From a virus, in the IMG/VR virus record IMGVR_UViG_3300048908_000156, positions 1 to 54,284 of that record: a stretch of DNA of 54,284 nt; one strand, written 5' to 3'. The notes beneath the pieces are model-generated. The model was not told the origin of the DNA, did not search any database, and saw only the letters and a list, made by a program, of their open reading frames with translations. This document shows positions 1 through 54,284 of this stretch, piece after piece (position 1 is the stretch's first letter; each line of letters begins with the position of its first letter). A program made the translations under genes and the position numbers.

Positions 1-3000
1 AGCAGTACCTCCGGCGCCTCGACAACCGGATCGTGAACAAGACCTCCGGCACCACCGGCGGCTCCACTCCGGCGGGACCGGCGGGCGGCGACCTGGCGGG
101 CTCCTACCCGAACCCGACGCTCTCCCCGGCGACCCGTTCGTCCCTCATGGTCGATGTCCTGGACGAGAGCGTGAGCAAGGTCGTTGACGCCGGAGTCCTC
201 GACTTCATCGGAGCCGGGGTGACCGTCGTGCCGGGCGCCGCCGGGACCGCTCAGGTGAACATCCCCGGTGGCAGCGGCGGCGGCACCGGAGGCACCCCGG
301 CGATCCACATGCGCCGCGCTCTGACAGGCCAGTCGATCCCGACCGCCGTCGTGACCACCCTCGCGTTCACTGTCAGCCAGGACGACGTGGGCGGGATCAT
401 CTACAACTCCTCGACCCGCGAGTTCATAGTGCCGGTGGACGGCACCTACGTCCTGGCTGTCGGCCTCCAGTTCAACGGACTGACCGGCCCGGGCGTCCGG
501 CGGGTAGCGATCATCCAGGTCAACGGCGGCACCATCGGTCAGCAAGACCTCCACTCCGCCGACAACTCGGTGATCGGCCCGAGCATCGCCACCGCGAAGG
601 TGCTCACTGCTGGCGACCGGGTGACGTTCGCGGCGTTCCAGAACTCCGGGTCAAGCGTCGGGCTGAACACGAACGTCGCGACCAACTGGGGGTCGGTGAC
701 GAAGGCTGACGGGATCAAGGGCGACGCTGGAGCCACCGGCCCCGCAGGTGCGACCGGTGCGACGGGCGCGAAGGGCGACACCGGCGCGACCGGGCTCACT
801 GGAGCCCAGGGCCCGGCTGGCGCGACGGGCGCGACCGGCGCCCAGGGCCCGCAGGGCGTGAAGGGCGACTCGGGTCCGCAGGGTGTCCCGGGCGCCGACT
901 CCACAGTCCCGGGCCCCGCTGGCCCGACTGGTCCGAGCGGCCCGGCCGGAGCGGACTCCACCGTCCCAGGTCCGCAGGGCCCGAAGGGCGACCCCGGGGC
1001 GACCGGCGCCACGGGTCCGCAGGGACCGGCGGGTGCTGCCTCCACCGTCCCAGGCCCAGCCGGGCCCACCGGAGCGCAGGGCCCGAAGGGTGACACCGGA
1101 GCCACCGGAGCGGCCTCGACCGTCCCAGGCCCTCAGGGACCGCAAGGCCCAGCCGGTCCCACCGGAGCCGCCGGTGCACCCGGGAACATCCTGTCGGTCT
1201 CCGACGAGGGCACCGGCGTGGTCGCCGCGCCGACGATCCTCGACTTCGTAGGCGCTGGGGTCACCGTCACCCCCGGCGTCGCAGGGACCGCGCAGGTCAA
1301 CATCGCCGGTGGTGGCGGCAGCGGCGGACCCGGCTCGACGCCCGCGATCACGATGCGCCGCACCTCCAACGGCCAGTCGATCCCCAACGCCGCAGCGACC
1401 GTGCTCGCGTTCCCCAACGGGCAGGACGACGTGGGCGGGATCATCTACAACTCCTCCACCCGCGAGTTCGTGGTCCCCGAGGCAGGCACCTACTCGCTGT
1501 CGGTCGGCATCCAGTTCAACGGCCTCACCGGAACCGGGTTCCGCCGTACCGGGATCATCGCCGTCAACGGCGGCACCATCAGCCAGCAAGACCTCCACTC
1601 CTCCGACAATGCCGTCATCGGGCCGAGCATCCAGACGATGAAGGTGCTGGCCGCCGGGGACAAGGTGACGTTCGCTGCGTTCCAGAACTCCGGGTCGAGC
1701 ATCGGACTCAACGCGAACCCGGCGTTCAACTGGGGTGCCGTCACGAAGGTGGACGGGATCACCGGAGCCACCGGCGCGACCGGCGCCCAGGGTGTGCAGG
1801 GTCCGCAAGGGACGACGGGCGCGACCGGTGCCCAGGGCATCCAGGGCCCTCAGGGCGCGACCGGCTCAACCGGTGCGACCGGCCCGCAAGGTCCGACTGG
1901 AGCCGACTCCACGGTCCCGGGCCCGGCCGGGCCGAAGGGCGACACCGGAGCGCAGGGCATCCAGGGGCCGACTGGCCTGACCGGGGCCACGGGCCCCACT
2001 GGAGCGGACTCGACGGTGCCCGGCCCGCAGGGCCCGAAGGGTGACCCGGGGGTCGCCGGGCCGACAGGTCCGACCGGGGCCACGGGAGCGACGGGAGCGG
2101 ACTCCACGGTGCCGGGACCCGCCGGTGCGCCGGGTGCGCAGGGCCCGAAGGGCGACACCGGGACGACCGGGGCGACGGGTCCCTCTGGAGCCGTCGGCCC
2201 GCAAGGCCCAGCAGGTGCCGACTCCATCGTCCCGGGACCCACCGGCCCGCAAGGTCCAGCAGGTGCGACCGGCGCGGCAGGCGCGACCGGCGCGAAGGGC
2301 GACCCGGGCGCGACCGGGCCCGCAGGTGCCGACTCCACGGTTCCCGGCCCCGCCGGTCCAGCAGGAGCGACGGGCCCGGCTGGTGCGGACTCCACGGTGC
2401 CGGGTCCCCAGGGCCCAGCGGGCGTGAAGGGCGACACCGGCGCCGCCGGAGCGACCGGGCCCACCGGCCCAGCCGGAGCCGCCTCCACCGTGCCCGGCCC
2501 GGCAGGTCCGACCGGTCCAGCAGGTACGCCGGGTGCGACCGGCTCGACGGGCCCAGCAGGTCCGACTGGCCCGGCGGGAGCCGACTCCATCGTGCCCGGT
2601 CCCGCTGGCCCGGCTGGAGCGAAGGGCGACCCAGGCGCGACGGGCCCCGCAGGTGCAACCGGCTCAACGGGTCCAGCGGGTCCGACCGGTCCCGCTGGCG
2701 CGGCCTCCACCGTCCCGGGCCCGGCAGGCCCCACCGGTGCGAAGGGTGACACCGGAGCCGCTGGAGCCGCTGGTGCGACCGGCGCCCAGGGGCCGAAGGG
2801 TGACCCGGGCGCGACCGGCGCGGCAGGTACGCCGGGCGCGACGGGCGCGACGGGCAGCCAAGGTCCGCAAGGTGTCCAAGGCCCAGCCGGGCCGACTGGT
2901 GCCACCGGCCCGCAGGGTCCGGCAGGCACTCCGGCCCCGACTCCGACTGTCCAAGCGCAACGCCGGACCACCTCCGCCGGGCAGTCGATTCCCACCGGAG

Positions 3001-3368
3001 TCGTCTCGGCGGTCAAGTTCGAGATTGTGGACGACAACGTGGGCGGCATCACCTACGCCAACGGCGTCTGGACGGTCCCCGAGGCAGGCTTCTACCTGCT
3101 GACGATGAACGTGACCTACACGGCGGCAGCGTCCGGCGGAACCCGACGCACCGCCACCATCCAGGTCAACACGGGCACCATCGTCCAGGTCGATGCCCAG
3201 TCCACCGCCGGGCAGATTCTCGGTCCCGCCGCGATGGCCACGAAGTTGCTGGCCGCCGGGGATGGGATCACCTTCGCCACGTTCCAGAACTCCGGGGCCG
3301 CGCTGGCTCTGAGCGCGAACGCGGCTTTCAACTCGGCCTCGATCACGAAACTGAGTGGTCCGACCTAG
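1..3368 (+). CDS. Collagen-like tail fibre with three C1q-like heads (5' end at 54260)
   Basis: Probable receptor-binding tail fibre or minor tail protein. The frame is open from base 1 and joins the ORF that begins at the ATG at 54260, so the full protein should be about 1,130 residues; the first in-window start is the GTG at 33. The N-terminus has the [12 protein letters not shown] motif common in phage fibres. Three related beta-rich domains of about 135 residues (nt about 300-720, 1340-1758 and 2941-3361), each with a GQSIP...DDVGGI...FQNSG pattern, resemble C1q/TNF-like trimeric heads. Between them lie long Gly-X-Y collagen-like tracts (about 720-1190 and 1760-2935) studded with [11 protein letters not shown]-type modules. 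It lies downstream of the minor tail genes across the junction. Collagen tracts of this kind vary in length by recombination, so assembly errors are possible here. Confidence 0.9.
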
Positions 3369-3398
3369 CAGCGAGCGACCGCGCCAGCCCTCGACCTC

Positions 3399-3404
3399 TA
3401 GCGT
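3399..3404 (+). promoter_or_regulatory. Possible -10 hexamer TAGCGT before the collar gene
   Basis: TAGCGT fits the TAnnnT pattern seen before several late-type genes here. It lies in the 111-base gap after the fibre gene and would give a leader of about 70 bases before the ATG at 3480, which has its own AGGAGG. No convincing -35 is seen. Confidence 0.25.
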
Positions 3405-3479
3405 TCATGGCGGTGGACGGCCGCCCCGGCACCCAGCCGAGGGTGGAGCCCGGACGGTGCGAACCCGCAGGAGGACACG

Positions 3480-4226
3480 ATGGCTCGATGCGCTGGCTGC
3501 TCAGGTGACAAGTGCACTTGCGTGCTCCATCAGGGCGAGGGCGTCACCATCACCGGCGCCGGGACCACGAACAACCCCTACGTCATCAGCGGCTCCACCG
3601 GAGACAGCGGCGGCGGCACCGGCGCCCCGACCGGCACCATCTGGGCGTACGCCGGGACGGCGGCTCCCGCCGGGTGGCTCCTCTGCGACGGGTCGGCGGT
3701 GGCGACCGCGAACTACCCGACCCTCTCCGCGCTCATCGGCCACGTCTACGACGCCGGTGTACCACCTCCGGCGGGCTACTTCCGGCTCCCCGACCTGGCC
3801 GGGCGGATGCCGTTCGGATCAGACTCGGCGCACCCGCTGGGCTCCCAGGCCGGTGCGGAGACCGTCACCCTGGTCGCTGCGAACCTCCCGCTCCACAACC
3901 ACACCATCGCCCACACCCACCCGATCAACCACGACCACCCGAACATCGGGTCGTCGGGCACCCACGACCACGCCATCAAGTCCGCCGGACTCGGCGCGCA
4001 GGAGGTGGGCGACGTAACCGGGTCGGTGTCGAAGGGCTCCGACGTTGGCGCGAACACGACGGGCCCGATCCAGGGCGCCGGAGGTCACACCCACAACGTG
4101 CCCTCGTATACGGGGAACTCGCAGGCCGTCAACGGCTCCGGCGTGTCCGGCAACGGGCCCGGGCTGGCTCAGCCGTACACGAACCTCCCGCCGTACCAGA
4201 CCGTCAACTTCATCATCAGGACGTAG
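3480..4226 (+). CDS. Tail-collar-domain fibre protein
   Basis: 248-residue protein with a phage tail collar domain, probably part of a distal tail fibre or baseplate. The start is supported by AGGAGG seven bases upstream. Residues 1-15 carry a Cys-rich CAGCSGDKCTC motif and residues 18-38 a GVTITGAGTTNNPYVISG segment often seen at fibre attachment ends. The collar domain (about 48-125) has GTIWAYAGTAAPAGWLLCDG and FRLPDLAGRMPFG. A His-rich segment follows (LHNHTIAHTHPINHDH, then THDH and GGHTHN), recalling the HxH metal-binding repeats of T4-type short fibres, and the protein ends in the usual LPPYQTVNFIIRT. A divergent second collar protein is encoded at 34374. Confidence 0.88.
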   Translation: MARCAGCSGDKCTCVLHQGEGVTITGAGTTNNPYVISGSTGDSGGGTGAPTGTIWAYAGTAAPAGWLLCDGSAVATANYPTLSALIGHVYDAGVPPPAGYFRLPDLAGRMPFGSDSAHPLGSQAGAETVTLVAANLPLHNHTIAHTHPINHDHPNIGSSGTHDHAIKSAGLGAQEVGDVTGSVSKGSDVGANTTGPIQGAGGHTHNVPSYTGNSQAVNGSGVSGNGPGLAQPYTNLPPYQTVNFIIRT

Positions 4227-4229
4227 GTC

Positions 4230-4490
4230 GTGGCGCGTCGGGGACGGGACACCACCGACAGCCTGATCCTGCTGATCGCGGCGACCATCTGTGTCGTCAT
4301 CGTGCTCGCCACCGTCGGCGTGTTCACCCTGGCCCTGGTGCACCCGGACCTCTCACTGTCCAGCCTGGTCGGGAACCTCAACGACGTGATCAGCACCCTC
4401 GTGGGGCTCCTCGCGGGCTGGCTCGCCGGGCGCACCGACCGCGCACGTCGCCTCGACCGGCGGCGGCAGGAGGAGGATGACGAGCCGTGA
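4230..4490 (+). CDS. Small two-TM membrane protein, possible holin
   Basis: 86 residues from a GTG that begins 3 bases after the collar stop. There are two hydrophobic segments (about residues 11-37 and 50-67), a basic N-terminus (ARRGR) and a highly charged C-terminal tail ([19 protein letters not shown]). Size and topology fit a class II holin, but it sits with tail genes about 27 kb from the endolysin, which has its own small membrane partners. The holin role is therefore inference only. Confidence 0.65.
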
Positions 4491-5023
4491 TCCGAACCAT
4501 CCTCGGCTTCACCGTCTCCGGTGCCCTCGCCACCGGAGCCCTCCTGCTCGCCGCGACGGGGCCCCAGCCGTCGGCGTCCGCCAGTCCTCCACAGGTCACG
4601 ACGACTGTCAACGTGCCCGGCCCGACTGGACCGCCTGGCCCGGCTGGCCCGCAGGGACCGCCCGGAGTGGGTACGAGAGGTGCGCCCGGCCCTCCGGGTC
4701 CAGCAGGGTCGTCAGGAGGGTCGGGCCCACCCGGCCCGTCGGGCCAGAGCATCACTGGGCCGTCCGGCCCGGCGGGTCCACCGGGCGTGAACGGCAGCCC
4801 CGGCAGACGAGGCGGAAGGGGCCCTAGAGGCGAGCGAGGCCCGAGTGGCATCCCGGGTCAGCCGGGGGTGGAGGGCCCGCGAGGCCGCCGTGGACCGCCG
4901 GGACCGGCCCCTGCTCCGGGCGCGTGCCCGGTCGGCTTCACGTTCACGACGGTCGCGGTGCACCAGAGGGCTCCGGTTGACCGGGACCTCGTGGTCGCGG
5001 TGTGCGTCCAGGACGGGCAGTGA
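4487..5023 (+). CDS. Secreted collagen-like protein
   Basis: 178 residues from a GTG that overlaps the previous stop (GTGA). The N-terminus looks like a signal peptide (hydrophobic residues about 5-24, then an ASASP-like cleavage region). Residues about 44-145 are collagen-like Gly-X-Y repeats rich in Pro, with a basic stretch ([13 protein letters not shown]). The C-terminal 35 residues contain two cysteines (ACPVGFTF and VAVCVQD), possibly forming a disulfide. It probably acts outside the cytoplasm or on the virion; no precise role is recognisable. Confidence 0.75.
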
Positions 5024-5028
5024 GGTGG

Positions 5029-5034
5029 CAGACT
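5029..5034 (+). promoter_or_regulatory. Possible leaderless-type -10 (CAGACT)
   Basis: CAGACT lies seven bases before the ATG at 5042, the spacing seen at other putative leaderless starts in this genome (23464, 34374). There is no ribosome-binding site close to that ATG. The first base departs from TAnnnT, so support is modest. Confidence 0.3.
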
Positions 5035-5041
5035 CCAGGCC

Positions 5042-5212
5042 ATGACGCGTGCCAAGAGCAAGGACAGTGAGCCCGAGCCTGCCTCGCAGGCGGAGGCCAA
5101 GACCGAGACCGTGACCGTCCCCAACGTGGGACCTGACGCCACCTCGGGCGGCGGCGAGCCGTTGGAGGGCAGTGGCTTCGAGAAGATCGAGACCACGCAG
5201 GAGAGCGACTGA
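5042..5212 (+). CDS. Small acidic hypothetical protein
   Basis: 56 residues (MTRAKSKDSEPEPASQ...), rich in Glu, Thr, Lys and Ser, probably disordered. No domain is recognised. Support comes from the intact frame, its fit between neighbours and the CAGACT hexamer at leaderless spacing. It may be a small accessory or structural peptide of the tail-end operon. Confidence 0.55.
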   Translation: MTRAKSKDSEPEPASQAEAKTETVTVPNVGPDATSGGGEPLEGSGFEKIETTQESD

Positions 5213-5215
5213 TCG

Positions 5216-5440
5216 GTGCGGCGGACCCCGGCGGCCGGGCCGTGCGTACAGATGAACGTGAGAGTCCCAGACGCGCTCGTGGCAGCAGTCGATGAGCGCC
5301 GACACAAGATGGACCTCTCGCGTGACGAGTGGGTGCGTCGCGCTCTGACGTGGGCCCTGATGCAACCGAACGGGACCCCGGTAGTTGACGCTTCTACCAG
5401 AGGGTCACGTCCCCAGGGTGGCGGTCGAGGACCCGGATGA
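5216..5440 (+). CDS. Ribbon-helix-helix-like DNA-binding protein
   Basis: 74 residues from a GTG at 5216; the ATG at 5252 is an alternative that keeps the whole domain. MNVRVPDALVAAVDERRHKM then LSRDEWVRRALTWAL matches the strand-helix-helix of Arc/CopG-type repressors. The last 47 bases overlap the 3' end of the converging HNH gene. A role as a small transcription regulator is inferred; no toxin partner is adjacent. Confidence 0.6.
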   Translation: MRRTPAAGPCVQMNVRVPDALVAAVDERRHKMDLSRDEWVRRALTWALMQPNGTPVVDASTRGSRPQGGGRGPG

Positions 5441-5645
5441 GAGTCCGGTCGTACGCCTGGTGGCAGCGACGGCACATCGGGTCGTAGTCACCCGGCTCGG
5501 TGGAGTAGGGCATCCGCTCGCCGCCGACCCGCTGCCCGACGTACGCCCACTGGTGAGCCCTCCGCCCACAGATGGCGCACGGATGCGTGCGGGCTGGACC
5601 CTTCACCGAGGCCACCATCCGGTGCGCCGTCGCGTAGGTCACCAC
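5394..5645 (-). CDS. HNH-endonuclease-like zinc protein
   Basis: 83 residues from a GTG. The pattern CAICGRRAHQWAY (first CxxC) and YDPMCRRCHQAYD (second CxxC plus His) matches short HNH-type nucleases common in actinophages. It is the last gene of a four-gene leftward operon and overlaps the upstream gene by 7 bases. It may act in DNA processing, but catalysis is not proven because the central histidine of a full HNH is not obvious. Confidence 0.6.
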   Translation of the reverse strand: MVTYATAHRMVASVKGPARTHPCAICGRRAHQWAYVGQRVGGERMPYSTEPGDYDPMCRRCHQAYDRTLIRVLDRHPGDVTLW

Positions 5646-5908
5646 GGCCGCTCGGGCGGCCCGTGCCTCGCGTAGAGGGCTGCCACGACCCCCTCAGGTT
5701 CACGAAGCACGGCCGCCTTCCACCGAGCCTCGTGGCACCCGGCCTCCAGCGTCGTGATCTTAGACCGGCCGCCCTGCCAGGTCCGGCGGTTCTTCTGGTG
5801 TGCTGGGAAGCACGGCTCGGACGGCCCGGCCCCGCACCAGGGGCACCGGATCGCCATGAGGGCTCGCAACTCGCTCGCTGTCGCCACGTTATCCACCGCC
5901 TTGTCCAC
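5639..5908 (-). CDS. Small zinc-finger-like protein
   Basis: 89 residues from a GTG; an internal ATG just before IRCPWCGAG is an alternative start. The signature CPWCGAGPSEPCF followed by a His/Arg-rich stretch is a small zinc-binding module that recurs at 17774 and 35639. It lies between the putative helicase loader and the HNH protein in the leftward replication operon. The ligand is probably Zn; the function is unknown. Confidence 0.6.
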   Translation of the reverse strand: MDKAVDNVATASELRALMAIRCPWCGAGPSEPCFPAHQKNRRTWQGGRSKITTLEAGCHEARWKAAVLREPEGVVAALYARHGPPERPW

Positions 5909-5919
5909 AGGCTGTGGAA

Positions 5920-6570
5920 TCAGTGTGCACCACGGCGGGGACGGCTCGCTCGCCTGTTCTCGGCGCGCTCCTCACGCATCAGCACCGCGTCGGTGCAGGC
6001 GCGGCACCGGACGGCCAGGGTGTAGATGATCCCGTGGCTCTCGACCTCGGTCTGCTCGTCCAGCCACCCTCCCCGACATCGGGTGTGGGAGCACGGGCAC
6101 TGCTCGACCCCACAGTCCCGGGCCCGGGTGCCAGCGAGCCCCGTGTCCCGCACCGGCGGTCGTGGTACGGCTTCGATGGCCTGGCGCCGGGTGAGGGGGT
6201 CGGTGGAGCCGGTCGCGTCGGCGGCCGCCTGGCAGTCCAGCGCGTACTGGCGGAACCACGGGGGAGCGTTCCGGTGCTCGCGCAGGGCCTCCATCGGGTC
6301 ACGCTCGCGGGCCTCCTGGACGCGCTGCTCCCCCTTCCACGCCTGGACTATGGCGCCGATCTGCAACGGCCACTCCCGCTCCACCGTGTAGTAGCGGGTC
6401 ACGAACCCTCCGGCCCACCTCGGCTCGACGCCTCCGGTGGTGAGCACCTTCGCGTAGACCTCCGCTCGGGCCCGCGTGTCGTCGTCGGCGCCCAGTCGGA
6501 ACCGGGGGTCCAGGGTGTTGATCAAGGCGAGGAGTTCCAGGGCAGTTCGGGTGTCCCAGGGGTCGGCCAT
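5920..6570 (-). CDS. Putative helicase loader / replication partner protein
   Basis: 216 residues. The ATG at 6570 is chosen because AGGAGG lies six bases upstream; the frame stays open further but only in antisense to the upstream gene, which it overlaps by 49 bases. The N-terminal 90 residues are helical (TALELLALINTLDPRF...) as in phage loader or replisome-organiser partners, and the C-terminal part has a Cys/His-rich zinc-like region (CGVEQCPCSHTRC ... RCRACTDAV). The assignment rests mainly on its place directly after a winged-helix initiator-like protein and on the lack of any helicase in the genome. Confidence 0.5.
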   Translation of the reverse strand: MADPWDTRTALELLALINTLDPRFRLGADDDTRARAEVYAKVLTTGGVEPRWAGGFVTRYYTVEREWPLQIGAIVQAWKGEQRVQEARERDPMEALREHRNAPPWFRQYALDCQAAADATGSTDPLTRRQAIEAVPRPPVRDTGLAGTRARDCGVEQCPCSHTRCRGGWLDEQTEVESHGIIYTLAVRCRACTDAVLMREERAENRRASRPRRGAH

Positions 6571-7322
6571 GCGGTGCCTCCTGTGTCGGCGGGTCGGTCG
6601 TTCAACAGTAGTCGCAGCGCCGTGTTCCCGCCCCGCTCCGGGTAGGCGGAGGGCGGGGGTGGTGCCAGGTACCGGCCGACCTGCCACTGGCCCTCGCATC
6701 CGGCTCGGGCACACGCCCGCCAGAGGGCCCGCCAGGTCTCCTCGTCGGTGCGGTCCTTGGCGAGTTGGGTGATCCGGCCCATCGCCTGCCGCCGGATGCT
6801 GGGGTCCGGCGGCCCGTGAGCATCGGCGTACGCCGCGTGCCAGGCGGCTCGGCACTCCCCGGCCATGCTGGCTGGAGTCCAGTGGCGGACGGCAACCTGC
6901 ATCCCCTCGAACGGCTGGTCGGGCTCGGACGTGACCACGGCGCCTCCCGCCCCCGGTGCGTCAGCGACGGGGGATGGTCTGTTAGTTGGTCTGTTCTCTG
7001 GCCTGTTCTGTGTGTCAGCAGGTGACACCGGATCGGTGCCAGCAGGTGAGACCTGCTCGGTGTCAGGTGGCACCTCGGCCGTGGGGTCGGTGAGGTAGTA
7101 CGCGTTCCCTCGCCCGGTGCGCTCACTGACCACGAGCCCGGCCTCCCGGAGTTCTCGGAGGGCCCGCATGACGGTGGACCGTGACATCCGCGTCTCCTCG
7201 ACCAGCAGGTCGATGCTCGGCCAGCAGTGACCGTCGGCATCGGCGTGGCAGGTGAGCACCCCGTGGAGTCGGAAGGCTCGTGCGTGCAGGTCCATCGCGT
7301 ACACGGTGACCAGCGGTAACAT
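6522..7322 (-). CDS. Winged-helix protein, probable replication initiator
   Basis: 266 residues starting at the ATG at 7322, with GAGAGGAG about 11 bases upstream. Residues about 8-75 form a winged helix of the HTH_36 type: GHCWPSIDLLVEETRMSRST then VMRALRELREAGLVV and a wing. The middle is Thr/Pro-rich and disordered, and the C-terminal domain (about 135-266) has Cys/Trp-rich helices. Phage proteins with this plan usually bind the origin and recruit host helicase with a loader, here the next gene. It heads the leftward operon and is divergent from the early promoter at 7444. Confidence 0.65.
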   Translation of the reverse strand: MLPLVTVYAMDLHARAFRLHGVLTCHADADGHCWPSIDLLVEETRMSRSTVMRALRELREAGLVVSERTGRGNAYYLTDPTAEVPPDTEQVSPAGTDPVSPADTQNRPENRPTNRPSPVADAPGAGGAVVTSEPDQPFEGMQVAVRHWTPASMAGECRAAWHAAYADAHGPPDPSIRRQAMGRITQLAKDRTDEETWRALWRACARAGCEGQWQVGRYLAPPPPSAYPERGGNTALRLLLNDRPADTGGTAWPTPGTPELPWNSSP

Positions 7323-7356
7323 CAGGACTGCCGCTCCTCTCACAGTTCTAGCGGCT

Positions 7357-7388
7357 GGCCCCGGCTGCGCTTGCAACGCGCCGGGGCC
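7357..7388. terminator. 9-bp hairpin in the divergent control region
   Basis: GGCCCCGGC (7357-7365) and GCCGGGGCC (7380-7388) form a perfect inverted repeat with a 14-base loop, followed rightward by TCGTTTCG. It lies between the leftward initiator gene and the rightward promoter at 7444. It could be a terminator, an operator, or a structure in the leader of the leftward transcript. Confidence 0.45.
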
Positions 7389-7420
7389 TCGTTTCGTCTC
7401 ACGCTACGCCTCGCGGGGGA

Positions 7421-7469
7421 TTGGGGCCAGGGCCTCGTTAGGGTATACTTTGAGGGAAACGACCCGTCA
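7421..7469 (+). promoter_or_regulatory. Class A promoter P1 with leader element
   Basis: TTGGGG (7421) and TATACT (7444-7449) are 17 bp apart. The leader element GACCCGTCA is at 7461-7469, followed by GAGAGGAGG and the ATG at 7492. This is the first of the rightward early promoters and the only copy of the element with a T in the seventh position. Confidence 0.7.
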
Positions 7470-7491
7470 CGACCCCGAGAGGAGGTAGAAC

Positions 7492-7770
7492 ATGCCCGCG
7501 AAGAACCAGACCGACCCGAACAGCCGCAACTCCCAGGTGCTCCAGTGGTACACCGAGCACCCCGGCTTCCACCGGTGCGTCACCGTGGCCCAGGCGATGG
7601 GGCTCACGACTCACGACGTGGCCGCCGCGTCGTGGGTGCTGAACCAGCGCGGAGTGCTGGACCGGCACCGGCTGGATGTCGGCACGAAGCGCAAGACTCC
7701 GGTCACGCACTACGGCATCGCCGCGACCGTCAACCGCCCGACCAAGACCGAGGAGGCAGTTCCAGCATGA
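7492..7770 (+). CDS. Small winged-helix-like protein
   Basis: 92 residues. The start follows GAGGAGG with correct spacing. Residues 14-65 (SQVLQWYTEHPGF ... TVAQAMGLTTHDVAAASWVL then a basic turn) have the periodicity of a helix-turn-helix with a wing, as in small regulators of template choice. It is the first gene of the early operon and overlaps the annealing-protein gene by 4 bases (ATGA). DNA binding is inferred, not recognised by family. Confidence 0.55.
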   Translation: MPAKNQTDPNSRNSQVLQWYTEHPGFHRCVTVAQAMGLTTHDVAAASWVLNQRGVLDRHRLDVGTKRKTPVTHYGIAATVNRPTKTEEAVPA

Positions 7771-8762
7771 CCGAGACACCGACCCGCCAGCCGCGCAAGC
7801 GGACCACGAAGGCCACCACCGCGAAGGCGGAGCCTGACACGACGAAGGGGGAGCCCGAGGCCCCACCTCCAGAGCCACCCGCCGAGCCCGGGATCACCCC
7901 GCCACAGATGCGCCTCATGCACGTCCTACTGCGCGACGTGCTGGGGCTCCTCGGCCGGGACGACGTGCTCGACTACCTCACCGTGCTCCTCGCCCGCCCG
8001 GTGGCGAGCCGTAAGGACATCACCGAGGCCGAGGCCGGGCTGGTCATCGACCACCTCAGCGACCCGAACGCCCCGAAGCCGAAGGGCCCGAGCATCATCG
8101 AGGTCATCGGGGACGTGAAGCGGAACATGCGCGCCGTGGGCAAGACCCAGCAGAACGTCGATCAGGGCTACTCATTCCGGGGCATCAGCGACGTGATGGA
8201 CGCCCTGGCCCCGCTCCTGGCCCGGCACGGGATCGTGTACGTGCCTCACGTCGAGGACGTGACGATCACCGAGCGACCCACCCGCTCCGGCGGCACCCAG
8301 ATCATGGCGGTGTGCCGAACGGCGTGGGTGATCTACGGGCCCAGCGGCGACTACATCGAGGCCGTCACCTACGGTCAAGGGCTGGACACCTCCGACAAGA
8401 GCGTGAACAAGGCCGCGACGGCCGCCGAGAAATACATGCTCACCCAGGTGTTCGCGATTGCCTTCCGAGACGAGGAGGCCGACCGGTGGAGTCCACAGGC
8501 CGAGCCGCTGCCCGGGCGGGACGCCCAGCCTGGCAGGGACGGGATGCCGACGACGCCCGAACTGCTGGCGATGCTGGACGGCTACGCCGCCCAGTTGAGC
8601 ATCGACCGGGACGCGATCACGGCCAAGTGGCGCCACGAGAACGGCGACCTTCCACTGGAGGCCCTGGACAGCCTGGACGCGACCCGGCTGTTCCCGCTGG
8701 TGCGGAACGTCCGAGCCTGGATGGCTGCTCAGCCTGGTGGCACACCGGAGGCCACGCCGTGA
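7767..8762 (+). CDS. erf: ERF-family single-strand annealing protein
   Basis: 331 residues from the ATG at 7767, with GAGGAGG upstream. An Ala/Pro/Glu-rich disordered N-terminus (about 1-45) and a helical segment precede the ERF core (about 110-235): VIGDVKRNMRAVGKTQQN, then YSFRGISDVMDALAPLLARH, and GLDTSDKSVNKAATAAEKYM followed by AIAFRDEEAD. ERF proteins anneal complementary single strands for phage recombination and circularisation. A Cas4/RecB-like nuclease that could act with it is encoded at 13434. The C-terminal tail probably contacts the host single-strand-binding machinery, which is inference. Confidence 0.88.
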   Translation: MTETPTRQPRKRTTKATTAKAEPDTTKGEPEAPPPEPPAEPGITPPQMRLMHVLLRDVLGLLGRDDVLDYLTVLLARPVASRKDITEAEAGLVIDHLSDPNAPKPKGPSIIEVIGDVKRNMRAVGKTQQNVDQGYSFRGISDVMDALAPLLARHGIVYVPHVEDVTITERPTRSGGTQIMAVCRTAWVIYGPSGDYIEAVTYGQGLDTSDKSVNKAATAAEKYMLTQVFAIAFRDEEADRWSPQAEPLPGRDAQPGRDGMPTTPELLAMLDGYAAQLSIDRDAITAKWRHENGDLPLEALDSLDATRLFPLVRNVRAWMAAQPGGTPEATP

Positions 8763-8914
8763 CCCCGGACCCGGTGGCGACGATGCGCGCCCTGGCCGAC
8801 GCCGCCCGACACTCCCTGGCTCTGCTGGCCGAGGGCTGGGACGAGGCGGTGGTCCTGGCCCGGTTCGAGTGGTCCGCCGACCTCATGCTCACCGAGCACG
8901 AGGCAGTCCAGTGA
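8759..8914 (+). CDS. Small helical hypothetical protein
   Basis: 51 residues from a GTG overlapping the previous stop (GTGA) and overlapping the next start by 4 bases. The sequence MTPDPVATMRALADAARHSL then EGWDEAVVLARFEWSADLML is two amphipathic helices. The tight coupling supports expression. Function unknown. Confidence 0.55.
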   Translation: MTPDPVATMRALADAARHSLALLAEGWDEAVVLARFEWSADLMLTEHEAVQ

Positions 8915-9183
8915 CCACGCCGGAGGGGGTGCTGCTCCACACCCCCGACGGCGACACCATCGACTGCCTCCTGGTGCGGCTGGGAGTCATCGACGGGCTG
9001 GTGGTCTGGGAGGCGATGCCCGAGCGAGCCCCGACCGGCTTCGGCCAGGAGCCCGGCTGGTACGTCACCGTCCGAGTGCTCCCCGACGGCTGCACGATCC
9101 GGCTGTGCCTCCCCGATGACTTCGACGTGGACCGCATGTTCATCCCGCCCGCCATCGACGGCCCGCAGGACACCACCGGGTAG
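8911..9183 (+). CDS. Hypothetical beta-rich protein
   Basis: 90 residues from a GTG coupled to the preceding stop. It is mostly beta-strand (VLLHTPDGDTIDCLLVRLGV, WYVTVRVLPDGCTIRLCLPD), with three cysteines that do not form an obvious metal site. It is the last gene of the P1 operon; the repeat array at 9195 follows its stop. No family recognised. Confidence 0.6.
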   Translation: MTTPEGVLLHTPDGDTIDCLLVRLGVIDGLVVWEAMPERAPTGFGQEPGWYVTVRVLPDGCTIRLCLPDDFDVDRMFIPPAIDGPQDTTG

Positions 9184-9194
9184 TCCAGGGCCCT

Positions 9195-9236
9195 CCAGGG
9201 CTCTCAGGGGCTCTCAGCGGCTCTCACAGGCTCTCG
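9195..9236. repeat. Tandem 10-bp repeat, GGCTCTCA core
   Basis: CTCTCA or CTCTCG recurs at 9201, 9211, 9221 and 9231, exactly one helical turn apart, each preceded by GG, and a degenerate CCCTCC unit sits at 9191. The same CCAGGGCTCTCA string recurs at 12641-12652, also just upstream of a class A promoter. The phasing suggests cooperative protein binding (operator or iteron). Confidence 0.7.
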
Positions 9237-9273
9237 ATGTTCACCGCTCAGATCGCGGGGCTCCCGGTAGGGG

Positions 9274-9320
9274 TATAGTGCCGGAGACCGGCCCGCCACA
9301 CGGGCGAGCCGACGACCCGC
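9274..9320 (+). promoter_or_regulatory. Class A promoter P2 with leader element
   Basis: TATAGT is at 9274-9279, preceded by GGTAGGGG. The -35 is weak; no TTTAGG-like hexamer lies at 17-18 bp. The leader element GACCCGC is at 9314-9320, followed by AGGAGG and the ATG at 9332. The 10-bp repeats lie about 40 bp upstream of the -10. Confidence 0.6.
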
Positions 9321-9331
9321 TAGGAGGAGTC

Positions 9332-10375
9332 ATGGCAGAGACCACGACGGTCACGACCTTGCCTGAGGAGGTGATCGCACAAGACGCCCAGTACGAGGCC
9401 GCCATCCACGGCGGCCGGAGTGCCGAGGTGAAGCGTGACCGGCTGCGCTGGGAGTGGACCCGCTGCCCGCTGGGACCGGGGCTGAGCAACAGCGAGTACG
9501 CCCGGCAGGTGAAGCGCGACGAGTCAAGCATCCGGGCGAGCATCGAGGCGCACGAGACCGTGATTTCCGGGGGTGACCCGACAATCACGGAGGAGGCCGC
9601 GTGCCTGTATGGAGAGCGGCACCTGATTGACGCCCCGGAGGTGGAGCAGGAGGAGCCGACTGACGAGGAGGTGGCCGAGCACTACAAGGCCAAGATCACC
9701 GTCACCCGCTCCGCCGCCTACGCGCTGGTGTGCGAGACCTTCGCTGCGCTGCGCAACGTGACGATCAAGACCGTTACCGGCAACGCGACCTGGACGCCGC
9801 TCACCCAGGAGGCCATGCGCCGGATTGAGACCGGGGTGGACCTGGACGCCGCCGACGCTGAGGCCAAGATCAAGGCCATCGCCAAGGACGTGCTGGACGA
9901 CGACGCCCAACGCGAGGCCCGGGTCCGGCAGATCAAGACCTGGATGGCTAAGAACCGGGCCGTCCCAGGGACGCAGGTCACCCTCAACGACGCCCGCAAG
10001 ATGATGGTGCGGATCGAGGACCGGATGGCCCGCACCGGCGAGACGTTCACGACTGCCGCCCGCTACCAGCGGGAGTGGGACTGGAAGCACCGGGAGGCCG
10101 AGCGGATCAAGAACGAGCAGCGCGCCGCTGCCCGACAGGCGGTGCTCGACCTGGCACAAGCCGCCGCCGAGGTCCGAGGCGCCGCCGAGCGGGTGGTCAA
10201 GGCCGTACGCCGCATCGAGGTGGAGGCCGTGCCGATTGCCGCCGAGGAGCGTGACCTGTATCAAGAGGACTTGGACGTGGCTGAGGCTGCGATCAGGCTG
10301 GCCCGGGTGGCGCTGCGCGGGGAGTCCGGGACCGACTGGGACGCCGCCCTGGCACGACTGGCTGACCGGCCATGA
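9332..10375 (+). CDS. Hypothetical protein with N-terminal HTH-like segment, candidate regulator
   Basis: 347 residues from an ATG directly after TAGGAGGAGT. An N-terminal segment (about 45-75; SNSEYARQVKRDESSIRASI) resembles a helix-turn-helix. The middle (about 115-215) is mixed, and the C-terminal third is strongly helical and Ala/Arg/Glu-rich, probably coiled coil (about 235-320). It has its own promoter with a phased repeat array upstream, which fits an autoregulated DNA-binding protein. It is not recognisable as a known family; a ParB/KorB-like or nucleoid-type role is possible. Confidence 0.6.
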   Translation: MAETTTVTTLPEEVIAQDAQYEAAIHGGRSAEVKRDRLRWEWTRCPLGPGLSNSEYARQVKRDESSIRASIEAHETVISGGDPTITEEAACLYGERHLIDAPEVEQEEPTDEEVAEHYKAKITVTRSAAYALVCETFAALRNVTIKTVTGNATWTPLTQEAMRRIETGVDLDAADAEAKIKAIAKDVLDDDAQREARVRQIKTWMAKNRAVPGTQVTLNDARKMMVRIEDRMARTGETFTTAARYQREWDWKHREAERIKNEQRAAARQAVLDLAQAAAEVRGAAERVVKAVRRIEVEAVPIAAEERDLYQEDLDVAEAAIRLARVALRGESGTDWDAALARLADRP

Positions 10376-10833
10376 GCGAGCGGATCGAGAACCTGGCCGT
10401 GACGATGTTCGAGACGCTGGCCGAGTGCCCCGAGCCCATGCAGCGCGACACGATCATGGCGATCATGGGCATGACATCAGTGGTGGAGTTCCACGACGTG
10501 AAGGGCGCCCTCCAGGACGCCCTGGGTGGAGCCGACACGATCACCGTGATCGGAGAGCCGACTGCTGACGAGGGTGGCTGGTACTACTCCCTGGAGGCTG
10601 ACGGGGCGAGCGAGAAGTCACGCGTGTATCTGGCGTACAAGGAACGCCAGATATTCGCCCGGCAGTCCCGAGCGTGGATGGTGGTCAACGCCCTGTGCCG
10701 AGCCTCCGACGCCCGCACCGTGAAGGGCCGGGCCCTGCGCCGACAGCGACGGAGCATCACCCGATCCCTGGAGGACACGCTGGACGTGATGACCGAACTG
10801 GGCATCGCGGACCTCCCCGCGATGCCTGGGTGA
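10372..10833 (+). CDS. Hypothetical protein
   Basis: 153 residues, start overlapping the previous stop (ATGA). The N-terminal part is helical (RIENLAVTMFETLAECPEPM), the centre has an acidic strand-rich region, and the C-terminal half is basic (VKGRALRRQRRSITRSLEDT), compatible with nucleic-acid contact. It is coupled to the candidate regulator gene. No domain recognised. Confidence 0.6.
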   Translation: MSERIENLAVTMFETLAECPEPMQRDTIMAIMGMTSVVEFHDVKGALQDALGGADTITVIGEPTADEGGWYYSLEADGASEKSRVYLAYKERQIFARQSRAWMVVNALCRASDARTVKGRALRRQRRSITRSLEDTLDVMTELGIADLPAMPG

Positions 10834-10843
10834 GACGGAGGGC

Positions 10844-10880
10844 ACACGCACCCGGCTGGGCTCCCCGGCCGGGTGCGTGT
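10844..10880. terminator. 13-bp hairpin abutting the P3 -10 box
   Basis: ACACGCACCCGGC (10844-10856) and GCCGGGTGCGTGT (10868-10880) are perfect inverted copies with an 11-base loop. The right arm contains the GTGCGTGT that precedes TATAGT in most class A promoters and its last T is the first base of the -10 box. It would serve as a terminator for the upstream operon, an operator, or both. Confidence 0.6.
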
Positions 10881-10903
10881 ATAGTGGTGCCAACGACCCG
10901 CCA
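10880..10903 (+). promoter_or_regulatory. Class A promoter P3 with leader element
   Basis: TATAGT is at 10880-10885 after GTGCGTG. The -35 region lies in the loop of the hairpin above and shows no clear consensus. The leader element GACCCGCCA is at 10895-10903, then GAGAGAGGA and the GTG at 10922. Confidence 0.7.
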
Positions 10904-10921
10904 CCGAGAGAGGACCCAGCA

Positions 10922-11134
10922 GTGCCCGACTACGAGAGCATGACCTACGCCGAGTTGTTTGACGCCCGGATCGAGGCCATCACCGCCCGCGACGCGATCA
11001 CCGTCACCGAGACGGCTGACGTGTACCGCGTGGGGGAGGCCGACGCCCTGGTCACGTACCTGGACGGCCTGATGCGCCCGATGGAGACCTGGCGCCCCGA
11101 GCACCCCGACTACCGCCGCCGGGTGACGGCATGA
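10922..11134 (+). CDS. Small hypothetical protein
   Basis: 70 residues from a GTG that follows GAGAGAGGA. It is acidic and helical (YAELFDARIEAITARDAITV, DALVTYLDGLM). First gene of the P3 operon, coupled to the next gene by ATGA. Function unknown. Confidence 0.6.
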   Translation: MPDYESMTYAELFDARIEAITARDAITVTETADVYRVGEADALVTYLDGLMRPMETWRPEHPDYRRRVTA

Positions 11135-11379
11135 CGACCGACGCCGCCCGCCGAGGCCGCACCCAACTGGCCGACGACGCCGCGCCCGAGGTGCTGGCCG
11201 CCGTGGCCGCCGCCGAGGCCGACGGATGCCGCTGGGTGTACGACCCCGAGGTGCACGGAGTGGTGGGGCTCGTGGTGCCCGGCACGAACCGCGCCCTGGT
11301 GGTGGTGTACGCCGACGGCGACTGGGAGATTGCCGACGCCCTGCACGAGACCTACATGACGGAGGGCTCCGATGCCTGA
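11131..11379 (+). CDS. Small hypothetical protein
   Basis: 82 residues. A helical N-terminal half (AADDAAPEVLAAVAAAEAD region) is followed by strands (CRWVYDPEVHGVVGLVVPGT, RALVVVYADGDWE). It is coupled to both neighbours by short overlaps. No family recognised. Confidence 0.6.
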   Translation: MTTDAARRGRTQLADDAAPEVLAAVAAAEADGCRWVYDPEVHGVVGLVVPGTNRALVVVYADGDWEIADALHETYMTEGSDA

Positions 11380-11593
11380 GGGGATGAGCGACTGGTGGAC
11401 CGGCTACCACGACGGCCGGTTCCTGGCGAAGCACCTGGCGAACTGGCAGGTGGCCGACCTCATCATCCGAGCCGAGCGGCACCGCGAGTCGGAGCGCCAC
11501 GACGACTGGGTGCGCGGGAACCGGGAAGGGCTCACCGACGCCCTCAGTGAGCGCGACACGACCTGGCGCGTGTACGCCGGGCTCCGGGCATGA
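11372..11593 (+). CDS. Small helical hypothetical protein
   Basis: 73 residues, overlapping the previous gene by 8 bases. It is rich in Trp, Arg and His (SDWWTGYHDGRFLAKHLANW) and mainly helical. No metal motif or known domain seen. Confidence 0.55.
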   Translation: MPEGMSDWWTGYHDGRFLAKHLANWQVADLIIRAERHRESERHDDWVRGNREGLTDALSERDTTWRVYAGLRA

Positions 11594-11787
11594 CCACGCT
11601 GGAGCCGCCCCGCAGAGACGAACCTCGCGGACATCGCTGCGTGTGCGTGCTCATCCACGGCGGCCGGGACGGGCGACGCGACCCGTGCTCCGCCAGAACC
11701 GCCAGTCCCGACAACCCGTTCTGTGATGACTGCGAGCAGGCCGGACACGCCGACCTGCCGCAAGCACGACGAGAGGAGAGAGCATGA
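11590..11787 (+). CDS. Small Cys-rich putative zinc protein
   Basis: 65 residues. HRCVCVLIHGGRDGRRDPC and NPFCDDCEQAGH supply five cysteines and several histidines in a zinc-ribbon-like spacing. It is one of many small metal-binding proteins in the early region. ATGA coupling on both sides. Confidence 0.55.
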   Translation: MTTLEPPRRDEPRGHRCVCVLIHGGRDGRRDPCSARTASPDNPFCDDCEQAGHADLPQARREERA

Positions 11788-12032
11788 CCGACACGCCGCG
11801 CTCCAGATGGGCAGGCCCGGTCGCCGTGTCCGGGGTGTTCACCGAGGAGCAGGCTCAGCGAGTCCAGGCCCTCCGGTGCGCCCGGGAGGTGCTGGAGGAC
11901 CGGCACGGCGGAGGCCCGTTCACCGCGACCTCCAGCACGACCGCGAACGCACCCGTCTCCCTGGTGCTCGTGGCCTCATGGATCATGGACCTGACACCCG
12001 AGGTCCCGACCCTGAGGACGGTGCCCGAGTGA
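11784..12032 (+). CDS. Small hypothetical protein
   Basis: 82 residues. Residues 19-45 form a helix (TEEQAQRVQALRCAREVLED), and a hydrophobic stretch near the C-terminus (SLVLVASWIM) is too short for a confident membrane span. Coupled to both neighbours; function unknown. Confidence 0.55.
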   Translation: MTDTPRSRWAGPVAVSGVFTEEQAQRVQALRCAREVLEDRHGGGPFTATSSTTANAPVSLVLVASWIMDLTPEVPTLRTVPE

Positions 12033-12241
12033 GCACCGAGGTGGAGGGCCGCGCCATCTGCGACGCCCGCGAGGCCCAGTGCCGGTGCCACAAGGACGCC
12101 GGACACGTCGAGGCCGGTGACCCCGTGCACGAGTGCGACCGCCGCCGATGCCAGGGCGCCTGGAGGGTCGATGACGGCGAGTTCACCGTGGTGCGGCTCC
12201 CGTACGCCGTGGGCATCCCCGACCCCTGGAGTACGCCGTGA
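12029..12241 (+). CDS. Small Cys/His-rich putative zinc protein
   Basis: 70 residues from a GTG overlapping the previous stop. CDAREAQCRCHKDAGH and HECDRRRCQGAW give five cysteines and several histidines, suggesting a metal-stabilised fold. It belongs to the same operon of small genes as its neighbours. Confidence 0.55.
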   Translation: MSTEVEGRAICDAREAQCRCHKDAGHVEAGDPVHECDRRRCQGAWRVDDGEFTVVRLPYAVGIPDPWSTP

Positions 12242-12624
12242 GCACCCACCTGTCACCGCTGGGAATCCGCACCCGGCTCGGACGGGACACCTGGGGCGTC
12301 CCCGAGGAGTTCGGACCCGACGGCTGGCTGTTCCGCACGAGGTCGGGGCCGATGGCGAGCGTGATCGTCAGCGTGGCCGAGCACGAGGGCTCCGACTGGG
12401 TGCACGCCTCGATAGCCCGCTCCGACCGGATGCCCGACTACGCCGACCTCGTGCACCTCCATGAAGCCGTGTTCCGGGACGGCTACGCCTACCAGTGCTT
12501 CGTGCCGGACCCGATGCACGTCAACATCCACGGCCAGGCCCTCCACCTGTGGGGCCGCCACGACGGAGCCCGAGTGCTGCCCGAGTTCAGCGACACCTTC
12601 CCCGGGATCGGCCGGACCATCTGA
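12238..12624 (+). CDS. Conserved phage protein, DUF7694-like
   Basis: 128 residues from a GTG. The pattern MASVIVSVAEHEGSDWVHAS then MPDYADLVHLHEAVF, the phrase AYQCFVPDPMHVNIHGQALH and a following LWGR matches a conserved phage family of unknown function. It is the last gene of the P3 operon. The family label is from memory of the pattern and should be confirmed by a profile search. Confidence 0.6.
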   Translation: MSTHLSPLGIRTRLGRDTWGVPEEFGPDGWLFRTRSGPMASVIVSVAEHEGSDWVHASIARSDRMPDYADLVHLHEAVFRDGYAYQCFVPDPMHVNIHGQALHLWGRHDGARVLPEFSDTFPGIGRTI

Positions 12625-12656
12625 GACGCGAGTCACGCCTCCAGGGCTCTCACCGG

Positions 12657-12728
12657 TTAGGTTCTGGAGCCCGTGCGTGTATAGTGGTGCATGAGGGCAG
12701 GCCACCGAGGCCCGCCCACCGACCCGCC
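12657..12728 (+). promoter_or_regulatory. Class A promoter P4 with leader element
   Basis: TTAGGT (12657-12662) and TATAGT (12680-12685) are 17 bp apart, with CCCGTGCGTG before the -10. The leader element GACCCGCC is at 12721-12728, directly before TGAGGAGG and the ATG at 12741. A CCAGGGCTCTCA copy at 12641 sits just upstream, as at P2. Confidence 0.8.
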
Positions 12729-12740
12729 TGAGGAGGCGCC

Positions 12741-13022
12741 ATGCCCGAGACCATGACCATCAGCGCGTACTGGATGCAGAGCCGCGACGACTACGGCAGG
12801 AGGGTCCAGACCCTCATCACCCACGACGGAGCCCGGAGCCTGGGCGTGGTGGTCACCATCCCGAGGCGGACGGCGCCGATGCTGGGCTACACCCACCTGA
12901 GCAACGACTGGACGGCCGACCTGGACGCCCCTGGCAAGGTGAGCCACCACCGGAGCCTCCCGGCGGCGAAGCACCACCTGGAGCGCGTGCACGGAGCCGT
13001 AGTGCCGGAGTGGCAGCGATGA
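12741..13022 (+). CDS. Small hypothetical protein
   Basis: 93 residues after a strong GAGGAGG. Mixed alpha/beta: strands near ISAYWMQSRDDYGRRVQTLI and LGVVVTIPRRTA, with a basic His-rich end (HHRSLPAAKHHLERVHG). First gene of the P4 operon. No family recognised. Confidence 0.6.
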   Translation: MPETMTISAYWMQSRDDYGRRVQTLITHDGARSLGVVVTIPRRTAPMLGYTHLSNDWTADLDAPGKVSHHRSLPAAKHHLERVHGAVVPEWQR

Positions 13023-13204
13023 GCACCGACGTGCTGCCCGGCGAGCGCGACTGCCCCTGGTGCCGACGGCCGTTCAAGGGGATGGGCGTGCTGGAGTTCA
13101 TCCGCGACCCCGACAACCCGTTCACCGGGATGCGGGCGACCGGCCGCGTGCTGTGCCTGCGATGCGGAGGCAACGGCCAGAACGTGAGGCCCGCCGATGC
13201 CTGA
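13019..13204 (+). CDS. Small zinc-ribbon protein
   Basis: 61 residues from the ATG at 13019, which overlaps the previous stop. CPWCRRPFKGMG and VLCLRCGGNGQ give two CxxC pairs about 35 residues apart, a compact zinc ribbon. Probably a small nucleic-acid or protein-binding module. Confidence 0.6.
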   Translation: MSTDVLPGERDCPWCRRPFKGMGVLEFIRDPDNPFTGMRATGRVLCLRCGGNGQNVRPADA

Positions 13205-13403
13205 GTCCGAGGTGTACCACCTGTACCGGGCGACCCTCCCAGACCGGGGGATCGAGGTGCTGGTCACGATATGGCCGGACGGGACCGCGACGGTCGCCAG
13301 CCGCACCCAGTACGAGTGGGGATCGTGGGGGCCGCCGACCGGGATGGTGCACCTCGAAGCCGTGCCCATCGAGGAGCAGCCGACTGTCGGGGGACCCGAG
13401 TAG
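13197..13403 (+). CDS. Small hypothetical protein
   Basis: 68 residues overlapping the previous gene by 8 bases. Predicted strands (EVYHLYRATLPDRGIEVLVT, GTATVASRTQYEWG) suggest a small beta-sheet protein. No domain recognised. Confidence 0.55.
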   Translation: MPESEVYHLYRATLPDRGIEVLVTIWPDGTATVASRTQYEWGSWGPPTGMVHLEAVPIEEQPTVGGPE

Positions 13404-13422
13404 CCTGACGCCTACCCCGCCA
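13401..13422 (+). promoter_or_regulatory. Degenerate promoter and leader element before the nuclease
   Basis: TAGCCT (13401-13406) lies upstream of a related element ACCCCGCCA (13414-13422) and AGAGGAGG before the ATG at 13434. It resembles the class A arrangement but the -10 and the element both deviate and no -35 is seen. Confidence 0.4.
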
Positions 13423-13433
13423 GAGGAGGCACG

Positions 13434-14528
13434 ATGTACGACCCCCGCAGCGACCTCACCCGGTACGACCAGGACAAGCCCCGGACCCTCCAGCAGAGCG
13501 TCGGACCCTCCAGCACCGGCGGCTGCCGGAGACAGCACGCCTACCGCTGGCACCAGACCCCGCCCGACCCTGGAGCCACCCGCTCCGAGGCCGCCGCCCG
13601 ATACGGGACGCTCCTCCACATGGGCTGGTCGGTGATGATCCGGCGGCTGGGCGAGCCGGGCCGCGAGCCGGACGTGAGGATCGAGATACCGGGCCTCCCG
13701 GCTCCGGGGTACGCCGACGACGTGGACTGGGCCGCCGCCGTGGTCACCGACCTCAAAACGACCTCCGGCCGGGCGTACGCCTCGTGGTGCACCTACGGCG
13801 TACCCGAGCGGTTCTGGGATCAGGTGGAGGTGTACGCCTACGGACTGAGGCGCCGGGCCCGCCTGCCCTGGACCCTGCGGATCGTGCTGTTCAACCGGGA
13901 GACCGGCGACGAGCAGCCGTTCGAGAGGCCCGCCGACCCGGCGTACGGCGAGCACCTGGCCGCCCAACTGGTCGCGGAGCAGGCCCGCCTAGAGGCCAGC
14001 GACAGCCCGTACGAGTTCCCACGCGACGGCGCCGGGCCGGGACGCGGGATGCCGTGCGACTGGTGCTCGTGGCTCCGCCAGTGCTGGGGCCCTGGCCGGG
14101 ACGGGATGAGCGCCCAGGCGAGCACCGTCGTAGACGACCCGGCCGAGGTCGCCGCCCGCGCCCGTGACTACCTGGCCGCCGGAGCGGAGGCCCGCAAGTT
14201 CAAGCGCGCCCAGGACGACGCCCGGGCGTTCCTCGAAGGACTCCCGGCTGGGCAGTACGAGGACGTGGTGCTCGGCTGGTCCGGCGGCAACCCCCGCCCT
14301 CCAGGGCCCGACCCTGACGCTATGGCCGAGACCCTGGAGTGGCTGGGCATCCCGACGCCGCTGCGTGAGGGCGGCCGGACCAACCGAACGATCCGGGTCA
14401 CGAAGGTCCCCGGGACGATTGCGGGGCCCGCCGCGAACGACGGGCCCCACGACTCCCGACCCGCCAGAGTCGAGGAGGCGCCACCCGAAGGCGGCGAGCA
14501 CCAGGGTACCCGAGAGGAGGCCCTGTGA
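13434..14528 (+). CDS. Cas4/RecB-like PD-(D/E)XK nuclease with Fe-S cluster motif
   Basis: 364 residues; start preceded by AGAGGAGG. The nuclease core shows GTLLH (58-62), a D at about 98, DLKTT (DxK at 106-108) and QVEVYAY (from 130), the motif order of RecB-family exonucleases. Cys31 with C208, C211 and C217 (CDWCSWLRQC) matches the four-cysteine Fe-S site of AddB/Cas4-type enzymes. It probably resects DNA ends and could supply single strands to the ERF protein encoded at 7767. The C-terminal 80 residues are Pro/Glu-rich and probably disordered. It overlaps the HNH gene by 4 bases. Confidence 0.82.
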   Translation: MYDPRSDLTRYDQDKPRTLQQSVGPSSTGGCRRQHAYRWHQTPPDPGATRSEAAARYGTLLHMGWSVMIRRLGEPGREPDVRIEIPGLPAPGYADDVDWAAAVVTDLKTTSGRAYASWCTYGVPERFWDQVEVYAYGLRRRARLPWTLRIVLFNRETGDEQPFERPADPAYGEHLAAQLVAEQARLEASDSPYEFPRDGAGPGRGMPCDWCSWLRQCWGPGRDGMSAQASTVVDDPAEVAARARDYLAAGAEARKFKRAQDDARAFLEGLPAGQYEDVVLGWSGGNPRPPGPDPDAMAETLEWLGIPTPLREGGRTNRTIRVTKVPGTIAGPAANDGPHDSRPARVEEAPPEGGEHQGTREEAL

Positions 14529-14863
14529 CGAAGCCGCCCAGGTGGGATCGGGACGAGTGGGAGGAAGCCTCCTACGCCCTCTGGCGCCGGTGCGGCGACC
14601 TGTGCGAACTGTGCGGGAAGCGCCTCCAGAACCGGGCCGAGCGGCACCACCGGCAGCGACGCCGGACGGGCGGCGACCGGCTCTCGAACCTGCTCCTGGT
14701 GCACCCCGAGTGCCACACCCGCATCCACAGTCAGCCGGAGTGGTCGAGAGCCAACGGGTACATCGTGAGCGCCTACGCGACTGACCCCGCCGGAGTCCCG
14801 GTGGCGATCCGCAACGCGAAGTGGCTCCTGGCCGACGACGGCACGAAGCACCCCATCGAGTAG
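14525..14863 (+). CDS. HNH endonuclease
   Basis: 112 residues from a GTG overlapping the nuclease stop. CELCGKRL then ERHHRQRR, SNLLLVHPECHTRIH completes an HNH/McrA-type site: CxxC, paired His, Asn, and CHxxIH. Such enzymes nick or cut DNA; small free-standing ones in phages often act in packaging or DNA processing. It is far from the terminase here, next to the Cas4-like nuclease. Confidence 0.8.
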   Translation: MTKPPRWDRDEWEEASYALWRRCGDLCELCGKRLQNRAERHHRQRRRTGGDRLSNLLLVHPECHTRIHSQPEWSRANGYIVSAYATDPAGVPVAIRNAKWLLADDGTKHPIE

Positions 14864-14866
14864 GCG

Positions 14867-14890
14867 TATACTCGGGGTGATGACCCGCCA
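14867..14890 (+). promoter_or_regulatory. Class A promoter P5 with leader element
   Basis: TATACT is at 14867-14872 at the end of the HNH gene, preceded by GGCG; the -35 is not clear. The leader element GACCCGCCA is at 14882-14890, followed by GAGAGGAG and the ATG at 14907. Confidence 0.65.
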
Positions 14891-14906
14891 CGAGAGGAGC
14901 ACCACC

Positions 14907-15107
14907 ATGACCGCCAGCACCGAACCGAAGTACGACATCACCGTGGAGCCGAAGTCCGGCGACGCCTTTCACGTCCTAGCCGCGACCCAACGTGGGCTCC
15001 GCCAGGCCGGGGCCCCGGAGGAGGAGGTGAAGGCGTACTACGCCGAGGCCACGAGCGGCGACTACGACCATCTGCTGGAGGTCACGATGCGCTGGGTGAA
15101 CCTGTGA
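14907..15107 (+). CDS. Small hypothetical protein
   Basis: 66 residues; the ATG at 14907 is chosen over one at 14880 because it follows GAGAGGAG. Mixed alpha/beta with an acidic helix (APEEEVKAYYAEATSGDYDH). First gene of the P5 operon; coupled to the next gene. Function unknown. Confidence 0.55.
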   Translation: MTASTEPKYDITVEPKSGDAFHVLAATQRGLRQAGAPEEEVKAYYAEATSGDYDHLLEVTMRWVNL

Positions 15108-15394
15108 CCAAGACCGACGTGTACCGCGACGGCCAGGTGCACGTCCAAGCCCGCAAGTGCTCCACCTGCATCTACCGCCCCGGGAACCTGATGCACCTGG
15201 ACCCCGGCCGCCGCGACGGCATGGAGGCCGGGGCCATCGCTCAGGGCGGTGTGATCCCCTGCCACCAGACGATCCACAAGGGCGGAGGCGAGGCCGTGTG
15301 CCGAGGGTTCTTCGACGTGGCGAAGCATCTGGGGCTCCTGCACCTGGCCGAGCGGATGGGCCGGATCACCTGGGTGGAGCCGGAGGAGAAGTGA
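15104..15394 (+). CDS. Conserved four-cysteine phage protein
   Basis: 96 residues from a GTG. CSTCIYRPGNLMHLDPGRR, then PCHQTI and VCRGFFD give four cysteines in the order found in a family widespread in actinophages. The spacing could hold Zn or an Fe-S cluster; which one is not known. It sits in the P5 operon between two small genes. Confidence 0.65.
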   Translation: MTKTDVYRDGQVHVQARKCSTCIYRPGNLMHLDPGRRDGMEAGAIAQGGVIPCHQTIHKGGGEAVCRGFFDVAKHLGLLHLAERMGRITWVEPEEK

Positions 15395-15555
15395 CCACCT
15401 CCAGGCGCCGACGCATCCGGCTGGTCGAGGACCCGGAGGGCTGGATGCACGACTGCACTCGTGACGGCCGAGGCCGGGTGATCGAGCCCCGCCCTCGCTG
15501 GCTCCCCTGGGGAGTGGTCACCTGCCTGTTCTGTGGTGGAGGTCGGCCGGTGTGA
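15391..15555 (+). CDS. Small Cys-containing hypothetical protein
   Basis: 54 residues from a GTG overlapping the previous stop. Basic N-terminus (TTSRRRRIRLV) and HDC ... CLFCGGG near the end, a possible minimal zinc site. Last gene of the P5 operon, followed by a terminator-like hairpin. Confidence 0.5.
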   Translation: MTTSRRRRIRLVEDPEGWMHDCTRDGRGRVIEPRPRWLPWGVVTCLFCGGGRPV

Positions 15556-15586
15556 CGGAGGCCACCGCCCCAGGCCGCCCCTCCGT
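15555..15586 (+). terminator. Terminator-like hairpin before P6
   Basis: ACGGAGG (15555-15561) pairs with CCTCCGT (15580-15586), followed by TTTGTG. The short T run makes it terminator-like; the same T run forms the -35 of P6, so one operon would end exactly where the next promoter begins. Confidence 0.5.
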
Positions 15587-15644
15587 TTGTGCGTGGACCC
15601 TGATGCGTGTATAGTTTCACCTATCACCACCCACCGACCCGCCA
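15586..15644 (+). promoter_or_regulatory. Class A promoter P6 with leader element
   Basis: TTTGTG (15586-15591) and TATAGT (15610-15615) are 18 bp apart with GATGCGTG before the -10. The leader element GACCCGCCA is at 15636-15644, then CGAGGAG and the ATG at 15662. Confidence 0.8.
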
Positions 15645-15661
15645 ACCGAGGAGCCCGCACC

Positions 15662-16273
15662 ATGACCAAGATCAAGACCGCCCAGGCCAAGAGCATCACG
15701 ATGCGCGTGGCGATTGCCTACGCCGGGACCGCCGAGGCGCCCCGCAAGCCCGTGCACGCCACGGCGTACCGCCGGACGGAGGGCGCGATCACGATTGCGT
15801 GCGCCGACGGCACCAGCGTGGAGGTGCGCCCGACTGACCGCGTGCGCTTCACCTACGACGTGACCGGAGCCCGGGCCACGAACCAGCGGTGGTGCAAGAG
15901 CGAGGTGCTGAACGACGACGGGAGCCGCGTGTGCCCCGAGCCGCACCTGCGCCGCGTGGGCACCGACCGCGCCGCGACCGCCTACTGCGACGCGATGCTG
16001 CGCTACTACCGCGAGCACCCCGCCACGGCCGCCGAGATTGCCGTGATGCGCGACCGCAAGCACACCGACGCGATCAACGCCCGACTGGGCCGCGTGCTGG
16101 ACCGCCCCGAGGTCACCGCCGACCGGAGCCGCGCCAGCGTGCTGCGCGCCAGGATCACGACCTACGGTGCCGACAGCACCGCCGTGGCCGCCGCCGCGAA
16201 GGACTACGGCATGACCGTGGCCGAGGCGATCAGCCTGGTGGAGCGCGAGTACGACGTGCGGGTGAGCGCCTGA
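15662..16273 (+). CDS. Hypothetical protein
   Basis: 203 residues. The N-terminal half is beta-rich (ITMRVAIAYAGTAEAP, VHATAYRRTEGAITIACADG, TSVEVRPTDRVRFTYDV) and the C-terminal half helical, with a HPATAAEIAVMRDRKHTDAI stretch and a last helix-turn-helix-like segment (DYGMTVAEAISLVEREY). A DNA-binding role is possible but not supported by a known family. First gene of the P6 operon. Confidence 0.6.
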   Translation: MTKIKTAQAKSITMRVAIAYAGTAEAPRKPVHATAYRRTEGAITIACADGTSVEVRPTDRVRFTYDVTGARATNQRWCKSEVLNDDGSRVCPEPHLRRVGTDRAATAYCDAMLRYYREHPATAAEIAVMRDRKHTDAINARLGRVLDRPEVTADRSRASVLRARITTYGADSTAVAAAAKDYGMTVAEAISLVEREYDVRVSA

Positions 16274-16325
16274 CCCGCACGACCGGGGACCGGAACGGCC
16301 GGGCCCCACGACCGAGAGGAGCACC

Positions 16326-16508
16326 ATGAAGGACTGCCCGCACTGCCACGGGCGAGGCGAGGTCGCCGTGCCCGGCACCTCCGGGGCGAACGTGGGCCCC
16401 GAGGCACTGGAGACGGTGCCGTGCTACGTGTGCGCCGGGACCGGCGAGGTGACCCCCGCCGTGGACGCCCGCTACCACCGCGAGCGCGAAGCCTGGGAGG
16501 AGGCGTGA
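16326..16508 (+). CDS. DnaJ-type zinc-finger small protein
   Basis: 60 residues after CGAGAGGAG. Two CxxCxGxG-like repeats, CPHCHGRGEV and CYVCAGTGEV, are the hallmark of the DnaJ cysteine-rich zinc domain. It has no J domain, so it is probably a free zinc-binding adaptor. Coupled to the next gene by GTGA. Confidence 0.7.
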   Translation: MKDCPHCHGRGEVAVPGTSGANVGPEALETVPCYVCAGTGEVTPAVDARYHREREAWEEA

Positions 16509-16801
16509 CCGCGTACGTCATGCGGATCGTGGGCATGGCCGGGACCTACTACGAGGGCTCCGGGCCCGACGGCGGCCTCCCAGACCCCGCGTACCTGGGG
16601 TCCTACGACCCGCGCTACCGAGGCGGCCGGGGCCGAGCCAGCCTCACCAGCGACGTGTCCAAGGCCCTCCGGTATGACTCAGCCGAGGCGGTGCTCCGAG
16701 CATGGCGCGCCGTCAACCCCGAACGTCCCACCAGAGAGGACGGCCGCCCGAACCGGCCGCTGACCGCGTACACCATCACACCAGAGGAGGTCCAAGCATG
16801 A
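16505..16801 (+). CDS. Hypothetical protein
   Basis: 98 residues from a GTG overlapping the previous stop. Gly/Tyr-rich N-terminus (GMAGTYYEGSGPDGG) and a helical segment (TSDVSKALRYDSAEAVLRAW) of the kind seen in small phage proteins that handle a repeated strand-helix unit. No known function. Confidence 0.55.
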   Translation: MTAYVMRIVGMAGTYYEGSGPDGGLPDPAYLGSYDPRYRGGRGRASLTSDVSKALRYDSAEAVLRAWRAVNPERPTREDGRPNRPLTAYTITPEEVQA

Positions 16802-17232
16802 CCCGACGCAAGACACGCGCTGAACTGGACGGCGAGCAGGAGGCCGCGATCCAGGCACTCATGGAGGTCCCCGACGAGGAGTTGGCCTGCCGAGACCCGG
16901 GGCTCGCCCACCAGTGGAACCTCACCGAGAACTACCACGTCATCCAGGCCCGCTACCGGAACGTGTCCATGAGCATGATCGCCCGAGACAGCGAGTGCCA
17001 GCGATGCGGCAAGACCAAGCAGGAGCGGTGGCTGATCGGGAAGGGCGACCTGCTGCACAAGACCGGGAACCACTACTCCCCGTACACCGTGCAGATGCAC
17101 GGATTCAGCCGAGGGCGGCTCCGGGGCGCGACCGTGTGGACCGCCGGGTACCGCAAGGCCCTCCAGGCCGCCGCCGAGGAGGCCGCCGCTGCGGACCCCA
17201 AGCCGACCCGCCGGATGAGGGCCGTGCGGTGA
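16798..17232 (+). CDS. Hypothetical protein with one CxxC
   Basis: 144 residues. An acidic helical N-terminus (EEQEAAIQALMEVPDEELAC region) is followed by a beta/zinc-like centre (SECQRCGKTKQERWLI and HGFSRGRL) and a basic Ala-rich C-terminal helix. The single CxxC plus nearby His residues may bind zinc. ATGA/GTGA coupling to both neighbours. Confidence 0.58.
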   Translation: MTRRKTRAELDGEQEAAIQALMEVPDEELACRDPGLAHQWNLTENYHVIQARYRNVSMSMIARDSECQRCGKTKQERWLIGKGDLLHKTGNHYSPYTVQMHGFSRGRLRGATVWTAGYRKALQAAAEEAAAADPKPTRRMRAVR

Positions 17233-17459
17233 CGAGGCCCCTCCAGGTGAGCACCCGCTGGAGCCCGTGTCCGCCGCCGGACTGGGAGCCCGGCGGCGTG
17301 CTCCACGCCCGCCCGACGCTGGGCTCCGACAAGGCCCTGTGCGAGACCGACGGCCCCGAGGTCCCCGACGGCGCGGTGGCCCTGGTGCTGGACGGCGCCG
17401 GACCCGACGAGCGCGCCGAGGTCACCTGCCCCGAGTGCCGAGCCTGGATGCGCGCATGA
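17229..17459 (+). CDS. Small TCxxC-type zinc-ribbon protein
   Basis: 76 residues from a GTG. It has a single Cys (ALCETDGPEV) followed about 40 residues later by EVTCPECRAWM. This Cys ... TCxxC layout recurs in small proteins at 22262, 35397 and 37454, suggesting a paralogous family in this genome. Function unknown. Confidence 0.6.
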   Translation: MTRPLQVSTRWSPCPPPDWEPGGVLHARPTLGSDKALCETDGPEVPDGAVALVLDGAGPDERAEVTCPECRAWMRA

Positions 17460-17770
17460 GCCTCCTGACGCCCGAGGAGGTGGAGCGGGCCCTCCGGTTC
17501 ATCGAGGCTCAGGACTGGGTGTTCGCCAAGACCGTCCCCGAACAGCCGCACTGGTACGTCATGGCGTTCGCCACGACCGACCGAGACGAGTACGGCTGGT
17601 TCGCTGACCTCATCCGCGAGTGCGGGACGCTCCGCCGGTGGAAGGTGCCCGACACCGGACGCTGGCTGTCCTACCGCTACCTGACCCTCGACGGCTGGGA
17701 CTACTGGCACATCGCCCGGGGTGGACCGCCCTCCATGAACCGCCGACACGCGCTGCCCGTCGAGGAGTGA
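17456..17770 (+). CDS. Conserved hypothetical protein (FIExQDWVFAKT family)
   Basis: 104 residues. The pattern RFIEAQDWVFAKTVPEQPHW then FADLIRECG and YLTLDGWDYWHI ... MNRR belongs to a conserved family seen in phages and some bacteria, with invariant Trp, His and Arg residues that suggest ligand or nucleic-acid binding. No activity is established to my knowledge. Confidence 0.65.
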   Translation: MSLLTPEEVERALRFIEAQDWVFAKTVPEQPHWYVMAFATTDRDEYGWFADLIRECGTLRRWKVPDTGRWLSYRYLTLDGWDYWHIARGGPPSMNRRHALPVEE

Positions 17771-17773
17771 GCC

Positions 17774-17974
17774 GTGCCGACCGGTCGCCAGATGGTGCGG
17801 TGGCGAGCGGTCGTGCAGCAGTACGGCTGCACGAAGTGTGGTGCCCCTCCAGGGAGCCCGTGCCACACCGACTCCGGGGCTCGCCGCTACGAGCCGCACA
17901 ACGACCGAGCCGCCCTCGCGAGCCGGGACGGGTGGGTCATACACGAACCGGAGCCTCCACCCGAGCCTGTTTGA
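17774..17974 (+). CDS. Small zinc-finger protein
   Basis: 66 residues from a GTG. CTKCGAPPGSPCHTDSG, then EPHNDRAAL, is the CxxCGAxPxxxC...H module also found at 5639 and 35639. Last gene of the P6 operon; the P7 promoter begins within its final codons. Confidence 0.65.
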   Translation: MPTGRQMVRWRAVVQQYGCTKCGAPPGSPCHTDSGARRYEPHNDRAALASRDGWVIHEPEPPPEPV

Positions 17975-18038
17975 CCGCCCGCCGTAGGCGTGTATACTCG
18001 AAACAGCGCCCCAGCACGGAGCCGGGGCCGACCCGCCA
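17971..18038 (+). promoter_or_regulatory. Class A promoter P7 with leader element
   Basis: TTGACC (17971-17976) and TATACT (17993-17998) are 16 bp apart, the closest copy here to a textbook housekeeping promoter. The leader element GACCCGCCA is at 18030-18038, then CAGGAGG and the ATG at 18051. Confidence 0.82.
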
Positions 18039-18050
18039 CAGGAGGCAGGC

Positions 18051-19190
18051 ATGACCAGCGAAGCAAGGACGACGGCGCGCAACGCGACGTTGCAGGACAT
18101 CGGGGCGATGCTCACTGAGCAGCGCCCCCGCCGGGTGGACCTCACGGTGCCCGCGACCAAGATGCGCGCCGTGGACGGCATGATCACGGTGGAGGGCACC
18201 GAGCCCGTCATCACCGACGACGGCGTGACTCAGGGCGACGGCGTGTACCGCCCGACCGAGGTGTTTGACGAGGGCGTGGCTCAGAAGTTGGGCATCCCCG
18301 CCGGGTACCTCAAACGGACCCGCGAGCAGCGGCCCGACCTGTACGACGCGAACGTCAACGGCTGGCTGCACGGCCACGCGCCGGACGCCCCGGCCGACGA
18401 CCGGGTGTTCCTGCTGCGGACGTTCAAGCCCGACGACTCAGGGCACGGCATCGCCCGAGCCATGCTCAGCGACCGGTACGGGATCATGGACAACCTGGAC
18501 GTGCTGACCGCCGCACTGGAGGGCGCCTACGAGGCCGGAGGCGAACTGGAGGCCCTGAACTGCGACCTCACCGACCGGCGCATGGTGCTCCGGCTGGGCG
18601 CCCCGGGGATTCAGGCCCTGGCCCCGACCTTGCTGGCTGGGTACCGGAGCCCGTTCAGCGGACTGAGCGGCAGCGACCTGCCGGTGGTCTGGGCGGGGAT
18701 CGAGATTGGCAACAGCGAGGTAGGCGGCGGAGCGTTCAGCATCACCCCGCGCATGGTGGTGGAGGTGTGCAAGAACGGCATGAAGGTCACGAAGGACGCG
18801 CTGCGAGCCGTGCACCTGGGGACCCGGCTGGAGGAGGGCGTCATTCAGTGGAGCGCCGAGACCGAGCGCAAGTCCCTGGACCTCATCAGGAGCAAGGCCA
18901 CCGACGCGGTGCGGACGTTCATGAACACCGACTACATGGTGGACGTGATCAACCGGCTGGAGTCCGAGGCCGGGCGCGAACTGGAGACGGTGGACGAGGT
19001 GCGCGAGGTCACGAAGCCGCTGGCGTTCACCCAGGACCAGACCGAGGCCGTGCTGGCCCTGTTTGTCAAGGGCGGACAGATGACGATGGGCGGCGTGATG
19101 AACGCCGTCACCGCGTACGCGCAGACCTGCGACAGCGGCGACGAGCAGTACGAGGTTGAGGCGCGAGCCCTCCGACTGCTGCACGTCTGA
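18051..19190 (+). CDS. DUF932-family protein
   Basis: 379 residues; the strong promoter and AGGAGG suggest high expression. GYLKRTREQRPDLYDANVNG, then VFLLRTFKPDDSGHGIARAM, LSDRYGIMDNLDVL and SITPRMVVEVCKNGMKVTKD match the DUF932 phage/plasmid-like family. Homologues are common on phages and plasmids; their biochemical role is not settled, though a link to recombination or DNA protection has been proposed. It appears to be a single-gene transcription unit, ending at the hairpin at 19203. Confidence 0.8.
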   Translation: MTSEARTTARNATLQDIGAMLTEQRPRRVDLTVPATKMRAVDGMITVEGTEPVITDDGVTQGDGVYRPTEVFDEGVAQKLGIPAGYLKRTREQRPDLYDANVNGWLHGHAPDAPADDRVFLLRTFKPDDSGHGIARAMLSDRYGIMDNLDVLTAALEGAYEAGGELEALNCDLTDRRMVLRLGAPGIQALAPTLLAGYRSPFSGLSGSDLPVVWAGIEIGNSEVGGGAFSITPRMVVEVCKNGMKVTKDALRAVHLGTRLEEGVIQWSAETERKSLDLIRSKATDAVRTFMNTDYMVDVINRLESEAGRELETVDEVREVTKPLAFTQDQTEAVLALFVKGGQMTMGGVMNAVTAYAQTCDSGDEQYEVEARALRLLHV

Positions 19191-19202
19191 CGAGCCCCCG
19201 GA

Positions 19203-19230
19203 CCCCGGCGTGACTGAGACCGCGCCGGGG
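19203..19230 (+). terminator. Hairpin after the DUF932 gene
   Basis: CCCCGGCG (19203-19210) and CGCCGGGG (19223-19230) form an 8-bp stem with a 12-base loop in the 69-base gap after the stop. No T run follows, as is usual for actinobacterial hairpin terminators. Confidence 0.5.
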
Positions 19231-19259
19231 CCCGGGCCAGGCCCGAGAGGAGCCTCCCG

Positions 19260-20075
19260 ATGACTGACACACCCGACGACCTGGGGACCCCGTGCCGATG
19301 GTGCGGGGCCGCGCCGGTCGCCGTGATCAACGGAGCCGCGTGCTGCGAGACCCACCTCGACACCGCGATGGGCGAGGCGACCGCCGCTCTGAACGCCGCG
19401 ACCGGCTGGCGGATCATCCCTGACCACGACCTGGCTCCCTGCCGCGAGGCCGGTCGACACCTCGTGACGCAGCGCCACAACGAGGCCGCGTGCCCGATGC
19501 GGGAACCCCCGCAGGAGCCACGAGACGACGATCTGCCAGTGCTTCCCTACGGCGCCGGGCCCGAGGCCACCGCCGGATGGAGCGGCAGCGACACGAGCCG
19601 TGAGCGAGCCGAGAACGAGCGCGACGACGGCACCGTGACCCGCCGACAGTCCCAGGCCCTCCGGGCTCTGGGCGAGGCCGGGCGCCGAGGGCTCACCTTC
19701 CGCGAGTTGGGGCTCCAGCAGGGCTGGCACCACGGACAGTCCAGCGGCGTGCTCAGCGCGCTGCACAAGGAACGCCGGATCAGCCGACTGACGATCCGCC
19801 GGTCCCGCTGCCTGGTGTACGTGCTGAACGAGCACGTCGAGGACCGGCCGACGAGCGAGCACAAGTCCAACGCCCGCCACCAGGCCATCACCGACGCACA
19901 CGGCGAGGCGATGCTGGCCCTCGTACGGCTCACCGAGTACGCCGACCGGATCAGCCGGGCCGTCCTCACCGCGAGTTGCCCGGAGCACATCGTGGACTGG
20001 CTGGACGACCCCGAGTGCTCCTGGTGCACGGCGATCCGGCTGGCCCGGGCGTACGAGGAGTCGGTGCCCCGATGA
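19260..20075 (+). CDS. Zinc and winged-helix-like regulatory protein
   Basis: 271 residues after CGAGAGGAG. The N-terminus has CRWCGAAP and further Cys/His (CCETHLD), a zinc-ribbon-like start. Residues about 125-185 (QSQALRALGEAGRRGLTFRE, then QQGWHHGQSSGVLSALHKE and a basic strand pair) look like a winged helix. The C-terminal part ends with CPEHIVDWLDDPECSWC, a second possible metal site. A DNA-binding regulator is inferred. Confidence 0.6.
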   Translation: MTDTPDDLGTPCRWCGAAPVAVINGAACCETHLDTAMGEATAALNAATGWRIIPDHDLAPCREAGRHLVTQRHNEAACPMREPPQEPRDDDLPVLPYGAGPEATAGWSGSDTSRERAENERDDGTVTRRQSQALRALGEAGRRGLTFRELGLQQGWHHGQSSGVLSALHKERRISRLTIRRSRCLVYVLNEHVEDRPTSEHKSNARHQAITDAHGEAMLALVRLTEYADRISRAVLTASCPEHIVDWLDDPECSWCTAIRLARAYEESVPR

Positions 20076-20269
20076 GCGAGCACACCGCCGAGAATTACTA
20101 CTGCGAGTGCGGCCACCCGTGGGGCTACCACCACGCCGAGCGCGGTTGCACGATGCCTCTCAGCCAGCACGGCTTGCCCGTGTCGTCGTTGGAGGTCACC
20201 GTCCGCGTGTGTGGGTGCCGCGTCATTCCGCCCGGTTCGACCGCTGCCCCGACCGGAGACCCGACATGA
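20072..20269 (+). CDS. Small Cys/His zinc protein
   Basis: 65 residues. CECGHPWGYHHAERGCTMP and VCGCRVI form a CxCGH...C...CGC pattern typical of a small actinophage metal-binding protein. Coupled to both neighbours by ATGA. Confidence 0.62.
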   Translation: MSEHTAENYYCECGHPWGYHHAERGCTMPLSQHGLPVSSLEVTVRVCGCRVIPPGSTAAPTGDPT

Positions 20270-20568
20270 GCGGCCACGAAGACGACCTGACCGCGACTCG
20301 TGCCGAACTACGCCGAGAGATCGGGCCGCCGACTGACCGGGACCACAAGTGGCAGCCGATGGTGTCAGCGGGTGAGGTGCGCGCCTTGCTGGACGCGCTC
20401 GATGCTGCCGATGCGCGTGATGCTCGGGTGGCTGCCACAGCCCGCGCCGACGCACTCGCGTCAGTCAGGGCGCTGATCCCAACCGTCTACTTCGAGGCGG
20501 ACGGGTCCATCGCAGATGAGGCGATCCCTATGCGCGAACTCCGCGCTGCCACCGAGGACCCGTCGTGA
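20266..20568 (+). CDS. Helical hypothetical protein
   Basis: 100 residues, Ala/Asp/Arg-rich, with a probable coiled coil at about 35-70 (SAGEVRALLDALDAADARDA). It is overlapped at both ends by neighbours. Function unknown. Confidence 0.58.
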   Translation: MSGHEDDLTATRAELRREIGPPTDRDHKWQPMVSAGEVRALLDALDAADARDARVAATARADALASVRALIPTVYFEADGSIADEAIPMRELRAATEDPS

Positions 20569-20966
20569 TGATCGACGCGCTCACCGCCGCGACGTTCCTG
20601 CTGGCCGCCGTCGGAGCGCACACCGTCTACCGCTCCCGGGCCCGGCTCCTGGCCCGAGGCTGGGTGAACTTCGGGATGGCCTGCAACGCGATCCGGCGCA
20701 TGGCCTGCAACGCGATCCGGCGCCGGTACGCCTGGCCCCGGCGACGGCCGCTCCCGCCCGGCGTGCTCGTGATCAACGCCCGCCCGGACGGCTGGGCACC
20801 CGTCGAGGTCCCGCCGCCGATGCCGCCGGGCGACGACCCGCGATCCGGCGACCTGCCCCAGCCGCGCTCCCATGCCGAGGTCCGGGGCATCCAGCGGTGC
20901 CCGTGCCTGCACCTGCCCGACGGCAGCGAGTTCCACACCCTCGCTTGCACCCGCCGGGGAGAGTGA
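20565..20966 (+). CDS. Membrane-anchored hypothetical protein with internal duplication
   Basis: 133 residues from a GTG. Residues about 3-20 are hydrophobic (DALTAATFLLAAVGAHTV), probably a membrane anchor or signal, followed by a strongly basic stretch. An exact 8-residue repeat, MACNAIRR twice, is encoded by a perfect 24-bp tandem duplication at 20676-20723. The C-terminal part has CPCLHLPDG and ACTRRGE, a possible zinc site. Confidence 0.58.
   Translation: MMIDALTAATFLLAAVGAHTVYRSRARLLARGWVNFGMACNAIRRMACNAIRRRYAWPRRRPLPPGVLVINARPDGWAPVEVPPPMPPGDDPRSGDLPQPRSHAEVRGIQRCPCLHLPDGSEFHTLACTRRGE
20676..20723 (+). repeat. Perfect 24-bp tandem duplication within a gene
   Basis: Bases 20676-20699 are repeated exactly at 20700-20723 (each begins ATGGCCTGCAACGCG). 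It adds 8 residues in frame, so it probably arose by recent slippage. Confidence 0.9.
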
Positions 20967-21132
20967 CGGTCCAGGCGTAGCGTCACGCAGGAGCCCCGCG
21001 ACGCCACCCTGGAGACGAGCAGGGTCGGCGCCGGGGTCGGCACACCACCAGGCATGGATGCTTGGCTCGTATCGCCCAGAGCGACACCTTCCAAGCGTTC
21101 GCCCTGGAGTGAGCGGAGGCACATCGGGCCGG
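20967..21132 (+). other. Gene-free stretch with possible orphan promoter
   Basis: No convincing gene is seen. TAGCGT at 20978-20983 resembles the TAnnnT hexamers used elsewhere and is followed by a small stem (ACCCTG 21006-21011 / CAGGGT 21020-21025). A 35-codon frame from 21055 ends inside the P8 -10 and has no ribosome-binding site. A short untranslated RNA is possible but unproven. Confidence 0.3.
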
Positions 21133-21191
21133 TTTGGCTCCACCCGGCGGTGCGTGTATAGTCGGAGACGCAGCACCCCACCGACCCGCCA
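21133..21191 (+). promoter_or_regulatory. Class A promoter P8 with leader element
   Basis: TTTGGC (21133-21138) and TATAGT (21157-21162) are 18 bp apart with GGTGCGTG before the -10. The leader element GACCCGCCA is at 21183-21191, then CGAGGAG and the ATG at 21206. Confidence 0.8.
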
Positions 21192-21205
21192 ACGAACGAG
21201 GAGCC

Positions 21206-21673
21206 ATGACCTACCGCCCGACGCCCGAGTGCTACCCGCTGCACTGCGAGCCCGACGCACCCTGCCCGCGACACGCCCGACCCCGGGCGTACGTGGTCAC
21301 CTGCCTGATCAACACCGCCACCGACTGGACCCGGTTCAAGGACGCCGACGAGGCCGCCCTTGCCTACGACATCAGCCTGGTGCTGGACGTGGACGCCCCG
21401 AGCCCGCAGATGGCCGCCGAGGCCGCCTTTGCGATTGGCAACCGCCAGGGCGCCGACACCGACGGCAAGACCTGGCCCGCCTGGTGCCGGAGCCTGTCAA
21501 CCGGCGACGTGGTGCTGGTGCGCGGCTGGAACGAGGCCGAGTGGGCCGACCTGGCCGTGGCCGGGCTGGGCTGGACGCCCGTGACCCTGACCAACGACGC
21601 CGCGTGGAACTGCCCCGGCGGCCGAGCCAAGATGGCCGCCGCCGGGCACGCCTCAGCCGAGGTGCCCGCATGA
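21206..21673 (+). CDS. Hypothetical protein
   Basis: 155 residues. N-terminal cysteines (ECYPLHCEPDAPCPRHARP) are followed by an alpha/beta region (YVVTCLINTATDWTRFKDAD, AWCRSLSTGDVVLVRGWNEA). The phrase around SLSTGDVV(LV) occurs in small phage proteins of unknown function. First gene of the P8 operon. Confidence 0.6.
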   Translation: MTYRPTPECYPLHCEPDAPCPRHARPRAYVVTCLINTATDWTRFKDADEAALAYDISLVLDVDAPSPQMAAEAAFAIGNRQGADTDGKTWPAWCRSLSTGDVVLVRGWNEAEWADLAVAGLGWTPVTLTNDAAWNCPGGRAKMAAAGHASAEVPA

Positions 21674-21963
21674 GCGACTACCGCCGCGACGCGAACGAGT
21701 GGGCCGCCGACCACCGCCTGAACCCCGACGGCTGGCTGGCCGACCCGGAGGCCATGCTGGCGATGCGCGAGGCCATGAGCGACGTGGCCGAGGGCCGCGA
21801 CACCACCCGCACCGACCCGCTGGAGGTCGCCCGTGACTGGTGGCGGAGCGCCTACTACCGCTGGAGCACCGGCACTGGAGCCGCCGCCCTGGAGGCCGCC
21901 GGGCAGATGGTGGCCGTGGAGCGCGAGGTGGCCGACGTGGAGAGGGCACGGGCGAGCCGATGA
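21670..21963 (+). CDS. Hypothetical protein
   Basis: 97 residues, acidic and helical with many Trp and Tyr (EWAADHRLNPDGWLADPEAM, ARDWWRSAYYRWSTG). Coupled to both neighbours. No domain recognised. Confidence 0.58.
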   Translation: MSDYRRDANEWAADHRLNPDGWLADPEAMLAMREAMSDVAEGRDTTRTDPLEVARDWWRSAYYRWSTGTGAAALEAAGQMVAVEREVADVERARASR

Positions 21964-22262
21964 TGCTCCGAGAGCCGTTTGACCCGTGGCGGACCCTGGC
22001 CGCCCACCCGACGTTCACCGACCGCCGGAACCTGCCCTGGATGCGTGACCACTGGATGGGCGAGCGCGTGATGATCCGCTACCGCCGCCAGCGTGGACAC
22101 GCCCGCCGACGCACCCTCATTGGCTACGCGTGGGGGACCCTGACACCCGCGACCCGGCCCGACCAGATTGCCGTGCTCACGAAGAACGGGCACAAGGACA
22201 TCCACTACGGCAGGGTGCTCCAGGTATGGAACCTGCAACGACGCAAGCCCGAGGCTCCCTGA
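21960..22262 (+). CDS. Basic hypothetical protein
   Basis: 100 residues, very basic (MIRYRRQRGHARRRTLIGYA, NGHKDIHYGRVLQVWNLQRR), which fits a small beta-barrel or nucleic-acid-binding protein. Coupled to both neighbours by 1-4-base overlaps. Confidence 0.58.
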   Translation: MMLREPFDPWRTLAAHPTFTDRRNLPWMRDHWMGERVMIRYRRQRGHARRRTLIGYAWGTLTPATRPDQIAVLTKNGHKDIHYGRVLQVWNLQRRKPEAP

Positions 22263-22513
22263 TGCTGGTCTACGAGGGCGCGCCTGCGATGCTGGGCCTC
22301 GAACTGACCGACGCGGGCTGGGTGCACCACATGGTGGACCCAGCCCGGGTGCGTGCGAAGGGGTCCCTGGCTCAGTGCGAGACGATGATCCGGGTCAAGC
22401 CGCTGGTCGAGGTGCTGGGCGTCCTCGACCTGACCTGCCCCGAGTGCGAGGCGTACTGGGTTGCCGAGTTCGCCCGACGCCTCGCCTGGCACCGTGTATA
22501 CTCATCACCATGA
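22262..22513 (+). CDS. Small TCxxC-type zinc-ribbon protein
   Basis: 83 residues. QCETMIRV and, about 26 residues later, DLTCPECEAYWV follow the Cys...TCxxC plan of the proteins at 17229, 35397 and 37454; HHMVD before it may add ligands. The P9 -10 box lies in its last codons. Confidence 0.6.
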   Translation: MLVYEGAPAMLGLELTDAGWVHHMVDPARVRAKGSLAQCETMIRVKPLVEVLGVLDLTCPECEAYWVAEFARRLAWHRVYSSP

Positions 22514-22520
22514 CCCGCCA
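22497..22520 (+). promoter_or_regulatory. Class A promoter P9, element overlapping the start codon
   Basis: TATACT is at 22497-22502 after ACCGTG. The leader element GACCCGCCA is at 22512-22520, directly after the AT of the ATG at 22510, so here the element lies in the coding region. The start is about where transcription should begin, giving a leaderless or nearly leaderless mRNA. Confidence 0.6.
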
Positions 22521-22818
22521 GCCAGAGGCGCCAACGCGAGCGCGCCTACCCCAGACCGCCACCGTGCACGAGCGCACCGTCCAGCAGGCCGCCGAGGGCC
22601 TGCGAGCGGTGCCCCGCACCCGAGCCACACCCCGAGGCCGAGCACCCGTGTACCGGGTGAAGGTGGACCCGCGTGTGTGGCGAACGGCCCTGGCGCTGGC
22701 CGACCGAGACGTGGCCCGATTAGAGGTGCGAAGCGCGACCGAGGTGGTGGTGCACAACACCGCCGACCGGGCCAGCGAGGTCAAGCGAACCGCGTATCGG
22801 GGGAACGCGGCCGCCTGA
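22510..22818 (+). CDS. Basic hypothetical protein, probably leaderless
   Basis: 102 residues, Arg/Ala-rich with an extended basic N-terminal half and a compact C-terminal segment (YRVKVDPRVWRTALALADRD, then strands). No ribosome-binding site precedes the ATG; the -10 box ends 7 bases upstream. A later GTG at 22563 lacks a ribosome-binding site too. It is the last gene of the rightward early run and ends before the terminator at 22836. Confidence 0.55.
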   Translation: MTRQPEAPTRARLPQTATVHERTVQQAAEGLRAVPRTRATPRGRAPVYRVKVDPRVWRTALALADRDVARLEVRSATEVVVHNTADRASEVKRTAYRGNAAA

Positions 22819-22835
22819 CCTGGGGGGAAAAGCGA

Positions 22836-22865
22836 GGGCGGCCGCGACGGGGGACGCGGCCGCCC
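22836..22865. terminator. Strong bidirectional terminator hairpin
   Basis: GGGCGGCCGCG (22836-22846) and CGCGGCCGCCC (22855-22865) make a perfect 11-bp stem with an 8-base loop. It sits between the converging genes 22510 (+) and 22880 (-), with AAAAG on one side and TTAG on the other, so it can stop transcription from both sides. Confidence 0.8.
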
Positions 22866-22879
22866 TTAGCCTCCTGACC

Positions 22880-23440
22880 CTAGAGCCAGGGGTCCTCGAA
22901 CGAGGGCGACGACCACGACGCGGCCTGCCAGTGCCCGACCTGGGAGGGCTCGTCGGTGCGGTGCTGCACCAGGCTGGGTGCGTGGAGCCAGTACCGGAGA
23001 CGACGCTCCCGCAGGAAGTCCGCCACCCCGAGGTCGAACAGGAGCCCCGGCATCGTCCACGAGCCGTAGTGCTCCACCACCGCCGGAGCCAGAGCCCCGG
23101 GCAGGTACCAGCACTGCGCGTTCACGAACGTCCGGCCCGCCTGCCACCGGGAGCCGGTCGTCAGGTCCGCCTTGCGACGGCTGAACATCTGCACCACCGA
23201 GCCCGGCGCCTCAGCGACGGCCGCCGCGACCTTGGCCTGCCAGTCGCGGGTGAGGATCACGTCGTCCTCCAGGTGCACCGCATCCCGGTCACCCTGGACC
23301 CGCATCGCGCCCACGAAGTTCCCTCGGCCGTCCTTGGCCCGGTCGATGCACCACACCGCGTCCGGCACCCTCCGGGCGAGGTAGCCGTGCAGGTGCTCAC
23401 GTTGGGGGACCGCCCGGATCACGACGAGCACTCCAGCCAC
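22880..23440 (-). CDS. Putative glycosyltransferase
   Basis: 186 residues from a GTG, transcribed away from the modification operon. The LEDDVIL motif (57-63) preceded by DRDAVH is a DxD-like metal/nucleotide-sugar site. The C-terminal PSLVQHRTDEPSQVG and SWSSPSFEDP resemble small phage and lipooligosaccharide-type glycosyltransferases. Its acceptor is unknown. Because it adjoins the ParB/methyltransferase/PAPS-reductase/dioxygenase run, modified DNA bases are one candidate; a virion or host glycan is another. Confidence 0.65.
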   Translation of the reverse strand: MAGVLVVIRAVPQREHLHGYLARRVPDAVWCIDRAKDGRGNFVGAMRVQGDRDAVHLEDDVILTRDWQAKVAAAVAEAPGSVVQMFSRRKADLTTGSRWQAGRTFVNAQCWYLPGALAPAVVEHYGSWTMPGLLFDLGVADFLRERRLRYWLHAPSLVQHRTDEPSQVGHWQAASWSSPSFEDPWL

Positions 23441-23450
23441 GCTAGACCCC

Positions 23451-23456
23451 TAGACT
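23451..23456 (+). promoter_or_regulatory. Leaderless-type -10 (TAGACT) for the modification operon
   Basis: TAGACT ends seven bases before the GTG at 23464, with no ribosome-binding site between. This matches the spacing of other class B sites in the genome. No clear -35 was found. Confidence 0.5.
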
Positions 23457-23463
23457 CCCGTCC

Positions 23464-24051
23464 GTGACGTACCCCGTTCACCTCCACGACGCGATGGTCC
23501 CCCTGCTCGTGGCCGCTGACCGGCTGACCCCGAACCCCGAGAACCCGCACGACGGCGACTCGGACGCCGTGCTCGACTCCCTGATGGTCAACGGCTGCTA
23601 CCGGCCCGTCTACGCCCGCAAGGACGGCACGATCCTGGCCGGGCACACCCTCTACGCCGCGCTCCTCGAAGCCGGAGCCACCGAGGTCCCGGTGCTGTGG
23701 GTCGATGCCGACGACGAGGCCACCTCCCGCCGGATCATGCTCGGGGACAATCAGGTCGCCCGGCTCGGGCAGGACGACCCGGCACAGGTCGTCACCCTGC
23801 TCCGAGCCCTCGACTCAGAGGACAGCCTGGTCGGCACCGGCTACACCGCCGCCGACCTCGCCGCCCTGGAGGCCATGCTCGCCCGGCTCGGAGACACACC
23901 CCTGGAACCCGAGACCGGCACCGTCCGGGTCCTGCTGGAGTTCACGCCCGTCCAGCACCGGCTCTGGGCGCCCCTGGAGGAACGCGTCAGGGCCAGGGGC
24001 GTCGGGCTGGAGGCCGGTCTCCTCGCCGCGCTCACCGAGCACGCCGGATGA
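23464..24051 (+). CDS. ParB-like protein 1 (IbrB/YbdM-type candidate)
   Basis: 195 residues from a GTG. The ParB/sulfiredoxin-type N-domain is visible as LTPNPENPHDGDSDAVLDSL, RPVYARKDGTILAGH and GATEVPVLWVDADDEATSRR followed by LGDNQVARLG. The usual GxxR box reads AGHTLY, lacking the Arg that ParB 2 (26672) keeps. It overlaps the methyltransferase gene by 4 bases and is two genes before a PAPS-reductase-like protein. ParB-like and PAPS-reductase-like proteins also pair in bacterial YbdM/YbdN (IbrB/IbrA). It may bind DNA or act as a nucleotide-dependent enzyme. Confidence 0.75.
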   Translation: MTYPVHLHDAMVPLLVAADRLTPNPENPHDGDSDAVLDSLMVNGCYRPVYARKDGTILAGHTLYAALLEAGATEVPVLWVDADDEATSRRIMLGDNQVARLGQDDPAQVVTLLRALDSEDSLVGTGYTAADLAALEAMLARLGDTPLEPETGTVRVLLEFTPVQHRLWAPLEERVRARGVGLEAGLLAALTEHAG

Positions 24052-24713
24052 GCGACTACGACCGGCTCGCCGCCGACTACGACCAGCACTTCACCCGCCC
24101 CGTGGACGCCTGGGAGGACGAACGCCTCGCCCGAGCCCTCGGCGCCCTGGTCCGAGGCCGCCGCGTCATCGACCTCGGCTGTGGCACCGGCTGGCTCCTC
24201 GATCACTGCGAGCCCGGCACCTACACCGGCGTGGACGCCTCGGCCCCGATGCTCGCCCGGCTGATGGAGAAGCACCCCGACGTGGAGGTGGTCAAGGCGA
24301 CCGTCGGCACAGCCGGGTGGGTCGATGAGGTGATGGCCGGGGCCCGGAGCCCCGCGAACGTCGTCACCGCGACCTGGGCCGCCCACGAGTTCCTGCCCCT
24401 CACGAGGGTGCTGTTCGGCATCCGCCGCCTACTGGAGCCCGGCGGCCTCGTACTCCTCCACGGCCAGGCACCCCGCTACCGGAGACGACGGCACTACATC
24501 CTCGACGGCAACGACGACCGGCAGGGCTTCCGGCAGTGGACCCCCGACCGCTGCGAGTCAGCCGGAACCGTCGCCGGGCTCACCTGGGCCGGAGCCACCG
24601 GTACCGGAGCGACCCCGGATGTGCTAGCACAGTCCCACCGGCTCTGGCACGCCGGACTCCGCGTACCGCCCCGCTGGCACTACGCGTTCCTCGCAGCCTG
24701 GAGGCTCCCATGA
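24048..24713 (+). CDS. Class I SAM-dependent methyltransferase
   Basis: 221 residues. YDRLAADYDQHF at the start and VIDLGCGTGWLLD (motif I), YTGVDASAPMLARL (motif II) and an LLEPGGLVLLHG strand are typical of UbiE/Methyltransf_11-type enzymes. It lacks the PC or (N/D)PPY motifs of ordinary DNA methyltransferases, so the substrate may be a modified nucleotide side chain or small molecule. It overlaps both neighbours by 4 bases, so it is co-expressed with the ParB-like and PAPS-reductase-like proteins. Confidence 0.82.
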   Translation: MSDYDRLAADYDQHFTRPVDAWEDERLARALGALVRGRRVIDLGCGTGWLLDHCEPGTYTGVDASAPMLARLMEKHPDVEVVKATVGTAGWVDEVMAGARSPANVVTATWAAHEFLPLTRVLFGIRRLLEPGGLVLLHGQAPRYRRRRHYILDGNDDRQGFRQWTPDRCESAGTVAGLTWAGATGTGATPDVLAQSHRLWHAGLRVPPRWHYAFLAAWRLP

Positions 24714-25858
24714 GCGGACGGACCAAGACCGGCACCGACGTGTTCACCGCCGCCCTCGAACGACTGCTGGAGCAATACTCCGCCGGGCACCGCGTCGTGG
24801 TCGCCTTCTCCTCCGGCAAGGACTCCACCTGCGTCCTCGAACTCGCGTGCATCGCCGCCCGCATGACCGACCGGCTCCCCGTGGAGGCCGTGATCAGGGA
24901 CGAGGAGATACTGCTCCCCGGCTCCTACGAGTACGCCGACCGCATCCACCAGCGCGACGACATCCGGCTCCACCACCTCGTAGCCAACCAACCCATCATC
25001 AACGCATTCAACCGAGCCGAGCCCTACTGGTGGGTGTTCGACCCCCTCCTAGACCCCGACGACTGGGTACGCCAACCCCCGCCGTACGCCGAGCACATCC
25101 CCGAAATCAACATCGAAGCCATGATCACGAAGCAGAGGTTCCCCATAGACGAGACGGCCGGACAGCACCTCCTCTCAGCCCAGGGCCTCAGAGTCCAAGA
25201 GAGCCGAGGCCGCATGTACGGCCTGTTCTCCTCCGGCGGCTACATGACGAAGCCCCACCACCTCACCGGCGTCTACGGCTGCCGCCCCATCTACGACTGG
25301 AAAGACGGCGACGTATGGCGAGCAATCCAAACCAACGGATGGGACTACAACGGCGCCTACAACACCATGTTCCGCCACGGAATCCCGCCCCACCGGCTCC
25401 GCATCGGACCCCCCTCGATGAACGTCCACAGTGTCGAGGAACTGCGCTACGCCTCCCAGGCATGGCCTCAGTGGTGGGACCGGGTGTGCCGACGCCTCCC
25501 CGGCATGAGGCAGGCCGCCATGTTCGGGACCAGGGTCGTCAAGGCCGACCGCCGAGCCGGTGAGTCGTGGCAGGTGACGTTCGAGCGGGAGTGTGTCGAG
25601 AAGGCCCCGGAGTGGATCGCTGAACGGGCAGTCAAGGCGAGGGACCGGATGCTGTCCTCCCACGCCCGGCACGCGACCACACCTCTCCCGGAGCGGGAGT
25701 CGTGCCGCACCTGCTCCGGCAACCTCGGCTCCTGGATGGGCCTGACCCGCGCCCTGTACGGAGGGGACCCGTTCAGCATGAAGGCCACGATCCTGCCGTA
25801 CGTGGACCCCGAACGCTTCCGACCCGGCGCCGGGAACTGGAACGGCCACCCCGGATGA
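24710..25858 (+). CDS. PAPS-reductase-family PP-loop enzyme (IbrA/YbdN-like)
   Basis: 382 residues. The PP-loop VVAFSSGKDSTCVLEL (SSGKDST at 34-40) is the ATP-pyrophosphatase site of the PAPS reductase/DndC superfamily. Further conserved parts are EILLPGSYEYADRIHQRDDI, GVYGCRPIYDWKDGDVWRAI and a C-terminal CRTCSGNLG. The YDWKDGDVWRAI phrase is found in phage and IbrA-type members. The reaction is unknown; these enzymes adenylate and often move sulfur. It sits between the methyltransferase and the dioxygenase, suggesting work on the same substrate. No DndA, B, D or E partners are present. Confidence 0.78.
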   Translation: MSGRTKTGTDVFTAALERLLEQYSAGHRVVVAFSSGKDSTCVLELACIAARMTDRLPVEAVIRDEEILLPGSYEYADRIHQRDDIRLHHLVANQPIINAFNRAEPYWWVFDPLLDPDDWVRQPPPYAEHIPEINIEAMITKQRFPIDETAGQHLLSAQGLRVQESRGRMYGLFSSGGYMTKPHHLTGVYGCRPIYDWKDGDVWRAIQTNGWDYNGAYNTMFRHGIPPHRLRIGPPSMNVHSVEELRYASQAWPQWWDRVCRRLPGMRQAAMFGTRVVKADRRAGESWQVTFERECVEKAPEWIAERAVKARDRMLSSHARHATTPLPERESCRTCSGNLGSWMGLTRALYGGDPFSMKATILPYVDPERFRPGAGNWNGHPG

Positions 25859-26106
25859 CCGAGTTGGCGTGCGAGTTCGTAGGCGGCCCGCAGGACGGGG
25901 AGGTGCTGATGATCCGTCCAGGCCGGGACGGGTGCCCGGAGGGTGAGGTGTTCGTGATGGGACTGCTCCACGATCCCGCGACCTGGCGTGAGTCCGCTGC
26001 TGCCACGAGTCCGACTGAGGTCGCCACCGTCAGGCTCGTGTACCGGCGTGACTCGATCAGCGACGACTCCCACCGCTGGCGCTACCTGTTCGGAGGCGAG
26101 TCGTGA
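25855..26106 (+). CDS. Small conserved phage protein (GGPxDG type)
   Basis: 83 residues from the ATG at 25855, overlapping the previous stop. CEFVGGPQDGEVLMI near the start and VYRRDSI...RWRYLFGG at the end follow the pattern of a small beta-rich protein common in phages. No activity is known. Coupled to the dioxygenase gene by GTGA. Confidence 0.62.
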   Translation: MTELACEFVGGPQDGEVLMIRPGRDGCPEGEVFVMGLLHDPATWRESAAATSPTEVATVRLVYRRDSISDDSHRWRYLFGGES

Positions 26107-26675
26107 CCGTCACCCCCAACGACTACGTGATGCGCGACGACGACCGCGAGGTCCCGCTCCTCTGGGTCGCGTCACTGCTGGACCGGCTCGACGGCATCCC
26201 GCTCCCCGACACCACCGACGAGACCCTGGCCCGGCTCGGTGTCACCGGCCGGAGCCGCCTCGTCCGCTCCTGGGGCCACAACGACGAGACCGGCGTCCAC
26301 TGGCTCCTCACCCGGGGCGGCACCCCCGTGCACACCGACCGCGCCTACCTCCGCTACACCCACCAGATCGTGCTCCGCAACGACGGCACCCGCATCAGGG
26401 GCCACCCGAGGTTCGACCCCGAGGACGAAGCCGACTGGCCGCCGCCCCTCGCACCCGGTGCGTTCTACTGCCTCGACACGCACTCGCCCCACCAGGGCGC
26501 ACCCGACCCCCGGCTCCCGCAGGAGCCCGCCCGGGTCAAGGTCGTCGTGGCCGTGGACCGCGACCACCCGATGCGCCCGGAGGAGGCTTACCCTCTGCTC
26601 CACACCTACCTCCACCGGCAACTCACCGACGACCCCATGACCACCCGACCGCCCCGATGGAAGGAACACGCATGA
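26103..26675 (+). CDS. 2-oxoglutarate/Fe(II)-dependent dioxygenase-like protein
   Basis: 190 residues from a GTG. The double-stranded beta-helix signature is visible: H77-T-D79 in GGTPVHTDRAYLRYTHQIVL, a distal His in FYCLDTHSPHQGA (H127 or H130), and R144/K146 in ARVKVVVAVD as candidate 2-oxoglutarate contacts. Such enzymes hydroxylate proteins, nucleic-acid bases or small molecules. The neighbours (glycosyltransferase, methyltransferase, PP-loop enzyme, ParB proteins) resemble phage DNA base-modification gene sets with TET/JBP-type oxygenases, but this sequence is not clearly TET/JBP. Confidence 0.7.
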   Translation: MTVTPNDYVMRDDDREVPLLWVASLLDRLDGIPLPDTTDETLARLGVTGRSRLVRSWGHNDETGVHWLLTRGGTPVHTDRAYLRYTHQIVLRNDGTRIRGHPRFDPEDEADWPPPLAPGAFYCLDTHSPHQGAPDPRLPQEPARVKVVVAVDRDHPMRPEEAYPLLHTYLHRQLTDDPMTTRPPRWKEHA

Positions 26676-27454
26676 GCCCTCGCGCCCCGAAGGGCACCGC
26701 CGTAGTCGAGAAGCAGGCCGAGGCCCTGACCACCCTCGCCATCGAGTACGTGAGCCCCGACAGCATCCAGCCCAACGACTACAACCCGAACCGGCAGAAC
26801 GAACACGAGTTCCTGCTCCTGTGCAAGTCGATCCGGGAGGACGGCTTCACCCAGCCCGTCATCGTCGGCTCGGACGGCAAGATCGTGGACGGCGAGCACC
26901 GGTGGCGAGCCGCACAGGAGGTCGGGCTCACCAGCATCCCCATCGTCCGAGTCCCGATGGAGGGAGCCCAGGCCCGCATCGCCACGCTGCGACACAACCG
27001 GGCCCGAGGCTCCGAGGACTTGGAACTGTCCGTCGAGGTGCTCCGCGACCTGGAGCGGCTCGGAGCCCTCGACTGGGCGGCCGACTCACTGGACCTGTCC
27101 GACAAGGAACTGGAGCGGCTGCTCGCGGACATCCCGGCACCCGAGGCCCTGGCGGCGGAGGAGTTCACCGACGCGTGGGTGCCCGGTGTCACCGGCCAGG
27201 AGGGCTCCACCCTGCCCGGCAACGCTGACGCCACCCCCAACGCCCGGGAGGCGATCAAGGCCCGGGAGAAGCGCATGGCCGACGCCAAGACCGCCGAGGA
27301 GCGGTCGGCGGCCGCCCGGGACAAGTCCGTCTACTCCGTCTACCTCCAGTTCGCTGACGACGAGGCCGACATCGTGCGCCGTGCTCTCGGAGACCAGCCC
27401 GCGTCCCGGCTGCTCGACCTGGCCCGCGACTGGTGCGCCGCGAACCCCGAGTAG
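26672..27454 (+). CDS. ParB-like protein 2
   Basis: 260 residues overlapping the dioxygenase stop. The N-terminal ParB/Srx domain is complete: YVSPDSIQPNDYNPNRQNEH, then IREDGFTQPVIVGSDGKIVD, GEHRWRAAQEVG (the GxxR box with Arg) and SIPIVRV. A helical C-terminal part contains an acidic-basic coiled-coil-like segment (AREAIKAREKRMADAKTAEE). ParB-like genes next to terminase are common in actinophages. Its place at the end of the enzyme run suggests a role in DNA modification or packaging-linked DNA marking. Confidence 0.78.
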   Translation: MSPRAPKGTAVVEKQAEALTTLAIEYVSPDSIQPNDYNPNRQNEHEFLLLCKSIREDGFTQPVIVGSDGKIVDGEHRWRAAQEVGLTSIPIVRVPMEGAQARIATLRHNRARGSEDLELSVEVLRDLERLGALDWAADSLDLSDKELERLLADIPAPEALAAEEFTDAWVPGVTGQEGSTLPGNADATPNAREAIKAREKRMADAKTAEERSAAARDKSVYSVYLQFADDEADIVRRALGDQPASRLLDLARDWCAANPE

Positions 27455-27457
27455 CCC

Positions 27458-28027
27458 GTGACGGACGGCCCGGACGAGCCGGAGCGGCCGTCACTCGAAG
27501 GCGTCCCAGTCCAGCCGGGCGGGACGGGCGGGAACAACCCCGGCGGCGCGAACGGCGCCTCTGAGGCGGCCGCCGTCAGGGGGAACCGGGCCCTCGAACT
27601 CCGCATGGCCGGAGCCTCGTACTCCCAGATCGCCACCGCCCTCGGCTTCGCTGACCGGGGTGCTGCTCACCACGCCGTCCAGAACGCGCTCGCCCGGGAC
27701 AACGAGGTCAACGCCGACCTCCGCGACGAGTACCGCACCCTCCAACTCGCCCGCACCGAGCGGATGATCCGAGGCATCTGGACTCAGGCCATCGGCGGCG
27801 ACGGCCCCGCCTACGACCGGGTACTCCGCACCCTCGACCGGCAGGCGAAACTGATCGGCCTGGACGCCCCGGTCCAGATCAACGTCACCGACGAGGCCCG
27901 GGCTCGGCTGACCGCCATGCTCGACCAACTGGAGGCCGAGGTCGTCAAGGGTGAGGTGCTGGAGGCCCACGACGAGCCGGAGCCCATACCGATCATCTGG
28001 GAGCCCGACGATGACCCGGGTCGCTGA
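27458..28027 (+). CDS. terS: Terminase small subunit
   Basis: 189 residues from a GTG. After a Pro/Gly-rich N-terminus, residues 45-75 form the DNA-binding helix-turn-helix (RMAGASYSQIATALGFADRG), followed by a helical oligomerisation part with ERMIRGIWTQA and VLRTLDRQAKLIGLDAP, typical of actinophage small terminases. It binds the packaging site and regulates the large subunit, whose gene it overlaps by 17 bases. Confidence 0.82.
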   Translation: MTDGPDEPERPSLEGVPVQPGGTGGNNPGGANGASEAAAVRGNRALELRMAGASYSQIATALGFADRGAAHHAVQNALARDNEVNADLRDEYRTLQLARTERMIRGIWTQAIGGDGPAYDRVLRTLDRQAKLIGLDAPVQINVTDEARARLTAMLDQLEAEVVKGEVLEAHDEPEPIPIIWEPDDDPGR

Positions 28028-29417
28028 GGAGTTCGCCGCCGTCCGGGCCCTCCTCGATGACCCCAACCTCGGCGCCCGCGAGGCCGAACTGCTGGAGACC
28101 CGGCTCCTCTCGATGCACGCGAACATCCGGGAGGCCCTGTGGGAGCCGTACCCGTGGCAGGTCGCCCCGTCTCAGGTTGAGACGCTGGGCGCCTGGCTGA
28201 TGCTGGGTGGACGTGGCACCGGCAAGACCGAGGGTGGAGCGCGCTACCTGAACCGGCACATGATGGGCCCGCCCTGCGACCCGAGGGTGAAGGGCGGCCA
28301 CCGAGCCTCGATCATCGCCCCGACCGTCGGTGACGCCTACGAGTCGTGTGTGACCGGCCCGTCGGGGATCACGACCGTCAACCCGGCCGTCGTGTCCCGG
28401 GGCGGCATCGGAGGCCAACTCGTCCGCTGGCCCAACGGCTCCACCGCCCGCCTGTTCGGCGCCTACACCCCGCAGGACGTGGAGCGACTGAGGGCCGGTG
28501 GCAACCGGTGCATCGTCTGGGCGGAGGAGGTCGCCGCCATGCGCTACCTCGACCAAGCCCTGGAGCACACGAACCTCGGCCTCCGCATCGGGCCCAACCC
28601 GCACTACGTGATGACCACGACCCCGAAGCCGAGGGCCCAGATCAAGGCTCTGATCGCTGACCCGCACACGATCATCACCCACGGCCGCACCTCAGAGGCC
28701 CACAAGTTGGACCCGAGCGTCCGGGCCCGCTACTTCGCGCTCTACGAGGGCACCCGGCTGGGACGGCAGGAACTCGACGCCGAGGTGCTGGATGACGTGG
28801 AGGGCGCCCTGTGGACCTACGCCCTCATCGACGGCGCCCGGGTCCCGGTGGTTCCACCGATGGACCGCATCGTGGTCTCGGTTGACCCGCCCGGCACCAG
28901 CGTGGTCGCGGGCCGGGAGGCCGGGATCGTCGTGGTCGGCCGTGCTGGGGACCAGGCGTACGTCCTGTCCGACCTGTCCGGCGAGTTCACCCCGCACGAG
29001 TGGGGGACCGCCGCCGTCTCCGCGTACCACCGGTGGCAGGCGGACGGGATCGTGGCCGAGACGAACTACGGCGGGGAGATGGTGGTCAGTACCCTCCGGT
29101 CGATTCCTGGGGCCTCCAGCATCCCCATCTACAAGGTGGTCGCCCGGCGGGGGAAGGCTCTGCGAGCCCAGCCCGTCGTGTCCCTCTACGAGCAGGCGAG
29201 GGCACACCACGTCGGGGTCCTGGCCGCCCTGGAGACACAGTTGACCGGCTGGGTGCCGGGAGTGACCGACGAGTCCCCGGATCGGCTCGATGCTCTGGTG
29301 CACGGGATGACGCACCTGATGGTCGTGGGAGGGGAGGCGTCGGTGGCTACTCCTCCGGCTGACCGGCGGGTGAACCGGAGCGCCCGGTCTCAGACGCCGC
29401 GCCGTCGGGCCCGCTGA
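28011..29417 (+). CDS. terL: Terminase large subunit
   Basis: 468 residues from the ATG at 28011. ATPase: Walker A GGRGTGKT (66-73), Walker B CIVWAEE (167-173), coupling motif VMTTTPKP (200-207). The RNase H-like nuclease has VSVDPPG (D292), VAETNYGG (E350) and SPDRLDALVHGM with the last Asp. It packages DNA into the prohead and cuts it. Portal is normally adjacent; here an 8.3-kb block of accessory and lysis genes intervenes. It ends the long transcription unit that begins with ParB 1. Confidence 0.95.
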   Translation: MTRVAEEFAAVRALLDDPNLGAREAELLETRLLSMHANIREALWEPYPWQVAPSQVETLGAWLMLGGRGTGKTEGGARYLNRHMMGPPCDPRVKGGHRASIIAPTVGDAYESCVTGPSGITTVNPAVVSRGGIGGQLVRWPNGSTARLFGAYTPQDVERLRAGGNRCIVWAEEVAAMRYLDQALEHTNLGLRIGPNPHYVMTTTPKPRAQIKALIADPHTIITHGRTSEAHKLDPSVRARYFALYEGTRLGRQELDAEVLDDVEGALWTYALIDGARVPVVPPMDRIVVSVDPPGTSVVAGREAGIVVVGRAGDQAYVLSDLSGEFTPHEWGTAAVSAYHRWQADGIVAETNYGGEMVVSTLRSIPGASSIPIYKVVARRGKALRAQPVVSLYEQARAHHVGVLAALETQLTGWVPGVTDESPDRLDALVHGMTHLMVVGGEASVATPPADRRVNRSARSQTPRRRAR

Positions 29418-29480
29418 TTAGGGCCTCCCCGGCGGTGCGTGTATAGTGTGACCAGCGGCAACCCTGCCGCCCGACCCGCC
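29418..29480 (+). promoter_or_regulatory. Class A promoter P10 with leader element
   Basis: TTAGGG (29418-29423) and TATAGT (29442-29447) are 18 bp apart with GGTGCGTG before the -10. The leader element GACCCGCC is at 29473-29480, then TGAGGAGG and the GTG at 29493. It starts directly after the large-terminase stop. Confidence 0.82.
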
Positions 29481-29492
29481 TGAGGAGGCGCC

Positions 29493-29843
29493 GTGTTCAA
29501 CGTCATTACCGACTGCGACCTGATGTTGGCAGTCAACCCCGAGTTCGAGAGGCCGATGGTGGCCCCGCTCACCCCATGCTGCGGAGCCAGCGGCAAGGGG
29601 AGCGCGACCAGCACCGGAGTGTGCTGCCGCAAGTGCTACCGCGAGGTTCCCGCCATGTACGGCGACTGCTTCATGCTGGGCGACCCCGGCGAGACGCTGA
29701 CCCTGGAGGGCTGGATCATCGAGGCCACCCGAGGCGCCTGCCCGGTGTCCCTGGCCTGCGCGACGACGACCCTGGCTGACATCACCGGACGCCTGGCGAG
29801 CCGCGAGCGGCACCCGGCCGGGAAGGGCAGGGTGCAGGCATGA
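29493..29843 (+). CDS. Cys-rich hypothetical protein
   Basis: 116 residues from a GTG. PCCGASGKG and CCRKCYREVPAMYGDC supply two paired-cysteine sites likely to hold zinc, followed by an alpha/beta segment (LTLEGWIIEATRGA). First gene of the P10 operon. Function unknown. Confidence 0.6.
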   Translation: MFNVITDCDLMLAVNPEFERPMVAPLTPCCGASGKGSATSTGVCCRKCYREVPAMYGDCFMLGDPGETLTLEGWIIEATRGACPVSLACATTTLADITGRLASRERHPAGKGRVQA

Positions 29844-30106
29844 GGGTGCTGGAGCGCAACGACCGAGGCATGGTCACCGTGGCCGAGTTGACCACGGCCG
29901 AGGCGAGAGTCAAGGCGTGGTTCGATGAGCACCTGGACACCGAGCCCGGCACCTGGGGGATCATGGCCTGCGCGAAGGTGGCCCTGACCGCGATGCCCAC
30001 CCGCGACCTCACCGCCGAGTTCGCTGAGTACCTGAGCGACGGGACGCTGACCGTGCTCACGAGCCCCGCGTTCACCGACCCGGCCGTGGTGGAGGTGACC
30101 GAGTGA
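29840..30106 (+). CDS. Hypothetical protein
   Basis: 88 residues. An acidic alpha-helical protein (TTAEARVKAWFDEHLDTEPG, MACAKVALTAMPTRDLTAEF) coupled to both neighbours by ATGA/GTGA. No family recognised. Confidence 0.58.
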   Translation: MRVLERNDRGMVTVAELTTAEARVKAWFDEHLDTEPGTWGIMACAKVALTAMPTRDLTAEFAEYLSDGTLTVLTSPAFTDPAVVEVTE

Positions 30107-30366
30107 CGCCCGCCGACCGGCTGCGAGCCCTGGCCCTCAACCTGCGCGCCGAGGCGTCCCAGATGCAACGACGGCCCCGTGACCGCATGAACGGCTACGC
30201 CGACGAGGCCCTGGAGGTGGCGGTGCTGCTGGAGGCCGCCGAGCCCGCCGCCCTCCGGGTGACCGTGCCCGAGGACTTCCCTGCCCCGAGCCCGGTGCCG
30301 ACCGCGCCCCGAGGGCCCGCGCATCAGTGGGGACCCTGGGGTCCCGACGGCCGTCAGGGGGACTGA
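30103..30366 (+). CDS. Hypothetical protein
   Basis: 87 residues from a GTG. The first half is helical (ADRLRALALNLRAEASQMQR, ADEALEVAVLLEAAEP), the second Pro/Gly-rich and probably disordered. Coupled to both neighbours. Confidence 0.55.
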   Translation: MTPADRLRALALNLRAEASQMQRRPRDRMNGYADEALEVAVLLEAAEPAALRVTVPEDFPAPSPVPTAPRGPAHQWGPWGPDGRQGD

Positions 30367-30581
30367 TGGACCCCGACGAGGCACTGGACCGCATCCGAGC
30401 CCTGGCCGAGCAGGTCATCGCGAACCCCGACGCCGCCCACTTTGACGGAGCGGCCGACCTGGCCGAGCAGGTCATCGCCCTGGACGAGTGGCTGAGCCGA
30501 GGGGGGTTCCCGCCGGGCGCCTGGGTGGCCGAGCCCGACGCCGCACCCCGCATCACCCGAGCCGTGAGCGACCCGGGGTGA
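30366..30581 (+). CDS. Small acidic helical protein with internal repeat
   Basis: 71 residues. The phrase LAEQVIA occurs twice (RALAEQVIANPDAAHFDGAA, then DLAEQVIALDEWL), suggesting a duplicated helix. Start overlaps the previous stop by 1 base. Function unknown. Confidence 0.55.
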   Translation: MDPDEALDRIRALAEQVIANPDAAHFDGAADLAEQVIALDEWLSRGGFPPGAWVAEPDAAPRITRAVSDPG

Positions 30582-30658
30582 GGCTGGACACGGTGCTGTG
30601 GGTCGCGGCGATGCTCCTCGGCGCGACCCTCCTGCTGTGGTGGGCGTGGGCGACGTGA
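30578..30658 (+). CDS. 26-residue membrane micropeptide
   Basis: GTG at 30578 overlaps the previous stop (GTGA) and its own stop overlaps the next GTG. The peptide is almost one transmembrane helix (LDTVLWVAAMLLGATLLLWW). The unbroken chain of overlapping starts and stops is the main support. Confidence 0.5.
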   Translation: MRLDTVLWVAAMLLGATLLLWWAWAT

Positions 30659-30828
30659 CCGTGCACCTCGTCTGGTCCTGGCACTGCCTCGACTGCCCCG
30701 AGTGCGGCGACGCCGGGCTCACGAACCAGGCCGCCGACCTCGCAGCCCGCAAGCACACCGACGCGACACGCCACCCGACCGTCACCTCCGGTAAGCCGGA
30801 GCGACCGTCGCCTACCGTCAAGCCATGA
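30655..30828 (+). CDS. Small zinc-finger-like protein
   Basis: 57 residues from a GTG. WHCLDCPECGDAGLTNQAAD then ARKHTDATRH combines CxxCxxC with two His about 20 residues later, a C2H2-like arrangement. The TACCGT hexamer for the next gene lies in its last codons. Confidence 0.58.
   Translation: MTVHLVWSWHCLDCPECGDAGLTNQAADLAARKHTDATRHPTVTSGKPERPSPTVKP
30813..30818 (+). promoter_or_regulatory. Leaderless-type -10 (TACCGT)
   Basis: TACCGT ends six bases before the ATG at 30825, with no ribosome-binding site in between. Same arrangement as at 35992 and 37708. Confidence 0.45.
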
Positions 30829-31016
30829 CCGACTCGCCACTGACCCGCCTGATCGACCTGGCCGCCGTGCACGGGATCACCCCGGAGCAGGCTCTCACCC
30901 GGCTCCTCGACGCCGACCCCCACGACCACCAGCACCGGTGCCCGACGTGTGCCCGGCTGGAGCACCGCCGTCCGGCCGACCCGGACCACCCGAGCCTGTT
31001 CGTCGTGGAGGGCTAG
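30825..31016 (+). CDS. Small hypothetical protein
   Basis: 63 residues. N-terminal helices (TRLIDLAAVHGITPEQALTR) and a DPHDHQHRCPTCARLEH segment with CxxC and His residues, a possible zinc site. It overlaps the previous gene by 4 bases and also has its own leaderless-type hexamer. Confidence 0.58.
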   Translation: MTDSPLTRLIDLAAVHGITPEQALTRLLDADPHDHQHRCPTCARLEHRRPADPDHPSLFVVEG

Positions 31017-31058
31017 CAGCACGAGGCACCGACCTCCCGGCGCCGTCACCCTGGGCCC

Positions 31059-31253
31059 GTGGACGACGAGCCGGTGGACGGCTTCACCGTCGAGCACCGG
31101 CCCGGCTCGGTGGACCTGACACTGGACAACCGGTACGGGGAGGGCGAGGTGTTCACCTTCGGCGCCCTCGACGCGTGTCGGATCGGTCACGCCCTCCTCA
31201 CGCACGGCCTGGACGCGCTCGGGGAGGCCGACCTGCTAGAGCCGGAGGGCTAG
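31059..31253 (+). CDS. Small hypothetical protein
   Basis: 64 residues from a GTG. The sequence is beta-rich first (FTVEHRPGSVDLTLDNRYGE) then helical. CACCCT at 31047-31052 is a weak leaderless-type -10 six bases upstream. Its end overlaps the stop of the leftward nuclease gene by 4 bases, marking the convergence of two units. Confidence 0.5.
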   Translation: MDDEPVDGFTVEHRPGSVDLTLDNRYGEGEVFTFGALDACRIGHALLTHGLDALGEADLLEPEG

Positions 31254-31849
31254 CCCATGCTGGCGGCGACCGCCGGATGGTCCGTCTGGTTGTCGGCCAT
31301 GCCCGTCTTGTCCACCACCACGTCCGTCAACGGAGACTTCGCCAACAGCCCGATGATGCCCTCCCCGACCGCGTGATAGGCGGAGCCCAACTGGTTCGCC
31401 AACGTGCCTATCGGCATGTTCGCATCGACCCCGATCACCGGGTCCGGGTGCCCGTTGCCGACCTTCTGCAACTGGTTCGTGAACCCCGGCTGGAGGTGGT
31501 CGTACCTCCCGGGAGGCTCATGGGCGGAGATAGGAGTGAACAGGCCGCCCTCCTCCCACCTGGCCTCAGCCCACACGATCCAGCGCGGAAGCATCCCGCC
31601 ACCCTCCGGGGCGTCGCAGCCCTTCACCAGACCCCAGTCCTCGACCTTCACCGACCCGGCGACCGCGATCCCGGCGCCCTGCTTCGCATCCGAGGAGGTG
31701 TCCTGGTACGCCGTCCAGCCGTCAGGCACCAGATCAGCGAGCACAAAGTCCTTGGCCTCCTGCACACAGAGCACGTCGGAGTCGGAGCACAGGTGCGCGA
31801 TGTAGTCCTTGTTACCCCCGGCGTAGAAGTCCATGTTCGCCGTGACCAC
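31250..31849 (-). CDS. EEP-fold nuclease/phosphatase
   Basis: 199 residues from a GTG. The exonuclease-endonuclease-phosphatase motifs appear in order: TANMDFYAG (Asn5), DVLCVQEAKD (Glu31), SAHEPPGRYD, VIGVDANMP and the terminal TDHPAV. These enzymes cut phosphodiester bonds with Mg2+. It follows the endolysin with a 13-base gap and is last in the leftward lysis operon. There is no signal peptide, so it acts in the cytoplasm or on DNA released during lysis; its precise job is unknown. Confidence 0.72.
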   Translation of the reverse strand: MVTANMDFYAGGNKDYIAHLCSDSDVLCVQEAKDFVLADLVPDGWTAYQDTSSDAKQGAGIAVAGSVKVEDWGLVKGCDAPEGGGMLPRWIVWAEARWEEGGLFTPISAHEPPGRYDHLQPGFTNQLQKVGNGHPDPVIGVDANMPIGTLANQLGSAYHAVGEGIIGLLAKSPLTDVVVDKTGMADNQTDHPAVAASMG

Positions 31850-31862
31850 CCGGGGTGCGGGA

Positions 31863-32723
31863 TCAAAAGTAGAGGGCGTTCAACTCTGCGCCCTCGATGG
31901 TGCCTCCCTCCGGGAGCCTGACCTGACAGATCAGCCGCCGCCCCTTCGGCACCGACTGGGTGCGGCAGTCGGAGATGAACGTCGTACCGGCAGTCGTGAC
32001 GTGCTCGACCGGCGGGTACTCCTCCGCGTTCTCCCAGCCCTCGGCGCCCTTCTCCCGCTCCACGAACCGGGTCGAGACCGCTGCGCCCTCGACGGTCAAC
32101 TTCGCGGTCAGGGTCGCAGAGAACACCGACGGGCTGATGACGATGTACGCCTCGCCCTTCTCCCCGGCGTCCCCGGCGGCGATGGTGTCCCAGATCAGAG
32201 TCGTCCACTCACCCGCCTGCGACTTGACCGGCTTCGTCATCTTCGTGCGCGAATACTTGGGCATGGGCTCCTCCGGCTCGGGTGGTGGTGGCGGTGTGGC
32301 TTCGTAGTCGATGGACGGCTGAGGGTTCGTCACGATGGAGCACGACCAGCCGCCGGTGGCGACCTTGTGCCTCTCGAAATGCAGGTGAGGGCCCGACACG
32401 TTGCCCTCGGAGCCGACCTCACCGACCTTCGCGCCGGTCTCCACCTGGGCGCCGTCGGGGATGGCCCGGGACCGCATGTGGGCGTAGAAGTCACGCGTCC
32501 CGTCGCCCGGCAGTATCTCCAACTGGTGCGACCCGAACGCCGACCCGTGGTTGCAGTAGACGACCTTCCCGCCCCGAGCCGCGACGACCTTCGTCCCGTT
32601 CGGGTCCGGGTAGTCCACCCCGGTGTGGATGCCGTCACCGGCGCTGTTCTCGTCGCAACTCCACCAGGAGCCGCGCTTCCCGTACGGCGTCCCGATGGAG
32701 GCCGACGGCACCGGGTTCGTCAC
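31863..32723 (-). CDS. Endolysin, M23 peptidase
   Basis: 286 residues from the GTG at 32723, which overlaps the stop of the upstream membrane peptide (GTGA); the frame extends further but only over that gene. The zinc metallopeptidase motifs are HTGVDY (H33, D37), FYAHM (H82) and GPHLHFE (H113, H115), the LytM/lysostaphin set that cuts peptide cross-bridges. After a Pro-rich linker (about 135-145), the C-terminal 140 residues are beta-rich and probably bind the wall. No signal peptide, so export needs a holin-type partner. Confidence 0.9.
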   Translation of the reverse strand: MTNPVPSASIGTPYGKRGSWWSCDENSAGDGIHTGVDYPDPNGTKVVAARGGKVVYCNHGSAFGSHQLEILPGDGTRDFYAHMRSRAIPDGAQVETGAKVGEVGSEGNVSGPHLHFERHKVATGGWSCSIVTNPQPSIDYEATPPPPPEPEEPMPKYSRTKMTKPVKSQAGEWTTLIWDTIAAGDAGEKGEAYIVISPSVFSATLTAKLTVEGAAVSTRFVEREKGAEGWENAEEYPPVEHVTTAGTTFISDCRTQSVPKGRRLICQVRLPEGGTIEGAELNALYF

Positions 32724-32809
32724 GGGCGCCGGACGTGCGGCAGCAGGAGCACCACGAGGATGAGCAGCAGCAGGATGTCGGTGACCCACCGGAAGGTGTC
32801 GTTGCTCAT
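32720..32809 (-). CDS. 29-residue membrane protein, possible holin component
   Basis: The ATG at 32809 overlaps the stop of the upstream membrane peptide and its stop overlaps the endolysin start. The sequence is essentially one transmembrane helix (WVTDILLLLILVVLLLP) with a short basic tail (HVRRP). The position directly before the endolysin is typical of holins or pinholins; the function is inferred. Confidence 0.6.
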   Translation of the reverse strand: MSNDTFRWVTDILLLLILVVLLLPHVRRP

Positions 32810-32895
32810 GGACGTGAGGCTACGCCGCCCAGGACGAGCACGGCGTAGAGCACGCCGCCGATGATCCCCCAGACGAGCAGGGTCAGCAGGACCAC
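32806..32895 (-). CDS. Second 29-residue membrane protein
   Basis: Start taken as the GTG at 32895 because no better start exists between the RTX gene stop and this point. One hydrophobic segment (VLLTLLVWGIIGGVLYAVLV) ends VASRP. ATGA overlap with the next membrane gene suggests translation coupling. The start codon is the weak point of this call. Confidence 0.5.
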   Translation of the reverse strand: MVLLTLLVWGIIGGVLYAVLVLGGVASRP

Positions 32896-32927
32896 CGAGA
32901 GGCAGCCGCGCCACCCGAGCCCGGCGA

Positions 32928-33335
32928 TCAGAGGACGATGATCGTTTCGCAGTTCTTCACGATGTCGTTGCGGTTCACGATGCACCGGTCCCGGCCAGGC
33001 CCACCGTTCACGAGGTCGCGGCTGTGATCGACTGACCGGATCACGTCGTTGCCGCGCATCCCGTAGAGCCGGTCGGCACCGCCGCGCCCGAAGATGCGGT
33101 CGTTGCCGCCGAACCCGAAGATCGCGTCCGGCCCGGCGGTGCCGGGGAGCCGGTCGGCGTTCCGGCCGCCGAAGATGAGGTTGAACCCGGGCGGAGTCGG
33201 CACCGGAGCGGGCTGACAGTGGTGGTCGCCGTGGTGCTCCCCGTTGTCGCACGGGTGCTCGTGGGCGTTGGCAGGTGCTACCGCGAGGAGCGGGAGGGCG
33301 GCGAGGGTGGCGGTCGCGGCGAGGAGTCGGATCAT
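32928..33335 (-). CDS. Secreted RTX-repeat protein
   Basis: 135 residues. The ATG at 33335 is chosen because a TACGGT hexamer (33348-33343) ends seven bases upstream and covers the alternative GTG at 33344. Residues 1-24 are a clear signal peptide (LLAATATLAALPLLAVAPAN, then AHA-type end). A Cys/His-rich part (HPCDNGEHHGDHHC) follows, then RTX nonapeptide-like repeats (GFGGNDRIFGRGGADRLYG, MRGNDVI) that bind Ca2+. Such repeats are common in bacterial exoproteins, unusual in a phage. Its place in the lysis operon suggests action outside the cell. Confidence 0.72.
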   Translation of the reverse strand: MIRLLAATATLAALPLLAVAPANAHEHPCDNGEHHGDHHCQPAPVPTPPGFNLIFGGRNADRLPGTAGPDAIFGFGGNDRIFGRGGADRLYGMRGNDVIRSVDHSRDLVNGGPGRDRCIVNRNDIVKNCETIIVL

Positions 33336-33342
33336 GCTCGGC

Positions 33343-33348
33343 ACCGTA
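33343..33348 (-). promoter_or_regulatory. Leaderless-type -10 (TACGGT) for the RTX gene
   Basis: On the minus strand GCGTACGGTGCCGAGCATG is nearly the same as the plus-strand GCGTACGGTGCCCGGCATG before the orphan collar gene at 34374. The hexamer ends seven bases before each ATG. Confidence 0.55.
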
Positions 33349-33565
33349 CGCCGTCACCCGGCTCGCGTCACGATCCGCTACCTGGGTCGTTCCATCAGGG
33401 ACGGACCCGCAGTAGGGGGACTCGCCACCGGTCGGGGGGTCCAGGTGACGAGGACTGCGGGCCCGCCCTCGGTCAAGCGTCCAGTGTCCACCCTGTGACG
33501 CCCTCGTGGCCGCCGTGGGGTGGAGGTCGGCTCCGCTGGGTGTGGCGGAGGCCACTCCGCGTCGG

Positions 33566-33624
33566 TTAGGCGCTCCACCCGGGTGCGTGTATAGTGGGAC
33601 CCACGAGCAGCACCCGACCCGCCA
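33566..33624 (+). promoter_or_regulatory. Class A promoter P11 with leader element
   Basis: TTAGGC (33566-33571) and TATAGT (33590-33595) are 18 bp apart with GGTGCGTG before the -10. The leader element GACCCGCCA is at 33616-33624, then CGAGAGGA and the ATG at 33642. Confidence 0.82.
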
Positions 33625-33641
33625 CCGAGAGGACCCGCACC

Positions 33642-33929
33642 ATGACCACCACGACCGGCACCTACAAGGTGGGACGCTGGGAGTACCCAGCCGAGCGCCA
33701 CGACGACACCGGCGACATCGAGTACGTGATCAACGGCGAGACCCGCTGGGGGATCGACCAGGCCAAGTTCACGCCCGCCGCGACCTACCGCGACCCCGCC
33801 GCCGACTGCACCCACCCGATGGGCGGCATGGGCGAGGACAACCGCTGCCCGACCTGCGACACCCGCGTGGGCTGGGGCCGACTGGCCCTGCTGGGAGTGC
33901 CCTTCGAGGTGCCCGAGGGCGTGGTGTGA
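33642..33929 (+). CDS. Small zinc-ribbon-containing protein
   Basis: 95 residues. The beta-rich N-terminal half (YKVGRWEYPAERHDDTGD, YVINGETRWGIDQA) is followed by DCTHPMGGMGEDNRCPTCDT, a C-H...CxxC zinc site. First gene of the P11 operon; the stop overlaps the next start by 1 base. Confidence 0.62.
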   Translation: MTTTTGTYKVGRWEYPAERHDDTGDIEYVINGETRWGIDQAKFTPAATYRDPAADCTHPMGGMGEDNRCPTCDTRVGWGRLALLGVPFEVPEGVV

Positions 33930-34141
33930 TGGCCCGCCAGCAGAACGAGACGAGCGTGCTGATGATGCACGCCGGGACCCCGGAGGCCCGAGCCGCCCGG
34001 ACGATCCCCACCCCGCTGATGCCGATGCTGGCCGCCCGGGCCATCGAGCGGACCCGCCACCAGTACCCGGGAGTCCCCCTGACCTGGGTGCACCACGACC
34101 ACCTCATGCGGACCCACACGACCGAGGAGGTGCCCGACTGA
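33929..34141 (+). CDS. Small hypothetical protein
   Basis: 70 residues, Met/His-rich and basic (TPLMPMLAARAIERTRHQYP, TWVHHDHLMRTHTTEE). No domain recognised. The stop and next start overlap by 1 base. Confidence 0.55.
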   Translation: MARQQNETSVLMMHAGTPEARAARTIPTPLMPMLAARAIERTRHQYPGVPLTWVHHDHLMRTHTTEEVPD

Positions 34142-34350
34142 TGCCAAGGTCCAAGGGCGGAGGCGCCTACTGGATGACCTCACGCTGGAGATACCGACTG
34201 CTGGCCGAGCATCCCGACGACCACGGGCCCTGGGTGCACGCCCCCACGCTCACCGACATCCGGCATGACGTGGAGGGTCAGCCTGCCGAGGTCCAGCGCC
34301 GGAACCGGGAGGGCGAGTACGAGCCGTACGCCGTCTGGGACGCGACGTGA
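34141..34350 (+). CDS. Small basic hypothetical protein
   Basis: 69 residues. Aromatic and basic (YWMTSRWRYRLLAEHPDDHG), with a predicted strand-helix arrangement. Coupled to its neighbour. No domain recognised. Confidence 0.55.
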   Translation: MPRSKGGGAYWMTSRWRYRLLAEHPDDHGPWVHAPTLTDIRHDVEGQPAEVQRRNREGEYEPYAVWDAT

Positions 34351-34360
34351 GCGACGGGCG

Positions 34361-34366
34361 TACGGT
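34361..34366 (+). promoter_or_regulatory. Leaderless-type -10 (TACGGT) for the orphan collar gene
   Basis: TACGGT ends seven bases before the ATG at 34374 and is embedded in a 19-base context almost identical to the RTX promoter on the other strand. Confidence 0.5.
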
Positions 34367-34373
34367 GCCCGGC

Positions 34374-34652
34374 ATGAGCGGAACCGCGCCGGTCGGCACG
34401 GTGATCGGCTGGACCGACGAGGCAGGCCCACCCCCTCCAGGGTGGGAGGTCGCTGACGGCCGCCGCTACCGGCGAGGCGAGTTCCCCGACCTGTACGACC
34501 TCATGGCCCTCGTGAGCCCGGACCCGCACTGGGAGCACTGGTGGGAGCGGTGGCTCGGGTGGCGCCGCCTGCCCGACTTCCGGGACCGTCCAGCCGCCGT
34601 GGGTGGCGAGCCGGTCGTGCAGGTCCGCTGGGTGATCCGGGTGCTGCGGTGA
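34374..34652 (+). CDS. Orphan tail-collar-domain protein
   Basis: 92 residues from the ATG at 34374; the GTG at 34347 overlapping the previous stop would add 9 residues. APVGTVIGWTDEAGPPPPGW, then EVADGRRYRRGEFPDLYDLM and WRRLPDFRDR reproduce the collar core (PxGW...DG...YPxLxxL...RLPDxRxR) seen in the tail protein at 3480. It lacks a fibre part and lies among early genes, 31 kb away along this map. It may be a relic, a free-standing decoy, or a minor virion protein. Confidence 0.68.
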   Translation: MSGTAPVGTVIGWTDEAGPPPPGWEVADGRRYRRGEFPDLYDLMALVSPDPHWEHWWERWLGWRRLPDFRDRPAAVGGEPVVQVRWVIRVLR

Positions 34653-34673
34653 CGGAGCCCACATCCGCGCCGT

Positions 34674-34731
34674 TTAGGGTCCGTGCCCTGGTGCGTGTAT
34701 AGTCGGAGACGTGACCACCCAACGACCCGCC
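34674..34731 (+). promoter_or_regulatory. Class A promoter P12 with leader element
   Basis: TTAGGG (34674-34679) and TATAGT (34698-34703) are 18 bp apart with GGTGCGTG before the -10. The leader element GACCCGCC is at 34724-34731, then CGAGAGGA and the ATG at 34750. Confidence 0.82.
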
Positions 34732-34749
34732 CAACGAGAGGAACCCAGC

Positions 34750-34962
34750 ATGACCGAGAACGACCGCGCCGAGGCCGCCGCCTACGACGCGTGGCTGGCA
34801 GCCGAGGAGGCCCGCCTAGAGGCCGAGTGCGGCCGGGTGCACGTCACCGGCCCGAGGCACGACCCGACGTACCTGACGTGCGACCTGCCCACCGGCCACG
34901 ACGGCCGCCACGAGGGCGTGTTCATTGACGACCACCGGATCAAGTGGGGCCGGGGCGCATGA
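34750..34962 (+). CDS. Small hypothetical protein
   Basis: 70 residues. Acidic N-terminal helix (AAAYDAWLAAEEARLEAE), then CGRVHVTGPRHD, TCDLPTGHDGRHEG with two Cys and several His, resembling small phage proteins that bind zinc through C...C...H...H. First gene of the P12 operon. Confidence 0.6.
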   Translation: MTENDRAEAAAYDAWLAAEEARLEAECGRVHVTGPRHDPTYLTCDLPTGHDGRHEGVFIDDHRIKWGRGA

Positions 34963-35204
34963 GCGCGACCTGGGAGTTTGAGTGCGCCGAGCCCGAGACG
35001 GGGCTCCGCGAGGCCATCACCCACGCGTGCTGGACGAACGACGACGCCGAGCCCGCCACCACCACCGACGTGCAGTTCACGACGACCGGCGACGTGGTGC
35101 GCGTGACCACGACGTGGACGTGCCCCGTGTGCCAGGCCACCACCACGACCGAGGAGCAGCAGCCCGCCGACCACTTCGAGGAGCCCCGCTATGACGACGA
35201 GTGA
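34959..35204 (+). CDS. Small zinc-ribbon-containing protein
   Basis: 81 residues. Thr-rich beta-strands (TTTDVQFTTTGDVVRVTTTW) lead into WTCPVCQATTTTE, a CxxC knuckle, with the other ligands perhaps C9 and H21/C23. It overlaps the next gene by 14 bases. Confidence 0.58.
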   Translation: MSATWEFECAEPETGLREAITHACWTNDDAEPATTTDVQFTTTGDVVRVTTTWTCPVCQATTTTEEQQPADHFEEPRYDDE

Positions 35205-35400
35205 CGAGCAGGAGCGCGACTGGCACGCCGGAGTCCGGCAGGCCCAACGCGTCACCGCCGCCGCCCCGACCCTGGAGGTGCTGGAGCGCGTGTGGCGCCG
35301 AGCCTTGCCCGAGGTGACGGGCCCCGACGACGGGTACTGGCAGGGCTTCACCGGATGCCTGGGACACAACCTGGACGAGTGGGAGCGGTGGGGAGCATGA
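35191..35400 (+). CDS. Small helical hypothetical protein
   Basis: 69 residues, mainly helical (EQERDWHAGVRQAQRVTAAA, TLEVLERVWRRALPEV) with aromatic residues near the end. The start lies 14 bases inside the previous gene. No family recognised. Confidence 0.55.
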   Translation: MTTSDEQERDWHAGVRQAQRVTAAAPTLEVLERVWRRALPEVTGPDDGYWQGFTGCLGHNLDEWERWGA

Positions 35401-35642
35401 CCGGCTGCGACCGCTGCGACCCGCCGGTGCGCCGACTGTTCAGCCTGCCTCCCACCACCGAGCGCCCCGACGAGGGCCCGGTGCACGCGATGTACGACCG
35501 AGCCGGGCTCCGGCAGGCGTGGTGCGGGACCCGCCCCCAGTTCCGCCACTGGGTGCGCGACGGCGACGCCGCCGAGGTGACCTGCCGCAAGTGCCTCACG
35601 GGACTCCGGCGAGGCCGCCCCTACGCCCGAGGCTCCCGATGA
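35397..35642 (+). CDS. Small TCxxC-type zinc-ribbon protein
   Basis: 81 residues. CDRCD at the start, AWCGTRPQ and EVTCRKCLTGLRRGR follow the Cys...TCxxC plan found at 17229, 22262 and 37454. MYDRAGLRQAW before the first ligand recalls the His/aromatic lead-in of those family members. Confidence 0.62.
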   Translation: MTGCDRCDPPVRRLFSLPPTTERPDEGPVHAMYDRAGLRQAWCGTRPQFRHWVRDGDAAEVTCRKCLTGLRRGRPYARGSR

Positions 35643-35845
35643 GCGCCCGACCCGGCGACGTGGGCTGCCCGACGTGTGGCCGAGCGCCGGGCGCCAGGTG
35701 CGCCGACCGTGAGGGCTGGCCGCTGGCCGAGCCCCACCTAATGCGGAGGGAGGCCGCCGCCCTGGCCCCGGCCTCGTGGCGGGTGCCCCGGCTGGGCATG
35801 ACCGGCGCCTACGCGGCAGAGGTGGCGCCGAGCACGACGGCGTGA
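35639..35845 (+). CDS. Small zinc-finger protein
   Basis: 68 residues. CPTCGRAPGARCADREG, then EPHLMRREAA is the CxxCGxxPGxxC...H module shared with 5639 and 17774. It ends the P12 operon before the hairpin at 35877. Confidence 0.65.
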   Translation: MSARPGDVGCPTCGRAPGARCADREGWPLAEPHLMRREAAALAPASWRVPRLGMTGAYAAEVAPSTTA

Positions 35846-35876
35846 TGGACTGAGGGCCCTTCCCAAGAGGGACCGC

Positions 35877-35908
35877 GAGCCCTGGCCGACCCGAGACGGC
35901 CGGGGCTC
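35877..35908 (+). terminator. Hairpin ending the P12 operon
   Basis: GAGCCCTGGCCG (35877-35888) pairs with CGGCCGGGGCTC (35897-35908), 12 bp with one G-T wobble and an 8-base loop. It lies 31 bases after the last gene of the operon. Confidence 0.55.
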
Positions 35909-35991
35909 ACGGGCGTCCCGGCTCTGGCCGCTCCAGTGGAATGACGCGGCTGGCCTGCCCGTACGAGGGGACGGCCGGGGCGCCCTCGGTC

Positions 35992-35997
35992 TACCGT
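35992..35997 (+). promoter_or_regulatory. Leaderless-type -10 (TACCGT)
   Basis: TACCGT ends six bases before the GTG at 36004, which has no ribosome-binding site. Same spacing as at 30813 and 37708. Confidence 0.5.
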
Positions 35998-36003
35998 CGG
36001 CTC

Positions 36004-36357
36004 GTGACCCTCTACGCCTGGCAGGTCGTGGCCGCCGTCGTCGTCGGAGTCGTCTCGACCGCGAGGCTGACCCGGCTGCTCCTGCACGACGCCTGGCCTC
36101 CGGCCCGAGCCTTCCGGCACTTCTGGTGGAACCGGACTGCTGGGAGAGGCGGCTGGCGAGCCGGGTGGGGCGTCCTGTTCGTGGGCGAGGAGCCCGACGA
36201 CCCCGGGTGCCCGTTCTGCCTGGCCCCGTGGCTGGGACTCGTCGTGCTCCTGTGGGGCTACTGGTCCGGGCCCGACCTCTGGTGGTGGCTGTTCAACGGC
36301 TGGCTCGCCGGGTCCTACGTCGCGCCGATGGTCGTGCTCCGAGACGAGCCTGAGTGA
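36004..36357 (+). CDS. DUF1360-like membrane protein
   Basis: 117 residues from a GTG. An N-terminal hydrophobic helix (YAWQVVAAVVVGVVSTARLT) precedes RLLLHDAWPPARAFRHFWW, then EEPDDPGCPFCLAPWLGLVV and further Trp-rich hydrophobic segments. The D-x-P-R and CxxC-then-W layout resembles DUF1360 membrane proteins found in Bacillus spores and in many phages; role unknown. It overlaps the next start by 1 base. Confidence 0.6.
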   Translation: MTLYAWQVVAAVVVGVVSTARLTRLLLHDAWPPARAFRHFWWNRTAGRGGWRAGWGVLFVGEEPDDPGCPFCLAPWLGLVVLLWGYWSGPDLWWWLFNGWLAGSYVAPMVVLRDEPE

Positions 36358-36629
36358 TGGCCTGCCGCTGCCACGGCTCCAAGGGACGCAAGGCCGCGAA
36401 GAAACGAGCCACGACGAAGCGCGCTCGTGAGGCCGAGAAGGGCAGGAAGGCCGCCGGGAAGTCCTCTCCAGCCGGGAAGGGCGCCCGACCCCACCGGGGA
36501 GCCAAGAGGGCGTCGGCGGCGGCAAAGAAAGCCGCCTCGCCCCGCAAGGCCCAGATGAAGGCGGGACAGTCGCCTCGAACGAAGGCGGCGGCGAAGCGAG
36601 CCAAGTCCAAGGGCTGCCACTGCCCGTGA
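36357..36629 (+). CDS. Lys/Ala-rich histone-like basic protein
   Basis: 90 residues (a GTG at 36354 would add one). About half the residues are Lys, Arg or Ala (KGRKAAKKRATTKRAREAEK, AKRASAAAKKAASPRKAQMK), like the tails of histone H1 or mycobacterial HupB. Cysteine pairs cap both ends: ACRCHG and GCHCP. It probably binds or condenses DNA electrostatically; the terminal CxC motifs could form disulfides or bind metal. Confidence 0.6.
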   Translation: MACRCHGSKGRKAAKKRATTKRAREAEKGRKAAGKSSPAGKGARPHRGAKRASAAAKKAASPRKAQMKAGQSPRTKAAAKRAKSKGCHCP

Positions 36630-36636
36630 CGGACCC

Positions 36637-36969
36637 CTACGCGAGCATCGCCTGGACCTGGCTCAGAATCATCGAGTCGGTGATCACCGACTCGTCGGAG
36701 CCCGGGTCGTAGCCGTTACCCGGAGGAGCCTCAGGGTCCGGCGGGTGCGACACCTCCGCTGACTCCCAGGCCGCGTCCCAGCCGGGAGCCGCCGCCCATC
36801 CGCGACGGTTCTCGATCATCCACGCGTCGGCGTCCATCTCCCGGGTCTCCGAGGCTGCGTCGTTCGGGTCGATGGGCACCTGTGGAAGCGCCTCCGAGGT
36901 CGCCGCCTGGGCGACGCGGTTCTGCATGGCGAAGTTCGCGGCTATCTCGTTCTGCGTCAGGTACGACAC
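36637..36969 (-). CDS. Hypothetical protein, leftward
   Basis: 110 residues from the GTG at 36969, which follows AAGGGGAG; the frame also has a GTG at 37011. The N-terminus (YLTQNEIAANFAMQNRVAQA) resembles the start of small head- or assembly-related proteins that flank actinophage capsid modules. Asp/Pro/Trp-rich centre and a helical end (ITDSMILSQVQAMLA). CAGACT at 37004-36999 may be its -10. Function unknown. Confidence 0.55.
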   Translation of the reverse strand: MSYLTQNEIAANFAMQNRVAQAATSEALPQVPIDPNDAASETREMDADAWMIENRRGWAAAPGWDAAWESAEVSHPPDPEAPPGNGYDPGSDESVITDSMILSQVQAMLA

Positions 36970-37053
36970 GGGGCTCCCCTTCAGTGAGACGTGGAGGCAG
37001 TCTGCCACCACGCGGTTTGTGACGGAGGTCTCCTGCTAGCCTCCACCCTCGGT

Positions 37054-37123
37054 TTGACTTCCTACGTGTATACCGATAGACTCTGTGTAGAGGTTGAGGT
37101 AGGGCCTCAACCCAGACCCGCCA
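37054..37123 (+). promoter_or_regulatory. Class A promoter P13 with hairpin leader and element
   Basis: TTGACT (37054-37059) and TAGACT (37077-37082) are 17 bp apart; a GTGTATACC lookalike at 37067-37075 is at poor spacing from the -35. The leader element GACCCGCCA is at 37115-37123, then TTGGAGG and the ATG at 37135. Confidence 0.7.
37092..37112 (+). promoter_or_regulatory. 8-bp hairpin in the P13 leader
   Basis: GGTTGAGG (37092-37099) and CCTCAACC (37105-37112) are perfect inverted repeats with a 5-base loop, placed between the -10 and the GACCCGCCA element. It may be an operator or an RNA stem in the leader. Confidence 0.55.
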
Positions 37124-37134
37124 TTGGAGGCACC

Positions 37135-37260
37135 ATGCGATACACCTGCTCATACTGCGAACTGCCCGCGACCCAGGTCGGAGCCGGTCAGGACGGCGAC
37201 TTTTACTGCGAGGGCCACGCCTACCTGGCGCCCGGCGCGACCGTGCCGGTGACGGCATGA
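37135..37260 (+). CDS. 41-residue zinc-ribbon protein
   Basis: CSYCELPATQVGAG and YCEGHAYL give CxxC...CxxH, a minimal treble-clef-like zinc site. Start follows TTGGAGG. First gene of a three-gene operon; coupled to the next by ATGA. Confidence 0.6.
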   Translation: MRYTCSYCELPATQVGAGQDGDFYCEGHAYLAPGATVPVTA

Positions 37261-37457
37261 GCGCGGCCGTGGAGAGGGCCCTCCAGACGGCCCTCACCGG
37301 TGGGCCCGCGAAGGGCGGACCCCGCTGGGCCGTCACCGGGCGCAACGTGCGAGGCGAGCGGTTCACCACCCGGCCGTACCGCGAGCGTGAGAGCGCCGTG
37401 GACTTTGCCGCCGAGGTCAACGCGAAGGGCGGCGACGTGCGCGTGGTGCGCGCATGA
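37257..37457 (+). CDS. Small hypothetical protein
   Basis: 66 residues. Strand-helix pattern (PRWAVTGRNVRGERFTTRPY, ESAVDFAAEVNAKGGDVRVV) looks like a small single-domain alpha/beta fold related to the protein at 42507 in its last part. Coupled to both neighbours. Confidence 0.55.
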   Translation: MSAAVERALQTALTGGPAKGGPRWAVTGRNVRGERFTTRPYRERESAVDFAAEVNAKGGDVRVVRA

Positions 37458-37663
37458 GCGCCGACCGCGAGTTCACGACGGGGATCGTGGCCGTCACCCA
37501 GCCCGACCGCCAGAGGCGCGTGACCGGGAAGTTGCACGCGATACACGCGACCGGGACGCGGCTGGCCTGCGGGAAGCCCGTGCCCTTTGACCGGTGGGTG
37601 CCGAGCGCCTCCACCGAGCCGACGTGCGGGCTGTGCCGCCAGGTGGAGGCCCGCCGCCCCTGA
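37454..37663 (+). CDS. Small TCxxC-type zinc-ribbon protein
   Basis: 69 residues. KLHAIHATGTRLACGKP, then PTCGLCRQVEARR is the clearest member of the Cys...TCxxC family (17229, 22262, 35397), here with a preceding His pair. Last gene before the structural module. Confidence 0.62.
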   Translation: MSADREFTTGIVAVTQPDRQRRVTGKLHAIHATGTRLACGKPVPFDRWVPSASTEPTCGLCRQVEARRP

Positions 37664-37707
37664 CCCGCCGGACCTAGCACCCGTGGCCGCCCCACGGGTG
37701 CGAGTCC

Positions 37708-37713
37708 TAGCCT
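37708..37713 (+). promoter_or_regulatory. Leaderless-type -10 (TAGCCT) for the portal gene
   Basis: TAGCCT ends six bases before the portal ATG at 37720, and there is no ribosome-binding site. This is probably a late promoter for the head module. Confidence 0.5.
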
Positions 37714-37719
37714 CACCCC

Positions 37720-39507
37720 ATGCCTCGCCCCGCCAAGAGCGTCGAGCCGGTGGGCCCGAACTCGGTCATCGCCTCCGCCGCCCGGCTGACCGCCCAGGTT
37801 CGCATCCCGCGCCGAGGCGGGACCGAGGAGTGGCAGGCCGAGGGCTGGCGGCTCCTCGACATCACCGGGGAACTCAGGTTCGCAGCGAACTGGATGGCGA
37901 ACGCCCTCTCCAGGGTGCGCCTGTACCCGGTGGTCACCACCGAGGACGGCGACGAGGAGGTCACGGCCGGGCCTCCGGTGCAGGTGCTCAACGCCCTGTA
38001 CGGAGGCGAGTCCGGGCAGTCGCAGATGATGGCCCAGTTCGGCATCCACCTCACGATCCCCGGCGAGTGCTACCTGCTCGGTGTGACCGACGAGGAGACC
38101 GGCGCCGACGACTGGGTGGTGCTCTCCACCGAGGAGATAACCCAACGCGGGGCCCGGTGGGTGGTGGACCGGGGTGACGGCAACGAGCAGGTGTACGACC
38201 CGGACGAGGCTCTGGTCATCCGCATCTGGCGGAGCCACCCCCGCAAGTGGGTCGAGGCCGACTCGCCGGTGCGGGCGGTGCTGCCGATCCTGCGCGAGTT
38301 GGAGCAGTTGACCAAGCACGTCGGGGCCTCCATCGACTCCCGGCTGGCCGGGGCCGGGCTCCTCCTGCTGCCCTCAGAAATGACGTTCAGCACTCCGCCG
38401 CTGGAGGGTGCTGAGCCGGAGAACCCCCGCGACGATCCGTTCATGGCCGCGCTGTCGGAGGCCATGATCACGCCCATCGAGGACCGGGGTGCCGCCTCGG
38501 CCGTGGTGCCCATCGTCGTCCGCGCTCCCGGCGCCGTGCTCGGGAACGCCCAGTTCATCTCGTTCACGACCCCGCTGTCAGAGGCCGCCCAGTCGCTCCG
38601 CATGGAGGCCATCAGACGGCTCGCGCTCGGCATGGATATGCCGCCCGAGGTGCTGCTCGGCACCGGCGACGTGAACCACTGGGGTGCCTGGCAGATTGAC
38701 GAGGCCGCCCTCAAAACGCACATCGAGCCCGCGTGCGAACTCATCTGCGACGCCCTGACCCGCCGGTTCCTGATCCCCGCCCTGGCCGGGATGGGCGCCC
38801 TGGTGGACCCCACGCTCCGCATCGAGGCCGACACCTCGGACCTGCGGCTGCGGCCCGACCACTCCGCCGACGCGGTGACCCTGTACGACCGGCTGGAGTT
38901 GAACGGCTCCGCGCTGCGCCGGGAGACCGGCTTCGAGGAGGGCGACGCACCGGAGCCCGAGGAACTGTCGGCCATGATCCTCCGCAAGTTCGCGCTCGGG
39001 CAGACGACGCCGGAGGTGACCGTCGCGGCCGGTGAGGCCCTGGGTGTGGCCCTGTACGTGGCCCCGTCGGGCGACGGGACGGCCCCGCCGACCTCGCCGC
39101 CGGGTGACGGTGGCACACCGACGCCGCCGCCGGTGGAGCCGAGCCCAGCGGACACGACCCGTGAGCCGCCGACACCCGAGGCTCAGGCCGCCGCCCTCCT
39201 CGCCGCCGCCGAACCCCTCGTGCACCGCGCCATCGAACGGGCGAACAACCGGGTCAACGCCAGAGGCCGGGAGCGGAAGCCCATCCCGGCTGCCCGCCTC
39301 GATGAAGCACTCACCGGCGCCTGGCCGCCCGCCCTCGTCGGCCGGGTGGCCGACCTACTGCGCGTGGACTGCCCCGCCCTGGTCGCCGCCCTCGACGCCT
39401 ACGCCCGCGAGGTGCTGACCACCGGCGAGCCCTACGACCCGGTGCTGCTCGCCTCGGACCTGCGCGACCTGCCCCGGCTCCTGCACCCGAGGCCGCCGGA
39501 TGGTTGA
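37720..39507 (+). CDS. Portal protein
   Basis: 595 residues. The ATG is selected for its distance from TAGCCT. Typical portal features: ELRFAANWMANALSRVRLYP near residue 50-70, IPGECYLLGV, VIRIWRSHPRKWVEADSPVR and LALGMDMPPEVLLGTGDVNHW followed by QIDEAALKTHIEPACELICD. A Pro/Thr-rich linker (about 445-490) precedes an Ala-rich C-terminal helix region. The dodecameric portal is the DNA gate of the capsid and docks terminase and connectors. Confidence 0.93.
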   Translation: MPRPAKSVEPVGPNSVIASAARLTAQVRIPRRGGTEEWQAEGWRLLDITGELRFAANWMANALSRVRLYPVVTTEDGDEEVTAGPPVQVLNALYGGESGQSQMMAQFGIHLTIPGECYLLGVTDEETGADDWVVLSTEEITQRGARWVVDRGDGNEQVYDPDEALVIRIWRSHPRKWVEADSPVRAVLPILRELEQLTKHVGASIDSRLAGAGLLLLPSEMTFSTPPLEGAEPENPRDDPFMAALSEAMITPIEDRGAASAVVPIVVRAPGAVLGNAQFISFTTPLSEAAQSLRMEAIRRLALGMDMPPEVLLGTGDVNHWGAWQIDEAALKTHIEPACELICDALTRRFLIPALAGMGALVDPTLRIEADTSDLRLRPDHSADAVTLYDRLELNGSALRRETGFEEGDAPEPEELSAMILRKFALGQTTPEVTVAAGEALGVALYVAPSGDGTAPPTSPPGDGGTPTPPPVEPSPADTTREPPTPEAQAAALLAAAEPLVHRAIERANNRVNARGRERKPIPAARLDEALTGAWPPALVGRVADLLRVDCPALVAALDAYAREVLTTGEPYDPVLLASDLRDLPRLLHPRPPDG

Positions 39508-40903
39508 CCGGCTCTCCACGGCCCTCGGCCGTGAGGCAGCGATCCGCAAGGCCGAGCGGAAGGTCCAGCGTGCGGTGGCTCAGGCGATGGCCGACCTGGC
39601 CGACATCGCCGTGCACGCGCTGGAGCAGTCCGGCATGGACCCGGCGGTGCTGGACACCCGGTGGCCCGACTGGAGCGCCATCGTGGCTGAGCAGGTCGAG
39701 CCGCTGATCGAGGAGGTGTACGTGCAGGCGTACGAGGCGCCGGTCCTGGTGGCCGCCACCTCCAGCCCGGTGAGCCCTGCGAACCTCGCCGCCGTCGGAC
39801 ACCTCGCGTCGGTGCGGAACCGGATGGTCGGAGTCGGGGACGGCGTGTTCGACCTCATCCGAGCCGAACTGACCGTCGGCCGCGACGCCGGTGACAGCAT
39901 CCCGAAACTCGGCAAGCGGGTGGAGGCCACCCTGGCCTCCCAGGGAGCCGCCACTTGGAAGCGTCGTGGAGTGACCGTGGCCCGCACCGAGGTGATCGCC
40001 GCGAACAACGCCGGGTCCCACCAGGCCGCGCTCGGGCAGGCCGACGTGCTGGGAGCCCAGCCCGGCGAGGTCGCCAAGGAATGGCTCGCCACCGCCGACG
40101 CCCGCACCCGTGAGTCCCACCTCGACGCCGACGGCGAGATGGTGCTCGGCATGGACACGCCGTTCCCTGTCGGCGGTGACCTGCTCGCCTACCCCGGCGA
40201 CCCGTCCGGCTCACCGGAGGAGGTCATCAACTGCCGCTGCACGATGCTCTACCACTACCCGGGTGACCCCGACTACCCGGACAACGTGGTCCCCCTCGTC
40301 GGGCCGCCGGACCCGGCCGCCGCCCTCTCCGGGCTAGGCGAGGGGCCGCTGCCGATCAGCATGGACGACGCCTCCCTGGAGTCCGAGGTCGCTGACCTGA
40401 TGGCCCTCGGTGACTTCACGAGCCCACGCCTGTCGGCCCTCACCCGGGAACTCGACGTACGCGACGCCGAGCGCGCCTTCGACAACGCGCCGGTGCTGAC
40501 CGCCGTACCCTCCACCACCGCCGAGCAGGCCGCGCTCAACAAGGTGCTGTTCGGGGACGGTGCTCCACCGACGCCCCGGGCCCGCAAGGTCAGGAGCGCC
40601 GACCAACTGCTGGAGGACGACTACCAGACCTGGGTGCACACGCAGTGGCTCCGCGCCGAGGAGGACACCCGGGGCCACATGATGACGGCCGACGGACTCG
40701 CCAAGGGCTACTCCGCCCCTGACATCATCGGCCGCCGCGTCTCCCCAAAATGGGCGACGCCGGAGTTCCAGGAGTGGCTGGCAGGACCCGGCAACGAGGG
40801 GATGTCCTTCCCTGAGTTCCGGGCCGGGATCATGGACGACAAGCGCGCCCGGCAGGCGAACTGGCGCCGCCGGAACCGAGGTTGGGAGACGGAGTACGGA
40901 TGA
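39500..40903 (+). CDS. MuF-like capsid morphogenesis protein
   Basis: 467 residues, overlapping the portal by 8 bases. After a helical N-terminus, the Mu F-like domain (about 145-255) shows VARTEVIAANNAGSHQAALG, EWLATADARTRESHLDADGE and PEEVINCRCTMLYHYPG. MuF proteins are minor capsid components needed for head assembly and often injected. The C-terminal 200 residues are unlike the family core; they include helices rich in charged residues and end near the protease gene. This extension could be a separate activity, which cannot be named from the sequence. Confidence 0.85.
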   Translation: MVDRLSTALGREAAIRKAERKVQRAVAQAMADLADIAVHALEQSGMDPAVLDTRWPDWSAIVAEQVEPLIEEVYVQAYEAPVLVAATSSPVSPANLAAVGHLASVRNRMVGVGDGVFDLIRAELTVGRDAGDSIPKLGKRVEATLASQGAATWKRRGVTVARTEVIAANNAGSHQAALGQADVLGAQPGEVAKEWLATADARTRESHLDADGEMVLGMDTPFPVGGDLLAYPGDPSGSPEEVINCRCTMLYHYPGDPDYPDNVVPLVGPPDPAAALSGLGEGPLPISMDDASLESEVADLMALGDFTSPRLSALTRELDVRDAERAFDNAPVLTAVPSTTAEQAALNKVLFGDGAPPTPRARKVRSADQLLEDDYQTWVHTQWLRAEEDTRGHMMTADGLAKGYSAPDIIGRRVSPKWATPEFQEWLAGPGNEGMSFPEFRAGIMDDKRARQANWRRRNRGWETEYG

Positions 40904-42507
40904 GCACCGTGACGATGACACGCCGGGACGCCCTCTCGATCATGCGGGCCGGGCACGCCGCCGCTCAGCGGGGCGGGAGCCCGCTGGACTGCCCCTACTC
41001 CCCGAACGGGGACGCAGATGAACGACTCCGCGTGGCCGCCTGGCAGCGCGGGTACACCGGTGGAACCGTCGGCGGAGCCGCCGCACTCGCAGCAGGAGGA
41101 ACGATGTCCGAGACCGTCGCAGATGTCCCGATGGGGACAACCGAGCCCGCCGCCGACCGACCCTGGCACGGCGTACTCGCACCGGAGGGAGTGACTTCCG
41201 GGGACCGCCGCAAGTTCTCACCCGGTGCCCTGACCTGGCGGGACCTCCCGCTGCCCGTGGAGTGGCAGGAGCAGACCGCCCCGGGTCACGACGGCGCGTA
41301 CGTCGTCGGCCGCATCGACACCATCGAGCGGGACGCCGACGGGCTGCTCAACGCGACCGGCGTGTGGCACGACACGCCGGAGGCCGACAAGGCGCACGAC
41401 CTCGTGGACGACCAGATGCTCAGAGGGCTCTCGGTGGAACTCGATGAGGACCCGGAGGCTCCCTGGGTGTCCCACTTCGAGGACGGTGAGGGGAACCCCA
41501 TCGAGGGCGACGACTGGTTCTGGGACGAACTGCTCGGTGAGGGCGACGGCGGTGTGGTCATCGAGGTGGTGGACTCCGGTCGTATCTGCGCGGTGACCCT
41601 GCTCCCGGTGCCCGCCTTCCAGGAGGCGTTCATCGCCAACGATCCCCCGGCTGATGTCCCGGCCGACTGTGACCCCACCGACCCCGAGGGCGACTGCTAC
41701 GACCCGACCGCCGAGCCGGTTGACCAGGGCGCCGCGCTGGAGCCGGTCGCACTGCTGGCCCGGGCCGGGCGAGTCGTCGTGGATCACCGGCTGTTCACCT
41801 ACCCGGAGGCTCTGCGGGAGGGCGCCACCGCCTGCCACGTCGAGTCCGACGGCCGCGTGTTCGGGCACCTCGCGGTGTGGGGGACCTGCCACATCGGCAT
41901 CGAGGGGACGTGCGTGACCCCGCCCTCCACCGCCACCGGGTACGCCCACTTCCTCACCGGGGAGGTCGAGACCGACCTCGGCCCCGTCCCGGTCGGGCAG
42001 ATCACGATGGGCACCGGGCACGCCGATCCCACGCTCGGGCTGCGTGCTGCGGTCGAGCACTACGACGACACCGGGACCGTGATCGCTGACGTGACGGTCG
42101 GGGAGGACGAGACCGGCATCTGGTACTCCGGCCGCATCCGGCCCAGCGTGACCCCGGCCCGGCTGGCCGAGTTCACCGCCGGTGGAGCCCTCTCCGGCGA
42201 CTGGCGCCGGGTGGGAGGGCACCTCGAACTCGTGGCCGCGCTCGCCGTCAACGTCCCCGGCTTCCCGGTGCCCCGGCTCCAGGTGGCCGCCGCCGGGAAC
42301 CGGCAGATGAGCCTCGTCGCCTCCGGTGTCGTCGGCCCCTCCTCGATGGCCTGGCGCACCGGCAACGTGGACGTGGACGCCCTCGTGGCCGCCGTGCTGC
42401 ACAAGATGGATCGCCGGGAGCGGGTGCACCGCCTCACTCGTAGAGTCAAGGGCGACCGAGCCGAGCGGATCGCACGGGCGACCGCCGCCGTCGAGGGGAG
42501 CGAGTGA
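40900..42507 (+). CDS. Capsid maturation protease with RMF-like N-terminal segment
   Basis: 535 residues from the ATG at 40900 (overlap ATGA with MuF). Residues 1-52 (ALSIMRAGHAAAQRGGSPLD, CPYSPNG, VAAWQRGYTGG) resemble ribosome modulation factor: G...A...G...CPY...R..AW..G. The protease domain begins near residue 85 with HGVLAPEGVTSGDRRKFSPG and includes GLSVELDEDPEAPW and a later VTLLPVPAFQEAFI. A second in-frame ATG at 41104, five bases after AGCAGGAGGA, would give a 467-residue protease without the N-segment. The C-terminal half is beta-rich and may be a virion part released by cleavage. Confidence 0.82.
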   Translation: MSTVTMTRRDALSIMRAGHAAAQRGGSPLDCPYSPNGDADERLRVAAWQRGYTGGTVGGAAALAAGGTMSETVADVPMGTTEPAADRPWHGVLAPEGVTSGDRRKFSPGALTWRDLPLPVEWQEQTAPGHDGAYVVGRIDTIERDADGLLNATGVWHDTPEADKAHDLVDDQMLRGLSVELDEDPEAPWVSHFEDGEGNPIEGDDWFWDELLGEGDGGVVIEVVDSGRICAVTLLPVPAFQEAFIANDPPADVPADCDPTDPEGDCYDPTAEPVDQGAALEPVALLARAGRVVVDHRLFTYPEALREGATACHVESDGRVFGHLAVWGTCHIGIEGTCVTPPSTATGYAHFLTGEVETDLGPVPVGQITMGTGHADPTLGLRAAVEHYDDTGTVIADVTVGEDETGIWYSGRIRPSVTPARLAEFTAGGALSGDWRRVGGHLELVAALAVNVPGFPVPRLQVAAAGNRQMSLVASGVVGPSSMAWRTGNVDVDALVAAVLHKMDRRERVHRLTRRVKGDRAERIARATAAVEGSE

Positions 42508-42677
42508 TGGGCTGCAACTGCGGAGGCTCAGGGAGCACGTCTCCCAACGTCGTGTTCCGGGTCACGTACCCGGACGGGACGAAGCGGGTGTTCACGACGG
42601 CCCAGGAGGCTCGCACCGAGGTCCAGGTGAAGGGCGGCACGATCCGCGCCGTGTCGGCGGTCGCAGCGAACCGCTGA
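42507..42677 (+). CDS. Small MGCNCGG-type protein
   Basis: 56 residues; ATG overlaps the protease stop by 1 base. The N-terminal GCNCGG cysteine pair, then VVFRVTYPDGTKRVFTTAQE and a KGGTIRAVS end match a small protein usually found next to actinophage capsid genes. Possibly a head assembly or decoration peptide. Confidence 0.65.
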   Translation: MGCNCGGSGSTSPNVVFRVTYPDGTKRVFTTAQEARTEVQVKGGTIRAVSAVAANR

Positions 42678-42691
42678 ACCGCCGAGCCCGG

Positions 42692-42732
42692 TAGGGCCCG
42701 CGCCGCGTCTCGCTCGCGTCAGTTGGGCCCTA
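42692..42732. terminator. Bidirectional hairpin between converging genes
   Basis: TAGGGCCC (42692-42699) and GGGCCCTA (42725-42732) are inverted copies flanking a 25-base loop, in the 63-base gap between the MGCNCGG gene and the leftward gene 42741. Confidence 0.5.
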
Positions 42733-42740
42733 GCGGGTGG

Positions 42741-43064
42741 TCAGTAGCACTCTCCAGCGGGGTGCACGGTGAAGCACCGCTCGCAGGTGGCCGCGTACAC
42801 GGCGGCCCGCTCACGGGCGGCCTCGCGGGCCTCGCGGGCGGCCTTGATGGGCGCATTGTGGGCGTCCACGGCCGCGTTATACGCCGCCACCTCGGCGTCG
42901 TAGCGGGCCTCGTCGGCCAACTCGGCGGGGGTCTTGGCCCGGGTGAGGTCACCCAGCACGGCCTCCAGGTCGGTGCTCGCCATCGTGATCAGGCTGACCG
43001 CCATGCGCTGCTCCTGGGCGGTGAGGTGCGCCGGGTAGCGGGGCTTCGGGGGCAGGGTGCTCAT
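42741..43064 (-). CDS. Leftward early-type protein within the capsid module
   Basis: 107 residues from an ATG that follows CAGGAGAG. Helical, with a long coiled-coil-like stretch (EARYDAEVAAYNAAVDAHNA, AAREAREAARERAAVYAA), then CERCFTVHPAGECY, a CxxC...H...C zinc site. Its class A promoter with the GACCCGCCA element ties it to the early regulon, although it lies between the protease and major capsid genes. Antisense transcription into the structural module is limited by the hairpin at 42692. Confidence 0.68.
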   Translation of the reverse strand: MSTLPPKPRYPAHLTAQEQRMAVSLITMASTDLEAVLGDLTRAKTPAELADEARYDAEVAAYNAAVDAHNAPIKAAREAREAARERAAVYAATCERCFTVHPAGECY

Positions 43065-43075
43065 GGTCTCTCCTG

Positions 43076-43134
43076 TGGCGGGTCGGTGGGTGCTCTGTGT
43101 CTACGACTATACACGCGTCAGGGGGTGGAGTCCA
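43076..43134 (-). promoter_or_regulatory. Class A promoter P14, leftward, with leader element
   Basis: On the minus strand TGGACT, 17 bp, TATAGT (43111-43106) is preceded by GACGCGTG, and the element GACCCGCCA is at 43084-43076, followed by CAGGAGAG and the ATG at 43064. It is the only class A promoter that faces left. Confidence 0.78.
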
Positions 43135-43201
43135 GCGGACCCGGAGTGGCCTCGGTCACGCGATCCGCTAGCACTCCGTGACGGGGCGCCGAGCCGACTC
43201 C

Positions 43202-43207
43202 TACGGT
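43202..43207 (+). promoter_or_regulatory. Possible late promoter (TACGGT) for the major capsid gene
   Basis: TACGGTGCCGGG matches the hexamer and following bases at 33348 (minus) and 34361. Here the leader would be about 95 bases, with GGAGGCAGAGCC just before the GTG at 43307. Confidence 0.4.
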
Positions 43208-43306
43208 GCCGGGTAGTCCACCGCTGGCATGAGGCCCCGTGTGGCGGTCGGGTGTCCGGCATCAAGCCGACCCGTGCTGAGCCCTTTCACGCATGGAGGC
43301 AGAGCC

Positions 43307-45010
43307 GTGCAGTTCGTACTTCCTGATGACCTGACCGCACTGTCGGCTGACGACCTCGAAGCCGCCGAGCGGGACGCCCTGGACGAGTTCGACGCGCTCC
43401 GGGAGGTCGGAGACGCCCTCACCGACGAGCAAGTGGACGATATGGAGGCTCTGGCCGCCCACGTCGGCACGATCCGACTGGAGCAGGGCCGCCGCGAGGA
43501 GGCCGCCGCTGAGCGGCGTGCCCGCGCCGAGGCCGCGACCGCGCTGGTCGCTGAGCCCGAGGACAGCACCGACACGCCCGAGGAGGGCGAGGCCGACGAG
43601 CCCGACGACGCTCCCGCCGAGGGCGACGCCGACGACACCGGCGCACCTGGCGAGCCGCAGGCCGAGGACGAGACGCCGGTACCGGTGGCCGCCTCCGGCG
43701 TGGTCCGCCGCAGTCGTCGGGTGCCGAACCCGACCCCGAAGCGCAAGAGCCCGCTGACCCTGACCGCCGCCGCCGACATCCCGAACGTCGTCAACGGCTC
43801 ACGGCTGGCCGACCTCCGGGCTGCGAGCCAGGCGTTCATCGGACGCTCGGCTGGCTTCCCGTCGTTCGAGCAGGGCGGCGACGCCCCGCTCCCCGGCGAG
43901 CCCGGTGGACCGGCGGCTGGCATCTACAACCGCTACTCGGTGGCGACGATCAGCCGCAACGACCGGGACGGCCTCGACACCGCCAACCGGGACTTCGAGA
44001 GCGTGGAGTCGCTGCTCGATGAGGCCGGGCGCCAGTCCCGCTTGAAGGGCGGGAGCCTGGTCGCCGCCGGTGGCTGGTGCGCTCCGTCCGAGACGCTGTA
44101 CGACCTGTGCGGCGGTGAGAGCCTGGACGGGCTCGTGGACATCCCCTCGATCACCGTCCGACGGGGCGGCATCCGGTACACCACCGGGCCGAACTTCTCC
44201 GACATCTACACGAACGTCGGGTTCTGTCAGACCGAGGCCCAGGCCATCGCCGGGACACCCAAGACCTGCTACGAGGTCACCTGCCCTCCGTTCGTGGAGG
44301 TCCGGCTGGACGCGTGCGGCATCTGCGTCAAGGCCCCGATCCTGACCAACGCCGCCTACCCGGAACTGGTGGACCGCTGGGTCTCCGGCTCCCTGGTCGC
44401 GCATCAGCAGAAGATGAACGTCAAGACGATCAACGCGATGGTCGCCGCGCTCTCCCCGGCGGTGACGGCCAACGGCTCCGGCCAGGCCGACTCCATCCTG
44501 ACCGCCCTCGAACTGGCCGCCGTCGGGCTCCGGTACCAGTGGCGCATCGGGAGCAACGCCGTGCTGGAGGTCGTGCTCCCCGAGTGGGTCAAGCCCGCCA
44601 TCCGTGGCGACCTGGCCGCCCGCACCGGCGAGGGCACCGACTCGATGAACGTCTCGGACGCCCAGATCGCCGGGTTCTTCGCTGCCCGGAACCTGGCCGT
44701 TCAGTTCGTCTACGGCTGGCAGGAGACCGGGTTCCTGACCGGCTGCGTGGTCGAGTACCCGGGCACGGTGGAGGCGATGATCTACCCGGCCGGGACGTTC
44801 ATCAAGGGCACCGCCGACATCATCAGCCTGGACACCATCTACGACACCACCGACCTGATGACCAACGTCTACACGGCCGTGTTTGTCGAGGAGGCGATCT
44901 TGGTCGCCAAGCGGTGCTACGGCGGCTGCCTCCTCACGATCCCGGTGTGCGTGTCGGGTCAGACCGGCGCGGCTGACCGGGCGACCTGCTTCGGCCCCGT
45001 CGTTCCGTGA
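43307..45010 (+). CDS. Major capsid protein with N-terminal scaffold-like region
   Basis: 567 residues; the GTG at 43307 is chosen for the GGAGG 8 bases upstream (an ATG at 43229 is in frame but lacks one). Residues 1-80 are helical and charged, 82-127 are Asp/Glu/Pro-rich, and 133-148 basic, like the delta domain removed by the protease in HK97-type capsids. The shell part (about 160-567) includes VRRGGIRYTTGPNFSDIYTN, TLTNAAYPE-like and LTALELAAVGLRYQWRIG segments, and IYPAGTFIKGTADIISLDTI. It has many cysteines (e.g. DLCGGE, DACGICVK), which could form disulfides in the shell. Confidence 0.88.
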   Translation: MQFVLPDDLTALSADDLEAAERDALDEFDALREVGDALTDEQVDDMEALAAHVGTIRLEQGRREEAAAERRARAEAATALVAEPEDSTDTPEEGEADEPDDAPAEGDADDTGAPGEPQAEDETPVPVAASGVVRRSRRVPNPTPKRKSPLTLTAAADIPNVVNGSRLADLRAASQAFIGRSAGFPSFEQGGDAPLPGEPGGPAAGIYNRYSVATISRNDRDGLDTANRDFESVESLLDEAGRQSRLKGGSLVAAGGWCAPSETLYDLCGGESLDGLVDIPSITVRRGGIRYTTGPNFSDIYTNVGFCQTEAQAIAGTPKTCYEVTCPPFVEVRLDACGICVKAPILTNAAYPELVDRWVSGSLVAHQQKMNVKTINAMVAALSPAVTANGSGQADSILTALELAAVGLRYQWRIGSNAVLEVVLPEWVKPAIRGDLAARTGEGTDSMNVSDAQIAGFFAARNLAVQFVYGWQETGFLTGCVVEYPGTVEAMIYPAGTFIKGTADIISLDTIYDTTDLMTNVYTAVFVEEAILVAKRCYGGCLLTIPVCVSGQTGAADRATCFGPVVP

Positions 45011-45045
45011 GGTGAGGAGACGACGACGGCAGTAGGAGGTGGCTC

Positions 45046-45804
45046 GTGAGCGTGATGCCCCTGGAGTACGTGTCGGCTCCGCCGGTGACCCCGGCGAAGT
45101 ACGGCATCCTGAGCGCGGCCGTGGTGGTCGAGGACAGCGACCCTCACGGCGGGCTCGGGTTCGAGTACCAGCCGGACTGGTGTGGACCCGCTCAGACGAC
45201 GTACGCCGCGTGTCTCGATCCAACGCCCGGCGGTACGCCCAAGATCGGTGAGGACGGGCTGCCCATCGTGGAGGGCGAGCCGTTCGCCGTCTACCACCTG
45301 ACCACCTGCCGCACCGTCGGCGCTGGAGACCTGAACGCGAGGGCCCAGACCGCCCTCTCGCTCGGTGAGGGTCGGGCGGTTGAACAGTGGCTCGGCGCCA
45401 AACTCGCGGCCGAGGCCGACGACCGGGGCGGCACCTGGACCGCCGAGACGCCCTGGGAGGCGCTGGCCGCCGTGGAGCACTTCATCCACTGCAACTACGG
45501 CGGAGTGGGCACCATCCACATGCAGCGAGGCACCGCGTCCGGGCTGCTCACCGGCCGGGCCCTCGACACCGACGGGACGCACCTGACCACCCGGCTCGGG
45601 AACATCGTGTCGGCGGGCTGCTACGACGTGTCCTCCGGCGACGTGATCTACGCCACCGGCACCGTCATGCTCCGGCGCGGCCCGACGAAGGTGATCCAGC
45701 CGCCACCCGACCTGACCAACGAGGTCGCCGTCCTCGCGGAGCGTCCCTACGCCGGTGGCTGGGAGTGCTTCGCCATCGGGGTGCACGTAGTGGCGGCTCC
45801 GTGA
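45046..45804 (+). CDS. Structural protein downstream of major capsid
   Basis: 252 residues from a GTG after AGTAGGAGG. Mixed alpha/beta with a PWEALAAVEHFIHCNYGGVG core and a GTVMLRRGPTKVIQ strand region. Its place between major capsid and the connector genes suggests a head or capsid-decoration protein. I do not recognise the family. Confidence 0.6.
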   Translation: MSVMPLEYVSAPPVTPAKYGILSAAVVVEDSDPHGGLGFEYQPDWCGPAQTTYAACLDPTPGGTPKIGEDGLPIVEGEPFAVYHLTTCRTVGAGDLNARAQTALSLGEGRAVEQWLGAKLAAEADDRGGTWTAETPWEALAAVEHFIHCNYGGVGTIHMQRGTASGLLTGRALDTDGTHLTTRLGNIVSAGCYDVSSGDVIYATGTVMLRRGPTKVIQPPPDLTNEVAVLAERPYAGGWECFAIGVHVVAAP

Positions 45805-46010
45805 TGCTGCGGGAGGGCGAGGTGTTCGTGTACGGGCTGACCAAGGACAACGCCCGAGCCCTCCTGGCGGCCGCCGACGAGGTGAAGGCGGACCCGCACT
45901 CGGTCAGAGCCATCGACATCGGGTTCATCTGCCCGGAGGTCGTCTACGACGCCGCCACCTCGCTGCACCCGCCGATCATCGAGGGGCTGGCCCCCGATGC
46001 AACCTTCTAA
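45804..46010 (+). CDS. Small hypothetical virion-module protein
   Basis: 68 residues; ATG overlaps the previous stop by 1 base. GEVFVYGLTKDNARALLAAA and ADPHSVRAIDIGFICPEVVY suggest an alpha/beta fold. No family recognised. Confidence 0.58.
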   Translation: MLREGEVFVYGLTKDNARALLAAADEVKADPHSVRAIDIGFICPEVVYDAATSLHPPIIEGLAPDATF

Positions 46011-46021
46011 GGGAGTGACCG

Positions 46022-46933
46022 ATGTCCACTGCTAGGTGTTTCAGCCTCGTCGGCGGAGTGGTCCTGCGGGTCACGAAGGTTGACCCGTGCGGATTGCCCG
46101 TCTACGGCGACTGCTCCTCCGCCACGTCCGACGCGTTCGTGACGCTCACGTTCACCGCCCAGGTCGATGACGGGAACGAAATCGACGTGAAGAACGCGAA
46201 CGGCAAGACCTGTGTCAACCAGCCTGCGTGCCCGACGTTCAAGGGCTATCAGGTCGAGGGCGAGTTCTGCTCGGTGGACCCGGACCTGTTCGGGCTGATG
46301 ACCAGCCAAGAGTCGATCCTGTCGGCCATCGACGGCGCCGCCATCGGCTTCGATGTCAAGACCGGGGTGGACGCCTGTGACACCGGGTTCGCGCTGGAGG
46401 CGTGGTCGAACATCCCGGGCCAGTCGTGCGGCCCGTCCGGGCGAGTCGCCTACGGCTACCTGCTCCTCCCGTTCCTCCAGGGCGGGATCATCAGCGACTT
46501 CACGCTCCAGAACGACGCGGTGAACTTCACCATCGGGAACGCGATGACCAAGAACGGCTCCGGCTGGGGCCAGGGCCCGTATCTGGTGCAGGACGACGGC
46601 ACCGGGCAGGCGACTTCCCTGGTCACCCCGGTCTCGTCCAAGAGCCACCTCCGGGTGATGCAGACCCTCGTGCCTCCGCCCGAGGTGATCTGCGGGTGTG
46701 TCCCGCTGGACGACCCGGCGGCTCCAGTCGTCACGGGCGCCACCGCCGGGTCGCCCGGGACCTGGGAGCCTCAGCCCTCGAACCGTCCCGACAACCTGGC
46801 CGCACTCCAGACGCACACCCCGGCGATCACCGCGACCCCGACCACGGCGTGGGCGGCCGAGGAGTTCGTGATCCTGGAGGACGGCTCGGGTGCCACCTGG
46901 GACGGCACTGCCTGGGCGGAGTGGACCGAGTAA
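46022..46933 (+). CDS. Probable major tail protein
   Basis: 303 residues after AAGGGAG. Beta-rich with a conserved-looking YQVEGEFCSVDPDLFGLMTS region and a segment IPGQSCGPSGRVAYGYLLLP, then FLQGGIISDFTLQNDAVNFT, a style common in actinophage tail-tube proteins. A strong hairpin terminator follows directly (46955), as expected for a highly expressed virion gene. The position before the connector genes is not the usual order, so the call is moderate. It could instead be a capsid-associated protein. Confidence 0.6.
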   Translation: MSTARCFSLVGGVVLRVTKVDPCGLPVYGDCSSATSDAFVTLTFTAQVDDGNEIDVKNANGKTCVNQPACPTFKGYQVEGEFCSVDPDLFGLMTSQESILSAIDGAAIGFDVKTGVDACDTGFALEAWSNIPGQSCGPSGRVAYGYLLLPFLQGGIISDFTLQNDAVNFTIGNAMTKNGSGWGQGPYLVQDDGTGQATSLVTPVSSKSHLRVMQTLVPPPEVICGCVPLDDPAAPVVTGATAGSPGTWEPQPSNRPDNLAALQTHTPAITATPTTAWAAEEFVILEDGSGATWDGTAWAEWTE

Positions 46934-46954
46934 CCACGAGAGGGGCGAGACTCT

Positions 46955-46983
46955 GAGGGCGGCGGCACTGAGTCGCCGCCCTC
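46955..46983 (+). terminator. Strong hairpin after the probable major tail gene
   Basis: GAGGGCGGCG (46955-46964) and CGCCGCCCTC (46974-46983) form a perfect 10-bp stem with a 9-base loop in the 67-base gap before the next gene. It probably limits read-through after a strongly expressed gene. Confidence 0.72.
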
Positions 46984-47000
46984 ACGTCTAGGAGGCGACA

Positions 47001-47816
47001 GTGACCACCGAGATACCGGAGTTCACCGACCTGTGCGTGCCGGTCGATGTCTCGTGCTGTCAGACGGCGTGGGACGGCTACGACGACGCGGTGAAGGACC
47101 GGGCCGTCGCCCTGGCCCAGCAGACGTTCGTGATGCTCACCGGGTTCCGGGTGGGAGGCTGCCCGGCCACGATCCGGCCGTGCCGGAAGTCATGCGTCCC
47201 GCCTACGTGGCGGGAGTACCCCGTGGACGGCTTCATGGGCCGAACGGGGGGTGGGCCCTACCCGCGTGGAGGCCAGTGGTTCAACGCCGCCTGTGGCTGC
47301 GGAGCGGCCGACTGCTCCTGCTCCACCACCTGCGAGTTGACCCTGCCCGGTGAGGCGTCGGCCATCGAGGAGGTCCGCATCGACGGGCAACCCCTGGACC
47401 CGACCCTCTACCGGCTCGACTACGGCAACGTGCTGGTCGCCCTCGGTGGGACCTGCTGGCCGCTGTGCCAGAACATGACCGCCGGGCCCGACGACGACGG
47501 CTCGTTCGTGGTCACCTACGCCCGAGGCCCGGCACTGGACGGGCTCGACGCGTTCGCCGTCGGGCTCCTGGCCTGCGAGTTCGCCAAGGCGTGCCAGGGT
47601 CAGGACTGTCGGCTCCCGGCCGGGGTGCGTCAGATCAGCCGCCAGGGCGTGACGATGGACCTGCCCGGCGGCACCGAGGCGTTCACCGAGGGGCTGACCG
47701 GCATCCGTGAGGTGGACGTGCGGATCATGTTCTGGAACCCGCACGCCCTGACCGTCCCGTCGCAGGTCTACTCCCCCGACGTGAAGCGCGGCGGGAGGCG
47801 TACGACGTGGCCGTGA
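47001..47816 (+). CDS. Head-to-tail adaptor-like Cys-rich protein
   Basis: 271 residues from a GTG after TAGGAGG. The helical N-terminus (DGYDDAVKDRAVALAQQTFV) and VEEVRIDGQPLDPTLYRLDY-like centre, then LLACEFAKACQGQDCRLPAG and GVTMDLPG, fit the gp6/gp15-type connector fold of actinophages. It is very Cys-rich (CPATIRPCRKSC, CGCGAADCSCSTTCE). Overlaps the next gene by 10 bases. Confidence 0.68.
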   Translation: MTTEIPEFTDLCVPVDVSCCQTAWDGYDDAVKDRAVALAQQTFVMLTGFRVGGCPATIRPCRKSCVPPTWREYPVDGFMGRTGGGPYPRGGQWFNAACGCGAADCSCSTTCELTLPGEASAIEEVRIDGQPLDPTLYRLDYGNVLVALGGTCWPLCQNMTAGPDDDGSFVVTYARGPALDGLDAFAVGLLACEFAKACQGQDCRLPAGVRQISRQGVTMDLPGGTEAFTEGLTGIREVDVRIMFWNPHALTVPSQVYSPDVKRGGRRTTWP

Positions 47817-48340
47817 CCCAACTCGACACCGGCCCACCCATCGAGGACGAGGCCGCGCTCCCGGTCGCCCTGGCCCTCCTCTCCTGCCTGTGCGATGAGG
47901 TGGACAAGAGCCTCGGCGGCGCCGTGTGCCAGTGCACCCTCCTGCCCGGCCTGGAGTCCCCGATGGACTACTGCGACTGCACCGGCTCCGCGTGCGGGAT
48001 GGCCTGGGTGCGGGTCGATCAGGTGTTCCCCTCCACCCGGTTCCCGGTCGCTGACGTGGCCGCCGGGTGCGACGCCCCGCTGGCCGTCCGCTGCGTGCTC
48101 GGGGTGCACCGGTGCGTCCCCGGCATGGACTCCCAGGGCCTCCCACCCGACGCCGCCCAGCAGACGAAGGCGGTCCAGGTCCAGATGTCCGATATGGCTG
48201 CGATGCGTCGGGCGATGGACTGCTGCTCCCGGCAGGTGTTCCGGGGCCAGGCGATGCTCCTCGGCTCCTACACGCCGTCGGGGCCCGTCGGGAACTGCGC
48301 CGGAGGCTCGTGGCCCGTCACCGTGCAGGTCTGGACCTGA
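47807..48340 (+). CDS. Head-tail connector / tail terminator-like Cys-rich protein
   Basis: 177 residues from a GTG. Helical start (PVALALLSCLCDEVDKSLGG), many paired cysteines (CQCTLLPG, YCDCTGSACG, MDCCSRQ) and a strand-rich end. It lies between the adaptor and the HK97 gp10-like gene, where a head-closure or tail-terminator protein is expected. Direct family recognition is lacking. Confidence 0.6.
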   Translation: MAVTQLDTGPPIEDEAALPVALALLSCLCDEVDKSLGGAVCQCTLLPGLESPMDYCDCTGSACGMAWVRVDQVFPSTRFPVADVAAGCDAPLAVRCVLGVHRCVPGMDSQGLPPDAAQQTKAVQVQMSDMAAMRRAMDCCSRQVFRGQAMLLGSYTPSGPVGNCAGGSWPVTVQVWT

Positions 48341-48367
48341 TATGCGCCGAGTGAAGGGAGGAGCCTG

Positions 48368-48673
48368 ATGGCCGGGTCCGTGACCGTCACCTACCGGCCG
48401 GAGCCCGGCGGCTGGGCCGACTTCGTGAACGGCTCCGAGTACCGGGCCTGGCTCACCCGGCTCGGCAACCGGGTGGTCAACAACGCGAAGGGGAGGTGTC
48501 CGGTGGACACCGGGAACCTGCGCTCCTCGATCCGGCTCGACCTGCTCTCGAACGGTGAGGCCGAGGTGAGCGCGAACACCGAGTACGCAGGCTACGTTCA
48601 CGACGGGACGAGGTACGTCCCGGCCCGCCCCTTCCTGCGCGACGCGCTGACCGAGGAGGTCGGGCGACTGTGA
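48368..48673 (+). CDS. HK97 gp10-like tail component
   Basis: 101 residues after AAGGGAGGAG. CPVDTGNLRSSIRLDLL and YAGYVHDGTRYVPARPFLRDAL are the hallmark phrases of the HK97-gp10_like tail family, which joins tail tube and connector (tail completion). The length is usual for the family. Confidence 0.85.
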   Translation: MAGSVTVTYRPEPGGWADFVNGSEYRAWLTRLGNRVVNNAKGRCPVDTGNLRSSIRLDLLSNGEAEVSANTEYAGYVHDGTRYVPARPFLRDALTEEVGRL

Positions 48674-48683
48674 GGAGGCTCCC

Positions 48684-49073
48684 GTGACACCTGCCGACGT
48701 TCCGAAGTTCACCACCCCGACCAAACAGCGCAAGACCCTCGCCGTGGACCTGGACGGGGTGATCCTGCACGCCGTCAAGCCGAAGGCCGCGCTGATGGTC
48801 AACCTCGCCCAGTTGACCGAGGGCACCGACGCGGAGCAGGCGTCCATCGTCAACCAGTTCATCGACATCGTGTTCGACGGGGACGCCGCCGAACACATCC
48901 ACAACCGCCTGGAGGACCCTGACGACGACCTCGACATTGACGACCTCGGACCCCTGGTGGAGTGGCTGAGCGGAGAGTTCGCCGCCCGCCCTACTGGGTC
49001 GCCGCCCGCATCTACGGCTCGGCGGCGGGCAATCTCGAAGCGTTCGACGGGTGGTGTGGCCTCCACGGGGTGA
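48684..49073 (+). CDS. Tail assembly chaperone, upstream frame (G-like)
   Basis: 129 residues from a GTG after GAGGAGG. KTLAVDLDGVILHAVKPKAA opens a typical actinophage chaperone; acidic DDLDIDDLGPLVEWLSGEFA then a Ser/Pro/Arg-rich end as in other G proteins. The frame -1 to this one opens at 48941 and encodes the T-like extension, so a programmed -1 shift is expected in 48941-49073. It helps wrap the tape measure during tail assembly. Confidence 0.78.
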   Translation: MTPADVPKFTTPTKQRKTLAVDLDGVILHAVKPKAALMVNLAQLTEGTDAEQASIVNQFIDIVFDGDAAEHIHNRLEDPDDDLDIDDLGPLVEWLSGEFAARPTGSPPASTARRRAISKRSTGGVASTG

Positions 49074-49276
49074 ACCCCTGGCGACTCCCCGTGGACCGGT
49101 TCTGCAACGCGTATACATGGTGGCTCCGTGAGCACCTGGAGGAGAAGGATTGGAGGCAGTTCGAGACCATGCTCAACGCACCGCCCGAGTCGGGCACCGC
49201 CGTGCTCTCGGCTGGCTCCTCGTTCCTGTCACTGATGCAAGGCACCACCGGCGCTGAGGGGGTGGAGTCCGGGTGA
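48941..49276 (+). CDS. Tail assembly chaperone, -1 frame extension (T-like)
   Basis: Open from 48941 to 49276 in the -1 frame relative to 48684; the first start codon in this frame is the GTG at 48962, but expression is expected by frameshift. The sequence RPPYWVAARIYGSAAGNLEA, then REHLEEKDWRQFETMLNAPP is typical of the second part of chaperone pairs. It ends overlapping the tape-measure GTG by 4 bases. A canonical XXXYYYZ slip site was not found in the overlap. Confidence 0.68.
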   Translation, partial: RPRTPGGVAERRVRRPPYWVAARIYGSAAGNLEAFDGWCGLHGVNPWRLPVDRFCNAYTWWLREHLEEKDWRQFETMLNAPPESGTAVLSAGSSFLSLMQGTTGAEGVESG

Positions 49277-51417
49277 GCGAGGTCGTAGGCGAGGCCACAG
49301 TCAAACTCCGCACCGACACCAGCCAGGCCGAGTCGGACGCCTCCAGCGCGGGCAAGAAGTCAGGTGGCGCCTACTCCAGCGGGTTCAAGGGCGCGATCAA
49401 GGGGATCGGCGCTGCCATCGCGGTGACGTTCGCGGCCAGCAAGGCGGTGGACTTCCTCAAAGACTCGGTGACTGCCGCCCGGGAGAGCGCGAAGGTCAAC
49501 AACACGACCATCGCCACCCTCCGAGCCACGAAGGGCGCCTCCGGGGAGACCGCCAAGTCGATTGCTGACCTGGCGGGCAAGATGTCGATGAAAACCGGCG
49601 TCGATGACGAGGTGATCCAGTCCGGCGAGAACGTGTTGCTCACGTTCAAGGCCATCCGCAACGAGGCCGGGCGCGGGAACGACGCGTTCAACCGGGCGAC
49701 CCAGGCGGCCGTGGACCTCTCGGCGGCCGGGTTCGGCTCCGTGCAGTCGGCCTCGGTGATGATGGGCAAGGCCCTCAACGACCCGATCAAGGGCATGACC
49801 GCTCTCCAGCGGGTCGGTGTGACGCTGACCGAGGGCCAGAAGAAGCAGGTCAAGTCCCTCCAGGAGTCGGGCGACATCCTGGGCGCCCAGAAGATCATCC
49901 TCAAAGCGGTCGAAGGTCAGGTCGGAGGGGTCGCGGCGGCGACCGCCACGGCTGGGGATAAGGCCAAGATCGTGTGGGGGAACATCCAGGAGCAGATCGG
50001 CGGCGCCCTCCTGCCGGTGCTGGACGACCTGGCCTCGTTCTTCGTGGACACCCTGGCCCCGGCTCTCGGCCCGGTGCTGGACTCGTTCAGCGGCTTCGGG
50101 GACACCCTGGGGAACATCGACTTCGGGCCCATCCTGAAACGGCTCCAGCCGCTCCTGGAGACGATCAAGGGCTTCGCTACCGACGTGGGTGACGCCGCCC
50201 GGATCGCGGGCCCGGCGCTGCTCTCCATCTGGGCTGGCATCCAACCCCTGGTGGGGCCTGCCCTCTCCCTGGCCGTGGACGCGCTCGGCAAGGCGTTCGG
50301 CCTGCTCGGGCCCGCCATCGTGGTCGTGGCGACCGCCCTGGCGAGCACCGTCTCGTTCATCCAGCAGAACTCGCTGCTGTTCGAGGCCCTCGCCCTGGTC
50401 ATCGGAGCCCTCCTGCTGCCGATGCTGGTCAGCATGGCCGTCCAGGTGGCCCTCACCGCCGCGCTCTACGTCGCGTCGTGGGTGTTCATGGCGGTGCAGT
50501 CCATGATCAACGCGGTGAAGATGGCCGCCGCCTGGCTGATCGCCCTGGGACCGGTCGGACTGGTCATCGCCATCATCATCGGACTGATCGCCGTGTTCGT
50601 GCTCCTGTGGAAGAAGAGCGACGCCTTCCGGGGGTTCTTCGTGGGGCTCTGGGGAAAGATCACCGCCGCCGCGAAGGGCGCATGGGACTGGATCAAGAAG
50701 AACTGGCCGATGCTCCTGGCCGTGCTGCTCGGCCCCATCGCCATCGCCACCGTCCTCATCATCAAGAACTGGGACAAGATCAAAAAGGGGTTCTCGGCCG
50801 CCTGGTCGTTCATCAAGAGCACCGCCGGGAAGATCGTCGGCTACATCACCGCTCCAGTGCAGTCGGCCGTCACGGCGGTGGGTCGGGCGTGGGACCACAT
50901 CAAGACCCTGACCTCGAACCTGATCACGAGCATCGCTCACTTCTTCTCCGGGCTGCCTGCCAAGATCGGCAGCGGGCTCTCCTCCCTGGCCGGGGTGTTC
51001 ACCCGGGCGTTCGACTCGCTGCGCCGGGCCGGGGAGACCGCCGTCACGAACGTGATCAGCAAGTTCTCCGGGCTGGGCAGCCGGATCGTGTCGGCCATCG
51101 GTGGGATCGCCCCGCACATCAACTGGCCGGACCCGCCGGGATGGCTGAAAAAGGTGGTGCCGGGCATGGCGACCGGCGGCATCGTCACCGGCCCGACCCT
51201 CGCCGTCGTCGGGGAGCGCGGCCCGGAACTGGTGATCCCGGCCGGGCAGAACGCCCGCTGGGCGCCCGGGCTGGAGGCTGCGTTCACGAAGGTCGCTGAG
51301 GCTCGCGGGCTGGGCTCAGGGAAGGGCGCCACCATCCACGTCCACATGCCAACCGGTGACCCGCAGGCCGCTGCGCTCGCCGTGATGAACCGGCTCGCCA
51401 CCGCCGGGTCGGGCTGA
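49273..51417 (+). CDS. Tape measure protein
   Basis: 714 residues from a GTG overlapping the chaperone stop. Helical and Ala/Gly/Lys-rich, with SSAGKKSGGAYSSGFKGAIK near the start, a hydrophobic membrane-like stretch (about 340-445; VVVATALASTVSFIQQ, LIALGPVGLVIAIIIGLIAV), repeated Trp-containing amphipathic segments, and the common GGIVTGPTLAVVGERGPELV end. It sets tail length; 714 residues at about 0.15 nm each predicts a tail near 107 nm. It may also aid DNA entry. Confidence 0.93.
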   Translation: MSEVVGEATVKLRTDTSQAESDASSAGKKSGGAYSSGFKGAIKGIGAAIAVTFAASKAVDFLKDSVTAARESAKVNNTTIATLRATKGASGETAKSIADLAGKMSMKTGVDDEVIQSGENVLLTFKAIRNEAGRGNDAFNRATQAAVDLSAAGFGSVQSASVMMGKALNDPIKGMTALQRVGVTLTEGQKKQVKSLQESGDILGAQKIILKAVEGQVGGVAAATATAGDKAKIVWGNIQEQIGGALLPVLDDLASFFVDTLAPALGPVLDSFSGFGDTLGNIDFGPILKRLQPLLETIKGFATDVGDAARIAGPALLSIWAGIQPLVGPALSLAVDALGKAFGLLGPAIVVVATALASTVSFIQQNSLLFEALALVIGALLLPMLVSMAVQVALTAALYVASWVFMAVQSMINAVKMAAAWLIALGPVGLVIAIIIGLIAVFVLLWKKSDAFRGFFVGLWGKITAAAKGAWDWIKKNWPMLLAVLLGPIAIATVLIIKNWDKIKKGFSAAWSFIKSTAGKIVGYITAPVQSAVTAVGRAWDHIKTLTSNLITSIAHFFSGLPAKIGSGLSSLAGVFTRAFDSLRRAGETAVTNVISKFSGLGSRIVSAIGGIAPHINWPDPPGWLKKVVPGMATGGIVTGPTLAVVGERGPELVIPAGQNARWAPGLEAAFTKVAEARGLGSGKGATIHVHMPTGDPQAAALAVMNRLATAGSG

Positions 51418-51428
51418 GAGGGGGAGCC

Positions 51429-53171
51429 ATGTACGACGGGTACCTCAACTTCGGCGGGATCGAACTCGTCAACAGCGAGCGAGTCGCCGCGTACGTCGAG
51501 AACGGGATCGCGCCCGCCGGGCTGGAGGTGATGCCGTGCACCGGCTCGTGTGAGGACTTCCACGAGGCCGTCGGACACGACCCGTACACGTCCCCGATCC
51601 TCGACCAGCCGCCCTGGTACGACCCGGACAACCCCGACTCGTTCGACTTCGCCGGGCTGGTGGTGCTCGACCTGTCCGGGGTCAACGGCTCCACCAAGAC
51701 CGTGCAGGTGGTGGAGCGGCTGGGTGACGGCGGGATGCCGGTGCGAGGTCGGGCCGCCTCCCGGACTATGGCCGTCTCCGCGCTGGCAGTGGCCCGTACC
51801 GCGTGCGGCCTGGAGGCCGGGCTCGCCTGGCTCACCGCCGCCCTGCACCCGCCGTGCTCGGAGTCCGCCGTCTGTGGAGGGTCGCCGCTGCGAGGCTTCT
51901 CCTGCTGCCCCTCCCCGTTCTGTGCGACGCAGGACCCTGACCGTCCGCTGGCCCACGTCGTGCACACCGGGGACACGTTCATCGGGATCGACGGCGCCTG
52001 GGACACCGTGACCGACACGTTCGTGCCGTCATCGACGGTGCAGGAAGGCACCCTCGCGGGCCCCGAGTACGGCTGTGTGGACCGATACGACGCGCACTGG
52101 GCGGTGACGCCACTCGTGGCCGGAGGGCCCCTCACAGTGGCACCTGGCGCCATCGACGGCACCGGCGCGGTCCTGCTGGACCGGGGTGCCGAGCAGACCA
52201 TCACCGGCGCGACGACCGTCACCTGGACGGCTCCGCTGGGCTCGTGGGAGTCGTGGCGGCCCGCCCTGTTCGTCGGGCAGGCCGGAGCACACGTCACCCT
52301 CACCTCAGACGAGTCGGTGGACCTGACCCTGGAGGAGTGCATCAGCCCGCTGCGCCGCTCCTACCGGAACGTCGTGACCGTCGATGGCCCGAACATCGTG
52401 GAGCGGATCGCCACGGCCGACGGGGAGACCACCCTGGCCCGAGTCGAGTGGTCCTGGGTGGCGGCGGACCCGTACCTCTACGGCGAGCCGGAGGCCCTGA
52501 TCCTGCTCCAGCCGTCGCAGGGCGGAGCCGCGAACACCGTCGCCCCCGGGATCACCCTGGACGCGCCGCTGGCCGTCACCGGCACCTCCACCGCCTGCCC
52601 GCTCCCGGCCGCCGTGCTCTCCTCGTGCGCCGACGACCCGTGCTGCCTCCCGCTCAAAGCCCCACCCGCTGCGCCGTCCCTGATCGACCCGTGCATCCCG
52701 GCACCGGCGAACTTCACCCGGCAGGCGTTCCAGGTCCCGCCGTCCCTGATCCCGGCCGGGCTGGGGGTGCTCTCGTTCCAGTTCACCGCCGATGCGAAGC
52801 CGAAGGTCGGCATCCGGGTCCGTATCTGGGAGGACCCTGACCCCGACTTCGGGAACGTGCCCGAGTGCACGTTCGCCTACGAGTTCACCATCCAGTACCT
52901 CGACGCCAACCAGACGTTCGTGCTCAACGGACCCGACTCCCAGATCACCTCCACCTGCCTCGGCTTCCTGACCCCTCAGCCTGCGGATCGAGTGGTGCGA
53001 GGGAACTTCGGCGGCCCGATCCAGTCGTTGATCGTGGGATGCGGCAACCGGTACCACATCGTGGTGGACACGCCGACGACCTACCCGACGACCTGCTCCG
53101 GGCGGTGGACGGCCGGACAGGCACAGGGCAACCTCACCTGGAGCGTGACGCTGAACCGCAAGGAGGGGTAG
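51429..53171 (+). CDS. Minor tail protein (distal-tail-like)
   Basis: 580 residues after GAGGGGGAG. The start MYDGYLNFGGIELVNSERVA is typical of the first minor tail protein after the tape measure. Beta-rich; Cys-rich centre (CTGSCED, CGGSPLRGFSCCPSPFC, CADDPCCLP). C-terminal part contains strands like FQFTADAKPKVGIRVRIWED. Probably a distal tail or baseplate hub component. Confidence 0.75.
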   Translation: MYDGYLNFGGIELVNSERVAAYVENGIAPAGLEVMPCTGSCEDFHEAVGHDPYTSPILDQPPWYDPDNPDSFDFAGLVVLDLSGVNGSTKTVQVVERLGDGGMPVRGRAASRTMAVSALAVARTACGLEAGLAWLTAALHPPCSESAVCGGSPLRGFSCCPSPFCATQDPDRPLAHVVHTGDTFIGIDGAWDTVTDTFVPSSTVQEGTLAGPEYGCVDRYDAHWAVTPLVAGGPLTVAPGAIDGTGAVLLDRGAEQTITGATTVTWTAPLGSWESWRPALFVGQAGAHVTLTSDESVDLTLEECISPLRRSYRNVVTVDGPNIVERIATADGETTLARVEWSWVAADPYLYGEPEALILLQPSQGGAANTVAPGITLDAPLAVTGTSTACPLPAAVLSSCADDPCCLPLKAPPAAPSLIDPCIPAPANFTRQAFQVPPSLIPAGLGVLSFQFTADAKPKVGIRVRIWEDPDPDFGNVPECTFAYEFTIQYLDANQTFVLNGPDSQITSTCLGFLTPQPADRVVRGNFGGPIQSLIVGCGNRYHIVVDTPTTYPTTCSGRWTAGQAQGNLTWSVTLNRKEG

Positions 53172-53174
53172 ACG

Positions 53175-54263
53175 TTGGGGACCCTCGGTGACGGCGTGAA
53201 CACCGCCTACCTGTTCACCCAGGGAGGCCGGACCCAGATCGACATACTCCCCGGCGCGACTGAGGTCGGCTGGGGCCGGAACCTGAGCGCGATCAGCGCG
53301 GCCTCCGTCAAGTGCGTCGTCCCCGGCGGCCAGGGTCGGGCGGAGTGCTGTCGGGTGCTGGGGAACGTGCACACCTGGCAGCACGAACTGGTCGTGTTCC
53401 GCAACGGCCGCCGCGTCTGGGAGGGCCCCGTCGTCCGGGTCGGCTACCAGGGCGACAGTGTGACCATCGACGCCGCCGACGTGCTCGGCTGGACCCGGCG
53501 CCGCAAGCACACCGGCCGGACGGCGACCAACGTCAAGGTGCTGGACGAGTTGAACCGGGACATCGCCCAGGCGTTCGCCCCGCACGACCCGAACGTGATC
53601 GCCTACAAACAGGTGCTCAACGCCGGGACCGGGGCGACGGTGGACCGGGACGTGAAGGCGGGCTCCGGCTACTTCGCTGAGGACTTGGATCAACTCGCGG
53701 ACCAGGGCGCCAACTACACGGTGAACGGACGCCGGATCATCCTGTGGCCCGACGAGACATCACTCGGGCAGGTGTCCCGGCTGATCCCCGAACTCCACCT
53801 CGTGGCCGACGTGGAGGTGATCGAGGACGGGATGCTCCTCGCCACCGAGGTGACCGCCCGCAACGACGACGCCGTGCTGGGAGTATCCACGCAGGGCCCG
53901 GCGGTGGACCCGTTCTACGGGCTGGTGCAGGGCCTCACCGAAGCCGCCACCGTCAAGAACGGGCCCGGGCTCATCCAGGTCGCCACCCGGGTCCGAGCCA
54001 AGTGCTTCCCGGCACCCACCCTCGTCAACGTCCCTGACGGCGCGACCCTGACCTGCGACGCGCCGTACGACATCACCGAACTGGTGCCCGGGGTCCTCAT
54101 CCCCATCGCCACCAACGCCCTGTGCCGGGACGTGTCGGCCACCCAGATGCTCTCCTCGGTGGAGGTCAGGCAGACCGCCGACGGCGGCGAGAACGTGAAC
54201 ATCACCCTCGTCCCGATGACGGCCTCGTACCTGGCGGCCGCGACGGAGGTGACCGAGGGATGA
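53175..54263 (+). CDS. Minor tail protein (baseplate hub-like)
   Basis: 362 residues from a TTG after AAGGAGG. Beta-rich N-terminal domain (VFRNGRRVWEGPVVRVGYQG, VTIDAADVLGWTRRRK) and a C-terminal part with LIPELHLVADVEVIEDG and VLIPIATNALCRDVSATQML, common in tail hub proteins of actinophages. It overlaps the ATG at 54260 by 4 bases, which begins the collagen-like fibre that continues at base 1. Confidence 0.75.
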   Translation: MGTLGDGVNTAYLFTQGGRTQIDILPGATEVGWGRNLSAISAASVKCVVPGGQGRAECCRVLGNVHTWQHELVVFRNGRRVWEGPVVRVGYQGDSVTIDAADVLGWTRRRKHTGRTATNVKVLDELNRDIAQAFAPHDPNVIAYKQVLNAGTGATVDRDVKAGSGYFAEDLDQLADQGANYTVNGRRIILWPDETSLGQVSRLIPELHLVADVEVIEDGMLLATEVTARNDDAVLGVSTQGPAVDPFYGLVQGLTEAATVKNGPGLIQVATRVRAKCFPAPTLVNVPDGATLTCDAPYDITELVPGVLIPIATNALCRDVSATQMLSSVEVRQTADGGENVNITLVPMTASYLAAATEVTEG

Positions 54264-54284
54264 CCAGGATGGAGCGGACCCGGG
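54260..54284 (+). CDS. Start of the collagen-like fibre gene (continues at base 1)
   Basis: ATG at 54260 overlaps the previous stop (ATGA). The eight complete codons read MTRMERTR; the last base joins bases 1-2 to make GAG and the frame continues as [19 protein letters not shown] into the fibre at 33. The in-frame join supports continuity of the two window ends. Confidence 0.8.

Follow-up and report, generated by a model that had tools for sequence, protein, structure and literature searches.

What does a group of tailoring enzymes do when it is encoded directly beside the packaging genes of a phage? The question is raised by IMGVR_UViG_3300048908_000156, an uncultured virus of bacteria whose whole 54,284-nt sequence is here called the window, and in which a cassette encoding adenylation, hydroxylation, sugar-transfer and methylation enzyme types, along with two DNA-binding ParB-like proteins, adjoins the terminase genes (Table 1). 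Below, PAPSr denotes the PP-loop/PAPS-reductase-like gene, GT the glycosyltransferase, MT the methyltransferase, and X the slot between GT and PAPSr in related loci.

Gene order at the packaging locus

An earlier note on this DNA, made from the letters alone, had described a GT gene and six fully overlapping genes in a row, running directly into terS and terL. The overlapping run is as described: on the plus strand ParB1, MT, PAPSr, the GGPxDG protein gene, the HxD...H protein gene and ParB2 are linked by five 4-base stop/start overlaps (at 24048, 24710, 25855, 26103 and 26672, in that order), each of them ATGA or GTGA, and only 3 bases separate the ParB2 stop from the start of terS at 27458. 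All seven gene positions hold, but the place of GT needs correction: it is encoded on the minus strand and diverges from ParB1, their start codons being 23 bases apart, and is therefore not co-transcribed with the six-gene run. Homologues of the terS-like gene occur immediately before terL in four related loci (L003, L070, L075 and L078), and a similarly annotated gene is present in Microbacterium phage Hendrix.

Table 1. Cassette genes and neighbouring features, in window coordinates.
Feature	Position	Strand	Description
GT	22880..23440	-	GT-A-fold glycosyltransferase-like, LEDD motif; member of the cassette family though divergent here
ParB1	23464..24051	+	ParB-like domain of a type also found fused to phage DNA methyltransferases; GH / DN motifs
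MT	24048..24713	+	class I SAM-dependent methyltransferase, Methyltransf_23/25 type
PAPSr	24710..25858	+	PP-loop ATP-pyrophosphatase, PAPS-reductase-like / IbrA-like
GGPxDG small protein	25855..26106	+	within operon; no family match
HxD...H protein	26103..26675	+	double-stranded beta-helix metalloenzyme candidate, H77/D79/H130
ParB2	26672..27454	+	IbrB-type ParB; NDYNPN, RHNRARG
terS-like (context)	27458..28027	+	phrog_645 3.9e-29, family label 'Rnase E'
terL (context)	28011..29417	+	Terminase_6N/6C 7.7e-12 / 2.1e-10
'WxFAKTxPxxPHWYTL' domain homologue	17456..17770	+	hmmsearch E 1.3e-17; tentative cassette part

Linkage and enzyme exchange in related phages

The same genes occur together in dozens of further phages, mostly uncultured, far above chance, which confirms that the seven-gene observation is real. 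Searching with the HxD...H protein found 50 contigs, of which 49 have PAPSr at most three genes away and 45 have GT; PAPSr lies directly downstream of the HxD...H gene in 44 of these loci, mostly with a 4-base overlap. Reciprocally, contigs found by GT contain PAPSr in 75 and ParB in 77 of 80 cases, and almost all related loci have a ParB gene next to PAPSr or close by. The usual order in relatives is ParB, a 98-aa domain, GT, X, PP-loop, ParB, terL. Slot X is filled by one of three enzymes: the HxD...H protein, a GNAT acetyltransferase or a methyltransferase of the [D/E]PPW type. The set is kept despite reordering in L002, L003, L007, L104 and L105, and its carriers span different terminases (12 terL clusters at 70%). 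Integration genes are scarce among 23 cassette-bearing records, with no tyrosine integrase and resolvases in two. This reciprocal linkage, together with the swap-in enzymes, strongly supports the seven genes being one functional modification cassette. We found no description of the gene set in the literature searched, though an earlier one is possible.

The absence of a DNA methylase, remarked on in the earlier note, is true of the window, which has no PF01555 match, but not of its relatives, among which are loci with a Pfam-recognised N4/N6 DNA methylase next to the PP-loop gene. One locus, L104, holds MT, PAPSr, an N6_N4 DNA methylase (1.2e-8, over the Pfam cut-off), hydroxylase, GT and ParB2 all together, and L063 also has a PF01555 DNA methylase. 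As that note had also stated, no thymidylate-type enzyme was recognised among the window genes examined, nor was a hydroxymethylase or nucleotide-pool enzyme.

Enzymes of the cassette

The proposed identities of MT, the PP-loop enzyme and ParB2 were borne out by significant Pfam matches to Methyltransf_23 (1.4e-12), PF01507 (PAPS_reduct, 1.4e-8) and ParB_N (9.8e-14), respectively. PAPSr (P0004), which also matches phrog_2302 in PHROGs (1.2e-47), is only ~23-31% identical to its homologues in cultured phages, and these are annotated IbrA; within Pfam PAPS_reduct alone was significant, with no DUF3440 match at E<=1. Its sequence has an SSGKDS PP-loop and no CysH ECGxH motif, and S[GSA]GKDS is present in 79 of 80 homologues. 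PAPSr is probably the adenylating core enzyme of the cassette.

The HxD...H protein, previously called dioxygenase-like, has no significant match in Pfam, PHROGs, NCBIfam or PADLOC, and neither the window version nor a marine one found a match by tblastn against 50,697 sequenced phages. A 40-sequence alignment of the family nonetheless shows H77, D79, R84, Y85, D125 and H130 to be invariant, with the metal triad H77, D79 and H130 conserved in all sequences and the basic R84 away from the usual 2OG-binding position. Its AF2 model (pLDDT 86) has a double-stranded beta-helix (DSBH/cupin) fold, for which Foldseek returned the 2OG oxygenases SptF and AviO1 mixed with cupins, at weak E-values (best 6e-4); against PDB sequences the family profile matched no solved oxygenase, its sole match being a non-significant one to ectoine synthase (E 1.7). 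The earlier label draws on this motif pattern and fold. The protein is probably an Fe(II)/2OG hydroxylase, from a phage family that has no database entry, with a cupin-type metalloenzyme as the possible alternative. The family gains from the cassette a context that predicts function.

In Pfam and PHROGs searches GT was recognised by phrog_854 'glucosyltransferase' alone (1e-6). Structure prediction, suggested earlier for this product as for the HxD...H protein, gave a GT-A fold (pLDDT 93) with matches at probability 1.0, the closest PDB folds being mimivirus R655, GnT-I, LH3 and ColGalT1; these enzymes act on collagen/lysine or on glycans and include no DNA glucosyltransferase, and the similarity is that of a generic GT-A fold (TM 0.5-0.6). 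Nearly all GT homologues have an EDD/EED/QDD-type (DxD-like) acidic motif. For the collection scan the GT profile was built from a 7-sequence subset, the 45-sequence alignment being too divergent to use.

ParB1 was recognised by the ParB families of PHROGs alone (3e-24) and also matches phrog_498, DNA methyltransferase (1.9e-17); both ParB1 and ParB2 match the ParB portion of phage DNA methyltransferases in that database. In a tree, two ParB subfamilies are conserved next to PAPSr, and ParB1 groups with the 'up/dn2' subfamily on a very long branch. ParB2 shares 54-60% identity with the ParB that follows PAPSr in L002, L004 and L007, and an MT homologue adjoins PAPSr in L002 (43%) and other loci.

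Known relatives and the probable substrate

The pair at the core of the cassette is similar to IbrA/IbrB, an enigmatic PAPS-reductase-like and ParB-like pair of prophages, known from E. coli ECOR-9 and reported to co-activate prophage gene expression. In both the PP-loop gene is immediately beside a ParB-like gene, in phages often adjoining the terminase, but IbrA/IbrB has no GT, hydroxylase or methyltransferase partners. Hendrix and its relatives Leaf and Rasputia (Rogerhendrixvirus) have a GT-methyltransferase-GNAT-PP-loop-ParB version: GTs, MT, GNAT and PAPSr lie at the end of the linear record, with GNAT in place of the HxD...H enzyme and with additional GTs, and in Hendrix three ParB genes, terS and terL are at its start. 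Dnd/Ssp phosphorothioation likewise combines a PP-loop enzyme and a ParB-superfamily protein acting on DNA, namely DndC, accompanied by ParB-family DndB (PMC10853773). However, the cassette has no DndD/DndE/DndA-like gene, Dnd has no tailoring enzymes, and Dnd membership was rejected, as the window PAPSr scores 15.9 bits against a DndC equivalog cut-off of 290.4. A ParB-like ATPase, DpdB, also serves 7-deazaguanine insertion (PMC12839542). The pyrimidine hypermodifications of phages (T4 glc-hmC, 5-hmU derivatives, S-B43 carboxymethylcytosine) share serial enzymes, GT or ligase decorations and ParBc neighbours, the last reported for CmoX (PMC12783734). They differ in that the cassette has no recognised hydroxymethylase, TET/JBP, CmoX or nucleotide kinase, and its entry enzyme would be the PP-loop protein.

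We consider it somewhat probable that the cassette hypermodifies DNA through a modular pathway, which would be expressed together with the packaging genes and act before packaging, much as the earlier note had proposed. The linked tailoring enzymes with lineage-specific swaps bear out a modification cassette and suggest an undescribed chemical decoration of phage DNA; that DNA is the substrate we infer indirectly, from the ParB proteins, the DNA-methylase-type enzymes of sister cassettes and the adjacent terminase. We know of no modified base from any cassette carrier. In the proposed sequence, IbrB-type ParB2, aided by ParB1, would load on phage DNA with NTP and deliver it or select sites; the PP-loop enzyme, using ATP, would adenylate a base carbonyl oxygen (or backbone phosphate) for replacement by a nucleophile, as in its tRNA-acting cousins TilS and MnmA, which adenylate a carbonyl oxygen that a nucleophile then replaces. 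The HxD...H enzyme would hydroxylate the installed group, GT would add a sugar and the SAM methyltransferase would cap or diversify the product, which would make the DNA resistant to restriction or other nucleases ahead of packaging. A GNAT or DNA-methylase-type enzyme in the hydroxylase slot of sister phages would yield a different final decoration. On this reading IbrA/IbrB, an orphan pair that occurs in many phages, becomes the heart of a modular tailoring pathway whose product can be tested for; Hendrix, a cultured, lab-tractable relative (host Microbacterium foliorum), makes a direct test feasible.

More speculatively, and rather less probably, the PP-loop enzyme may act on intact DNA, adenylating a ring carbonyl of a base so as to install an amine, amino acid or sulfur there, a DNA counterpart of lysidine/thiouridine chemistry, with the hydroxylase, GNAT, GT and methyltransferases elaborating the side chain. 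If so, the PP-loop route would be an entry to DNA hypermodification unlike the pyrimidine-hydroxymethyl and deazaguanine routes, and the bare IbrA/IbrB pairs of many prophages would be its unelaborated form.

RNA or protein substrates are possible as well. Many PP-loop relatives modify tRNA, and in Hendrix, Leaf and Rasputia the cassette is immediately preceded by tRNA genes. PAPSr might thus act TilS/MnmA-like on tRNA, with GT, MT, GNAT and hydroxylase completing a hypermodified nucleoside whose role would be to protect tRNA or adjust translation. The window, however, has no tRNA gene and the 60 related loci have just one, ~4-5 kb from the cassette, which rejects tRNA linkage as a general explanation; ParB and DNA-methylase-type partners also suit DNA better, and we regard this reading as unlikely. 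The fold matches of GT to LH3, ColGalT1 and mimivirus R655 would fit a cassette that hydroxylates and glycosylates the capsid or collagen-like tail fibres, much as collagen lysine is modified by LH3 or the mimivirus enzymes, and a tail-fibre-like gene of the window (3-3368) has many long collagen-like repeats. Such repeats occur in only 4 of 23 cassette-bearing records and not in the complete Hendrix, which dismisses tail-fibre modification as a general explanation; with a generic fold similarity and a cassette linked to PAPSr, ParB and terminase rather than to tail genes, a protein target is improbable.

It is also doubtful that the PP-loop/ParB pair is an IbrA/IbrB-like switch activating prophage or late genes, the tailoring enzymes marking DNA locally or modifying the transcription machinery. 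Cultured phages do have naked PAPSr-ParB pairs immediately ahead of the terminase, a place where late regulators are encoded, and several are annotated 'co-activator of prophage gene expression', but a regulator leaves the conserved GT, hydroxylase, MT and GNAT partners unexplained, and regulation could itself be a consequence of DNA modification. The Pfam name of the PAPSr domain might instead point to a PAPS reductase boosting host sulfate assimilation beside unrelated neighbours, and viral PAPS-reductase genes have been reported as cysH auxiliary metabolic genes in viral metagenomes (PMC8725595). This is very improbable: the ECGxH catalytic cysteine motif is present in 0 of 80 homologues, a result on which sulfate assimilation was rejected, and the linkage of PAPSr to ParB, GT and hydroxylase genes is near-obligate. 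Many of the viral genes labelled 'cysH' and assigned to sulfur auxiliary metabolism may encode modification enzymes instead.

The GGPxDG protein, with no Pfam or PHROGs family and no match among 1549 neighbour proteins of related cassettes, is probably accessory. The 'WxFAKTxPxxPHWYTL' domain is found in 102 of the loci, and in relatives lies between ParB and GT or is fused to a methyltransferase.

Arrangement and predicted folds

All seven genes proposed in the earlier note for this 54,284-bp viral record are present where it had placed them (22880-27454), and the six on the plus strand do overlap, with a 4-base ATGA/GTGA overlap at each of the five junctions. The claimed run into the terminase is also borne out, the stop codon of the second ParB-like gene (ParB2) lying 3 bases ahead of the small terminase gene (terS). 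The glycosyltransferase-like gene (GT) lies on the minus strand, divergent from ParB1 with 23 bases between their start codons, which makes the 'cassette' a single compact operon with the GT outside it. The window's terL has ~67% DNA identity to Streptomyces phage mu1/6, and no tRNA genes were found in the window.

Pfam recognises the methyltransferase (MT), the PP-loop protein (PAPSr) and ParB2; ParB1 and GT are recognised by PHROGs only. The GT is confidently modelled by AF2 as GT-A (pLDDT 93), nearest to mimivirus R655, GnT-I, LH3 and ColGalT1. The HxD...H protein has no significant match in Pfam, PHROGs, NCBIfam or PADLOC, nor has a marine homologue in PHROGs. AF2 predicts a double-stranded beta-helix for it (pLDDT 86); the Foldseek neighbours of this model, at weak E-values, are 2OG oxygenases and cupins, so that a function as Fe(II)/2OG hydroxylase is probable. 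Invariant across 40 aligned homologues are H77, D79, R84, Y85, D94, G100, D125 and H130; H130 is the better third ligand, since a later homologue (L099) with W in place of H127 retains it.

A tree of the ParBs separates an IbrB-type group, made up of the proteins encoded immediately after PAPSr and firmly including ParB2 (P0007), from the remaining ParBs. These form a GH/DN group, mostly zinc-ribbon, in which ParB1 (P0002) sits on a very long branch, its exact place unsure. A 98-aa domain without a Pfam or PHROG entry ('WxFAKTxPxxPHWYTL...YW'), present in the window and 102 related loci, usually lies between ParB and GT and is fused to MT in some (loci L003, L046, L049).

Coordinates of individual features in the window and related phage loci
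Record	Position	Feature
Window	26103-26675	HxD...H protein, probable hydroxylase
Window	17456-17770	98-aa domain copy
Window	3-3368	Long collagen-like G-X-Y repeats, tail-fibre-like gene
Window	4619-4921	Collagen-like repeats, second short frame
Window	40900-42507	Protein whose N-terminus weakly matches ribosome modulation factor (PF04957, sub-threshold); also weak prohead-protease match
L003	5206-6459	First ParB after PAPSr; large cysteine-containing insertion inside ParB_N, possibly an inserted element
L092 (Streptococcus phage CHPC1148)	2258-3496	SNF2-type helicase gene directly upstream of IbrA
L094 (Flavobacterium phage FPSV-F7)	1703-2926	Similar-sized gene ahead of IbrB/IbrA

Linkage and exchangeable enzymes

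Two initial scans of viral contigs yielded the orders hydroxylase-MT-PAPSr-ParB2 (L002), hydroxylase-GT-MT-PAPSr-ParBs-terS-terL (L003) and PAPSr-GT-methylase-ParB2-terL (L004), and profile scans many further loci; genes on these fragmentary contigs were called by a simple script, and collection scans used short exact peptide patterns that miss divergent relatives. Among 50 distinct loci, nearly all selected by hydroxylase alone, PAPSr lies within three genes of it in 49 (as the next gene downstream in 44, usually overlapping by 4 bases), with ParB nearby in 49, GT in 45 and, on contigs that are often short, terL in 35. Clustering divides the hydroxylases into 41 groups at 90% identity or 29 at 70%, and the adjoining terminases into 12 at 70%. 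Because gene order varies among lineages, the set is retained beyond what simple shared ancestry would give.

Seen from GT, PAPSr occurs in 75/80 loci and a ParB in 77/80, and the GT-PAPSr interval typically holds one gene, encoding a GNAT in 15 loci, a [D/E]PPW methyltransferase-like protein in 12 and the hydroxylase in others. Such linkage with swap-in alternatives is the signature of a tailoring pathway. Within the group closest to the window PAPSr, a DNA-methylase-type protein lies near PAPSr in nine loci, exceeding the N6_N4_Mtase Pfam cut-off in L063 and L104. L104 unites MT, PAPSr, methylase, hydroxylase, GT and ParB2; its PAPSr and hydroxylase frames appear interrupted, possibly through sequencing error. 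The cassette of loci L105 and L106 is divergent: it has an additional, unlike PAPSr-like gene, and two proteins of unknown family lie upstream beside the hydroxylase-GT pair.

Substrate and chemistry

DNA is the most likely substrate, given the ParB partners, the DNA-methylase-type enzymes of sister cassettes and the terminase neighbourhood. Precedents are the PP-loop enzyme DndC, which modifies DNA in company with a ParB-family protein, DndB (PMC10853773), and the ParB-like ATPase DpdB, which serves 7-deazaguanine insertion (PMC12839542). Judged by genomic context, modification of RNA is less favoured: Hendrix-type phages do carry tRNA genes upstream of the cassette, but across 60 loci a single tRNA gene was seen. 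Protein is likewise less favoured, collagen repeats occurring in only 4/23 records, although the window is among these four.

The CysH catalytic motif is found in 0/80 PP-loop proteins; we infer that an enzyme lacking it would most plausibly adenylate its target, and infer all later steps likewise. Public viral metagenome annotations probably list such PAPSr genes as cysH sulfur AMGs. Part of the arrangement may already be in a 2013 NAR survey of DNA-modification systems.

Carriers and cultured counterparts

The hydroxylase was not found in INPHARED phages, and a pattern-limited scan of 84,980 species genomes found it only on two short MAG contigs. Carriers look mainly virulent, since tyrosine integrases occur in 0/23 and resolvases in 2/23 cassette-bearing records, which may be fragments. 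Among cultured phages the counterpart is found in Microbacterium phage Hendrix and its genus, whose linear records finish with GTs, MT, GNAT and PAPSr; that of Hendrix starts with three ParBs, terS and terL. Many cultured phages have the bare PAPSr-ParB pair (IbrA/IbrB), which in some of them adjoins the terminase.
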